Shown one piece after another: positions 1 through 36,121 of a stretch of 36,121 nt of DNA. The notes beneath the pieces are model-generated. The model was not told the DNA's origin and did no database searches. It was given only the letters and a program-made list of their open reading frames with translations. The stretch comes from Acrocarpospora macrocephala (GTDB lineage Bacteria > Actinomycetota > Actinomycetes > Streptosporangiales > Streptosporangiaceae): NCBI RefSeq assembly GCF_009687865.1, contig NZ_BLAE01000070.1, positions 1-36,121 of the forward strand, read 5' to 3'. The position numbers and the translations under genes were made by a program. Every line of letters begins with the position of its first letter. The stretch's first letter is position 1.

Positions 1-155
1 TGTGGCGGGTCAGGCATGGGCAGGTCCGCCATCTCCTCTCGGAGGCGAGCTCCGAGAGGGGCGTCTCGACAGAACTCACCGCTTATCTGCAGTACCGCGT
101 ACCACTCGTGAAGCACCGCACGAATCTTCAGCGCGGTATCAGATTGCTCGCTCAT
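1..155 (-). CDS. Partial hypothetical protein (N-terminal part only)
   Basis: An open frame starts at an ATG (complement of 153-155) and runs without a stop for 51 codons to the left edge, so only the N-terminus is visible. It begins MSEQSDTALKIRAVL and is rich in charged and helix-forming residues. A GGGAGG-like Shine-Dalgarno lies about 12 bases upstream of the start, a little far but usable. I recognise no family. It has the same orientation as the globin and SepF-like genes to the right, with 154 bp between. Codon use is less GC-biased than in neighbouring genes, so this could be chance; the start-to-edge openness and the SD are the only support. Confidence 0.45.
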   Translation of the reverse strand, partial: MSEQSDTALKIRAVLHEWYAVLQISGEFCRDAPLGARLREEMADLPMPDPP

Positions 156-309
156 GGCGCAGCGCAACCTCCCGTTCCTGCCGATTGCCTTCAGTCTGCC
201 CCCGGCGGGATGTAGGGCAATGGCGATTCGAACCATTCCAAACTGGCTACGCGAGTTTGATTCGCACGAAAGGCCAGGTCAACCGATACAGAAAGCCTGC
301 CTTCGTGAT

Positions 310-762
310 CTAGCCGGGCTGATCAGGTTCATTCCATGTCCAAAGTGGGACGTCGCGCAGTGGGTGGAGCTCCTCGTCGGTGGTTGCGCGGGAGTTCTGC
401 TGGGCCACTCGTGAGCCGAACTCCAGATGTTCGCGTACCGCCTCGCGGAACGGCTCGTCGTCGGGCAGTCCGGCCTCGTCGAGGGCCTCCAGGTACAGCT
501 CCACGAAACGCTCGCGCTGCTCGTCGGAGATGTCGAGGTGGCGGTGCACCTGGATGAGGTAATCGAAGCCCAGTTCGCGGGTGAAGCGGTCGGGGCCGCC
601 GAAGGACTCGGCCGTGAACCAGGTCAGATGATCGACATGAGTGGCTCGACGCTCCGGAAACAGCTTCTTCAGCAGGGGGTCGTCGAGGACCTTCACGTAG
701 AAGATCTCTTCGAGCCTGTGCAACGCCTCGTCGCCGCCTGCGTGCGAGTACAGACTGGTCAT
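310..762 (-). CDS. Truncated haemoglobin, group II (trHbO-like)
   Basis: Predicted 150-aa 2-on-2 globin that binds haem and handles O2, NO or peroxide in the cytosol. The sequence shows the group II layout: an early LFPE segment, then HVDHLTWFTAESFGGP with the E-helix aromatics and Gly-Gly-Pro, then a Q/H-rich F-helix region (YLIQVHRHLDIS) supplying the proximal His. The C-terminal tail is acidic and aromatic. In trHbO proteins I would expect Trp at G8 in a motif like RWL; here the corresponding stretch reads ERFVEL, so Phe may replace it (tentative, from memory of the family). The frame is open 23 codons further upstream, but I chose the internal ATG because it has a purine-rich SD (GAAGGTGGG) and begins exactly at the globin fold. 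Confidence 0.85.
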   Translation of the reverse strand: MTSLYSHAGGDEALHRLEEIFYVKVLDDPLLKKLFPERRATHVDHLTWFTAESFGGPDRFTRELGFDYLIQVHRHLDISDEQRERFVELYLEALDEAGLPDDEPFREAVREHLEFGSRVAQQNSRATTDEELHPLRDVPLWTWNEPDQPG

Positions 763-858
763 GCACCCACCTTCATGGTCACTCACGAGGATGTACAGCC
801 CACCGACCACCAAGGTTCGGGCGAACGGCATCTGTACGCAGGAGTGATCGGCTGCTGG

Positions 859-1143
859 TCAGCTCATCTTGCCGAGATAGCTCGTGTTCGTACGGCCCGC
901 GACGGCGACATCGTGAATGTCCTCACGCAAACGCTGGACGAACTCGGGTCCCCGCCAATCGTCCCCGGCCCAGTGCACGCCAACCACCACAATGAACTGG
1001 GCGGCTTCCCGGGCTCCTTCGAGCCTGGTCACCACGTAGTAGACGTCGTCATGGCGTTGGTCGTAACTCTCGAATGTCGCCGTCCAGGACGCTTCCGCGT
1101 CGATCGCCGTCGGTTCGCGGAACTCGGGCCACGTGAAAGTCAC
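859..1143 (-). CDS. Hypothetical 94-aa protein, coupled to the SepF-like gene
   Basis: Unrecognised 94-aa protein. Its ATG overlaps the stop codon of the preceding SepF-like gene by 4 bases (ATGA), which strongly suggests translational coupling and a shared role. The sequence has alternating hydrophobic strands (DVYYVVTRLE, AAQFIVVVGVHW) and a basic C-terminus, with no signal peptide or membrane segment. It looks like a small alpha/beta cytosolic protein. I know no family name for it. A role with the SepF-like partner is only inferred from the overlap. Confidence 0.7.
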   Translation of the reverse strand: MTFTWPEFREPTAIDAEASWTATFESYDQRHDDVYYVVTRLEGAREAAQFIVVVGVHWAGDDWRGPEFVQRLREDIHDVAVAGRTNTSYLGKMS

Positions 1144-1391
1144 CGCGACGATTCGGCGGGAGCAGTTGGGCGGTTGCTCCTGCCGTAGGGCATGAGCAGG
1201 AATACCTTGGGCGACAGGCGGTCCATGTCGCCACCCCGGCCGAACACCAGACCGGCCGCGAAATCCACGAACTGCCTGGCCTCGCTGTCCGCTAGCCGGC
1301 TGAGGTCCATCACCACGGGGACGCCGGTACGGAAGAAATGTCCGACATAGAGCGCTTCAGCGTAGTCCTTGGGGCACAGAGTCTTGACCAT
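1140..1391 (-). CDS. Short SepF-like protein (SepF domain only)
   Basis: An 83-aa protein corresponding almost entirely to the SepF core domain. The pattern (V)KTLCPKDYAEA..VG..FRTGVPVVMDL followed by DFAAGLVFGRGG and KVFLLMP matches the SepF fold, in which beta strands and a dimer helix build polymers that tether FtsZ to the membrane. Full-length SepF has an N-terminal amphipathic membrane-binding helix and a linker; neither is present here, so this is probably a soluble paralogue. Actinomycetes are known to carry SepF-like extra copies (SflA/SflB in Streptomyces) that modulate division. The frame is open 61 codons upstream but that part is low-complexity; the ATG chosen starts right at the domain with GGAAAC 8 bases upstream. 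Its stop overlaps the next gene's start. Confidence 0.8.
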   Translation of the reverse strand: MVKTLCPKDYAEALYVGHFFRTGVPVVMDLSRLADSEARQFVDFAAGLVFGRGGDMDRLSPKVFLLMPYGRSNRPTAPAESSR

Positions 1392-1475
1392 CGCACCAGT
1401 TTCCCCGTCGCATGGCCCCGGTGACCAGCGGGCGGTGGAGCGATTCTGTCGGACCCCGTGGCTAGGGTGGGCGAC

Positions 1476-1985
1476 GTGCTGAGTGACGATGGGGCCGTGA
1501 CGGTGCGCTCCGCGACCTGGGAGGACGCGGAGGCGGTGGCGAAGATCTGGATCGACGGGTGGCGAGACGCGCATTTAGGACATGTTCCCGATGAGCTTGT
1601 CGCCGTGCGCACCGAGGAGTCTTTCGGGGTGCGTGCGTCGCAACGTGTGGCCGACACCACGGTCGCGACGGTCAACGAGGTGGTGGCGGGGTTCGTCATG
1701 GTGGTCGGGGACGAGGTCGAACAGGTCTACGTGTCGAAAAAGCATCGGGGAACCAGCGTGGCCACCATTCTCCTGACCGAAGCCGAACGGCTTGTGGCGG
1801 CGAACGGTCACCGAAAAGCCTGGCTGGCCGTAGTCGCCGGGAACCCGCGAGCGCGAAGGTTCTATGAACGCAACGGCTGGACCGACGAAGGTTCCTTTGA
1901 ATACGCAGCCTCCACCGCCAGCGGATCCGTCATCGTCCCCACCCACCGCTACATCAAGGAACTCCCCGGCCAAACAAGCCGCTGA
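1476..1985 (+). CDS. GNAT family N-acetyltransferase
   Basis: Predicted acetyl-CoA-dependent N-acetyltransferase of about 169 aa; the substrate is unknown. The N-terminal strand/helix VRSATWEDAEAVAKIW is typical of the family. Later come the core strand VEQVYVSKKHRGTSVATILL, with a degenerate acetyl-CoA P-loop (K-K-H-R-G-T-S-V-A instead of R-x-x-G-x-G/A), then AWLAVVAGNPRARRFYERNGW, the classic motif B. In-frame GTG codons at 1458, 1467, 1476 and 1497 are all possible starts. I chose 1476 because AGGGTGGG lies 4-8 bases upstream; 1497 would start exactly at the fold. The 3' end is part of a tandem repeat continuing into the intergenic DNA (see 1929-2249). Confidence 0.85.
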   Translation: MLSDDGAVTVRSATWEDAEAVAKIWIDGWRDAHLGHVPDELVAVRTEESFGVRASQRVADTTVATVNEVVAGFVMVVGDEVEQVYVSKKHRGTSVATILLTEAERLVAANGHRKAWLAVVAGNPRARRFYERNGWTDEGSFEYAASTASGSVIVPTHRYIKELPGQTSR

Positions 1986-2249
1986 CCCGCAGTCCGTCAT
2001 CGTTCCCACCCACCGGAACATCCCCACCGAACAAATCACTGACCAACGGCTCCGCTGTCATTCCTCATCACCAATACGCAAAGGGAACTCTTCATGAGCT
2101 AGCCACGGGCAAGCTGCTGACCGTCATCGTTCCCACCCACCGGAGCATCCTGACCGAGCAAATCACTGGCCAGCGGGTTCGTCGTCATTCCTCATCACCA
2201 CTGCATAGGGGGACTCACTTTATGAGCAAGCCACTGGCGGGAAAGGTCG
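1929..2249 (+). repeat. Tandem duplication of GNAT tail / SDR start junction
   Basis: The block beginning GTCATCGTTCCCACCCACCG occurs at 1996 and 2123 (offset 127), and a close variant occurs at 1929 inside the GNAT gene where it encodes SVIVPTHR. The two intergenic copies run in parallel through ATTCCTCATCACCA and a purine-rich SD to ATGAGC: 2094 in the first copy and 2222 (the real SDR start) in the second, offset 128. In the first copy ATGAGC is followed at once by TAG, so it is a dead start. The last unit therefore carries the functional SD and start of the SDR gene. Confidence 0.85.
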
Positions 2250-3136
2250 CGCTGGTCGCCGGAGCTACTCGCGGTGCCGGCCGGGGTATCGCCGTGGAGT
2301 TGGGTGCGGCGGGAGCACTGGTCTATGTGACCGGCCGCAGCACCAGGAGCCAGCGTTCCGAAATCGATCGTCCGGAAACCATCGAGGAAACGGCCGAGTT
2401 GGTCACCGCCGCCGGCGGGCAGGGCATCCCCGTTCAAGTGGACCATCTGGATTCCGATCAGGTCCGGGCCCTGGGCGAACGCATCGACGCGGAACAGGGC
2501 CGCCTCGACATCCTGGTCAACAACATCTGGGGCGGCGAACAGATGTTCAGCTGGGATCAGTCCCTCTGGGAGCACTCACTGGACAAAGGGCTCCGCGTCC
2601 TGCGCCTGGCCATCGACACCCACATCATCACCAGCCACCACGCGCTCCCCCTGCTCATCAAGAACCCAGGTGGCCTAGTCATCGAAGTAACCGACGGCAC
2701 CGCCGAATACAACACCAAGAACTACCGAATCTCCTTCTTCTACGACCTGGCCAAGAGCTCGGTAATCCGCATGGCCTTCGCCCAGTCCAAGGAACTCGCC
2801 CCGCACGGATCAACCGCCGTAGCGTTGACTCCTGGCTGGCTGCGCTCAGAACTGATGCTCGACCTCTTCGGCGTCACTGAGGAGACCTGGCAAGACGCCC
2901 TCAAACTCCAACCCCACTTCGCCATCTCCGAAACCCCGTCCTACGTCGGCCGGGCGGTCACCGCCCTCGCCGCCGACCCCGCCGTCTCCCGCTGGAACGG
3001 CCAGTCCCTCTCCAGCGGCCAACTGGCCCAGGTGTACGGTTTCACCGACCTCGACGGCAGCCAGCCCGACGCCTGGCGCTACCTCGTCGAAGTCCAGGAC
3101 CCAGGCCTCCCCGCCGACGTAACGGGCTACCGCTGA
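2222..3136 (+). CDS. SDR family NAD(P)-dependent oxidoreductase
   Basis: A 304-aa short-chain dehydrogenase/reductase. The Rossmann cofactor motif is at residues 14-22 (GATRGAGRG), an SDR Gly-rich loop. A dinucleotide-binding NN-x-WG segment is near residue 98-102, and the catalytic Tyr-x-x-x-Lys (YDLAK) near 174-178, with an active-site Thr/Asp segment before it. The C-terminal extension of about 60 residues beyond the usual 250-aa SDR length fits SDRs with an elongated substrate-binding lid. An Arg in GRSTRSQ after strand 2 suggests NADP(H) preference. The substrate cannot be told from sequence. ATG 2222 follows GGGGGACTCACTTT; the upstream DNA is a tandem copy of this same start region. 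Confidence 0.9.
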   Translation: MSKPLAGKVALVAGATRGAGRGIAVELGAAGALVYVTGRSTRSQRSEIDRPETIEETAELVTAAGGQGIPVQVDHLDSDQVRALGERIDAEQGRLDILVNNIWGGEQMFSWDQSLWEHSLDKGLRVLRLAIDTHIITSHHALPLLIKNPGGLVIEVTDGTAEYNTKNYRISFFYDLAKSSVIRMAFAQSKELAPHGSTAVALTPGWLRSELMLDLFGVTEETWQDALKLQPHFAISETPSYVGRAVTALAADPAVSRWNGQSLSSGQLAQVYGFTDLDGSQPDAWRYLVEVQDPGLPADVTGYR

Positions 3137-3728
3137 CATAGGCACTCGCGAGCACAAGAACTCCGCCCCAGGTACAAGGACATACTAAGGATCTATCTTC
3201 AGGCTCCGGACGAAGGAGAGTCTTCGAAGTTGGCCGGGGAACCGCTACCGGAGGCGCCTCGTATCAGCCCAGCGGGCCTCTGGCCGCGAACTTCGGTGTC
3301 GTCCTCACGCTGCCGGGCTCCCCGATCAAGTTCATAGAGCCTCGAAGAATGCGCCGAACTCTGCACGACCCCAACGAGTCATTCTCTTCGCCTGGATACG
3401 GAGCTCCGACAACACAGAGCTCCGATCCTGAAGGCGCCCTTCCTAAACGGCTGATACACCGAGGGTCAAGCGGACCCGGCGCCGCCGACCAATCCACATC
3501 GCCATGCTGCCGCCTCAAACCCATCGGCGGTTCGGACGGCGTGCTCGATGAGGCTCGCGTCATTGGCCAGGGAGTCCCCAAACGGGCCGCACGTGCAGAT
3601 CCGGCGTGTCGACCTCCACGCGAACTCGGTTCCAGCCTCGGCGCGTTCGCCACGCTTCCCACCACGAACACGCTCGTGGCTCTGCCCCGGATACAGTGCT
3701 CGACCCCGAAGAGGTCCTTCAGTACTTG
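3137..3728. other. Gene-poor region, possibly decayed coding DNA
   Basis: 592 bases without a convincing gene. The open frames here have poor codon bias and no good start. On the minus strand around 3500-3660, short stretches with coding-like third-position bias can be read in two different frames (for example TPDLHVRPVWG and then GDSLANDASLIEHAVR), as expected for a frameshifted, decaying gene. This is only suggestive. I see no RNA gene, terminator or CRISPR here. Confidence 0.35.
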
Positions 3729-3941
3729 CTAGCGGAGGAAGGAGCGGGCCACGCGGGACGCGGTCTCGTGGTCGACGATCTTGGTGGTGCCGAGGAAGAC
3801 GCGGACCAGGCTGCTGATCATGTTGGTGAGGGCGCTGATGTCGCCGCGGTCGACCCTGTCGTCGAACTGGGCGGCGATTCTGGGGTCGGTGACGCGGGCT
3901 GAGGCGATGGTCGCGCGGATGTCGCTTTCCGTTACGTGCAT
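3729..3941 (-). CDS. Small hypothetical protein, 70 aa
   Basis: An unrecognised 70-aa soluble protein starting MHVTESDIRATIASARVTD and ending with an amphipathic helix (ETASRVARSFLR). The start is well supported: a perfect AGGAGG lies 6 bases upstream. That SD overlaps the TAG stop of a truncated upstream reading frame, so the gene was probably the second member of an operon whose first gene has been lost. Composition is helix-rich with many Asp/Arg; no signal peptide, no membrane segment, no metal-binding pattern. Function unknown. Confidence 0.7.
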   Translation of the reverse strand: MHVTESDIRATIASARVTDPRIAAQFDDRVDRGDISALTNMISSLVRVFLGTTKIVDHETASRVARSFLR

Positions 3942-3951
3942 GCCGGGCCTC

Positions 3952-4047
3952 CTATCGCGGGCGGGAGCGGGTGCGCCAGGCCAGCAGCAGGGGCAGCGGC
4001 TGGTCCGCGCCCACGGCGAACCGTGCCTGGATCCAGGGTGGTCGTCT
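3952..4047 (-). pseudogene. 3' remnant of a lost gene upstream of the 70-aa gene
   Basis: Reading the minus strand, a coding-like frame with strong GC3 bias (WIQARFAVGADQPLPLLLAW and then RTRSRPR, stop TAG at 3952) is bounded on its 5' side by two consecutive TAA codons at 4048-4053 and no start codon. Its stop overlaps the AGGAGG of the next gene, a normal operon junction. I read this as the last ~30 codons of a truncated gene. The parent family is not recognised. Confidence 0.5.
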
Positions 4048-4193
4048 TTATTAGAAGGGGTGCCGCCTGATCTGCGATGACGGCTTTTCAGCTGACATTC
4101 GCCTGTTGCGATTGCGGCAAAACAGCCGGATACGGTCTCATGTTTAGCTGGGGGAGGCTTTACACTCGGACGGCGCTGACTGTCGTGGCGCCG

Positions 4194-5366
4194 ATGAGTG
4201 GGTCTCTGATGGCACAGGGTGTTGGGTTGCTTGGCTCCGCGGGCCGAGCCCCGGCGTGGGTCGCACTGAATCGGGTGACCGCGCGGTGCGCTTCCGGCAT
4301 GCGCGGCATCACCGGCTTCGTGGCGGGGATCGCGGGCCTGCTGAGCATCGCCCCTCCGGTGGCGACGGAGTGGCTGCTTCCCGCGGTCGCGATCACCTTT
4401 GTCTGGACGGGGTTGTTCGCGTGGATCGCGTGGCGGTGGGGGCTCGCCGTCTGGCTGGTGACCGGCGAGATCCTGCTCACCACCGTCTTATGCCTGCTGC
4501 AAGACCGTCTGGTGGCGGCGGAACTCCTGGCGGGCGGCGCCAGCTGGATCGCCGGGGTGGTCACCATGACCATTGTCGTCGTGAGCCTGGCGTGGCCTCC
4601 GCTCGCGGCCGTCCTGGGCGGGCTGGTGGTCGCGGTGGCTCATCTGGTGGGAGCCCAGGCGGCGGGGGTGGCGGACGGCGGGTACACGGCCGCCGGGATC
4701 AACATCGTGCAGATCGGCGCCACGGCGGTGCTGGCCACGCTGCTCAGGAGCGCGGCCCGCGCCGCGGACAAGCAGCTCTCCCAGCTTCGCGACTTCGAGC
4801 AGCGAGCCACCATCGAGCAGGAGCGCCGGACCGACGAACGCCTGCAGAACAGCCGCATGCACGGCAGCTTCCTGGCCACCCTGATGGTCATCGGCGCGGG
4901 CGGCATCCGCGCCACCTCTCCAATGCTTCGCGAGACGGCGGCGGCCCAGCTGTTGGAACTCGAGCGAATCGCCCAGACCACCGAGCCGCGCACCGCGTTC
5001 GTCGCCCTGGATCAGCGTGTTCACGAGGTGGCCGCCCGCGCCGGACTCAAGGTCAAGGAGCACCTCTCCCCGTGCGCGGTCCCCTGGTTCGTCGCCGACG
5101 CGTTCACGGAGGCTGTCGCCGAGGCGCTGGCCAACGTGCTCCGGCATGCCCGTACCGAATCGGCGGAGGTGAGCCTGACCACCGACGACGGGCAGGTACG
5201 GATCGAGATCGTCGACCACGGAACCGGCTTCGACCGCGCCTCGGTCCCCGACCACCGTTACGGCATCCGCATCTCGATCATCGAGCGCCTGGAGGCGGTA
5301 GGCGGCACAGCGGACGTCACCTCCGACTCGCAGGGCACCCGCGTAGACCTTCGCTGGTCGCCATGA
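4194..5366 (+). CDS. Membrane sensor histidine-kinase-like protein (HATPase_c)
   Basis: About 390 aa. The N-terminal half has several hydrophobic helices (from GITGFVAGIAGLLSIAP through AVLGGLVVAVAHLVGAQAAGV), suggesting 5-6 membrane spans. Next comes a cytosolic coiled-coil helix (LSQLRDFEQRATIEQERR) and a degenerate H-box, SRMHGSFLATL, where the usual His-Asp is His-Gly. The C-terminal ATPase is intact: N-box EALANVLRHA near residue 313 and G-box DHGTGFD near 342. It therefore resembles NarL-type kinases but may transfer phosphate poorly from the standard His. The frame is open back to ATG 4077; ATG 4194 and 4209 are the better starts because a long hydrophilic leader is unlikely and GAGTGGG precedes 4209. 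The exact start is uncertain. It overlaps the next gene by 4 bases. Confidence 0.8.
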   Translation: MSGSLMAQGVGLLGSAGRAPAWVALNRVTARCASGMRGITGFVAGIAGLLSIAPPVATEWLLPAVAITFVWTGLFAWIAWRWGLAVWLVTGEILLTTVLCLLQDRLVAAELLAGGASWIAGVVTMTIVVVSLAWPPLAAVLGGLVVAVAHLVGAQAAGVADGGYTAAGINIVQIGATAVLATLLRSAARAADKQLSQLRDFEQRATIEQERRTDERLQNSRMHGSFLATLMVIGAGGIRATSPMLRETAAAQLLELERIAQTTEPRTAFVALDQRVHEVAARAGLKVKEHLSPCAVPWFVADAFTEAVAEALANVLRHARTESAEVSLTTDDGQVRIEIVDHGTGFDRASVPDHRYGIRISIIERLEAVGGTADVTSDSQGTRVDLRWSP

Positions 5367-6472
5367 CCGTCACCGATCCGGAGCTTCTTGTCGCGCAGCG
5401 GTACTCGCTGGCCAGCACGCGCGCCGCCGTGACCATCGTCGCCGCCTGGCATCTGGGCTCCGACCTTCCCTCCACCATCATCGGCTGGTCCACCTACCGC
5501 TGGCCGCTCCTGGCCCTGGCCGCCTGGATCCTCTACTCCGTCATCGGTGTGGCCGCTTCGGTGGTTCTGCTCAATCCCGGGCGGAAGCTTCCGTTCGGGC
5601 CGTGGCCGGCGGCGGTGCTGGCGCTCGTGGCGGACGCGGCGGTGATCATCGCCTGCCGTCCGGAGGCGGTGATGACGGCGGCGAACTGGGGCTGGGGCTC
5701 GGTGGGGTGGCTGGCGCTCATCCTGTTCTGGCCCAGGCGGACCTGGCCGCGGGATCTTGGTGTGTTCTTCCTGGCCAACGCCCTGGTGATGCTGGCCGGA
5801 ATGGCGGTGGCGGACTCGCTGCACCAGGTCTGGATAGGCAAGTTCCTGGTGGTCCTGTTCGGCAGCATGGTGCTCCAGGCGGGGGCCAGCGCCGGGGCGC
5901 ACGGCTTCGACCTGGCCGCTCGCTGGGCCGCCGACAATTCCCGCACCCTGGCGCGAGCCGAAGCCGCCCAGCGCGCCGCCGAGCAGGTGCACGCCGACCG
6001 GCTGCGGCGGTACGCCCAAGCCCGGCAGGCGGCCGCGCCCGTGCTGACCCGCCTGGCCGAGGGCGCGAACCCCAGCGATCCCGACGTACGGCACGCCTGC
6101 GCGGTCGCCGCCGCCCGGCTGCGCCGCCTGATCGCCGAAACCGACGACGCGCCCAACCCGCTGCTGCACACGCTGCGCGCGTGCGTCTTCGATATCGAGA
6201 AGCGCGGCGTCGTCGTCCACCTGCTCACCGCCGGAACCGTGCCGCCCATCCCCTTGGAGGTACGGCAAGCGCTGATCGAAGCCCCCTTGGAAGCCCTGGC
6301 CCGAGCCCGCACCCAAGCCCGCGTAACATTGGTCGCCACGGCGAACCAGGTGATCATCAGTGTGCTGTCGGACGCCGAGGAGTTCGTGTTGCCCGCACCC
6401 GATGGCGTACAGGTCGCGACGCAGGTCGAAGGAGGACTGCTGTGGATCGAGAGCGGCTGGACCGCCCCGTGA
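5363..6472 (+). CDS. Membrane pseudo-histidine-kinase partner protein
   Basis: A 369-aa protein translated from an ATG that overlaps the upstream kinase stop (ATGA), so it is co-translated with it. It shows four to five hydrophobic spans (about residues 20-160), then an Arg/Ala-rich coiled-coil (DNSRTLARAEAAQRAAEQVH). The C-terminal domain follows the secondary-structure order of a kinase ATPase (RRLIAE..., VRQALIEAPLEALARARTQARVTLVA) but has neither the Asn of an N-box nor a DxGxG box. It should not bind ATP. The overall plan mirrors the preceding protein, as if it were a duplicated kinase that lost catalysis. It probably heterodimerises with, or tunes, the upstream kinase; this is inference. 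The longer frame extending upstream of 5363 is a shadow inside the kinase gene. Confidence 0.75.
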   Translation: MTVTDPELLVAQRYSLASTRAAVTIVAAWHLGSDLPSTIIGWSTYRWPLLALAAWILYSVIGVAASVVLLNPGRKLPFGPWPAAVLALVADAAVIIACRPEAVMTAANWGWGSVGWLALILFWPRRTWPRDLGVFFLANALVMLAGMAVADSLHQVWIGKFLVVLFGSMVLQAGASAGAHGFDLAARWAADNSRTLARAEAAQRAAEQVHADRLRRYAQARQAAAPVLTRLAEGANPSDPDVRHACAVAAARLRRLIAETDDAPNPLLHTLRACVFDIEKRGVVVHLLTAGTVPPIPLEVRQALIEAPLEALARARTQARVTLVATANQVIISVLSDAEEFVLPAPDGVQVATQVEGGLLWIESGWTAP

Positions 6473-7149
6473 AGCTCGCCGTGGTCGAGGACCTGCCGGT
6501 GGTGCTCGCGGGCGTGCGTTCCTGGGTCGCCGCGGATCCGCAGAAACGCGTCGAGATCATCGCGAGTGGGGACACGCTGGAGGCCGTACTCGATGGGCCT
6601 GGCGCGGACGCGGATGTGATCCTGCTCGATCTGGAGCTCAACGGGGTTCTCATGATCGGGCGGATTCCGGAGCTGTGCGCGCAGGGGCGGCGGGTGGTGG
6701 TCTACTCGGTGCACGAGGACGAGGAGACCGTGCTCAATGTCCTCAAAGCGGGTGCCGCCACCTTCATCACGAAAGGTGAGAGCGCCGAGCACTGCCTGGA
6801 GACCATCGTCGCCGTCGCGTGGGATCGGCCTTACGTCACGCCCACGATGGCGGGAGCTCTGGTGGTCGCCGATGCCAGCACGGCGCGCCCGATGTTGTCC
6901 GCCCGGGAGAGGGAAGCGCTGCTGCTCTGGTTCCAGGGCATGAACAAGCAGTCGGTCGCCACCCGGATGGGCATTTCGGAGGCGACGGTCAAGCAGTACA
7001 TCGAGCGGGCCCGCATCAAGTACGCGAGCACCGGCCGGGCCGCGCCCACCAAGACCACGCTGCTGGCCCGCGCCATCCAGGACGGCCTCATCACCCCGGC
7101 TGACATCATCGAATACCAATCCCGGGCCGCGGAGGGCGGGCAGAGCTAG
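6442..7149 (+). CDS. NarL/LuxR-type response regulator
   Basis: A 235-aa two-component regulator. The receiver starts at KLAVVED (acidic pocket), with the phospho-acceptor Asp near residue 63 (VILLDLELNG), a Ser in VVVYSVHED and the conserved Lys in FITKGES. A linker leads to a LuxR-type helix-turn-helix, LSAREREALLLWFQGMN then VATRMGISEATVKQYIERAR. GTG 6442 has GGAGGA at a 5-base distance and is my choice. GTG 6469 overlaps the upstream stop as GTGA and would start right at the receiver, so it is a fair alternative. It is the last gene of the kinase / pseudokinase / regulator operon and is presumably the phosphorylation target of the first gene's product. Confidence 0.9.
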   Translation: MDRERLDRPVKLAVVEDLPVVLAGVRSWVAADPQKRVEIIASGDTLEAVLDGPGADADVILLDLELNGVLMIGRIPELCAQGRRVVVYSVHEDEETVLNVLKAGAATFITKGESAEHCLETIVAVAWDRPYVTPTMAGALVVADASTARPMLSAREREALLLWFQGMNKQSVATRMGISEATVKQYIERARIKYASTGRAAPTKTTLLARAIQDGLITPADIIEYQSRAAEGGQS

Positions 7150-7201
7150 GGGAGCAGACCGAGCCCGGAACAATACGTGCGATGAAGGGGTTCTCGCGGT
7201 C

Positions 7202-8092
7202 ATGGCAGATTATGGGCGAGACGTGCGGTTCGGCTACTTTCTTGTCCCCAACGCGGACGACCCCCTGCTGGAGACCGCGCAGACCGCCGAACGTCTCGGC
7301 CTGGACCTGATCGGCGTCCAGGATCATCCCTACCAGCGGCGATATGTCGACACCTGGACGCTCCTCAGCATGATCGCCGCCACCACCCAACGAATCACCG
7401 TATTTCCGGACGTGGCATGCCTGCCCCTGCGCCCGCCCGCCGTCCTGGCCAAGTCCGCCGCCAGCCTCGACCTGCTCAGCGGCGGCCGCCTCGAACTCGG
7501 CCTGGGCGCGGGCGCCTTCTGGGAAGCCATCACCGCGTACGGCGGCGCCGCCCGAACCCCCAAACACGCCATCGACGCGCTCACCGAGGCGATCCAGGTC
7601 ATCAGAAAGATCTGGAGCGGCGAACCCAACCTGCGCTTCACCGGCGAGCACTACCACCTGACCGGCGCCAAATCCGGCCCGATCCCCGCCCACCCCATCG
7701 GAATCTGGCTGGGCGCGGCAGGCCCCCGGGCGCTGGCCCTCACCGGCAGAACCGCCAACGGCTGGCTCCCCTCCTCCGGCTGGGCGCCCCCGTCCCGCCT
7801 CCCCGAACTCCACGACCGCATCGACACCGCCGCCGCCAAAGCGGGCCGCGACCCCGCCGACATCCGCCGCCTCTACAACGTCAACGGCACCATCACCGAC
7901 GGCCCCTCCGAAGGTTTCCTCCGCGGCCCCGCCTCCCAGTGGGCCGACGAACTCACCGACCTGGCGCTCGCGTACGGCATGGACTCCTTCATCTTCTGGG
8001 GCGAAGGTGACCAGCTCACGCAACTCCATCGCTTCGCCGAGGATGTAGTCCCTTTGGTCCGCGAACGGGTGAAGGAAGAACGCCAAGGCTAG
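7202..8092 (+). CDS. LLM class flavin-dependent oxidoreductase
   Basis: A 296-aa luciferase-like monooxygenase-fold enzyme, probably using coenzyme F420 or FMN. Family signs are the N-terminal strand [27 protein letters not shown], the strand [40 protein letters not shown] (the LLM core with the loop that carries the non-prolyl cis peptide), and late [23 protein letters not shown]. In actinobacteria such proteins are often F420-dependent, which I infer but cannot prove. ATG 7202 has AAGGGG about 9 bases upstream. It lies 70 bp before the TrpB-like gene on the same strand and may be co-transcribed. The substrate is unknown. Confidence 0.88.
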
Positions 8093-8162
8093 ATTGCAAA
8101 TGGATGAGGGAGGCGGAGACTGGGAGGGGTCGGACCACTCCCCGTCGTTGTGGAGGGCGTTA

Positions 8163-9521
8163 ATGGCCGAGCCCACCAGGGTTCTTCTCGACGAGTCGCG
8201 AATCCCCCGTAACTGGTACAACATCGTCGCCGATCTTCCGGTGGCACCGCCACCGCCGTTACATCCCGGAACGCTGCAACCCCTAGGGCCGGACGATCTG
8301 GCCCCTCTTTTCCCCATGGACCTGATTTCCCAGGAAGTCAGCCACCATCGGTTCATTCAGATTCCCGAGGACGTGCTGGAGGTTTACCGGCTCTGGCGGC
8401 CGACGCCGCTGATCCGGGCCCGGCGGCTGGAGAAGAGCCTGGGAACTCCGGCGCGGATCTACTACAAGTACGAAGGCGGGTCCCCCGCCGGATCGCACAA
8501 ACCGAACACCGCCGTGCCGCAGGCGTACTACAACGCCAAGCAGGGCGTGCGCCGCCTGACCACCGAGACGGGCGCGGGCCAGTGGGGCTCGGCCCTCGCC
8601 TTCGCCTGCGCCCAGTACGGCGTGGAATGCGAAATCTGGATGGTCCGCGCGTCCTACGACCAGAAGCCGTACCGGCGTTCACTGATGGGCGTCTACGGCG
8701 CGAAGGTGCACGCCAGCCCGTCCCCCGTCACGAGCGCGGGCAACAAGATCCTCGCCGAGTTCCCCGACTCCCCCGGCAGCCTCGGAATCGCCATCAGCGA
8801 GGCCGTGGAGATCGCGGGACAGCACGACGACACCCGCTACGCCCTGGGTTCGGTCCTCAATCATGTCCTCACCCACCAGACGGTGATCGGCGAGGAGGCC
8901 ATCGAGCAGCTTGCCGCCTTCGGCGAAACCCCGGACGTCATCGTCGGCTGCACCGGCGGAGGCTCCAACTTCGCGGGCCTGACCTTCCCCTTCTTCCGCG
9001 AAAAGCTCGCCGGCCGGATGAACCCCACCATCCGCGCCGTCGAACCCGCGGCCTGCCCGACGTTCACCCGGGGCACCTACGCGTACGACTTCGGCGACAC
9101 CGCCGGCTTCACCCCGCTCCTCAAGATGCACACGCTCGGCCACGACTTCGTGCCCGACCCGATCCACGCGGGCGGCCTGCGCTACCACGGCATGGCGCCC
9201 CTGCTGTCCCACATGTACGAGCTCGGCATGTTCGAAGCCACCGCCATGGGCCAGCGGGAATGCTTCGAGGCGGGGGTGCGATTCGCCCGTACCGAGGGGA
9301 TCGTCCCGGCCCCGGAACCGACGCACGCGCTGGCCGAGACGATCGCGGAGGCGGTGCGGTGCCGCGAGAGCGGCGAGGAGAAGGTGATTCTGACCGCGCT
9401 GTGCGGCCATGGGCACTTTGATCTGGCGGCCTATGACCGTTATCTGGCCGGGGAGATGGACGACTTCGCTCTCACACAGGAACGAATCGACCAGGCACTG
9501 GCCACTTTGCCGAGGGTCTGA
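8163..9521 (+). CDS. trpB: TrpB-like PLP-dependent enzyme (tryptophan synthase beta, TrpB2 type)
   Basis: A 452-aa fold-type II PLP enzyme. The PLP lysine sits in GSHKPN (about K113), preceded by [11 protein letters not shown], with the phosphate-binding glycine loop CTGGGSN near 263-269. The N-terminal 60-residue extension and the HKPN rather than HKIN context mark the TrpB2 subgroup, which makes L-tryptophan from indole and serine without a tight TrpA partner. No trpA or other trp gene is in the window, so it may work as a stand-alone indole-salvage enzyme. An ATG at 8163 with GGAGGG 5 bases upstream was preferred to an upstream in-frame start at 8094 that would add a low-complexity leader. 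A perfect hairpin terminator follows directly. Confidence 0.9.
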
Positions 9522-9526
9522 CAAGA

Positions 9527-9555
9527 TACGGCTCCCGCCGTGTGCGGGAGCCGTA
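9527..9555 (+). terminator. Perfect 12-bp stem hairpin after trpB
   Basis: TACGGCTCCCGC (9527-9538) pairs perfectly with GCGGGAGCCGTA (9544-9555) around a 5-base loop, beginning 6 bases after the trpB stop. There is no U-tract, as usual for actinobacterial intrinsic terminators. It separates trpB from the downstream phosphatase gene. Confidence 0.85.
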
Positions 9556-9610
9556 CAGTCTGGCAAAAAGCCTGAAATGCGTCGGAGCTCCTAATTACCA
9601 TTCTGGAGAG

Positions 9611-11347
9611 ATGAACCGGAACAGCGTGATCAAGGACCCCGTGCCCGGGGACCGGGCCGAATGGCGGCGCCGGAGTGCCAGTTCCGCGCATGAGCGGCTG
9701 GCATTCCTCAATGAGGCCAGCCGCCGGATCGGCAGCACGCTCGATCTCGCCGAAACCGGCCGCGAACTGATGGACGTGACCGTGCCGCGCTTCGCGGACA
9801 CCGCCGCGATCATGGTGCAGGACCGGCTGGTCATCGACGGCGAGTTCCCCTCCCGCGCGGCCGACGGGTCCGCGCTGGTACGGCGGGTCGCCATCGGCGT
9901 GGCCGAGGAGAGCGCCGACGACTGGACGGAGGCCTTCCCCGTCGGGGAGGTGATGGTTTACCCCGCCACGCTGCCACACGCGCAGTGCATGGCCACCAGC
10001 AAGACGATCATGTATCCGGAGCTGGACGAGGAGACCGCGCGCCTGATCGGCGCCAGCCTGGACCGCGAAGTGGTCACCAAGCTGCTCTCCGGCGGCTCGT
10101 TCCTGGCGGTGCCGCTGCGCGCCCGGGGCCGGGTGCTCGGCTGCGCGGTGTTCACCCGCAGGCCGGGCGGCCAGGCGTTCGAGGAGCAGGACGTCGCGGT
10201 CGCCGAGGAACTGGCCGCCAGGACCGCCGTCTGCGTCGACAACGCCCGCCTCTACACCCGCGAACGCCGGACCGCGCTGACCCTGCAGAGCAGCCTGCTC
10301 CCGGCCGACCTGCACCAGCCGCTGGGCATGGACATCGCCACCCGTTACCTGCCGGCCAGCGACCTGATGGGCGTCGGCGGCGACTGGTTCGACGTGATCC
10401 CGCTGCCGGGCTGCCGGGCCGCGCTGGTGGTCGGCGACGTGATGGGCCACGGCACCAGGGCGGCGGCCACCATGGGCCAGCTGCGCACCGCCGCCCGCAC
10501 GCTGGCCAGCCTCGACCTGCCCCCGGACGAGTTACTGTTCCGGCTGAGCCGGATGAGCCAGGACCTGGACCCGACCCAGATCGCGACCTGCGTGTACGCG
10601 GTGTACGACCCGGTCACCCGCGCCTGCGCGATCGCCCGGGCCGGGCACATGCCGCCGGTGCTGATCCACGACGACGGCGCCACCGAGATCATCGATCTGC
10701 CCGCCTGCCTGCCGCTCGGCATCGGCAACGAGCCGATGGAGATGCGGGAGATGATCCTCCCGGCCGGGAGCGTGCTGGCCCTCTACACCGACGGCCTGGT
10801 GGAGAGCCGGGCCAGGGACATCGACGAGGGCATCACCGCGTTGCGCCGGCTGCTGTCGATCCAGCGTGGCGACCTCGAGGAGATGTGCGACGTCACGATC
10901 AGCAGTCAGCGGCCCGGGGACGAGCGGGACGACATCGCGCTGCTGCTGGCCCGGGTGCACGAGCTGGCCCCGGATGAGACGGCGTTCTGCGCGCTGCCCG
11001 CCGATCCCCGCTTCGTCGGGCATTCCCGCAGGTTCGTCCGGGCCACGCTGAACGCGTGGGGTCTTGGCGGTGTGGTGGACACCACCGAGCTGATCGTGAG
11101 CGAGCTGGTCACCAACGCGCTCAAGCACGGCTGGCCGCCGATCGAGCTGCGGCTGCTGCGCGGCCGCGGGCGGACCCTGGTCTGCGAGGTCTCCGACGGT
11201 TCCCCGACCCCGCCCGCGGTGCGCGCCCCGACCTCGGAGGACGACACCGGGCGAGGTCTCCAGCTGATCAAGCGGCTGACCTACCGCTGGGGGACTCGCC
11301 CGACCCCGGTCGGCAAGATCGTCTGGGTGGAGCTGCGGCTGCCATAG
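9611..11347 (+). CDS. GAF - SpoIIE PP2C phosphatase - HATPase regulator
   Basis: A 578-aa cytosolic three-domain stress-signalling protein. The N-terminal helix ERLAFLNEASRRIGSTLDL leads into a GAF-like sensor (about 30-200). A PP2C/SpoIIE phosphatase follows (about 215-440) with metal-binding motifs GVGGDWFDVI, VVGDVMGHG, GHMPPVL, YTDGLVE and RDDIALLLAR. The last ~120 residues are an RsbW-like ATPase with N-box ELIVSELVTNALKHG and DTGRGLQLIKRLTYRWG. Such fusions are common in actinomycetes, where phosphatase and anti-sigma kinase activities act on STAS anti-sigma antagonists in partner-switching networks. No STAS or sigma gene is nearby, so partners are encoded elsewhere. ATG 9611 has GGAG only 2 bases away; a GTG at 9542 lies inside the terminator and was rejected. 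Confidence 0.9.
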   Translation: MNRNSVIKDPVPGDRAEWRRRSASSAHERLAFLNEASRRIGSTLDLAETGRELMDVTVPRFADTAAIMVQDRLVIDGEFPSRAADGSALVRRVAIGVAEESADDWTEAFPVGEVMVYPATLPHAQCMATSKTIMYPELDEETARLIGASLDREVVTKLLSGGSFLAVPLRARGRVLGCAVFTRRPGGQAFEEQDVAVAEELAARTAVCVDNARLYTRERRTALTLQSSLLPADLHQPLGMDIATRYLPASDLMGVGGDWFDVIPLPGCRAALVVGDVMGHGTRAAATMGQLRTAARTLASLDLPPDELLFRLSRMSQDLDPTQIATCVYAVYDPVTRACAIARAGHMPPVLIHDDGATEIIDLPACLPLGIGNEPMEMREMILPAGSVLALYTDGLVESRARDIDEGITALRRLLSIQRGDLEEMCDVTISSQRPGDERDDIALLLARVHELAPDETAFCALPADPRFVGHSRRFVRATLNAWGLGGVVDTTELIVSELVTNALKHGWPPIELRLLRGRGRTLVCEVSDGSPTPPAVRAPTSEDDTGRGLQLIKRLTYRWGTRPTPVGKIVWVELRLP

Positions 11348-11350
11348 GTT

Positions 11351-11743
11351 TCAGGCTACGGAGCCTCTGGGTGGGACGACCAGCGCGTAGATGACGAACA
11401 GGCTCAGCGCGATGGAGATGATCGACCAGAGCGGGAACGCCGCGGCGAACGCGAACTGGCCGAGCATGGCGAGCCCGGCCATGATGATTCCCAGGGTGCG
11501 TGCCCACATCTTCCCGGCGAGGATCCCGAATCCGGCGGCGAGCTGGAGGATGCCGATGATCAGCCAGATCACGCCCCAGGCGGTGAAGTTCCAGAGCAGG
11601 ATGTGGCTGTAGTAGCTGCTGCGGAAGAGCGAGACGAGCCCGCCGATGATGTTGAAGAGTCCTACCGTGATGCCGATGATCCCGGCGAAGCCGAGCCAGT
11701 TGGAGTGCGTCGACGGCATCCGTCCGGGCGATGCGGTGGTCAC
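11351..11743 (-). CDS. DUF7144 family membrane protein
   Basis: A 130-aa integral membrane protein with four hydrophobic segments (GIIGITVGLFNIIGGLVSLF, TAWGVIWLIIGILQLAAGFG, TLGIIMAGLAMLGQFAF and WSIISIALSLFVIYALVV). The spacing of Gly/Trp and the final positively charged tail match the actinobacterial DUF7144 family, whose function is unknown. The GTG start is supported by GGGAGG 6 bases upstream. It is convergent with the SpoIIE-type phosphatase: the two stop codons are only a few bases apart. Upstream is an AT-richer promoter region (11765-11900). Confidence 0.8.
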   Translation of the reverse strand: MTTASPGRMPSTHSNWLGFAGIIGITVGLFNIIGGLVSLFRSSYYSHILLWNFTAWGVIWLIIGILQLAAGFGILAGKMWARTLGIIMAGLAMLGQFAFAAAFPLWSIISIALSLFVIYALVVPPRGSVA

Positions 11744-12394
11744 GAGTTACCTCCCAGTCGAATCGAGGGACTCTTCACCATAGGCACATAAATGGGCTTA
11801 TCTCATTATTTCTGGCACAAAAATGGCGGGGTATTTATTTCCTTTACGGCGAAATGACTGTTCATCGAGTGCCATTAGGTATTTCGCGGTGTACGAATCG
11901 TTCGGGGGAAATGGGGAGTTCAGGGCGTTGCTGCTCATGTAACGACAGCCCTGGTGGATCGATCCAGCCTCTCTGGAACGTTGCGTCTCGTGATCATGTT
12001 GCCCTTGGCCGGCGCGATCTCCGGTCCGGTGGTCTGGAAGTTTCCTAGGTGCCGGACCCTCGTGATCATGTTGCCTTTGGCCAACGCAATCGCCGGTCCG
12101 CTGGTCTTTCCTGGGTGCCGGACCCGGCTGCCAAGCCGGGCGCGGTTCCCCAGTTTCCGCTGGGTGGCTTGATTCTCGGCCTGCGGGCGCGATCGGCGGG
12201 TCGCCCTGGCTGGTCAAGGCTCCAGCCGAATGCGGCGATATCCTCCGATCTGGCCAAGTCGCGGACGATCGGGGCGGTCCCCGAGCCAGAGCAGGGCGAT
12301 CAGTGTGGTGGCCTGATCACGCCCAGCTCAGCTCGGCATTGGCTGACATCCCCGCTGATCTCGGGCTTGCCGTCCATGGTGGTCCAGGAGGGAA
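11744..12394. other. 651-bp intergenic region with AT-rich segment and tandem repeat
   Basis: No convincing gene. 11765-11900 is clearly AT-richer than its surroundings (runs such as TTATTTCTGG and GGTATTTATTTCC) and probably holds the promoter of the DUF7144 gene. 11987-12128 holds a 72-bp tandem repeat (listed separately). A minus-strand open frame over 11798-12217 is repeat-derived, has no SD and reads as low-complexity, so I do not call it. The rest shows no structure I can name. Confidence 0.55.
11987..12128 (+). repeat. 72-bp tandem repeat, two copies
   Basis: CTCGTGATCATGTTGCC starts at 11987 and again at 12059. The copies stay alignable through ATC.CCGGTCCG.TGGTCT and GGTGCCGGACC. 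Each contains the palindrome TGATCA. A degraded partial copy (TCTGGAACGTT) precedes the first. Noncoding as far as I can see; function unknown. Confidence 0.75.
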
Positions 12395-13000
12395 ATGACG
12401 GGAACGCTTCGACGAGTTAACGTCAGAAGGGTGAGCATCGATATCAGAGACGCCTACCGGCGGGCCCTCGATGCCTTCGGTCAGCGCGTCCACCTTATTA
12501 AGGCCGACCAGTGGGAGGTCATCACGCCGTGCGTGGACTGGAATGTCCGCGCGCTGGTCAACCATCTCGTGAACGAGAGCCTGTGGGCGCCTGAGCTGCT
12601 CGCGGGCCGTACTGTCGGGGAGGTCGGCGACGTCTTCGACGGCGACCTGCTGGGCGATGATCCGATCAAGGCGTTCGACACGGCCGCGCACGAGGCCGTG
12701 CAGGCGTCCGCCTCGGCGGGCGCGCTGACCCGGGTCGTGCACCTGTCGTTCGGGGACGTGCCGGGCGAGGAGTACATCACCGAGCTGTTCGCGGACGCGC
12801 TCATCCACACCTGGGACCTGTCCCAGGCGATCGGCGTCGTCGACCGGCTCGATCCGGAACTGGTCGACGCCTGCGCGACATGGTTCGCGGGTGCGGAGGA
12901 GGCCTACCGGCAGTCAGGCGTTATAGGAGAACACGCCGAGGTACCCGCCGAGGCCGACCCCCAGACCCGTTTACTGGCCGCATGGGGCCGCCGCGCTTAG
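12395..13000 (+). CDS. TIGR03086-type metal-binding / maleylpyruvate isomerase N-terminal family protein
   Basis: A 201-aa four-helix-bundle protein of the DinB / mycothiol-dependent maleylpyruvate isomerase N-terminal superfamily. Signs are VSIDIRDAYRRALDAFGQRV at the start, then TPCVDWNVRALVNHLVNE (helix with the first metal His), and EEYITELFADALIHTWDLSQAIG (second metal cluster). The length fits TIGR03086. These proteins use a divalent metal and often mycothiol, but individual substrates are mostly unknown. ATG 12395 has AGGAGG 3 bases away; GTG 12431 would start exactly at the family's conserved N-terminus but has its SD immediately adjacent. The start is therefore uncertain by 12 codons. 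It is convergent with the bL37 gene. Confidence 0.85.
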   Translation: MTGTLRRVNVRRVSIDIRDAYRRALDAFGQRVHLIKADQWEVITPCVDWNVRALVNHLVNESLWAPELLAGRTVGEVGDVFDGDLLGDDPIKAFDTAAHEAVQASASAGALTRVVHLSFGDVPGEEYITELFADALIHTWDLSQAIGVVDRLDPELVDACATWFAGAEEAYRQSGVIGEHAEVPAEADPQTRLLAAWGRRA

Positions 13001-13050
13001 GAGCGCCTAACAGTCCGAGCCGCGTTCGTGCGCTTGTGGCCGCTTGGGCG

Positions 13051-13128
13051 TCAGCGGCCGGTGGGGCGCTTGCCGTGGTTGGCCTTCTTCTTCTTGCGTG
13101 CCTTCGACTTGCGCTGGCGCTTACCCAT
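13051..13128 (-). CDS. 50S ribosomal protein bL37 (25 aa)
   Basis: A 25-codon, extremely basic ORF: MGKRQRKSKARKKKK followed by ANHGKRPTGR. The ANHGKRP signature and size match bL37, the tiny actinobacterial 50S protein described in mycobacterial ribosome structures (family identification from memory). AAGGA lies 7-8 bases upstream of the ATG. It is divergent from the deoR-type gene, with 138 bp between starts, and convergent with the DinB-like gene. It is too short for ordinary gene callers and easily missed. Confidence 0.8.
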   Translation of the reverse strand: MGKRQRKSKARKKKKANHGKRPTGR

Positions 13129-13215
13129 GGGTGAGTCCTTTCGCTCGTCGTGACATATGACGACACTCTCCTCCGGAGGACGTACCCCGACAAGACCCCA
13201 TGCCTGTCATCATGA

Positions 13216-13256
13216 TTCAACATTGGATGTGCCATAATTTGTTGAAATCTGTTGAT
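13216..13256 (+). promoter_or_regulatory. Candidate DeoR operator
   Basis: TTCAACA (13216-13222) is inverted to TGTTGAA (13240-13246), and a further TGTTGAT lies exactly 10 bases on (13250-13256), just before the SD of the DeoR gene. Repeated TGTTGA words at helical spacing in front of a DeoR-family gene suggest an autoregulatory operator. The assignment is inferred. Confidence 0.5.
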
Positions 13257-13266
13257 AGGAGGGGTG

Positions 13267-14073
13267 ATGCTGGCGCAGCAACGGCAGCAGGCGATCCTCG
13301 AACGGGTTCGCCGGACCGGTGGCGTGCGGGTCGCCGACCTGGTCCGCGACCTCGGGGTCTCCGACATGACGATCCGGCGTGACCTGGAGGTCCTGGCCGA
13401 ACGTGGCCTGCTGGAGAAGGTGCACGGCGGCGCCACCGTCGCCGGTCCCGGCTCCACCGAAGAGCCCGGCTTCGCCGCCAAGTCGGTACGGCAACAGCAG
13501 GAGAAGGAGGCCATCGCCCGGCACGCGGCCCACCTGATCCGCCCCGGCAGCTCGGTCGCCCTCTCCGCCGGGACCACCACCTGGACGTTCGCCCACCACC
13601 TGGTCGACGTGCCCGAACTGACCGTGATCACCAACTCCCTCCAGGTCGCCGACGTCTTCCACCGCGCCGGCCGCCCCGACCAGACGATCATTCTGGTCGG
13701 CGGGGTACGGACTCCGTCCGACGCCCTCGTCGGCCCGGTCGCCGTGGCCGCCATCCGCTCCCTCAACGTGGACGTGCTGGTCCTGGGCGTACACGGGATG
13801 AGCCTGCGGGCCGGATTCACCACCCCGAACCTGCTGGAGGCCGAGACCGACCGCGAACTCGTGGCCGCCGCCCAGCAACTGGTCGTCCTCGCCGACCACA
13901 CCAAATGGGGCACGATCGGCATCAGCAGCATCGCCCGCCTGGACCAGGCCCACGTCGTGGTCACCGACACCGGCCTCCCCGAACCGGCCAGAGCCGAACT
14001 GGCCGACCAGGTCGGCGAACTCATCGTCGCGGGAAGCGCCCAGAACGAGGTCACCCAGAAGGAGGCGCTGTGA
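13267..14073 (+). CDS. DeoR/GlpR family transcriptional regulator
   Basis: A 268-aa sugar-responsive regulator. The N-terminal DeoR helix-turn-helix is clear: QQAILERVRRTGGVRVADLVRDLGVSDMTIRRDLEVLAERGLLEKVHGGA (about 6-55). The C-terminal part is the DeoRC sugar-phosphate-binding domain with SVALSAGTTTWTFAHHL, TVITNSLQVADV, ILVGGVRTPSDALVGP and VLADHTKWG. ATG 13267 is preceded by AGGAGG. Its stop overlaps, as GTGA, the first of two small leader ORFs that lead into galT, so it is the first gene of a galactose operon and very likely controls it. A candidate operator lies just upstream. Confidence 0.9.
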   Translation: MLAQQRQQAILERVRRTGGVRVADLVRDLGVSDMTIRRDLEVLAERGLLEKVHGGATVAGPGSTEEPGFAAKSVRQQQEKEAIARHAAHLIRPGSSVALSAGTTTWTFAHHLVDVPELTVITNSLQVADVFHRAGRPDQTIILVGGVRTPSDALVGPVAVAAIRSLNVDVLVLGVHGMSLRAGFTTPNLLEAETDRELVAAAQQLVVLADHTKWGTIGISSIARLDQAHVVVTDTGLPEPARAELADQVGELIVAGSAQNEVTQKEAL

Positions 14074-14240
14074 AGAAGACCGCACTCCATGTCACCTCAG
14101 GGCGAAACCTCCTGGGAGAGGGTGCCGTGAAGAAGATCATCACCCCTCTCGGCACAGCACAAAACCTCCCAAAGAGCGCCGCGAACAAGACCATCAACCA
14201 CCTCGCCTCAGGACGAGTCCTCCTGAGAGAGGTGCCATGA
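14070..14240 (+). CDS. Leader ORF A: three galT-start-like repeats (56 aa)
   Basis: A GTG-initiated 56-codon frame linked to the deoR stop by GTGA, with AAGGAGG 4 bases before the GTG. It consists of three successive units resembling the galT N-terminus: VKKTALHVTSGRNLL, VKKIITPLGTAQNLP and ANKTINHLASGRVLL. It ends in a stop that overlaps the next start (ATGA at 14237). The frame and couplings look designed for translation, but the product is a repeat peptide with no known function. It could be a coupling leader or simply duplication debris that remained in frame. Confidence 0.55.
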   Translation: MKKTALHVTSGRNLLGEGAVKKIITPLGTAQNLPKSAANKTINHLASGRVLLREVP

Positions 14241-14350
14241 AGAAGCCCATCGTCCCTCTCGCCGCAGCACAGAACCTCCCAAAGGCCGCCGCGAAGAAGA
14301 CCGTCAACCACCTCGCCTCAGGACGAGTCCTTCTAAGAGAGGCGTCGTGA
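14237..14350 (+). CDS. Leader ORF B: two galT-start-like repeats (37 aa)
   Basis: An ATG-initiated 37-codon frame overlapping the stop of leader A (ATGA) and ending in a stop that overlaps the galT GTG (GTGA at 14347). GAGAGG lies 4 bases before the ATG. It encodes MKKPIVPLAAAQNLP and AKKTVNHLASGRVLLREAS, again copies of the galT N-terminus. With both overlaps intact, ribosomes could pass from deoR through A and B into galT. Function unknown; it may be a non-functional duplicate. Confidence 0.5.
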   Translation: MKKPIVPLAAAQNLPKAAAKKTVNHLASGRVLLREAS

Positions 14351-15408
14351 AGAAGACCCTCATCCATCTCGCCGACGGTCGGGAGTTGTTCTATTTTGAC
14401 CGTTCCGATGCTGCTGATCGGAGCGCTCCAGATGAACGTGATCTTCCCCCGCGTCCGCTCCCGTCGGAGATGCGTTATGACCCGTTGATGGATGAATGGG
14501 TGACCATCGCCCGCCACCGGCAGACCCGCACGCACCTCCCCGCCGCCGAGGAATGCCCGCTCTGTCCCGCCCACCCTGGTTCGGAGGTTCCGTCTTGGTA
14601 TGACGTGGCCGTCTTTGAGAACCGTTTTCCCTCGTTCAGCTTCGGTGCCCACGACTACGAGCCGGTTGGCGGTCTCAGTGAGGTCCGGCCGGGCCTGGGC
14701 CGCTGTGAGGTCGTCTGCTTCACCCCCGACCACCAGGCGTCCTTCGCGTCGCTCTCCCCCGACCAGGTCGAGTTGGTGATGGAGGCCTGGGTGGACCGTA
14801 CCGCGGAGTTGTCGGCGTTGCCGGGCGTCGAGCAGGTGTTCTGCTTCGAGAACCGGGGTGCGGAGATCGGGATCACGCTGCCGCATCCGCATGGGCAGAT
14901 CTACGGGTATCCGTACGTGACGCCGCGGACGCGGCAGATGCTGGACAGCGCGGAGCGATATCGGGGCAATCTGTTCGCCGACGTGCTGGCCGCCGAACGC
15001 GCGGGGCCCCGGGTGATCGCCGCCAACGCGTACTGGACCGCGTTCGTGCCGGCCGCCGCGCGGTACCCATTCGAGGTGCATCTCTATCCGCATCGTCAGG
15101 TGCCCGATCTGCCCGCGCTGGACCCGGCGGAGCGCGCGGCGTTCGGTCCGGTGTACACCGATGTGCTGCGGCGCCTGGACGGGCTGTTCGGCGTCACGAT
15201 GCCGTACGTGGCGGCTTGGCATCAGGCGCCGGTGTCGGAGCGGCGCGAGCTGGCCTACCTGCACCTGCAGCTGTTCAGCATCCGGCGGGCCCCCGGCAAG
15301 CTGAAGTATCTGGCAGGATCGGAGTCCGCGATGGGGGCCTTCGTCAACGACATCCGCCCCGAGGAGGCCGCCGACATGCTCCGAGATCAGGAAAGCCAGC
15401 CAGACTGA
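14347..15408 (+). CDS. galT: Galactose-1-phosphate uridylyltransferase
   Basis: A 353-aa Leloir-pathway enzyme that swaps UMP between UDP-glucose and galactose-1-phosphate, in the cytosol. The HIT-superfamily active site HPHGQ is at about 180-184, with the nucleophilic second His. A zinc site is suggested by CPLC (C70, C73) with a later His. Other family landmarks are RYDPLMDEWVTIARHRQ, FENRFPSFS and FEVHLYPHRQVPDL. GTG 14347 has AGAGAGG 4 bases upstream and overlaps the stop of leader ORF B. No galK or galE follows; the upstream DeoR-type gene is the likely regulator. The N-terminal 18 codons are the template of the upstream repeat array. Confidence 0.95.
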   Translation: MKKTLIHLADGRELFYFDRSDAADRSAPDERDLPPRPLPSEMRYDPLMDEWVTIARHRQTRTHLPAAEECPLCPAHPGSEVPSWYDVAVFENRFPSFSFGAHDYEPVGGLSEVRPGLGRCEVVCFTPDHQASFASLSPDQVELVMEAWVDRTAELSALPGVEQVFCFENRGAEIGITLPHPHGQIYGYPYVTPRTRQMLDSAERYRGNLFADVLAAERAGPRVIAANAYWTAFVPAAARYPFEVHLYPHRQVPDLPALDPAERAAFGPVYTDVLRRLDGLFGVTMPYVAAWHQAPVSERRELAYLHLQLFSIRRAPGKLKYLAGSESAMGAFVNDIRPEEAADMLRDQESQPD

Positions 15409-15511
15409 TTACGGATTGATCTCTAATAGGTCGCGACTTTAGGTGGCATGACCATCCCATTGCCATTACTATCCACTGCAACCGGCCGATTCACCCGGGT
15501 CTCACGTGAGA

Positions 15512-15650
15512 TCACATGTCTCGTCCGGTACGCCTAATCCCGAGTGCCTCACTCGGGAACCGGGGACCCAAGGTACCTGGGGTGAACGCGCGCGAGCGCC
15601 AGGGCTATCTCCTGCCCGAACCCGTCAGCTAACCCGGTCGGCAGATGGAG
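15512..15650 (+). ncRNA. ydaO/yuaA-type cyclic di-AMP riboswitch
   Basis: The conserved words of the ydaO class appear in order: GGTACGCCTAATCC, a P-stem with GAACCGGGGACCCA, CCTGGGGTGAA, AGGGCTATC, then CCGAACCCGTCAGCTAACC and a closing GGTCGGCAG just before the SD of the next gene. Several short complementary arms (for example CCGAGTG with CACTCGG at 15540-15555) support the fold. In Streptomyces this riboswitch senses c-di-AMP and controls cell-wall hydrolases such as RpfA. Here it precedes a secreted wall-associated protein, consistent with that role. Boundaries are approximate. Confidence 0.88.
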
Positions 15651-15655
15651 AGGAG
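15647..15655 (+). promoter_or_regulatory. Strong SD six bases before a CTG codon
   Basis: GGAGAGGAG sits directly after the riboswitch. With a 6-base spacer the codon in the initiating position is CTG (15662). No ATG, GTG or TTG in the reading frame lies at a workable distance. Confidence 0.6.
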
Positions 15656-15661
15656 TGGGCG

Positions 15662-16606
15662 CTGCCCCCCACGTTCCGCCACCATGCCCTCGTGTCGGTC
15701 GGCGTACTCGCGGCCGCCCTGGTCTTGGGACCTGTCGCCACCGCGGCCCCCAAGCCCACCGAGGGTGAGCTGAAGAAGCAGCTCACCAGCCTGGAGAAGA
15801 AGGTCGACGGGCTGATCGCCAAGTACCACGTCGCGCGTGAGGATCTCGCGAAGGCGCGGACCGCGGAGAAAGCGGCCCGCGCGCGGCTGGTCAAGGCCGA
15901 GGCGGACTACGTGGCGGCCCAGCACGAGGTGGGCAAACTCGCCGGGCTGAACTACCAGGCCACCGTCGACCCTCGCATGCTGATGCCCGGCATGCAGCTC
16001 TCCCCGCTGGCCGCGCAACTCCAGGCCGAGAAGGCCGCCAAGATGACGGAGTTCGCGAAGAAGGAGAAGGAGCGCCGCGACGCCGCGGCCGCCGCCAAGA
16101 AGCTCATCGTGGACATCAAGCAGCAGAGCGAGGACATCGAACGCCAGCGCAAGGACGCCGAACAGCTCATCGACGAGATCCAGGAGAAACTCAACGATCT
16201 CATCCCGATGGGCCCCGGCAAGCTGGCCAACGGCGGCTGGGCGCCGGAACTGCCCACCGGCAGCGACAACATCACCCCGCGCACCCGGCTGATGCGCGAG
16301 GAGATCAAGGACGCGTTCAAGCTGCACTACACCGTCGGCTGCTTCCGCGTCGACAACATGGGCGAGCACCCGCTCGGCCGGGCCTGCGACTTCATGATGA
16401 GCTCAGGCGGCGCGATGCCCACCGCCGCCAACGCCGCCCTCGGCGACAAGATCGCTGATTGGGCCCTGAAGAACCGCACCAAACTAGGCGTCAAGTATGT
16501 GATCTGGAAACAGCGCATCAACCATGGCTCCGGCTGGCGCCTGATGGGCAACCGCGGCGGCATCACCGCCAACCACTACGACCACGTACACATCTCGATG
16601 TTCTAG
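15662..16606 (+). CDS. Secreted coiled-coil protein with ARB_07466-like C-terminal domain
   Basis: About 314 aa from the proposed CTG start. The N-terminus is a signal peptide: short basic region (TFRHH), hydrophobic core VSVGVLAAALVLGP, then ATAA before the mature PKPTEGEL. Next is a long coiled coil rich in Lys/Glu/Ala (about 35-190), like the N-terminal part of RipA/NlpC-type hydrolases. The C-terminal ~100 residues (VGCFRVD, HPLGRACDFM, LGVKYVIWKQRI, NRGGITANHYDHVHISMF) match the ARB_07466-like domain with conserved His/Asp, possibly a metal-dependent peptidoglycan peptidase. The frame is open to GTG 15506, but that lies inside the riboswitch. GTG 15692 is the other candidate; it has no SD and loses the basic part of the signal peptide. 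Confidence 0.85.
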   Translation: MPPTFRHHALVSVGVLAAALVLGPVATAAPKPTEGELKKQLTSLEKKVDGLIAKYHVAREDLAKARTAEKAARARLVKAEADYVAAQHEVGKLAGLNYQATVDPRMLMPGMQLSPLAAQLQAEKAAKMTEFAKKEKERRDAAAAAKKLIVDIKQQSEDIERQRKDAEQLIDEIQEKLNDLIPMGPGKLANGGWAPELPTGSDNITPRTRLMREEIKDAFKLHYTVGCFRVDNMGEHPLGRACDFMMSSGGAMPTAANAALGDKIADWALKNRTKLGVKYVIWKQRINHGSGWRLMGNRGGITANHYDHVHISMF

Positions 16607-16706
16607 CACCACCACAAGCCAACTGCCCCACCCACCGATCACGCGGGTGTGCGCGTCCAGCCCCCGCGGCCGCACACCCGCGTGATTGTTTTGTGCGCCT
16701 ATGGCC

Positions 16707-16804
16707 GAGCTGTGCTTATGGCCGATCCTCCGGCCCGGCGAGCTGTGCTTATGGCTGCGCCTTCGGCCCGGCGAGCTGCGCTTATGGCTGCGCCTCCGGC
16801 ACCC
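16707..16804 (+). repeat. 33-bp tandem repeat, three copies
   Basis: GAGCTGTGCTTATGGC recurs at 16707, 16740 and (as GAGCTGCGCTTATGGC) 16773, each followed by a CTCCGGCCCGGC-like tail. The 33-bp period equals 11 codons, so frames read as ELCLWLRLRPG-like peptides; nothing else suggests translation. A partial copy (GTGCGCCTATGGCC) precedes it. Confidence 0.8.
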
Positions 16805-16805
16805 C

Positions 16806-16972
16806 GGGACCACGGCGATGGCGGGGTCGGGCGGAGCCCGAGAACAACCAAAGGGAGGGTGGGTGGGAGAACCACGGTGATGCGACTGTCGTTTCCTTGG
16901 GCAGTCATGGGGATGGCGGGGTCGGGCGGAGCCCGAGGGAAACAAATGGGCTGGGTGGGAGAACCCCGGCAA
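16806..16972 (-). repeat. Left arm of ~170-bp inverted repeat
   Basis: The reverse complement of this segment matches 17946-18117 nearly base for base, with a central ~95-bp core differing at one or two positions and small indels near the ends. It contains two copies of the hairpin TCGGGCTCCGCCCGA (6-bp stem), both followed on the minus strand by CCCCGCCAT. It lies between convergent gene ends and may act as a bidirectional terminator. Confidence 0.85.
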
Positions 16973-17036
16973 ACACGACAAGCTCGTTGGCCAGGTCTTC
17001 CCTGGTGTCGTCAGCGTGATTCGGCCCGGTGGCTAG

Positions 17037-17537
17037 TCATTCGCCGGTGACGCCGTCTATGCGTTGGCGGATGATGTCGGCGTGGCCGTTGTGGCGGGCG
17101 TACTCCTCGATCATGTGGACCAGGATCCAGCGTAGCGAGTAGTACTCGCCGTGGCGCTGTCGCTTCCCGACCGCACCCAGGTCGGGCCACCTGGCGACGT
17201 TCGCCTTGGCCACCTCGATCTCGGCTCGCCATGTCGCGAACGCGTCCCGCGCCGACGCGTCATCCACGTTGTCGAAATCGCCGTCCGGATCGGCGTCCGT
17301 GAAGTGCAGCGGGGGTGCGTCCTCGTCCTCGAGGACTCGCCGGAACCAGCTACGCTCCACGTCGGCCATGTGCCGGACCAGGCCCAGCAGGGAAAGCGTG
17401 GACGGCTCCGCGGCTCGATCACGGAGCTGTTCCTCGGTCAAACCATCACATTTCACGGCCAGGGTTTCGCGGTGGTAATCCAGCCAGGCGAGCAACATCT
17501 CACGCTCGTCGGCGACCAGGGGCGGATCGATTCTCAT
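17037..17537 (-). CDS. DinB / DUF664 family protein
   Basis: A 166-aa four-helix-bundle protein of the DinB superfamily (DUF664 type). Conserved parts are EREMLLAWLDYHRETLAVKCDGLTEEQLRDR at the N-terminus, LSLLGLVRHMADVERSWFRRVL with the first metal His, and YYSLRWILVHMIEEYARHNGHADIIRQRIDG with the second His cluster at the C-terminus. The final HNGHADI motif is typical. Probably a metal-dependent enzyme or thiol-linked hydrolase of unknown substrate. The start ATG (17537) has no SD; it is 18 bp from the start of the divergent gene at 17556. The longer upstream frame runs through that gene antisense and is not real. It lies inside the inverted-repeat-bounded cassette. Confidence 0.88.
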   Translation of the reverse strand: MRIDPPLVADEREMLLAWLDYHRETLAVKCDGLTEEQLRDRAAEPSTLSLLGLVRHMADVERSWFRRVLEDEDAPPLHFTDADPDGDFDNVDDASARDAFATWRAEIEVAKANVARWPDLGAVGKRQRHGEYYSLRWILVHMIEEYARHNGHADIIRQRIDGVTGE

Positions 17538-17543
17538 ACGGGC

Positions 17544-17549
17544 TATCGT
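17544..17549 (+). promoter_or_regulatory. -10 box of a leaderless promoter (TATCGT)
   Basis: TATCGT, then 6 bases, then ATG 17556. The transcript would begin at the start codon. The box lies inside the 18-bp gap between the divergent starts. Confidence 0.5.
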
Positions 17550-17555
17550 GCCAGC

Positions 17556-17939
17556 ATGGAGCAGTTGGAGCGCCTTCGCGCCTTGTGCCTGGAGCTGCCG
17601 GAGACGACCGAACGGCTCAGCCACGGTGAGCCGACTTGGTTCGTCCGGGGCAAGAAGACCTTCGTCACCTTCGCCGACCACCATCACGACGACCGCCTCG
17701 GCTTCTGGTGCGCCGCCGCCCCAGGAGTGCAACAGGAACTCGTGGACACCGAACCCGACCGCTTCTACCGCCCCCCATACGTCGGCCACCGCGGCTGGCT
17801 CGGCGTCTACCTAGACGTCCCAGTCGACTGGCAAGAAATCCGCTACATCATCACCGACGCCTACCGCCAAATTGCCCCCAAAACCCTCTCCTCCCAACTC
17901 CCCGTTCAATCCCCCGAGCGACCCTCTGGTACGGCCTGA
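17556..17939 (+). CDS. MmcQ/YjbR family DNA-binding-fold protein
   Basis: A 127-aa protein of the MmcQ/YjbR (CyaY-like fold) family. It shows the order LERLRALCLELPETTERLSHGEPTWFVRGKKTFVTFAD, then DRLGFWCAAAPGVQQELVDTEPDRFYRPPYVGHRGWLGVYLD and DWQEIRYIITDAYRQIAPK. The RFYRPPYVG..GWLGVYLD stretch is the family hallmark. Family members are called DNA-binding on structural grounds, but the cellular role is unclear. ATG 17556 follows TATCGT by 6 bases, indicating leaderless expression. It is divergent from the DinB-family gene. The last ~20 residues are Ser/Pro-rich and beyond the family core. Confidence 0.9.
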   Translation: MEQLERLRALCLELPETTERLSHGEPTWFVRGKKTFVTFADHHHDDRLGFWCAAAPGVQQELVDTEPDRFYRPPYVGHRGWLGVYLDVPVDWQEIRYIITDAYRQIAPKTLSSQLPVQSPERPSGTA

Positions 17940-17945
17940 CCTCGC

Positions 17946-18117
17946 TTGCCGGGGTTTCTCCCACCCACCCAGCCCGTTCGTTTCCCTCGGGCTCCGCCCG
18001 ACCCCGCCATCCCCATGACTGCCCAAGGAAACGACAGTCACATCACCGTGGTTCTCCCACCCACCCTCCCTTTGTTTTGTCCTCGGGCTCCGCCCGACCC
18101 CGCCATTGCTGTGGTCA
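17946..18117 (+). repeat. Right arm of ~170-bp inverted repeat
   Basis: Inverted copy of 16806-16972. Two TCGGGCTCCGCCCGA hairpins start at about 17987 and 18083, each followed by CCCCGCCAT. It starts 6 bases after the MmcQ-family stop, in the spacer converging with the site-2 protease gene. Confidence 0.85.
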
Positions 18118-18130
18118 CCCACGCGAATAG

Positions 18131-18371
18131 ACCAGCCACCAAGCCGGACCACATTGACGACGTCGGCGGAGATCAGCCGCTGAGGCCGATGAGGTCGACA
18201 ACCTGGCCGAAGACCAGCCGCTGACGGACCACATTGACGACGTCGGCGGAGATCAGCCGCTGAGGCCGATGAGGTTGACGACGTCGCCGAAGACCAGCCG
18301 CTGGCGGACCGCATTGACGGCGTCGGGGAGATCAGCCGCTGAGGCGGATGGGGTTGACGATGTCGGCGAAG
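18131..18371 (-). repeat. ~80-bp tandem repeat made of the protease gene's 3' end
   Basis: ACCAGCC-type boundaries occur at 18131, 18213, 18293 and (diverged, ATTAGC) 18372, giving periods of 82, 80 and 79. Each unit contains GATCAGCCGCTGAGG, the complement of the last codons and stop (LSG-stop) of the site-2 protease, and a GACGACGTCG segment corresponding to its IFADIVNP codons. The unit nearest the gene holds the real 3' end (18332-18371). Confidence 0.85.
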
Positions 18372-19633
18372 ATTAGCAAGCCGCCCATGAAGAGGAGGAC
18401 GAGGGCCATCGCGTAGGTGAGTGGGAGGAGTTTGGCCACGTCGACGTAGCCGGGGGTGGGGCGGCGGGTGATGCGGGCCCAGGCGCGTTTGAGTCCTTCC
18501 CACAGGCCGCCCGCGATGTGGCCGCCGTCGAGGGGAAGCAGCGGGATCAGGTTGAACATGCCGACGGCCAGGTTGAGGCCAGCCAGCAGGTTGATAAAGA
18601 TGATGATCTTGCTTTCCAGCGGCGCGGAGGAAGCCGCGATCTCACCGCCGATGCGGCCCGCGCCGACGACGCCGATCGGGCCGTTGGGGTCGCGCTTCTC
18701 GCCGGAGAAGGCGGCATTCCAGACACCGACCATCTTGTGGGGGATGTTTACCATCGCGGCGGCGGTCCTGCTGGTCATCTCCCACATCTCGGAGATCACG
18801 TAGCCGGGACCCTGCCGTTCCATCACCTGCGTCGGCTCGACCCCGAGGAAACCGACCTTCACAAGTTTGTCGGGGTCGTTGAGGTCCGGCCGGTCCTGGG
18901 CGATCAGTTGGACATTGACCGGCATTTCGCGCCCGCCCCGTTCGACCACCAGGGTCGCCGGGCCTGCGCCGTGGCCACGGATCAGCTTCTGGGCGGCCTC
19001 CCAGGTGGTGACCCTGGTCCCGTCCACGGCCACGATCCGGTCTTTCGGCAGCAGGCCGGCCTTCGCGGCCGGGGCTATCGGGTCGGACGGCAGGCAGTCG
19101 CGCGTGCCCTGCTCGGCCGCCGGAATCACGCACTTGCTGACCCCAGAGAGCACCGGCTTCAGCACCACTACCCCGAAGCCCATCATGACCACCGCGAACA
19201 GCACGAACGCCAGCAGGAAGTTCATGAACGGGCCGCCGGCCATGATGATGACCTTCTGCCACCAGGGCTTGCGGTAGAAGACCCGGTTCTGGTCGCCCGG
19301 GCGGATCTCCTCCGACGCCACCGCGCGGGCGTTCTCGATCAGGCTCTGCCAGGGCCCGGTGGAGACGCTGCGCAGCTTGTTCGGGTCGTCGCTGGCCCGG
19401 GGCGGCAACATGCCGATCATCCGGATATATCCACCCAGCGGGATGTACTTCACGCCATATTCGGTCTCGCCGCGCCTGCGTGACCAGAATGTGCCACCGA
19501 AGCCGACCATGTACTGCGTCACGCGTACGCCGAAGATCTTGGCTGGGACCAGGTGGCCGATCTCGTGCAGCGCGATGGACACCATGAGTCCGACGAAGAG
19601 GAGCAAGAACCCGGCCAGATAGACCCAGCTCAT
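18332..19633 (-). CDS. Site-2 intramembrane metalloprotease (Rip1/RseP type)
   Basis: A 433-aa M50 zinc protease that cleaves membrane-bound anti-sigma factors or other substrates within the bilayer. HEIGH at residues 23-27 in the first transmembrane helix and the LDG motif (about 368-370) in a later helix form the active site. A PDZ domain lies between (about 190-270: AGLLPKDRIVAVDGTRVTTWEAAQKLI). Hydrophobic segments: 4-22, MAGGPFMNFLLAFVLFAVVMMGFGV (~131-155), the region before LDG, and a final LTYAMALVLLFMGGLLIFADIV. It matches mycobacterial Rip1, which often sits by dxr and ispG; those genes are not here. The 3' end is the seed of a tandem repeat. The ATG start has GGGGG upstream at a slightly long distance. 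Confidence 0.93.
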   Translation of the reverse strand: MSWVYLAGFLLLFVGLMVSIALHEIGHLVPAKIFGVRVTQYMVGFGGTFWSRRRGETEYGVKYIPLGGYIRMIGMLPPRASDDPNKLRSVSTGPWQSLIENARAVASEEIRPGDQNRVFYRKPWWQKVIIMAGGPFMNFLLAFVLFAVVMMGFGVVVLKPVLSGVSKCVIPAAEQGTRDCLPSDPIAPAAKAGLLPKDRIVAVDGTRVTTWEAAQKLIRGHGAGPATLVVERGGREMPVNVQLIAQDRPDLNDPDKLVKVGFLGVEPTQVMERQGPGYVISEMWEMTSRTAAAMVNIPHKMVGVWNAAFSGEKRDPNGPIGVVGAGRIGGEIAASSAPLESKIIIFINLLAGLNLAVGMFNLIPLLPLDGGHIAGGLWEGLKRAWARITRRPTPGYVDVAKLLPLTYAMALVLLFMGGLLIFADIVNPIRLSG

Positions 19634-19818
19634 CGGCGCGTACCCCCGTAGCGGAGAAAGGTGTCGTCTCCGATCGAGGGTAGCCCACCATCGCGAGCCT
19701 CGCGTCTGCCACTGATGGCCCGCCCTTCGCGGCTAGTTGACCGTGAGTTTGCCGAATAGGGAGATTTCGTTGACACTATGCATCTGGCCGATCACCCTGA
19801 GGTAAGGAAGGGGGCTCG

Positions 19819-20424
19819 TTGATCAGGATCCTGGTGGCCGAACACCTGCCGCTGGTCCGGCATGGTCTCGTCGTGTCACTCGCCGCCGAGAGCGACTTCG
19901 AGGTCGTCGCCGAGATCGCGGCCGGAGAGGACATCGTGCCCAGCGCCCTGGAGCTGAAGCCCGACGCCGCCATCATCGACGCGGACCTGCCGGGCGTGGA
20001 CGGGCTCACCGCCGCGGCCCGGCTGCACGAGAAGGTTCCCCGCTGCCGTGTAATGATCTTGTCAAGCCACCCCAACCCCGGCCAGGTGCGCCGTGCCTTC
20101 GCCGCCCAGGCGCTCGGCTACATGAGCATCCAGGTGGGGACGGAGCAACTGGCCGAGGGCATCCGGCGGATCGCGGCGGGCCGCCGAGCGGTCGACTCCG
20201 ACTTGGCGGTCGCGGCCCTGCAAACCGCCGACAATCCACTCACACCACGCGAACTCGACGTCCTCCGAATAGCAGCCCAGGGCGCGCCATCCAAGGAGAT
20301 CGCCGACCAACTGTTCCTGTCCGTGGGAACGGTACGAAACCATCTGTCCCGGATCATGTGCAAAACGGGCGCCCGCAACCGAGTGGACGCGGTACGAATC
20401 GCAGCGGACTCAGGCTGGCTATAA
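19819..20424 (+). CDS. Orphan NarL-type response regulator with atypical receiver
   Basis: A 201-aa regulator beginning MIRILVAEHLPLVRHGL from a TTG start with AAGGAAGGGGG upstream. The phospho-acceptor Asp is present (IIDADLPGVDG, about D54) and the Ser in VMILSSHPN. The acidic pair in the first strand is reduced to AEH, and the invariant Lys expected near GYM is missing (ALGYMSIQVG). Phosphorylation-dependent switching may therefore be altered. The output is a LuxR-type HTH: LTPRELDVLRIAAQGAPSKEIADQLFLSVGTVRNHLSRIMCKTGARNRVDAVRIA. No kinase gene is adjacent; it stands alone between the divergent protease gene and a convergent phosphatase gene. A 14-bp hairpin ends the transcript. Confidence 0.88.
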   Translation: MIRILVAEHLPLVRHGLVVSLAAESDFEVVAEIAAGEDIVPSALELKPDAAIIDADLPGVDGLTAAARLHEKVPRCRVMILSSHPNPGQVRRAFAAQALGYMSIQVGTEQLAEGIRRIAAGRRAVDSDLAVAALQTADNPLTPRELDVLRIAAQGAPSKEIADQLFLSVGTVRNHLSRIMCKTGARNRVDAVRIAADSGWL

Positions 20425-20520
20425 GTGACACGGCTGACGGCTTCAGCGACGCGGCCGGTGGTGGCGCGGTACCGGCATCTTGTTAGGCGTGCGTATGCAG
20501 ACGCCGGCGTCAGGAGACCG

Positions 20521-20554
20521 GGTCCCGGGTGAGCCGCGCCGCTCGCCCGGGACC
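20521..20554 (+). terminator. 14-bp stem hairpin, probably a bidirectional terminator
   Basis: GGTCCCGGGTGAGC (20521-20534) pairs with GCTCGCCCGGGACC (20541-20554) with one G-T wobble and a 6-base loop. It sits between the response-regulator gene and the converging PP2C gene. Confidence 0.75.
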
Positions 20555-20578
20555 GCGAATTGGTGCCGGTTCGCCTCG

Positions 20579-20607
20579 GGGTCCATCCCCGCGTGCGCGG
20601 GGAGCAC
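20579..20607 (-). CRISPR. Single type I-E-like CRISPR repeat (29 bp, orphan)
   Basis: On the minus strand this 29-mer begins GTGCTCCCCGCGCACGCGGG and ends in GATGGACCC. It has the length, the CCCCGC..GCGGGG hairpin and the GTGCTCCCC / GGGATGGACCC ends of actinobacterial type I-E repeats (consensus from memory). No second copy lies at the expected 61-bp spacing on either side, and no cas gene is in the window. It is either a lone remnant, a repeat-derived regulatory RNA part, or coincidence. Confidence 0.5.
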
Positions 20608-20722
20608 TCGGCCGGCGGCACCCCCGCGCCGCCGGAGACCAGAGCGTCCACGAACTTCAGGGTCTCAATTCCATGCGGCCGCTAGCCAGTGACCACGAAC
20701 ACGCCCAGACCCATGAGATTCG

Positions 20723-21835
20723 TCAGGGACGCCAGATCAGCACCAGCGCGCAGTCGTCGTTGTGCGCCGACGACATCGACGTCACCAGCTGCCGCGCGCC
20801 ACCCGCGAAACCGGACGGAAGCAGCCGTTCCGCCTCACCAAGGAGCCGATCCAAGCCCGCGTCGATGTCCCGCCCGGGCTGCTCGATCAGGCCGTCGGTG
20901 TAGAGCATGAGCGCGTCGCCCTTGCGCAGCACCCCGCTGTCGGGCTCGCAGTGCAGATCGGGCACGACGCCGAGCACGACACCCTTCGCGGCGGAAACCC
21001 GCCAGGTGCCCGTCCCCGCGTCGAACTTGACCACGGGCGGATGACCGGCCGACGTGATCACGTACCCCCCGGTGGAGAGGTCGAGGCTGAGGTGCACGGC
21101 GGTGACGAAACCCTCACCCTCTCGCTGCCGGTGCAGGTAGGCGTTGCAGGCGGGCAGGAAGTCCCGCACCGAGCCGAGCAGCCCGCCGAAGGTGCCGGAG
21201 AGCATCAGCGCCCGGGTGCCCGCGTCCACACCCTTGCCGGAGACGTCCACGACCGCGATCTCGACCCGGTTGCCCTCCCGCATGGACACCACGAAGTCGC
21301 CGCCGAAGGAGGACCCGCCGGCCTGCTTGAGCACCACCTTGGCGCCCCAGTCCTTGGGCAGCGCGGGCAGCTCGCTCTGCCGTTTGAGCCGATCCCGCAG
21401 CTCCAGCAGCATGGCGTCCCCGCGCAGGCCCTGCACCCCGAGGGAACCCCGGGTGCGCGCCATCAGCCAGGCCAGCACGGCGGTGAAGCCCACCGCGATC
21501 AGCAGGCCAGGGCCGACATTCCGGTCGTCGGTGGAGACGGCCAGGTAGGTGAGCGCGACGGCCACGGCGCACAGCAGCATCGCGAGGCTGCGCAGCTTGA
21601 GCTGAAGCCCGCCGAGCAGGGTGATGAGGATCAGCAGCGACGGCGAGAACCAGAGCACGGAGACCTTGACGCCGAGCACCCCGATGAGCAGGGTCGCGAC
21701 GACGAAGGCGACCAGCAGATGACGATCTTTCGACGAACTCTTCCTCACAAACCGGACCAGCGGCACCAAAAACGGCACCCGCACCAATATCGCGCGGAGC
21801 CGGGGAGGAATAAGCGGCACCGGACGGGAACTCAT
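20723..21835 (-). CDS. Membrane-anchored SpoIIE/PP2C family serine phosphatase
   Basis: About 370 aa. The N-terminal basic segment (RAILVRVPFLVPLVRFVRK) is followed by four hydrophobic spans (LLVAFVVATLLIGVLGVKVSVLW, LLILITLLGG, LAMLLCAVAVALTYLAV and GLLIAVGFTAVLAWLM). The cytosolic PP2C domain has the metal motifs GGDFVVSMREG, VDVSGKGVDAGTRALMLSGTFGG, SAGHPPVV, LYTDGLIEQPGRD and HNDDCALVLI. It presumably dephosphorylates STAS-type anti-sigma antagonists, like the soluble phosphatase at 9.6 kb. ATG 21835 is my start; GTG 21862, nine codons upstream, has its GGAGG fused to the start codon. It is convergent with the response-regulator gene and divergent from the Eis-like gene. Confidence 0.88.
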   Translation of the reverse strand: MSSRPVPLIPPRLRAILVRVPFLVPLVRFVRKSSSKDRHLLVAFVVATLLIGVLGVKVSVLWFSPSLLILITLLGGLQLKLRSLAMLLCAVAVALTYLAVSTDDRNVGPGLLIAVGFTAVLAWLMARTRGSLGVQGLRGDAMLLELRDRLKRQSELPALPKDWGAKVVLKQAGGSSFGGDFVVSMREGNRVEIAVVDVSGKGVDAGTRALMLSGTFGGLLGSVRDFLPACNAYLHRQREGEGFVTAVHLSLDLSTGGYVITSAGHPPVVKFDAGTGTWRVSAAKGVVLGVVPDLHCEPDSGVLRKGDALMLYTDGLIEQPGRDIDAGLDRLLGEAERLLPSGFAGGARQLVTSMSSAHNDDCALVLIWRP

Positions 21836-21940
21836 GATGCACTCGACTGTATCGGTCGACACCTCCGCAAGGCAGCCTCTTGACCAAGACCTTGATCATT
21901 TAGCACGGATATTGGGTGGCCGTCCCTCTTTGCCCGGGCC

Positions 21941-21946
21941 TACCGT
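21941..21946 (+). promoter_or_regulatory. -10 box of a leaderless promoter (TACCGT)
   Basis: TACCGT, then 6 bases (GGAGCG), then GTG 21953. The spacing places the transcription start at the start codon. Confidence 0.5.
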
Positions 21947-21952
21947 GGAGCG

Positions 21953-23179
21953 GTGAATCACCCCATACGTCCCATCTCCGAGGCCGAATGGCCCGCGTTC
22001 ATCGCCGTCCTCGAAGAAGCGTTCGCCGTCACATTCCACCCGGTGGAGATCGAGCGATTCAAGGCGCTCACCCCCATGGAGCGCACCCTCGCCGCCTTCG
22101 ACGCGGACCTCCCGGTCGGCGTCACCGCCATCTTCGACTTCGACATGACGATCCCCGGCGGCACCCGCCTCCCGGTCGCCGGAGTCACCGCCGTAAGCGT
22201 GCTCCCCTCCCACCGCCGCCGCGGCATCCTCAACAGCCTGATGCGCCGCCAGCTCCAGGACATCAAGGAGAGCGGCCAGTCCATCGCCGTCCTGTACGCC
22301 TCAGAAGCGGGCATCTACGGCAGATTCGGGTACGGCCGAGCCGCCGACACCGTCTTCTTCCGCATCCCCAAGCACGGCTCCGCGTTCGTCAAGAACGCCC
22401 CCACCGACCCCGCGCTGCGCCTGCGCACCGCCATCCCCGCCCAGGCCCGCGCCGAGTTCGAGCAGGTCTTCGACGCCGTGTCCGGCACCCGCCCCGGCCT
22501 CTACACCCGCTCCCCCGATCGCTGGGGCTCCGTCCTGGCCGACGAGGAGTTCGACCGCCGCGACGACGGCCGGCTGCGCAGCATCCTGGCCGAGGACGAC
22601 GGCGGCGTGCGCGGCTACGCGCTCTTCAAGATCAAACGCGGCTTCACCGACCACGACGTGCCCGAGGGCGAGGTCCGCCTGATCGAGCTGTTCGCCGTCG
22701 ACCCCGCCGCCTACGCGCTGCTCTGGCGGCACGTGCTGGACCGCGACCTCTGCTCCCGCGTGTACGCCTGGAACCGCCCGATCGACGACCCGATCCAGCA
22801 TCTGATCGCCGAGCCGAGGAACCTGAACGCGGGCACCCTCGACGAGCTGTGGGCACGCGTGGTGGACCTGCCCGCCGCGCTGACCGCGCGCGCGTACGCG
22901 GCTCCGGCCGAGTTGGTGATCGAGGTCGCCGACGAGCCCTGCCCGTGGAACGCGGGCCGCTGGCGGCTCGTCACGGCCAAGGGCACCTGCGAGCGCACCG
23001 ACGACGCGCCCGACCTGAGCCTGCCCGTCCAGGTCCTCGGCGCGAGTTACTTCGGCGGCCGCTCGCTCATGTCGTACGGCGCCGCCGGCCTGGTCACCGA
23101 ACACCGGCCAGGCGCGCTGCGGGAGCTGTCCACCGCGATGTCCTGGGATCCCAAGCCGTGGGCGGGGCTGGTCTTCTAG
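21953..23179 (+). CDS. Eis-like GNAT acetyltransferase
   Basis: A 408-aa acetyltransferase of the Eis family (three domains: two GNAT folds and a sterol-carrier-like C-terminus). The N-terminal GNAT shows VTAVSVLPSHRRRGILNSLMRRQL, the acetyl-CoA loop R-R-R-G-I-L, followed by SIAVLYASEAGIYGRFGYGRA with the aromatic motif. The C-terminal domain ends LVTEHRPGALRELSTAMSW..PWAGLVF with the terminal Phe, whose carboxylate is the proposed general base in Eis. Eis proteins multi-acetylate amines such as aminoglycosides or protein lysines; the physiological substrate here is unknown. Leaderless expression is likely (TACCGT 6 bases before GTG). Its full length agrees with Eis (~400 aa). Confidence 0.92.
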   Translation: MNHPIRPISEAEWPAFIAVLEEAFAVTFHPVEIERFKALTPMERTLAAFDADLPVGVTAIFDFDMTIPGGTRLPVAGVTAVSVLPSHRRRGILNSLMRRQLQDIKESGQSIAVLYASEAGIYGRFGYGRAADTVFFRIPKHGSAFVKNAPTDPALRLRTAIPAQARAEFEQVFDAVSGTRPGLYTRSPDRWGSVLADEEFDRRDDGRLRSILAEDDGGVRGYALFKIKRGFTDHDVPEGEVRLIELFAVDPAAYALLWRHVLDRDLCSRVYAWNRPIDDPIQHLIAEPRNLNAGTLDELWARVVDLPAALTARAYAAPAELVIEVADEPCPWNAGRWRLVTAKGTCERTDDAPDLSLPVQVLGASYFGGRSLMSYGAAGLVTEHRPGALRELSTAMSWDPKPWAGLVF

Positions 23180-23201
23180 CGGAATCGTCGGAGCAGCGCC
23201 G

Positions 23202-23207
23202 TACAGT
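23202..23207 (+). promoter_or_regulatory. -10 box of a leaderless promoter (TACAGT)
   Basis: TACAGT, 6 bases, then ATG 23214 of the 58-aa gene. Confidence 0.5.
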
Positions 23208-23213
23208 ACGAGC

Positions 23214-23390
23214 ATGGCCTTGCAGAGCTTGCAGATCACGGCGATCACCGCGATGCGCGCCCGCGATGTCTCGCGCCCGACGGCCGAGCAGCAGGAGGCC
23301 GCCGACCGGCGGCCCCTGCGCGACGAGATGCCCAGGCGGGAGACCCGCAAGCCCCCGCTGTCCCCGCGGGAGTTAGGGCAGGGGGGGTAG
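23214..23390 (+). CDS. Small hypothetical protein, 58 aa
   Basis: MALQSLQITAITAMRARDVS and then a highly charged Arg/Glu/Pro-rich stretch (RPTAEQQEAADRRPLRDEMPRRETRKPPLSPRELGQGG). No recognised family; probably disordered. Evidence that it is real: the TACAGT box exactly 6 bases before the ATG, the same arrangement as the Eis-like and MmcQ-family genes, and strong GC3 bias. Its last 18 bases overlap the end of the convergent rpiB gene, so the two stop codons lie in each other's coding DNA. Function unknown; such short charged proteins may bind nucleic acid or protein partners, but this is a guess. Confidence 0.65.
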   Translation: MALQSLQITAITAMRARDVSRPTAEQQEAADRRPLRDEMPRRETRKPPLSPRELGQGG

Positions 23391-23840
23391 CTCGCCGGTC
23401 CGCTCGTAGTCGGAGAGCATGGTGATGCGGCGGGCGTGCCGCTCGGCCCCGGAGAACGGCGTGGCCAGGAACAGCTCCACGAACCGGGTGGCCTGCTCGA
23501 CCGGGTGCATGCGGGCGCCGATGCTGATCACATTGGCGTCGTTGTGCTCGCGGGAGAGCTTCGCCGTGTCCTCGTTCCAGGCCAGGGCGGCGCGGATGCC
23601 GGGCACCTTGTTGGCGGCGATCTGCTCGCCGTTGCCGGAGCCCCCGATCACCACGCCGAGGCTGCCCGGATCCTCGGCCACGCCCGCGGCGGCGCGGAGC
23701 ACAAAGGGCGGGTAGTCGTCCTCGGGGTCGAAGCCCGCCGGGCCGCAGTCGACCACCTCGTGGTGGTGCTCCTTCAGCCAGGAGACCAGGTGATTCTTCA
23801 GCTCGTAGCCGGCATGGTCGGAACCTATGTAGACGCGCAC
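23373..23840 (-). CDS. rpiB: Ribose-5-phosphate isomerase B
   Basis: A 155-aa isomerase interconverting ribose-5-phosphate and ribulose-5-phosphate in the pentose phosphate pathway. Family motifs: VYIGSDHAGYELKNHL at the N-terminus, VIGGSGNGEQIAANKVPGIRAAL, and HNDANVISIGARMH with the active-site His/Arg residues. The catalytic Cys of the E. coli type (GTGIG..) is replaced by the Glu-containing SGNGEQ form found in mycobacteria, where Glu is the base. The GTG start lies after a GGCGGGG region. It is divergent from def across 75 bp, with overlapping -10 boxes. The 3' end overlaps the 58-aa gene by 18 bases. Confidence 0.94.
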   Translation of the reverse strand: MRVYIGSDHAGYELKNHLVSWLKEHHHEVVDCGPAGFDPEDDYPPFVLRAAAGVAEDPGSLGVVIGGSGNGEQIAANKVPGIRAALAWNEDTAKLSREHNDANVISIGARMHPVEQATRFVELFLATPFSGAERHARRITMLSDYERTGELPPLP

Positions 23841-23862
23841 CCCGCCAGTTTCTCAGGTCCAC

Positions 23863-23869
23863 TAGAGTA
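23863..23869. promoter_or_regulatory. Overlapping divergent -10 boxes for rpiB and def
   Basis: TAGAGT (plus, 23863-23868) and TACTCT (minus, complement of 23864-23869) occupy the same site in the 75-bp gap between the divergent genes. Only one polymerase could use this site at a time. Assignment by consensus only. Confidence 0.4.
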
Positions 23870-23915
23870 ATGGCCAATCACCCGGCCGACCCCTTACTCG
23901 TTCCTGGAGAGCGCG

Positions 23916-24404
23916 ATGCGCGAGATCCGTTATCTTGGCGACCCGGTCCTGCGCACCGCGGCGGAGCCGATCACGGAATTCGACCGTGAGCTGCGCCGGC
24001 TGATCGACGAGATGTTCGCCACCATGTATCTGGCCAACGGGGTGGGCCTGGCCGGGCCGCAGATCGGCGTGCCGAAACGGCTGTTCGTCTACGAGATCAC
24101 CAACCGCAAGGGTCACGTGGTGAACCCGGAGCTGACCATCGACGACCCGGACGAGGTGGTCGAGGAGGAAGGCTGCCTGTCGGTGCCCGGGCGGGAGACC
24201 GGCAAGCCGCTCTACGCGCCCACGCCACGCGCGGCGGGCGTCACCGTGCGCGGCTTCGACCAGCTCGGCCGGCCGCTCGCGATCACCGCGCGGGGCATGC
24301 TGGCCCGCTGCTTCCAGCACGAGTTCGACCACCTGGAAGGGCGGCTCTACGTGGATCGGCTGCCCAGGGACACGGCCCGCAAGATCATGCTGCAGACCCC
24401 CTGA
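23916..24404 (+). CDS. def: Peptide deformylase
   Basis: A 162-aa metalloenzyme that removes the N-formyl group from nascent proteins. The three signature motifs are present: GVGLAGPQIG (motif 1, about 42-51), EEGCLSVPG with the metal-binding Cys (motif 2, about 84-92), and QHEFDHLEG with the HExxH zinc/iron site (motif 3, about 134-142). Motif 1 has Gly-Pro where many deformylases have Ala-x. The ATG follows CTGGAGAGCGCG (GGAG, 8 bases). No fmt gene is adjacent, unlike the classical def-fmt pair. Convergent with the aldehyde dehydrogenase gene: the stop codons are 1-2 bases apart. Confidence 0.95.
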   Translation: MREIRYLGDPVLRTAAEPITEFDRELRRLIDEMFATMYLANGVGLAGPQIGVPKRLFVYEITNRKGHVVNPELTIDDPDEVVEEEGCLSVPGRETGKPLYAPTPRAAGVTVRGFDQLGRPLAITARGMLARCFQHEFDHLEGRLYVDRLPRDTARKIMLQTP

Positions 24405-24405
24405 C

Positions 24406-25809
24406 TCACAGCTGCAGCGCCTTGATCTCCAGGAACTCCGCCAGGCCCGGCTCCCCCAGCTCGCGCCCGATGCCGGACTGCTTGTAGCCGCCGAAGGGCG
24501 CGAGCGCGTTGAACCGCCCGCCGTTGATCGACACCTGCCCGGTGCGCAGCCGCCGCGCCACGCTCACCGCGCGTTCCTCGCTGCCCGCCCAGACCGCCCC
24601 CGCCAGCCCGTACGGCGTGCCGTTGGCGATGGCCACGGCCTCATCCTCCGAGCCGAACGGCACGATCGACAACACCGGCCCGAAGATCTCCTCCTGCTCG
24701 ATCGTCATCCCGGGCGCGACTCCGGCGAAGACGGTCGGCTCGACGTAGTACCCGCGCTCCAGCGGATAGTCGGTGCCCCCGGTGACGAGCCGGGCACCCT
24801 CTTCCTGCCCGGTGTTGATGTAGCGGATCACCCGGTCCCGCTGGGCGGCCGAGACGAGCGGGCCGAGCCGGGTGCCCTCCGCGAACGGGTCGCCCACCGT
24901 GAACGTGCGGGCGGCGGCGACGGCGAGGGCGACCGCGTCGTCGTACTGGTCCCAGTGCACGAGCATCCGGGTCAGCGCCGAGCAGGTCTGGCCGGAGTTC
25001 ACGTAGGCGTGCGACACCCCGGAGGCGACCGCTTTCTCCAGGTCCGCGTCCGGCAGGATGATGTTGGCGGATTTGCCGCCCAGTTCGAGCGCCACCCGCT
25101 TGACGCTCTCGGCGGCCAGCGCGGCCACCCGCCGCCCCGCCCTGGTCGAGCCGGTGAAGGACACCACGTCCACCAGCGGATGGCTGGCCAGGGCTTCGCC
25201 GACCACCGGTCCTGGCCCGCTGATCAGGTTGAACACGCCCGCCGGCAGCCCGGCGTCGTGCAGCACGTCGGCCAGCGCGTACGCGGCGAGCGGGGCCACC
25301 TCGCTGGGCTTGAGCACGACCGTGCACCCGGCGGCGAGCGCCGCGGCGACCTTGCAGACGGCCTGGTGGAGCGGGTAGTTCCAGGGGGTGATCGCACCCA
25401 CCACTCCGGCCGGTTCGCGCAGGATGAGCGAGTTGCCCACCCGGCTCTCGGCGACCAGCCCTTCGGCCATCTGCGCGTACGACTCCAGCACCCCCGCGGG
25501 CATCAGCGTCTGCACCTTCAGCGCCAGGGAGTAGGGCGCGCCCATGTCGGTGGCGATGGTGGTGGCGATCTGGTCGGCCCGCTCCCTGAGCAGCGCGGCG
25601 GCGTCGGCGAGGAGCTTGCCACGGTCGGCGGGCGAGGTCGCGGACCAGGGGATGAAGGCGGCGTGCGCGGCGTCGACCGCGGCTGCCACGTCACTCGGCG
25701 TGCCGGCCGGAACCTGGTCGATGACCTCCTCGGTAGCGGGGTTGATCACATCGACCACCTCGCCCGAGGTGGAAGGTGTCCACGATCCGTTCACGTAAAG
25801 GTGACGCAT
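24406..25809 (-). CDS. NAD(P)-dependent aldehyde dehydrogenase
   Basis: A 467-aa ALDH-superfamily enzyme oxidising an aldehyde to a carboxylic acid. Visible are the cofactor-loop region [36 protein letters not shown], the nucleotide-binding [13 protein letters not shown], the catalytic Glu in [13 protein letters not shown] and the catalytic Cys in [14 protein letters not shown]. The late [13 protein letters not shown] is also typical. The C-terminal [14 protein letters not shown] is normal for the family. The substrate is not predictable. ATG 25809 ([10 protein letters not shown]) has AAGG..GAGG upstream; in-frame ATGs at 25818 and earlier would add a non-family leader. It lies next to def but convergent. 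Upstream DNA holds a palindromic CGAAC/GTTCG site. Confidence 0.93.
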
Positions 25810-26376
25810 GTACCTCATCCTTGCGCGGGGATTGTCAGATGGCGAGCGCACGAACCAGGAAGTGATGGCGTGTTTCACATCCAATGGGGACATGCCCGAT
25901 TGGATCTCCCGGCCGGTCGGGTGCGGTCCCGCGCAGAGGCCGACACACGATCTTCATGTATTCATTTGGGGTGTCTTCGCTCAGCGTACGGCGCAACCAC
26001 GCGGAAAGCCGAAGTCTTCCAAGATCGGTGAACACCCGCAATATCCAGTGGAGAACGATTCAATTCCGGAGGAAGTCCAGTACCACTCAGAGGTAAACCT
26101 ACTTCTCCGAACGTTCGTTCGGGTGCCGAACGCCCGAGCACGGGGCCCGGGGGTCCTCCGGACAGATGGGGTCTAACCAGAAATCCACCAACTGCGCGTC
26201 TGACATTTGTTAGGTCTCGCAACTGGATTAGGGTTTGCATCGATCGACAACCGAAGTCAGAGTTCTCCCTATTCCAGGTAGGGCAAAACTTGATTGCGGC
26301 TTTGTCAGAGCGTCGTGGCAGGATTCAGGAGTCCCGTGGCGACGGAGCGGCGGGGACGTGTGGATGAGGAGCGGAT
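25810..26376. other. 567-bp divergent promoter region (aldehyde dehydrogenase / pepN)
   Basis: No convincing gene: a plus-strand frame at 25808-26176 has poor codon bias and no SD. The region is less GC-rich than its flanks. It contains the palindromic site listed at 26108-26132. Promoters of both divergent genes should lie here, but I cannot pick -35/-10 pairs with confidence. Confidence 0.5.
26108..26132. promoter_or_regulatory. Candidate LexA-like / palindromic operator
   Basis: CGAAC-GTTC-GTTCG (26108-26121) fits the core CGAAC-N4-GTTCG of actinobacterial SOS boxes. It overlaps a second inverted repeat, CGTTCGG-GTG-CCGAACG (26116-26132). It lies 299 bp before the aldehyde dehydrogenase start and 245 bp before pepN. 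Regulator identity is uncertain; a TetR-type operator would look similar. Confidence 0.35.
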
Positions 26377-28935
26377 GTGGCAGGCAATCTGACCCGTGAC
26401 GAGGCCCGGGAGCGCGCCCGGCTGCTGACCGTCCAGTCGTATGCGGTGGAGCTCGACCTGACTGAGGGCGAGGAGCGGTTCGAGAGCGTCACGACCGCTC
26501 ACTTCACCTGTGCCCAGCCGGGGGCGGACACCTTCATCGATCTGCACGGCGCGCACCTGCGCTCGGTCGTGCTCAACGGAACCGAGCTGGACATCAGCGC
26601 GTATGACGCGGAGCGCGGCCGGTTCCCGCTGCCGGGTCTGGCCGAGCACAACGAGGTGCGGGTCGACGCCGACGCGTCCTACATGCGCACCGGCGAGGGT
26701 TTGCACCGGTTCGTCGACCCGGTGGACCAGAAGGTCTACCTGCACAGCCAGTTCGAGACCGCCGACGCGCACCGGATGTACGCGTGCTTCGACCAGCCCG
26801 ACCTCAAGGCCACCTTCGAGCTGACCGTCATCGCGCCGGGCGACTGGGAGGTCGTCTCCAACGCCGCTCCCGACTCCGTCGCCGAACTCCCGGCCCACGA
26901 GGGCCGTCATGGCACGCTCCAAGCCGCCAAACGCTGGCACTTCCCCGCCACCCCGGTCCTGTCCACCTACATCACCGCTCTCGTCGCGGGGCCGTACGCG
27001 GTGGTGAGGGACGAGCACGACGGCATCCCGCTGGGCCTGTTCGTCCGGCAGTCGCTGGCCGAGCACCTGGACGCGGACAACCTCTTCGCGGTCACCAAGC
27101 AGGGCTTCGACTTCTTCCACCAGGTGTTCGGGCTGCGCTACCCGTTCGGGAAATACGACCAGCTGTTCGTGCCGGAGTTCAACGCGGGCGCGATGGAGAA
27201 CGCGGGCTGCGTCACGTTCCTGGAGGACTACGTCTTCCGGTCCCGGGTGACCGACGCCATCATCGAGCGCCGCGCGGAGACGCTGCTGCACGAGATGGCG
27301 CACATGTGGTTCGGCGACCTGGTCACCATGCGCTGGTGGGATGACCTGTGGCTGAACGAGTCGTTCGCGACCTACATGTCGGTGCTGTGCCAGGCCGAGG
27401 CCACCCGGTGGGGGCAGGGCGCGTGGACCACGTTCGCCAACGTGGAGAAGGCCTGGGCGTACCGGCAGGATCAGCTGCCGTCCACCCACCCGATCTCGGC
27501 CGACATCCCGGACATGCAGGCCGTCGAGGTCAACTTCGACGGCATCACCTACGCCAAGGGCGCCAGCGTGCTCAAGCAGCTGGTCGCCTACGTGGGCCTG
27601 GACAACTTCCTGGCCGGGGTGCGCGACTACTTCAACGAGCACGCCTGGGGCAACACCGAGCTGAAGGACCTGCTCGGGGCGCTGGAGCGCACCTCGGGGC
27701 GAGAGCTGTCGTCGTGGTCCAAGGAGTGGCTGGAGACGGCCTGGGTCAACACGCTCCGCCCGTCCTTCGAGGTGGACGCGACCGGCAGGTTCACCAGCTT
27801 CGAGGTATTGCAGGAGGCTCCGCCGGCCTACCCGACGCTGCGCTCACACCGCATCGCCATCGGCCTCTACTCCATGGACGAAGGCAGGCTGGTCCGGGTC
27901 AAGCGAATCGAGCTGGACGTGGTCGGTGCCAGAACCCCGGTGCCCGAGCTGATCGGCGAGGCTCGCCCCGACCTCGTGCTGGTCAACGACGACGACCTGA
28001 CCTATGCCAAGATCCGCCTCGACGAGGGCTCGCTGGCCACCCTGGTGGGCGGCGGCATCGTCGCGTTCACCGAGTCGCTGCCGCGCGCGCTGTGCTGGTC
28101 GGCGGCGTGGGACATGACCCGCGACGGCGAAATGGCCACCCGCGACTACGTGCGCCTGGTGACCTCGGGCATCGACGCGGTCGGCGACATCACCGTGCTG
28201 CAGACCGTCCTGCGCCAGGCCCGCCTCGCGGTCCAGCAGTACGCGGCGCCCGAGTGGCGGGCCACCGGCCTGGCCCAGCTGGCTGACACCCTGCGCGAGC
28301 TTTTCAACGGCGCCGAGGCCGGCTCGGACCGCCAGCTGGCCTACCTCAACGCGTTCTCAGCCGTGGCCACCTCGGCCGAAGACCTGGCGATCCTGCGGGA
28401 TATCCTGTCCGGGACGGCCGTGCCCGACGGGCTGACCGTCGACGCCGACCTACGCTGGACGCTGACCCACGCGCTGGTCTCCGGCGGGGTGCTCGGCGCG
28501 GCCGACATCGACGCCGAGCTGGTCAGGGACGCGACCGCCACCGGCGAACGGTCGGCGGCGGCGGCCAGGGCGGCCATCCCGACGGCGGCGGCCAAGGCGG
28601 AGGCGTGGGCGGCCATCACCGGCGGCGCGCTGAGCGGCGCGCTGCTGCGCTCCACCGTGCAGGGCTTCATGGATCCGCACCACGTGGACCTGCTGGAGCC
28701 CTACGGCGCGGCCTACTTCGAGGAGGTCGGCCAGATCTGGAAGTCGTGGACGTCCGACATGGCGCAGACGTTCGCGATCGGCTGCTACCCGGCGCTGCTG
28801 ATCTCGCAGGGCACGATCGACCGCACCCAGGAGCTGCTCTCGGCATCCCAGCCGCCGCACGCGCTGCGCCGGCTGCTGCTGGAGGGCGCGGACGGCATCG
28901 CCCGGGCCCTGCGCGCCCAGGCCAAGGACTCCTGA
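26377..28935 (+). CDS. pepN: Aminopeptidase N (M1 family)
   Basis: An 852-aa zinc aminopeptidase removing N-terminal residues from peptides in the cytosol. The substrate-anchoring GAMEN motif is at about 271-275, and the zinc site HEMAH (about 305-309) with the third ligand Glu in WLNESFATY about 18 residues later. The N-terminal beta domain (RDEARERARLLTVQSYAVELDL) and the C-terminal helical ERAP1-like domain (about 530-845) are complete, so the length is standard for actinobacterial PepN. GTG 26377 has GAGGAG 6 bases upstream and was chosen over an out-of-frame ATG at 26375. Nearest downstream gene on the same strand is an unknown 324-aa protein. Confidence 0.95.
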   Translation: MAGNLTRDEARERARLLTVQSYAVELDLTEGEERFESVTTAHFTCAQPGADTFIDLHGAHLRSVVLNGTELDISAYDAERGRFPLPGLAEHNEVRVDADASYMRTGEGLHRFVDPVDQKVYLHSQFETADAHRMYACFDQPDLKATFELTVIAPGDWEVVSNAAPDSVAELPAHEGRHGTLQAAKRWHFPATPVLSTYITALVAGPYAVVRDEHDGIPLGLFVRQSLAEHLDADNLFAVTKQGFDFFHQVFGLRYPFGKYDQLFVPEFNAGAMENAGCVTFLEDYVFRSRVTDAIIERRAETLLHEMAHMWFGDLVTMRWWDDLWLNESFATYMSVLCQAEATRWGQGAWTTFANVEKAWAYRQDQLPSTHPISADIPDMQAVEVNFDGITYAKGASVLKQLVAYVGLDNFLAGVRDYFNEHAWGNTELKDLLGALERTSGRELSSWSKEWLETAWVNTLRPSFEVDATGRFTSFEVLQEAPPAYPTLRSHRIAIGLYSMDEGRLVRVKRIELDVVGARTPVPELIGEARPDLVLVNDDDLTYAKIRLDEGSLATLVGGGIVAFTESLPRALCWSAAWDMTRDGEMATRDYVRLVTSGIDAVGDITVLQTVLRQARLAVQQYAAPEWRATGLAQLADTLRELFNGAEAGSDRQLAYLNAFSAVATSAEDLAILRDILSGTAVPDGLTVDADLRWTLTHALVSGGVLGAADIDAELVRDATATGERSAAAARAAIPTAAAKAEAWAAITGGALSGALLRSTVQGFMDPHHVDLLEPYGAAYFEEVGQIWKSWTSDMAQTFAIGCYPALLISQGTIDRTQELLSASQPPHALRRLLLEGADGIARALRAQAKDS

Positions 28936-28980
28936 AGCACCAGGGGAGACCCGGGGCGACCCGGGTCTCCGGCCGGGTCC

Positions 28981-28996
28981 ATGAGAAAGTGATCTG
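28981..28996 (+). repeat. Direct repeat immediately 5' of the 324-aa gene
   Basis: ATGAGAAAGTGATCTG, ending exactly at the base before the gene's ATG. A copy with a CGT insertion sits at the gene's 3' end (29971-29989). Confidence 0.7.
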
Positions 28997-29971
28997 ATGG
29001 AGTCAGCCCAGGACCTGCTGATCGCGCTCGCCCGGCGGTATTCGTTCGGGGATGTTGGGGCGCTGGCTCCCGCAGTCCTGGCCAATCCGGTCAAAGCCGC
29101 CCATGTCTCGGCGGTCTGCGAGTTCGGGCAACGGTTACTGACCCTGGACGCGGAGGATTTCGCCAGCGAGCTGGACGTGCCGACGATCCCGGCCGATCTC
29201 CGCCGCCGGGCCCGAGCCTGCCACATGCCGCAGACGCCCAAAGGGCAGCCGCGGGGGGCGCTGGATTCGCTGCGCCCGGCGTACGCGCTGCTGCTTGAGG
29301 TGATCAAGGTCCGCTGGGACCAGCGCGAGCTGAGCGCCATGATGGCCGCGCTGCACATCGCCGCGGAATACCTGCCGCTGCTGGCGTACGAGACGGCGCT
29401 GGGCCATTCCGGCGATCCGGCCCGCTGGCCGGAAGGGCTGCGCGCGCCCGGCAGCAGGTTCGGCGTGATCGGCGACCGTGACTGCGACCACACCCGCTCC
29501 GAGCAGTCGGCGACCGAGCGCACCCTCCGGGTGGCGGGCGAACCGGGCGAAGGCTGGCGCGCCTACTTCGACCGGCAGCACAGCCAGGTCGCCGGCGCGC
29601 TGGCGACCTGCGTCGCCAAATGCCGCAATCCCTGCCCCGCCATCGAGTGGGTACCCGACCGCGAGAACCTCGCCCTGCGCTGCCGGGCCGCCCTCGCCTT
29701 CGCCGAAACCCCGCTGGTACGGCTCCGCCACGCGGCCCCGGTCGGCCACGGCTTCGGCGTGCCCTCCCCGGAGGAGGTCCTGGACGCCTGGCAGCGCAGC
29801 CGGGGCGCGCTGGACAAGAACGGCATCGGGCACCAGGTCATGCGCCGGGACGGGTTCCCGCTGGCCGGACTGCCCAGCCTGTTCTCCGCCATCGCCGGCG
29901 CGGACCTGCGCCCGGCCCGCCTGCTCGCCGACGTGTCAGAGCACGTGATCTCGCTGCTGCGCGGTTATTAA
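28997..29971 (+). CDS. Hypothetical protein, 324 aa
   Basis: I do not recognise this protein. It is soluble and mostly helical, starting MESAQDLLIALARRYSFGDVG. Features: a Cys-containing CVAKCRNPCPAIEW segment (about 207-220), HIAAEYLPLLAYETALGHSGDPARW, DRDCDHTRSEQSATERTLRVAG, and a C-terminal helix (LLADVSEHVISLLRGY). No signal peptide or membrane span. The ATG has no clear SD; the 16 bases before it form one half of a direct repeat, and the other half lies over the stop. The gene is same-strand downstream of pepN (61 bp gap) and convergent with the DUF5130 gene. Codon bias is typical of the genome, so recent transfer is unlikely. Confidence 0.8.
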   Translation: MESAQDLLIALARRYSFGDVGALAPAVLANPVKAAHVSAVCEFGQRLLTLDAEDFASELDVPTIPADLRRRARACHMPQTPKGQPRGALDSLRPAYALLLEVIKVRWDQRELSAMMAALHIAAEYLPLLAYETALGHSGDPARWPEGLRAPGSRFGVIGDRDCDHTRSEQSATERTLRVAGEPGEGWRAYFDRQHSQVAGALATCVAKCRNPCPAIEWVPDRENLALRCRAALAFAETPLVRLRHAAPVGHGFGVPSPEEVLDAWQRSRGALDKNGIGHQVMRRDGFPLAGLPSLFSAIAGADLRPARLLADVSEHVISLLRGY

Positions 29972-30057
29972 TGAGAAAGTCGTGATCTGGACAGCCGCAG
30001 CGGTGAATCGCCTGGTCGGCGGCAACGCGGCTGGCTATGGGACGGGTTTCTCATTAA
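29968..30057. repeat. 11-bp inverted repeat spanning a convergent junction
   Basis: TTAATGAGAAA (29968-29978) and TTTCTCATTAA (30047-30057) are perfect inverted copies about 68 bases apart. The left arm overlaps the stop of the 324-aa gene and the right arm the stop of the DUF5130-type gene. The enclosed DNA has further GC-rich pairing potential; it could be a bidirectional terminator. Confidence 0.6.
29971..29989 (+). repeat. Direct repeat at the 3' end of the 324-aa gene
   Basis: ATGAGAAAGT-CGT-GATCTG, the same 16 bases as 28981-28996 with 3 inserted. It begins at the last base of the TAA stop. Confidence 0.7.
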
Positions 30058-30407
30058 AGGGCGCGGGCGGCGAGGGCGCCGATGCCGCCGGCCAGGCCGC
30101 CCATCAGGTCGCCGACGCTGAACCTCGTCGCCATGGACATGGCCACCAGGCGGCAGTCGCCGTCGGAGAGCCGTTGCCTGGCCAGCCCGCCGGTGACGAT
30201 CTCCAGGCCGCGCCCGGCCGTGTCCACCATGATCAGCACCGAGTACGGCGCCTGCGCGCCCAGCGCCGCGTGCAGGCGTTCGGCGAAGTGCCGCCGCGGG
30301 CCCTGGGAAGGACCGGTGTACACGGCGAAATGCAGCCCGGTCCTGCTGTTCGCGTTTCGCACGACCGTACGGATGTCGACGGCCTGGAGTGTGGAGAGGG
30401 TCGCCAT
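30054..30407 (-). CDS. DUF5130-type (TPM-domain-like) protein
   Basis: A 117-aa protein. The sequence TVVRNANSRTGLHFAVYTGPSQGPRRHFAERLHAALGAQAPYSVLIMVDTAGRGLEIVTGGLARQRLSDGDCRLVAMSMATRFSVGDL resembles the TPM-like fold of actinobacterial DUF5130 proteins: a His/Arg-rich middle and a central strand IVTGG. The Gly/Ala-rich C-terminus (GGLAGGIGALAARAL) could touch a membrane. Function unknown. The ATG is 5 bases after the stop of the upstream membrane gene on the same strand, so the two form an operon. GGGGTGG precedes the start. The family name is from memory and moderately certain. Confidence 0.75.
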   Translation of the reverse strand: MATLSTLQAVDIRTVVRNANSRTGLHFAVYTGPSQGPRRHFAERLHAALGAQAPYSVLIMVDTAGRGLEIVTGGLARQRLSDGDCRLVAMSMATRFSVGDLMGGLAGGIGALAARAL

Positions 30408-30412
30408 CTAGA

Positions 30413-30700
30413 TCACCACCCCGCCGATGCGCCGCCGACGTGGCGGCCGGGTTCCGCGGTCTCGGCCAGTTCGGGCCAGTCCACGTGCGGTGGATCGCCG
30501 CGCGGGACGACGGTGGTCAGCTCCAGCGAGGAGCGGCCCACCCCGTGCTCGGTGTCGTACGGCCCGCCGATCCAGACGACCTCGTCCTTGTTCCGGCGCC
30601 GTTTCCGACCGGACAATACGAGCACCAGCAGCCCGACGACCACGAATATCGTGCCGGACGTGATGACAAGAAACGCAAGAATTTCCGGCGCACTGTCCAT
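30413..30700 (-). CDS. Small single-span membrane protein, 95 aa
   Basis: One N-terminal transmembrane helix (ILAFLVITSGTIFVVVGLLVLVLSG, about 7-31) followed by a basic stop-transfer (RKRRRNKDE) and a ~55-residue hydrophilic cytoplasmic tail with VVWIGGPYDTEHGVGRSSLELTTVVPRGDPPHVDWPEL. The topology should be N-out/C-in. I do not recognise a family. It is the first gene of a two-gene unit with the DUF5130-type gene (5-bp gap). Upstream lies the convergent/tandem amidase gene, 32 bp away. Confidence 0.75.
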   Translation of the reverse strand: MDSAPEILAFLVITSGTIFVVVGLLVLVLSGRKRRRNKDEVVWIGGPYDTEHGVGRSSLELTTVVPRGDPPHVDWPELAETAEPGRHVGGASAGW

Positions 30701-30732
30701 ATATCGACGTTACGCCCGAGTTCGGATATTTC

Positions 30733-32148
30733 CTAGTCCCAGATCTGCGGTCTGCGGTCTCCCCAGAACCCCCCGACCGACGCCTCTACCTGCGACGACA
30801 GGGAAATCAGGAGGCCCTCCTCGCCGTACCGGCCGGAAAGCATGACGCCGATGGGCAAACCCTCGGGAGTCCAATAGAGCGGCAAATTCACGGCCGGTTG
30901 CCCGCTGACATTGCTGGTGGCGGCAAAGGGAGCGAAAGCTTTCATTCGCTGGAAAGTCTCCTTGGGGTCGTCGACGTCCTCGAACCAGCCGACCGGGGCC
31001 GGGGGCTGGGTGACGGTGGGGGTGAGGACGGCGTCGTACTCGTCGGTGATCAGCAGTGCGAACCGGGTGGCGAGCTGGAGCGCCGACTGGGCCTTGAGGA
31101 AGTCGGGGGCGGGCGTGAGGAAGCCGCGCTCGCGCAACCAGGCGGTCAGCGGGCGGAGCTGGGACTCCAGCTCCTCGGCGACCGGGTGCATGCAGGCGAA
31201 GCTGAACCACATGCGCTCGAACTCGGGCACCATGTCCGGGCCGAACGGCGAGGCGATGTCGACGATCTCGTGCCCCAGTCCTGCCAGCACGGCGGAGGCG
31301 CTCTCGTAGGCGGCGCGTACCTCCGGGTGCACCTCGGCGTCGGCGACCACCGGGTCGATGTAGCGGGCGATGCGGAGGCGGCCGGGGTCGCGCCCGGCGT
31401 ACGCGGTGAAGGAGCCGAGGGCGGGCGGCGGCGCGTAGTAGAGGTCGCCCGGGTTGTTGTGGGCCATCACGTCCAGCAGGGCAGCGGCGTCGGCGACATC
31501 GCGGGTAATCGGGCCGTTGGTGGACAGGCCCGCCAGGTCCGGGACGATCGGGGCGAACGAGATGCGGCCACGGCTGGGCTTGATGCCGTACAGACCGCAG
31601 ACGGAGGCCGGGATCCGGATCGACCCCGCTCCGTCACTGCCCTGCGCGGCGGGCGCGAGCCCGGCGGCCACAGCCGCCGCGGCGCCCCCGCTGGAACCAC
31701 CCGCCGACCTGGTCACATCCCACGGAGTGCGGGCCGGCTCGCTGATCGCGGTCTCGGTGTAGCACGGCAAACCGAACTCTGGCGTACTGGTCTTACCCAG
31801 CATGATCGTTCCCGCGTCCCGCAATCGGTCCACCACGCTGTCGCTGACCGGGGCGACGAACCCCTCGTACGTGGCCGAACCAAAGTAGATCGGGACGTCC
31901 TTCACCAGATTGAGATCTTTAATCGGAATCGGCACGCCGAACAGCGGACGCTTCGCCGGATCCTGCGTCTCCAGCTGTCGTGCCTGGTCAAGTGCCATCT
32001 CGGCGGTCACGGTGACATAGGCGCCGACCGACGCGCCAAGCCTGTCGATACGGTCCAAGTAGTGCTCAGTGATCTCAACCGGGGACAGTTCACGGTTCCG
32101 TACGGCCGCCGCCAACTCCAGCGCGGTAAGGTCATGAATGCTGGTCAC
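30733..32148 (-). CDS. Amidase (amidase signature family)
   Basis: A 471-aa amidase-signature hydrolase cleaving C-N amide bonds. The Ser-Ser-Lys triad is visible: Lys in PIPIKDLNLVKD, cis-Ser in RSAGGSSGGAAAAVAAGLAPAAQGSDGAGSIRIPAS (the signature, about 140-175), with the nucleophile in GSIRIPAS. No GatB/C genes or signal peptide are present, so this is a cytosolic catabolic or detoxifying amidase; substrate unknown. The frame is open to 32262, but GTG 32148 (TSIHDLTALELAAAVRN) begins the family's usual N-terminus, and TACCGT lies 8 bases upstream, hinting at near-leaderless expression. It is divergent from the NERD-protein gene, 135 bp between starts. Confidence 0.9.
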   Translation of the reverse strand: MTSIHDLTALELAAAVRNRELSPVEITEHYLDRIDRLGASVGAYVTVTAEMALDQARQLETQDPAKRPLFGVPIPIKDLNLVKDVPIYFGSATYEGFVAPVSDSVVDRLRDAGTIMLGKTSTPEFGLPCYTETAISEPARTPWDVTRSAGGSSGGAAAAVAAGLAPAAQGSDGAGSIRIPASVCGLYGIKPSRGRISFAPIVPDLAGLSTNGPITRDVADAAALLDVMAHNNPGDLYYAPPPALGSFTAYAGRDPGRLRIARYIDPVVADAEVHPEVRAAYESASAVLAGLGHEIVDIASPFGPDMVPEFERMWFSFACMHPVAEELESQLRPLTAWLRERGFLTPAPDFLKAQSALQLATRFALLITDEYDAVLTPTVTQPPAPVGWFEDVDDPKETFQRMKAFAPFAATSNVSGQPAVNLPLYWTPEGLPIGVMLSGRYGEEGLLISLSSQVEASVGGFWGDRRPQIWD

Positions 32149-32156
32149 GCTACTGA

Positions 32157-32162
32157 ACGGTA
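32157..32162 (-). promoter_or_regulatory. -10 box for the amidase gene (TACCGT)
   Basis: On the minus strand TACCGT is followed by 8 bases and then GTG 32148; a transcript leader of 0-2 bases is predicted. Confidence 0.4.
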
Positions 32163-32283
32163 AGCGGCCGACGCGGAGATATCTAGAGATGGTGCCCACA
32201 AATGGTCCATGCGAATCTGCAGAAGCGGGCCACAAAAGTATGAACCAGGCAACACTAGGCAACCTCTTGGCGGCTCAACTACC

Positions 32284-33108
32284 GTGAGTGACGTGGATAC
32301 CGGTCTAGCGCCCGATGAGGGTCACGATACGTCACCGATCAGGTTGACCGATCGTGAACGATCCTCGACGCGACCTGATGCGCCCGCGTCGACGTATGCG
32401 CCCGTAGAGCGCGCATCCCTGCAGAGCATGCTCAAGCAGCCCAAATACCAGCATCTGCGGCGACGTGCCCTGATCGCTGTAGCGGCCGGAGTCGTCTTCG
32501 GCGTGCTGCTGCTGAGCTGGCGCGTCGGCCTCACCGCCGCGATTCTCGCGGCCATCGCGGACACCGTCTATCGGGCCAGGACCGCCTCTTCGGTCCCCGC
32601 CTGGCGGCGTCCTTCGGTGGCCGAGCGGCGGACCGAGGGCCAGCTCAAGAAATTGGAACGTGGCGGCTACAAGACTCTGCACGCCCGCGCCATCCCCAAC
32701 AGCGACGCCCAGATCGACCACCTGGTCGTCGGGCCCACGGGGGTGTATGCGGTCGACTCCGAGAAGTGGGACAGGCGGCTGCCCGTGCGCGTGCAGTCGC
32801 ACCGCAAGCTGTTCCACGGCCCCTTCAACCAGAAACCCCGCCTCGACGAGGCCCGCTGGGAGGCGAACCAGGCCAGCGACCTGATCACCCAGGCGCTCGG
32901 CCGCGAGGTCACGGTCGTGCCGTCCCTGGCGATCTACGGCCCCGCCATCCCCTGGCGGATCCTCAACATCCGGGACGTGGACGTCTTCTCCGGCGGCCTG
33001 GTCCGCAAGTGGATCACCAAACGGGAGAAGTCCCTGACCACGGCCGAGATCGACTCGATCTACCAGGCCGCGGAACGCGTCCTCCCACCGCGCTACGGCG
33101 ACGACTGA
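32284..33108 (+). CDS. NERD (nuclease-related) domain membrane protein
   Basis: A 274-aa protein. A Ser/Asp-rich N-terminus is followed by two close hydrophobic segments (ALIAVAAGVVFGVLLLSW and VGLTAAILAAIADTVY, about 62-98). The NERD domain follows: ERRTEGQLKKLERGGYKTLHARAIPNSDAQIDHLVVGPTGVYAVDSEKWDR. The D of IDHLVV and the E-K of DSEKW correspond to the restriction-endonuclease-like D...(D/E)xK core. The C-terminus is charged. NERD proteins are thought to be nucleases or nucleic-acid processing factors, but the role is undefined. The frame opens at 32209; I prefer GTG 32284 (VSDVDTG). No SD is clear, so the start is uncertain. Confidence 0.85.
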   Translation: MSDVDTGLAPDEGHDTSPIRLTDRERSSTRPDAPASTYAPVERASLQSMLKQPKYQHLRRRALIAVAAGVVFGVLLLSWRVGLTAAILAAIADTVYRARTASSVPAWRRPSVAERRTEGQLKKLERGGYKTLHARAIPNSDAQIDHLVVGPTGVYAVDSEKWDRRLPVRVQSHRKLFHGPFNQKPRLDEARWEANQASDLITQALGREVTVVPSLAIYGPAIPWRILNIRDVDVFSGGLVRKWITKREKSLTTAEIDSIYQAAERVLPPRYGDD

Positions 33109-33240
33109 GTTTCGTCTGGTACGGCCTGCGGCAGGCTTGGCGTGGGCCGTACCGCTTTGTGGGATGGACGTCTCAACGACTGGGCAGTGGGTCGTAGCAT
33201 AGGGAGACTCAAGCGTCATCTTCCGATGGGAGTCCCGGCC

Positions 33241-35079
33241 ATGCCCGCCCTCAGGTCTCGTACGGTCACTCACGGCAGGAACATGGCCGGAGCCCGGGCC
33301 CTGCTCCGGGCGACCGGGGTAGCCGGCAGCGATCTCGGCAAGCCGATCATCGCTGTCGCCAACAGTTTCACCCAGTTCGTGCCCGGGCACGTGCACCTGC
33401 GCGAGGTCGGCGACGTGGTGGCCGGGGCGATCCGGGAGGCGGGGGCGATCCCGCGCGAGTTCAACACGATCGCCGTGGACGACGGCATCGCGATGGGCCA
33501 CGGCGGCATGCTCTACTCGCTGCCGTCCCGGGAGCTGATCGCCGACGCGGTCGAGTACATGGTGAACGCGCACTGCGCGGACGCGCTGATCTGCGTCTCC
33601 AACTGCGACAAGATCACCCCAGGCATGCTGCTGGCCGCATTCCGGCTGAACATCCCCACGGTTTTCGTCTCCGGCGGGCCCATGGAAGCGGGCAAGACGC
33701 CCGGCCGCAAGCTGGACCTCATCGACCCGATGATCGCCGCCGCCAACGACAGCGTCTCCGACGCCGAGCTGCTGGAGATGGAGGAGAACGCCTGCCCGAC
33801 CTGCGGCTCGTGCAGCGGCATGTTCACCGCCAACTCGATGAACTGCCTGGCCGAGGCGATCGGCCTGGCGCTGCCTGGCAACGGCACCATCCTGGCCACC
33901 CACCTGGCCCGCAAGAAGCTGTTCCAGGACGCCGGGCGGCGGCTGGTGGAGATCACCCGGCGCTACTACGAGGACGACGACGAGAGCGTGCTGCCGCGCA
34001 GCATCGCCACCAAGGACGCGTTCGAGAACGCGATGGCGCTGGACGTGGCCATGGGCGGCTCGACCAACACGATCCTGCACATCCTGGCCGCGGCCCGGGA
34101 GGCCGAGGTGGACTTCGGCCTCAAGGAGATCAACGAGATCTCGCTGCGGGTGCCGTGCCTGTGCAAGGTGGCCCCGGCGACCGCGAAATACCACGTCGAG
34201 GACGTGCACCGGGCCGGAGGGATCCCCGCGATCCTGGGCGAGCTCGACCGGGCCGGGCTGATCCACCGCGACGCGCTGACCGTCAACGGCGGCACGATGG
34301 CTGACCTGCTGGCCCAGTGGGACGTGAAGTCGCCGACCGCGATCCCCGAGTCGGCCGAGTTGTGGCACGCCGCGCCGGGGAACGTGCGGACCGTCAAGCC
34401 GTACTCGCAGGAGGCGCGCTGGGACACGCTGGACCTGGACCGGGCCGAGGGCTGCATCCGCGACGCCGAGCACGCCTACACCCGCGACGGCGGCCTCGCC
34501 GTGCTGTACGGCAACATCGCCGTCGAGGGCTGCATCGTGAAGACGGCCGGGGTGGACGAGTCGATCTGGCGCTTCTCCGGGCCCGCCGTGGTGTTCGAGT
34601 CCCAGGAGGACGCGGTGGAGGGCATCCTCGCCAACCGCGTGCGCGAGGGCGACGTCGTGGTGATCCGCTACGAGGGCCCGAAGGGCGGCCCCGGCATGCA
34701 GGAGATGCTCTACCCGACCTCGTTCCTCAAGGGCAAGGGCCTCGGCAAGGCCTGCGCCCTGGTCACCGACGGCCGCTTCTCCGGCGGCACGTCCGGGCTC
34801 TCCATCGGCCACGCCTCCCCCGAGGCGGCGGAGGGCGGCGCGATCGCCCTGGTCGAGGACGGCGACATCATCGAGATCGACATCCCCGGCCGCTCGATCG
34901 AACTCAAGGTCAGCGAGGCCGACCTGGCCGTCCGCCGCGAAGCCCTCCTCGCCGACCTCGGCCGCTACCGCCCCCGCAACCGCAACCGCCCGGTCACCGC
35001 GGCCCTCCAGGCGTACGCGGCCCTGACCACGTCAGCATCCACGGGCGCGTCCCGCGACCTTTCCCAGCTATCCCGCTGA
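33241..35079 (+). CDS. ilvD: Dihydroxy-acid dehydratase
   Basis: A 612-aa Fe-S dehydratase of branched-chain amino acid and pantothenate synthesis (2,3-dihydroxyisovalerate to 2-oxoisovalerate). Iron-sulphur ligands and active-site residues are in NCDKITPGM (C122) and [19 protein letters not shown] (C185, C188, C191 region). C-terminal motifs [11 protein letters not shown] and [22 protein letters not shown] are complete. ATG 33241 has GGGAG 8 bases upstream; ATG 33226 (five codons earlier) is the only close alternative. No other ilv gene is adjacent, so it is a stand-alone locus, as in many actinomycetes. Length matches E. coli IlvD (616 aa). Confidence 0.95.
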
Positions 35080-35162
35080 CGCCTTCAGACAGTTCCCGCT
35101 AGAGGTTCACGGACACGCCCGCGAGCTCGGCAACCTGTCCTCCCAACCCGGCCCACGCCGGA

Positions 35163-35270
35163 GCCTAGGACAGCTTCGCTGAGCACTCCCGGGCGCGTCC
35201 GCAACCCCCTGCAACCTGCCCCACCAGCCACCCCGCCAGCCCAGAGCCCAGGGCAACTTCGCTGAGCACT
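35163..35270 (+). repeat. Direct repeat, two copies 83 bp apart
   Basis: Copies of about 25 bp at 35163-35187 and 35246-35270 share CTTCGCTGAGCACT exactly and differ at three positions before it. Purpose unknown. Confidence 0.6.
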
Positions 35271-35394
35271 TATGGCCGCCCCTGCCCACGGGTTGCCACG
35301 ACCACGCCGCCGGTTCCGGTGAGCGGCCGTGTCGAGAGGTCCAGTTCTGCCGGATTCCTCAAGCGTGCGTTCGAAAAATGTCAGTGCTGCTCGG

Positions 35395-35400
35395 TAAAAT
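35395..35400 (+). promoter_or_regulatory. -10 box of the WYL gene (TAAAAT)
   Basis: TAAAAT, 7 bases, then ATG 35408: close to a consensus -10 and consistent with leaderless transcription. Confidence 0.55.
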
Positions 35401-35407
35401 CTGGGGT

Positions 35408-35890
35408 ATGGCCAACGTCATTAGGCACACGGGGTCGTTGACGACCGCCGAAATCGCCGCGCTCGCGCTCTCGCTCGCCCACCTCGGCACGGGCCCGCAG
35501 TCCGTGACGGCCCGCCGCGGGCTCCGGCACGCATTCGAACACCTCGACCTCGACGACGACGTGATCGCGACCACCCTCTCCACCCTGACCACGCCGATGC
35601 CCCCCGACGTCGCCCGCCGCGCCCGCGCGGTCGCCGGCGCCATCACCACCCGCCAGGTGGTCCGCCTCCAGTACCTGGACGCCGGCTCCACCCTCACCGT
35701 CCGCGACGTAGAGCCGGTGACCTGCCTGGTCCACCGCGACTACTGGTACCTCGTCGGCTGGTGCCGCCTCCGCCGAGGCATCCGCGCCTTCCGCTTCGAC
35801 CGCATCATCTCGGTCGAGCCCACCGACATCCCGGCCCGCCCCCACCTACCCGAGCGCTACTTACCTTTCCAGCGCCGCAAGGTCGCCTGA
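35408..35890 (+). CDS. Stand-alone WYL domain protein without HTH
   Basis: A 160-aa protein. The N-terminal ~70 residues (LTTAEIAALALSLAHLGTGPQSVTARRGLRHAFEHLDLDDD) are helical and match the linker that precedes WYL in YafY/PafBC-type regulators. The WYL domain follows (about 85-155: TRQVVRLQYLDAGSTLTVRDVEPVTCLVHRDYWYLVGWCRLRRGIRAFRFDRI). The usual N-terminal winged helix (about 60-70 residues) is missing: the leaderless-type TAAAAT-N7-ATG start fixes the N-terminus, and the upstream DNA encodes no HTH. WYL domains bind nucleic acid or small ligands and control transcription; this one would need a partner to bind DNA. ATG 35378 (longer by 10 codons) is the alternative start. Confidence 0.85.
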   Translation: MANVIRHTGSLTTAEIAALALSLAHLGTGPQSVTARRGLRHAFEHLDLDDDVIATTLSTLTTPMPPDVARRARAVAGAITTRQVVRLQYLDAGSTLTVRDVEPVTCLVHRDYWYLVGWCRLRRGIRAFRFDRIISVEPTDIPARPHLPERYLPFQRRKVA

Positions 35891-36010
35891 CACCCTCCGG
35901 GCGATCACCAGACACCTTGGGTCCTGCCAGGCACGCGTCTAGCAACGTGGGCCTGGCCGGACTCGTCTGCCACTCGGGCCTTCGCCCGGCACTCGCGTGG
36001 TACCTGCGGC

Positions 36011-36121
36011 CCTTGCCGGGGTCACGCAGCTCACGCCGGGCGCGCGTGGAGTGCCTTGCCGGGGTCACGCAGCTCACACCGGGCGCGCGTGGAGTGCCTT
36101 GCCGGGGTCACGCAGCTCACA
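36011..36121 (+). repeat. 43-bp tandem repeat running off the window
   Basis: CCTTGCCGGGGTCACGCAGC starts at 36011, 36054 and 36097; units are near identical (one base change, CACGCC/CACACC). At least 2.6 copies; the array continues beyond the right edge. 35891-36010 before it holds no gene. Confidence 0.85.

Follow-up and report, generated by a model that had tools for sequence, protein, structure and literature searches.

The interval between a deoR-family regulator gene and galT in Acrocarpospora macrocephala is most probably a ribosome relay, a chain of termination-reinitiation steps that keeps the two genes coupled. We put the probability of this reading, which includes birth of the chain by duplication of a 56-bp segment of the junction and leader peptides without function, at roughly 0.72. 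The window (the whole stretch of DNA analysed, 36,121 nucleotides) carries, by profile matches, a gene for galactose-1-phosphate uridylyltransferase (galT) with a DeoR-family regulator gene as its upstream neighbor. The spacer between them is an array of 277 bp (14070-14346) composed of five units of 54-57 bp that resemble the 5' end of galT. The features are as follows.

13267-14073, forward strand: deoR-family regulator gene (Pfam DeoRC and HTH_DeoR, ORF list); uncertain start (13252-13267) and a TGA stop that overlaps the start of the first relay
14060-14065, forward strand: SD-like AGGAGG of leader ORF 1, within deoR
14070-14126, forward strand: unit 1 (U1), 57 bp, in frame with unit 2
14127-14180, forward strand: unit 2 (U2), B-type, 54 bp
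14181-14236, forward strand: unit 3 (U3), A-type, 56 bp; SD-like AGAGAGG at 14226-14232
14237-14290, forward strand: unit 4 (U4), B-type, 54 bp; starts with ATGA
14291-14346, forward strand: unit 5 (U5), A-type, 56 bp; SD-like AGAGAGG at 14336-14342
14070-14240, forward strand: leader ORF 1, 56 aa, three units; its GTG start and the deoR stop overlap as GTGA, its TGA stop and the next ATG as ATGA
14237-14350, forward strand: leader ORF 2, 37 aa, two units; ATG start; its TGA stop and the galT GTG overlap as GTGA
14347-15408, forward strand: galT, 353 aa (TIGR00209 above cut-off, Pfam GalP_UDP_transf); the start region of congeners agrees; the sixth cassette copy forms its first codons

Tandem Repeats Finder (TRF) reported the region both as 5.6 copies of period 54 (14062-14373) and as 2.5 copies of period 110 with 84% matches (14095-14374). 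Together with the unit coordinates, this confirms the six units of 54-57 bases, the last being the galT N-terminus, that were described in the original prediction, and the ORF list bears out its two leader ORFs of three and two units joined by GTGA, ATGA, and GTGA. SD-like runs (AGGAGG, AGAGAGG, and AGAGAGG) precede all three working starts. The ends of U2 and U4 have no clear SD and are followed by GCG instead of a start; the reading frame runs on through these B-type units, which have two bases fewer. The array is real, and an assembly artefact is unlikely, as the nearest relative also shows five recognisable units.

In the proposed mechanism, ribosomes finishing deoR would re-initiate at every overlap and be passed on to galT. 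The leaders would then be translated, galT would depend on the coupling, and selection would maintain the unbroken linkage rather than the leader peptides. According to the account given by Brown and Wade 2025 (PMC12548453), coupling is mostly strongest at spacings of -4 to +3 and 3- to 10-fold lower by about +40 nt, with some studies finding it over longer distances. As coupling declines with distance, a relay-free spacer of 277 bp would presumably weaken it; the relay chain holds each step at -4. A coupling leader that sets galT translation had been one of the suggestions made for this DNA. It is the best supported reading, although translation of the leaders is presumed.

Tandem duplication across the deoR/galT stop-start overlap is the most likely origin of the array. 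An ancestral 56-bp segment spanning the GTGA overlap, made of the last ~12 nt of deoR with its SD and the first ~44 nt of galT, would have been duplicated in tandem. Since 56 is 2 modulo 3, the galT frame of each copy would reach the deoR stop of the copy after it, so that each new copy would end again in a stop overlapping a start and deoR and galT would become joined by a chain of micro-ORFs. The 12 nt ahead of the working starts of the array (GAGAGAGGTGCC and AAGAGAGGCGTC) resemble the end of deoR (GAAGGAGGCGCT). Ungapped matches to the first 42 nt of galT numbered 28 for U3, 28 for U4, and 29 for U5, whereas the best that 400 kb of the genome offered as background was 26 for one strand and 27 for its complement; neither U1 (27) nor U2 (26) rose above this background, nor did the three tested units of the relative against its own galT (25, 27, and 23). 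Aligning the junction and counting units, the check suggested with the original prediction, gave five units each in two of the five genomes of the genus, namely the A. macrocephala window and its nearest relative (98% GalT identity), and a plain GTGA overlap of deoR and galT without an array in the three other congeners. In a DNA search of these five genomes (E up to 1), the same two gave the array and the three others the galT start; all further matches were short and weak. No other tandem relay was found in 400 kb of the A. macrocephala genome (53 TRF rows listed), a weak negative as the filter is unproven on the known array. There was also no clear signal of concerted evolution, with unit-pair identities of 85.5% and 77.9% within genomes against 83.9% and 82.4% between them. 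The relay looks to be of local birth.

The array has diverged strongly between the two species. In the relative the units measure 56, 45, 50, 54, and 56 bp, two of them being shortened, and there are three relays against two in A. macrocephala, with the chain to galT unbroken in both. The extra relay arises because the first unit of the relative, at 56 bp rather than 57, finishes with a stop-start overlap and is not read on into the next unit; the second of the four starts in the relative has a weak SD. Mismatches occupy 64 of the 261 aligned array positions (24.5%) and a further 16 bases are gapped, whereas identity between the two species is 97.2% for deoR and 95-97% for galT beyond its first 60 nt. 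The spacer after galT is 96.9% identical but overlaps a c-di-AMP riboswitch and is hence not neutral; at four-fold sites of ten genes 144 of 2039 positions differ (7.1%), a figure that in GC-rich genomes may be lower than the neutral rate. When 13018-16708 was divided into 60-base bins, the top four all fell in the array (20, 10, 12, and 15 mismatches) and the two adjoining bins had 8; a few bins in the rest of the alignable window reached 9 or 10.

The leader codons show no codon-position constraint over the 53 that were compared (16 from unit 1, the others from the last leader): mismatches were distributed 14, 14, and 7 over the three positions (P 0.25 for evenness) versus 2, 2, and 40 in galT, and the last leader had 15 nonsynonymous codon changes versus 1 synonymous. 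Survival of the chain in this species pair is not significant by itself, as 25% of arrays given 64 random substitutions remain connected. The SD and start nodes were weakly more conserved than the rest of the array (4 of 33 versus 60 of 228 positions mismatched, P 0.086).

Several other observations were made in the window. The riboswitch downstream of galT (RF00379, 84.7 bits) lies at 15521-15657. A 33-bp tandem array occupies 16706-16800, and the alignment with the contig of the relative ends at ~16708, close to the end of that contig. An M50-protease gene on the reverse strand (18335-19633) apparently has its 3' end, including the stop codon, repeated downstream in 40/80-bp units (18145-18377), which appears to be another tandem duplication across a gene end. 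At E 1e-10, blastn gives no match between the two species for the segment 12003-12354, although its flanks are 96-98% identical.

To place the array in a wider context, we classified 216 deoR-galT loci, window included, which are a part of the loci that exist. They were drawn from the best 80 of 592 matches and from the 132 of 150 family genomes in which galT was found, of which 30 loci and 40 further stretches were examined. Removal of 28 duplicates, 31 loci in which no deoR end could be detected, 2 whose deoR was distant or internal, and 1 lacking galT left 154 distinct junctions. The genes overlap directly in 110 of them, are separated by a short gap in 9, and have an insert between them in 35. 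Relays or an in-frame extension connect deoR to galT in 29 of these 35 inserts, versus 17.7 expected (P 3e-5) from a null of shuffles with length jitter; phylogeny is handled only in the test with one insert per genus, where 11.1 of 12 genera were connected versus 6.4 (median P 0.004, 95th percentile 0.029). Five of the six broken inserts belong to Microbispora and one to Sphaerimonospora, and in three of the five broken Microbispora loci (L262, L263, and L265) the relay adjacent to galT is still readable by eye.

Beyond the species pair, the relay count ranges from 1 to 4. Plantactinospora mayteni has four units of 26 bp that each form an ORF of 9 aa; the six other species of the genus comprise three direct overlaps, one in-frame extension, one single relay, and one relay plus extension. 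The relays of Saccharopolyspora soli measure 74, 74, and 53 bp. The 15 species of Microbispora include seven with relays, five with broken inserts, one with an extension, and two that are not among the listed inserts, and inserts are also carried by Sphaerimonospora, Micromonospora, and others. The first and last junctions of a locus resembled each other more than junctions across genera (mean likeness 0.57 versus 0.43, P 2e-6), and the likeness was at least 0.6 in 18 of the 35 loci. Given the little resemblance in the remaining 17, many inserts need not be junction duplications, and this process would account for some of the inserts and not for all.

Four further gene pairs were examined. The trpB-trpA pair, a negative control, had no arrays in 29 genomes (30 loci: 15 direct overlaps, 14 gaps, and 1 two-codon relay). 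The ruvA-ruvB pair of the same 29 genomes was also intended as a negative control but had relays, with 25 inserts in 29 loci and 17 of them connected versus 11.8 expected (P 0.015). For ilvB-ilvN (30 genomes, 30 loci), 22 of 24 inserts were connected versus 14.8 (P 0.001), and for nuoE-nuoF (30 genomes, 30 loci) all 18 were, versus 9.1, a result reached in 0 of 50,000 simulations. The P values for these three pairs ignore phylogeny, and the ilvB-ilvN and nuoE-nuoF genomes were picked to be rich in Microbispora and Plantactinospora, genera with variable galT junctions. Some nuoF and ruvB starts are uncertain: the nuoE-nuoF inserts number 10 or 18 depending on the start rule, all being connected either way; eight nuoE-nuoF loci scored as fused with 0 relays may be direct overlaps whose start was set too far downstream; and two ruvB loci scored as fused (L237 and L238, about 1 kb) are doubtful, being partial matches. 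The relays at ruvA-ruvB changed our reading: micro-ORF relays seem to be a broader trait of these bacteria, of which the array in the window would be an elaborate, repeat-built case.

A separate observation concerns five ilvB-ilvN inserts from different genera (L371, L376, L382, L385, and L393), which carry ATGAGCGAGCGNAGYGAGCGAATCA right at the ATGA overlap; these were 5 of 399 loci, all ilvB-ilvN. They are possibly a MIRU-like element outside mycobacteria.

Other explanations of the array differ mainly in what they make of the leaders and of the unit number. A graded tuner, in which each relay step sheds some ribosomes and the number of units sets the galT:deoR ratio and varies adaptively, is compatible with the relay and would add a function to it. 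The relay number does vary, both in the species pair and elsewhere, and there is a precedent in the repeat length upstream of M. tuberculosis fpg1, which is described as correlating modestly with mRNA level (PMC2734929); however, 110 of the 154 junctions carry no insert at all and the comparison covers one genome per species, and we regard this tuner as less likely than not, though worth keeping in mind. Rather less probable is that galT starts by itself from its own SD and that the leaders are untranslated by-products of duplication. The unconstrained leader codons, the six broken inserts out of 35, and the quarter of randomised arrays that stay connected would all agree with this, but the connectivity of inserts is above that of shuffles at four gene pairs. 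The neutral duplication debris put forward in the original prediction therefore fits the peptide sequences and fits the linkage less well.

The lack of codon-position constraint also bears on the leader peptides themselves. The 15 nonsynonymous changes against 1 synonymous in the last leader could be read as diversifying selection on a functional peptide, but mismatches are even across codon positions and no NCBIfam match was found for the leaders. A metabolite-sensing attenuator found no support either: there is no sigma-70-like promoter, no Rfam match lies within the array, terminator-like sites are at chance level (one versus 1.1 expected in 13000-15700, located inside galT), and the folding z score is just -1.74 (6 of 100 shuffles as low). 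A role of either kind is very unlikely. We give still less credence to a phase-variable device in which gain or loss of units switches galT on or off by changing frame. It is true that 56-bp units are not multiples of three and that 4 of the 32 unit subsets break the chain; in silico, however, galT stays connected in the other 28 and in 12 of 15 duplications of unit runs. The relative gave 24 of 32 and 12 of 15, and about 71% of random deletions of 1-150 bp left the chain connected in each genome. Because every 56-bp unit comes with a stop/start overlap of its own, galT mostly keeps its connection when whole units are added or removed. In the form in which it was stated, the earlier idea of a slippage-driven tuner acting through the frame that arrives at galT is unsupported.

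If the ribosome relay is the correct reading, the deoR-galT junctions offer a natural series of 0 to 4 coupling steps at one gene pair, in which one could measure what every termination-reinitiation step costs and how far the downstream gene depends on coupling. It would also suggest that, among the unannotated small ORFs of operon spacers, some carry ribosomes rather than make peptides, and that MIRU-like structures can arise by a local route in bacteria other than mycobacteria. With odds somewhat below even, we propose more broadly that the stop-start junctions of actinobacterial operons act as nurseries of micro-ORF relays. Insertions and duplications would be tolerated there if the ribosome path is rebuilt, and unconserved chains would arise repeatedly (deoR-galT, ilvBN, nuoEF, and ruvAB), some of them via tandem duplication of the junction, with the number of steps perhaps setting the ratio of the downstream protein.

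The mycobacterial interspersed repetitive units (MIRUs), reportedly described by Supply et al. in 1997, are one of two close precedents for the array; the other is the RTGA-coupled small ORFs of mycobacteria. The original statement that nothing in the families involved explains the structure was thus too strong. According to the descriptions in PMC12548453 and PMC2734929, MIRUs are scattered repeats of 40-100 bp with an ORF that couples through a -4 overlap. The tandem units of 54-57 bp fall within that size range (PMC2734929), and the ORFs of the array are likewise linked to their neighbors by NTGA overlaps (GTGA, ATGA, and GTGA). Unlike the array, which occurs at one locus only in the five genomes of the genus, MIRUs as described are found at many loci and are apparently mobile. 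As regards mobile insertion at a start codon, the resemblance of the array units to the local deoR end and galT start would point to local duplication.

The RTGA-coupled small ORFs share with the array a TGA stop overlapping a downstream RTG start, and in the account of Shell et al. 2015 (PMC4633059) their architecture is in some cases conserved while the peptide is not, as the coupled architecture is retained here between the two species compared while the peptide diverges. Those analysed there (PMC4633059) head leaderless transcripts, whereas the micro-ORFs of the array follow deoR, in tandem, and bridge two genes. In the M. tuberculosis complex, rnc and fpg1 are described as lying 279-358 bp apart with 55- and 79-bp repeats between them (VNTR3239/ETR-F), versus 1-54 bp in other mycobacteria (PMC2734929). 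This is likewise a gene pair spread apart by repeats, there with a repeat length that correlates with expression, but the passages on it in PMC2734929 mention no stop-start relay or derivation from gene ends. Termination-reinitiation at overlapping genes, described as involving a stop-start overlap and as usually aided by an SD in the upstream ORF (Huber et al. 2019, PMC6728339; Brown and Wade 2025, PMC12548453), is the mechanism proposed for the array; the cases described in these sources are single steps between two genes, whereas the array is a chain of micro-ORFs. Judged from its sequence, the array appears to work like the MIRUs and the RTGA-coupled small ORFs, but it is not scattered, and its units resemble the local sequence.
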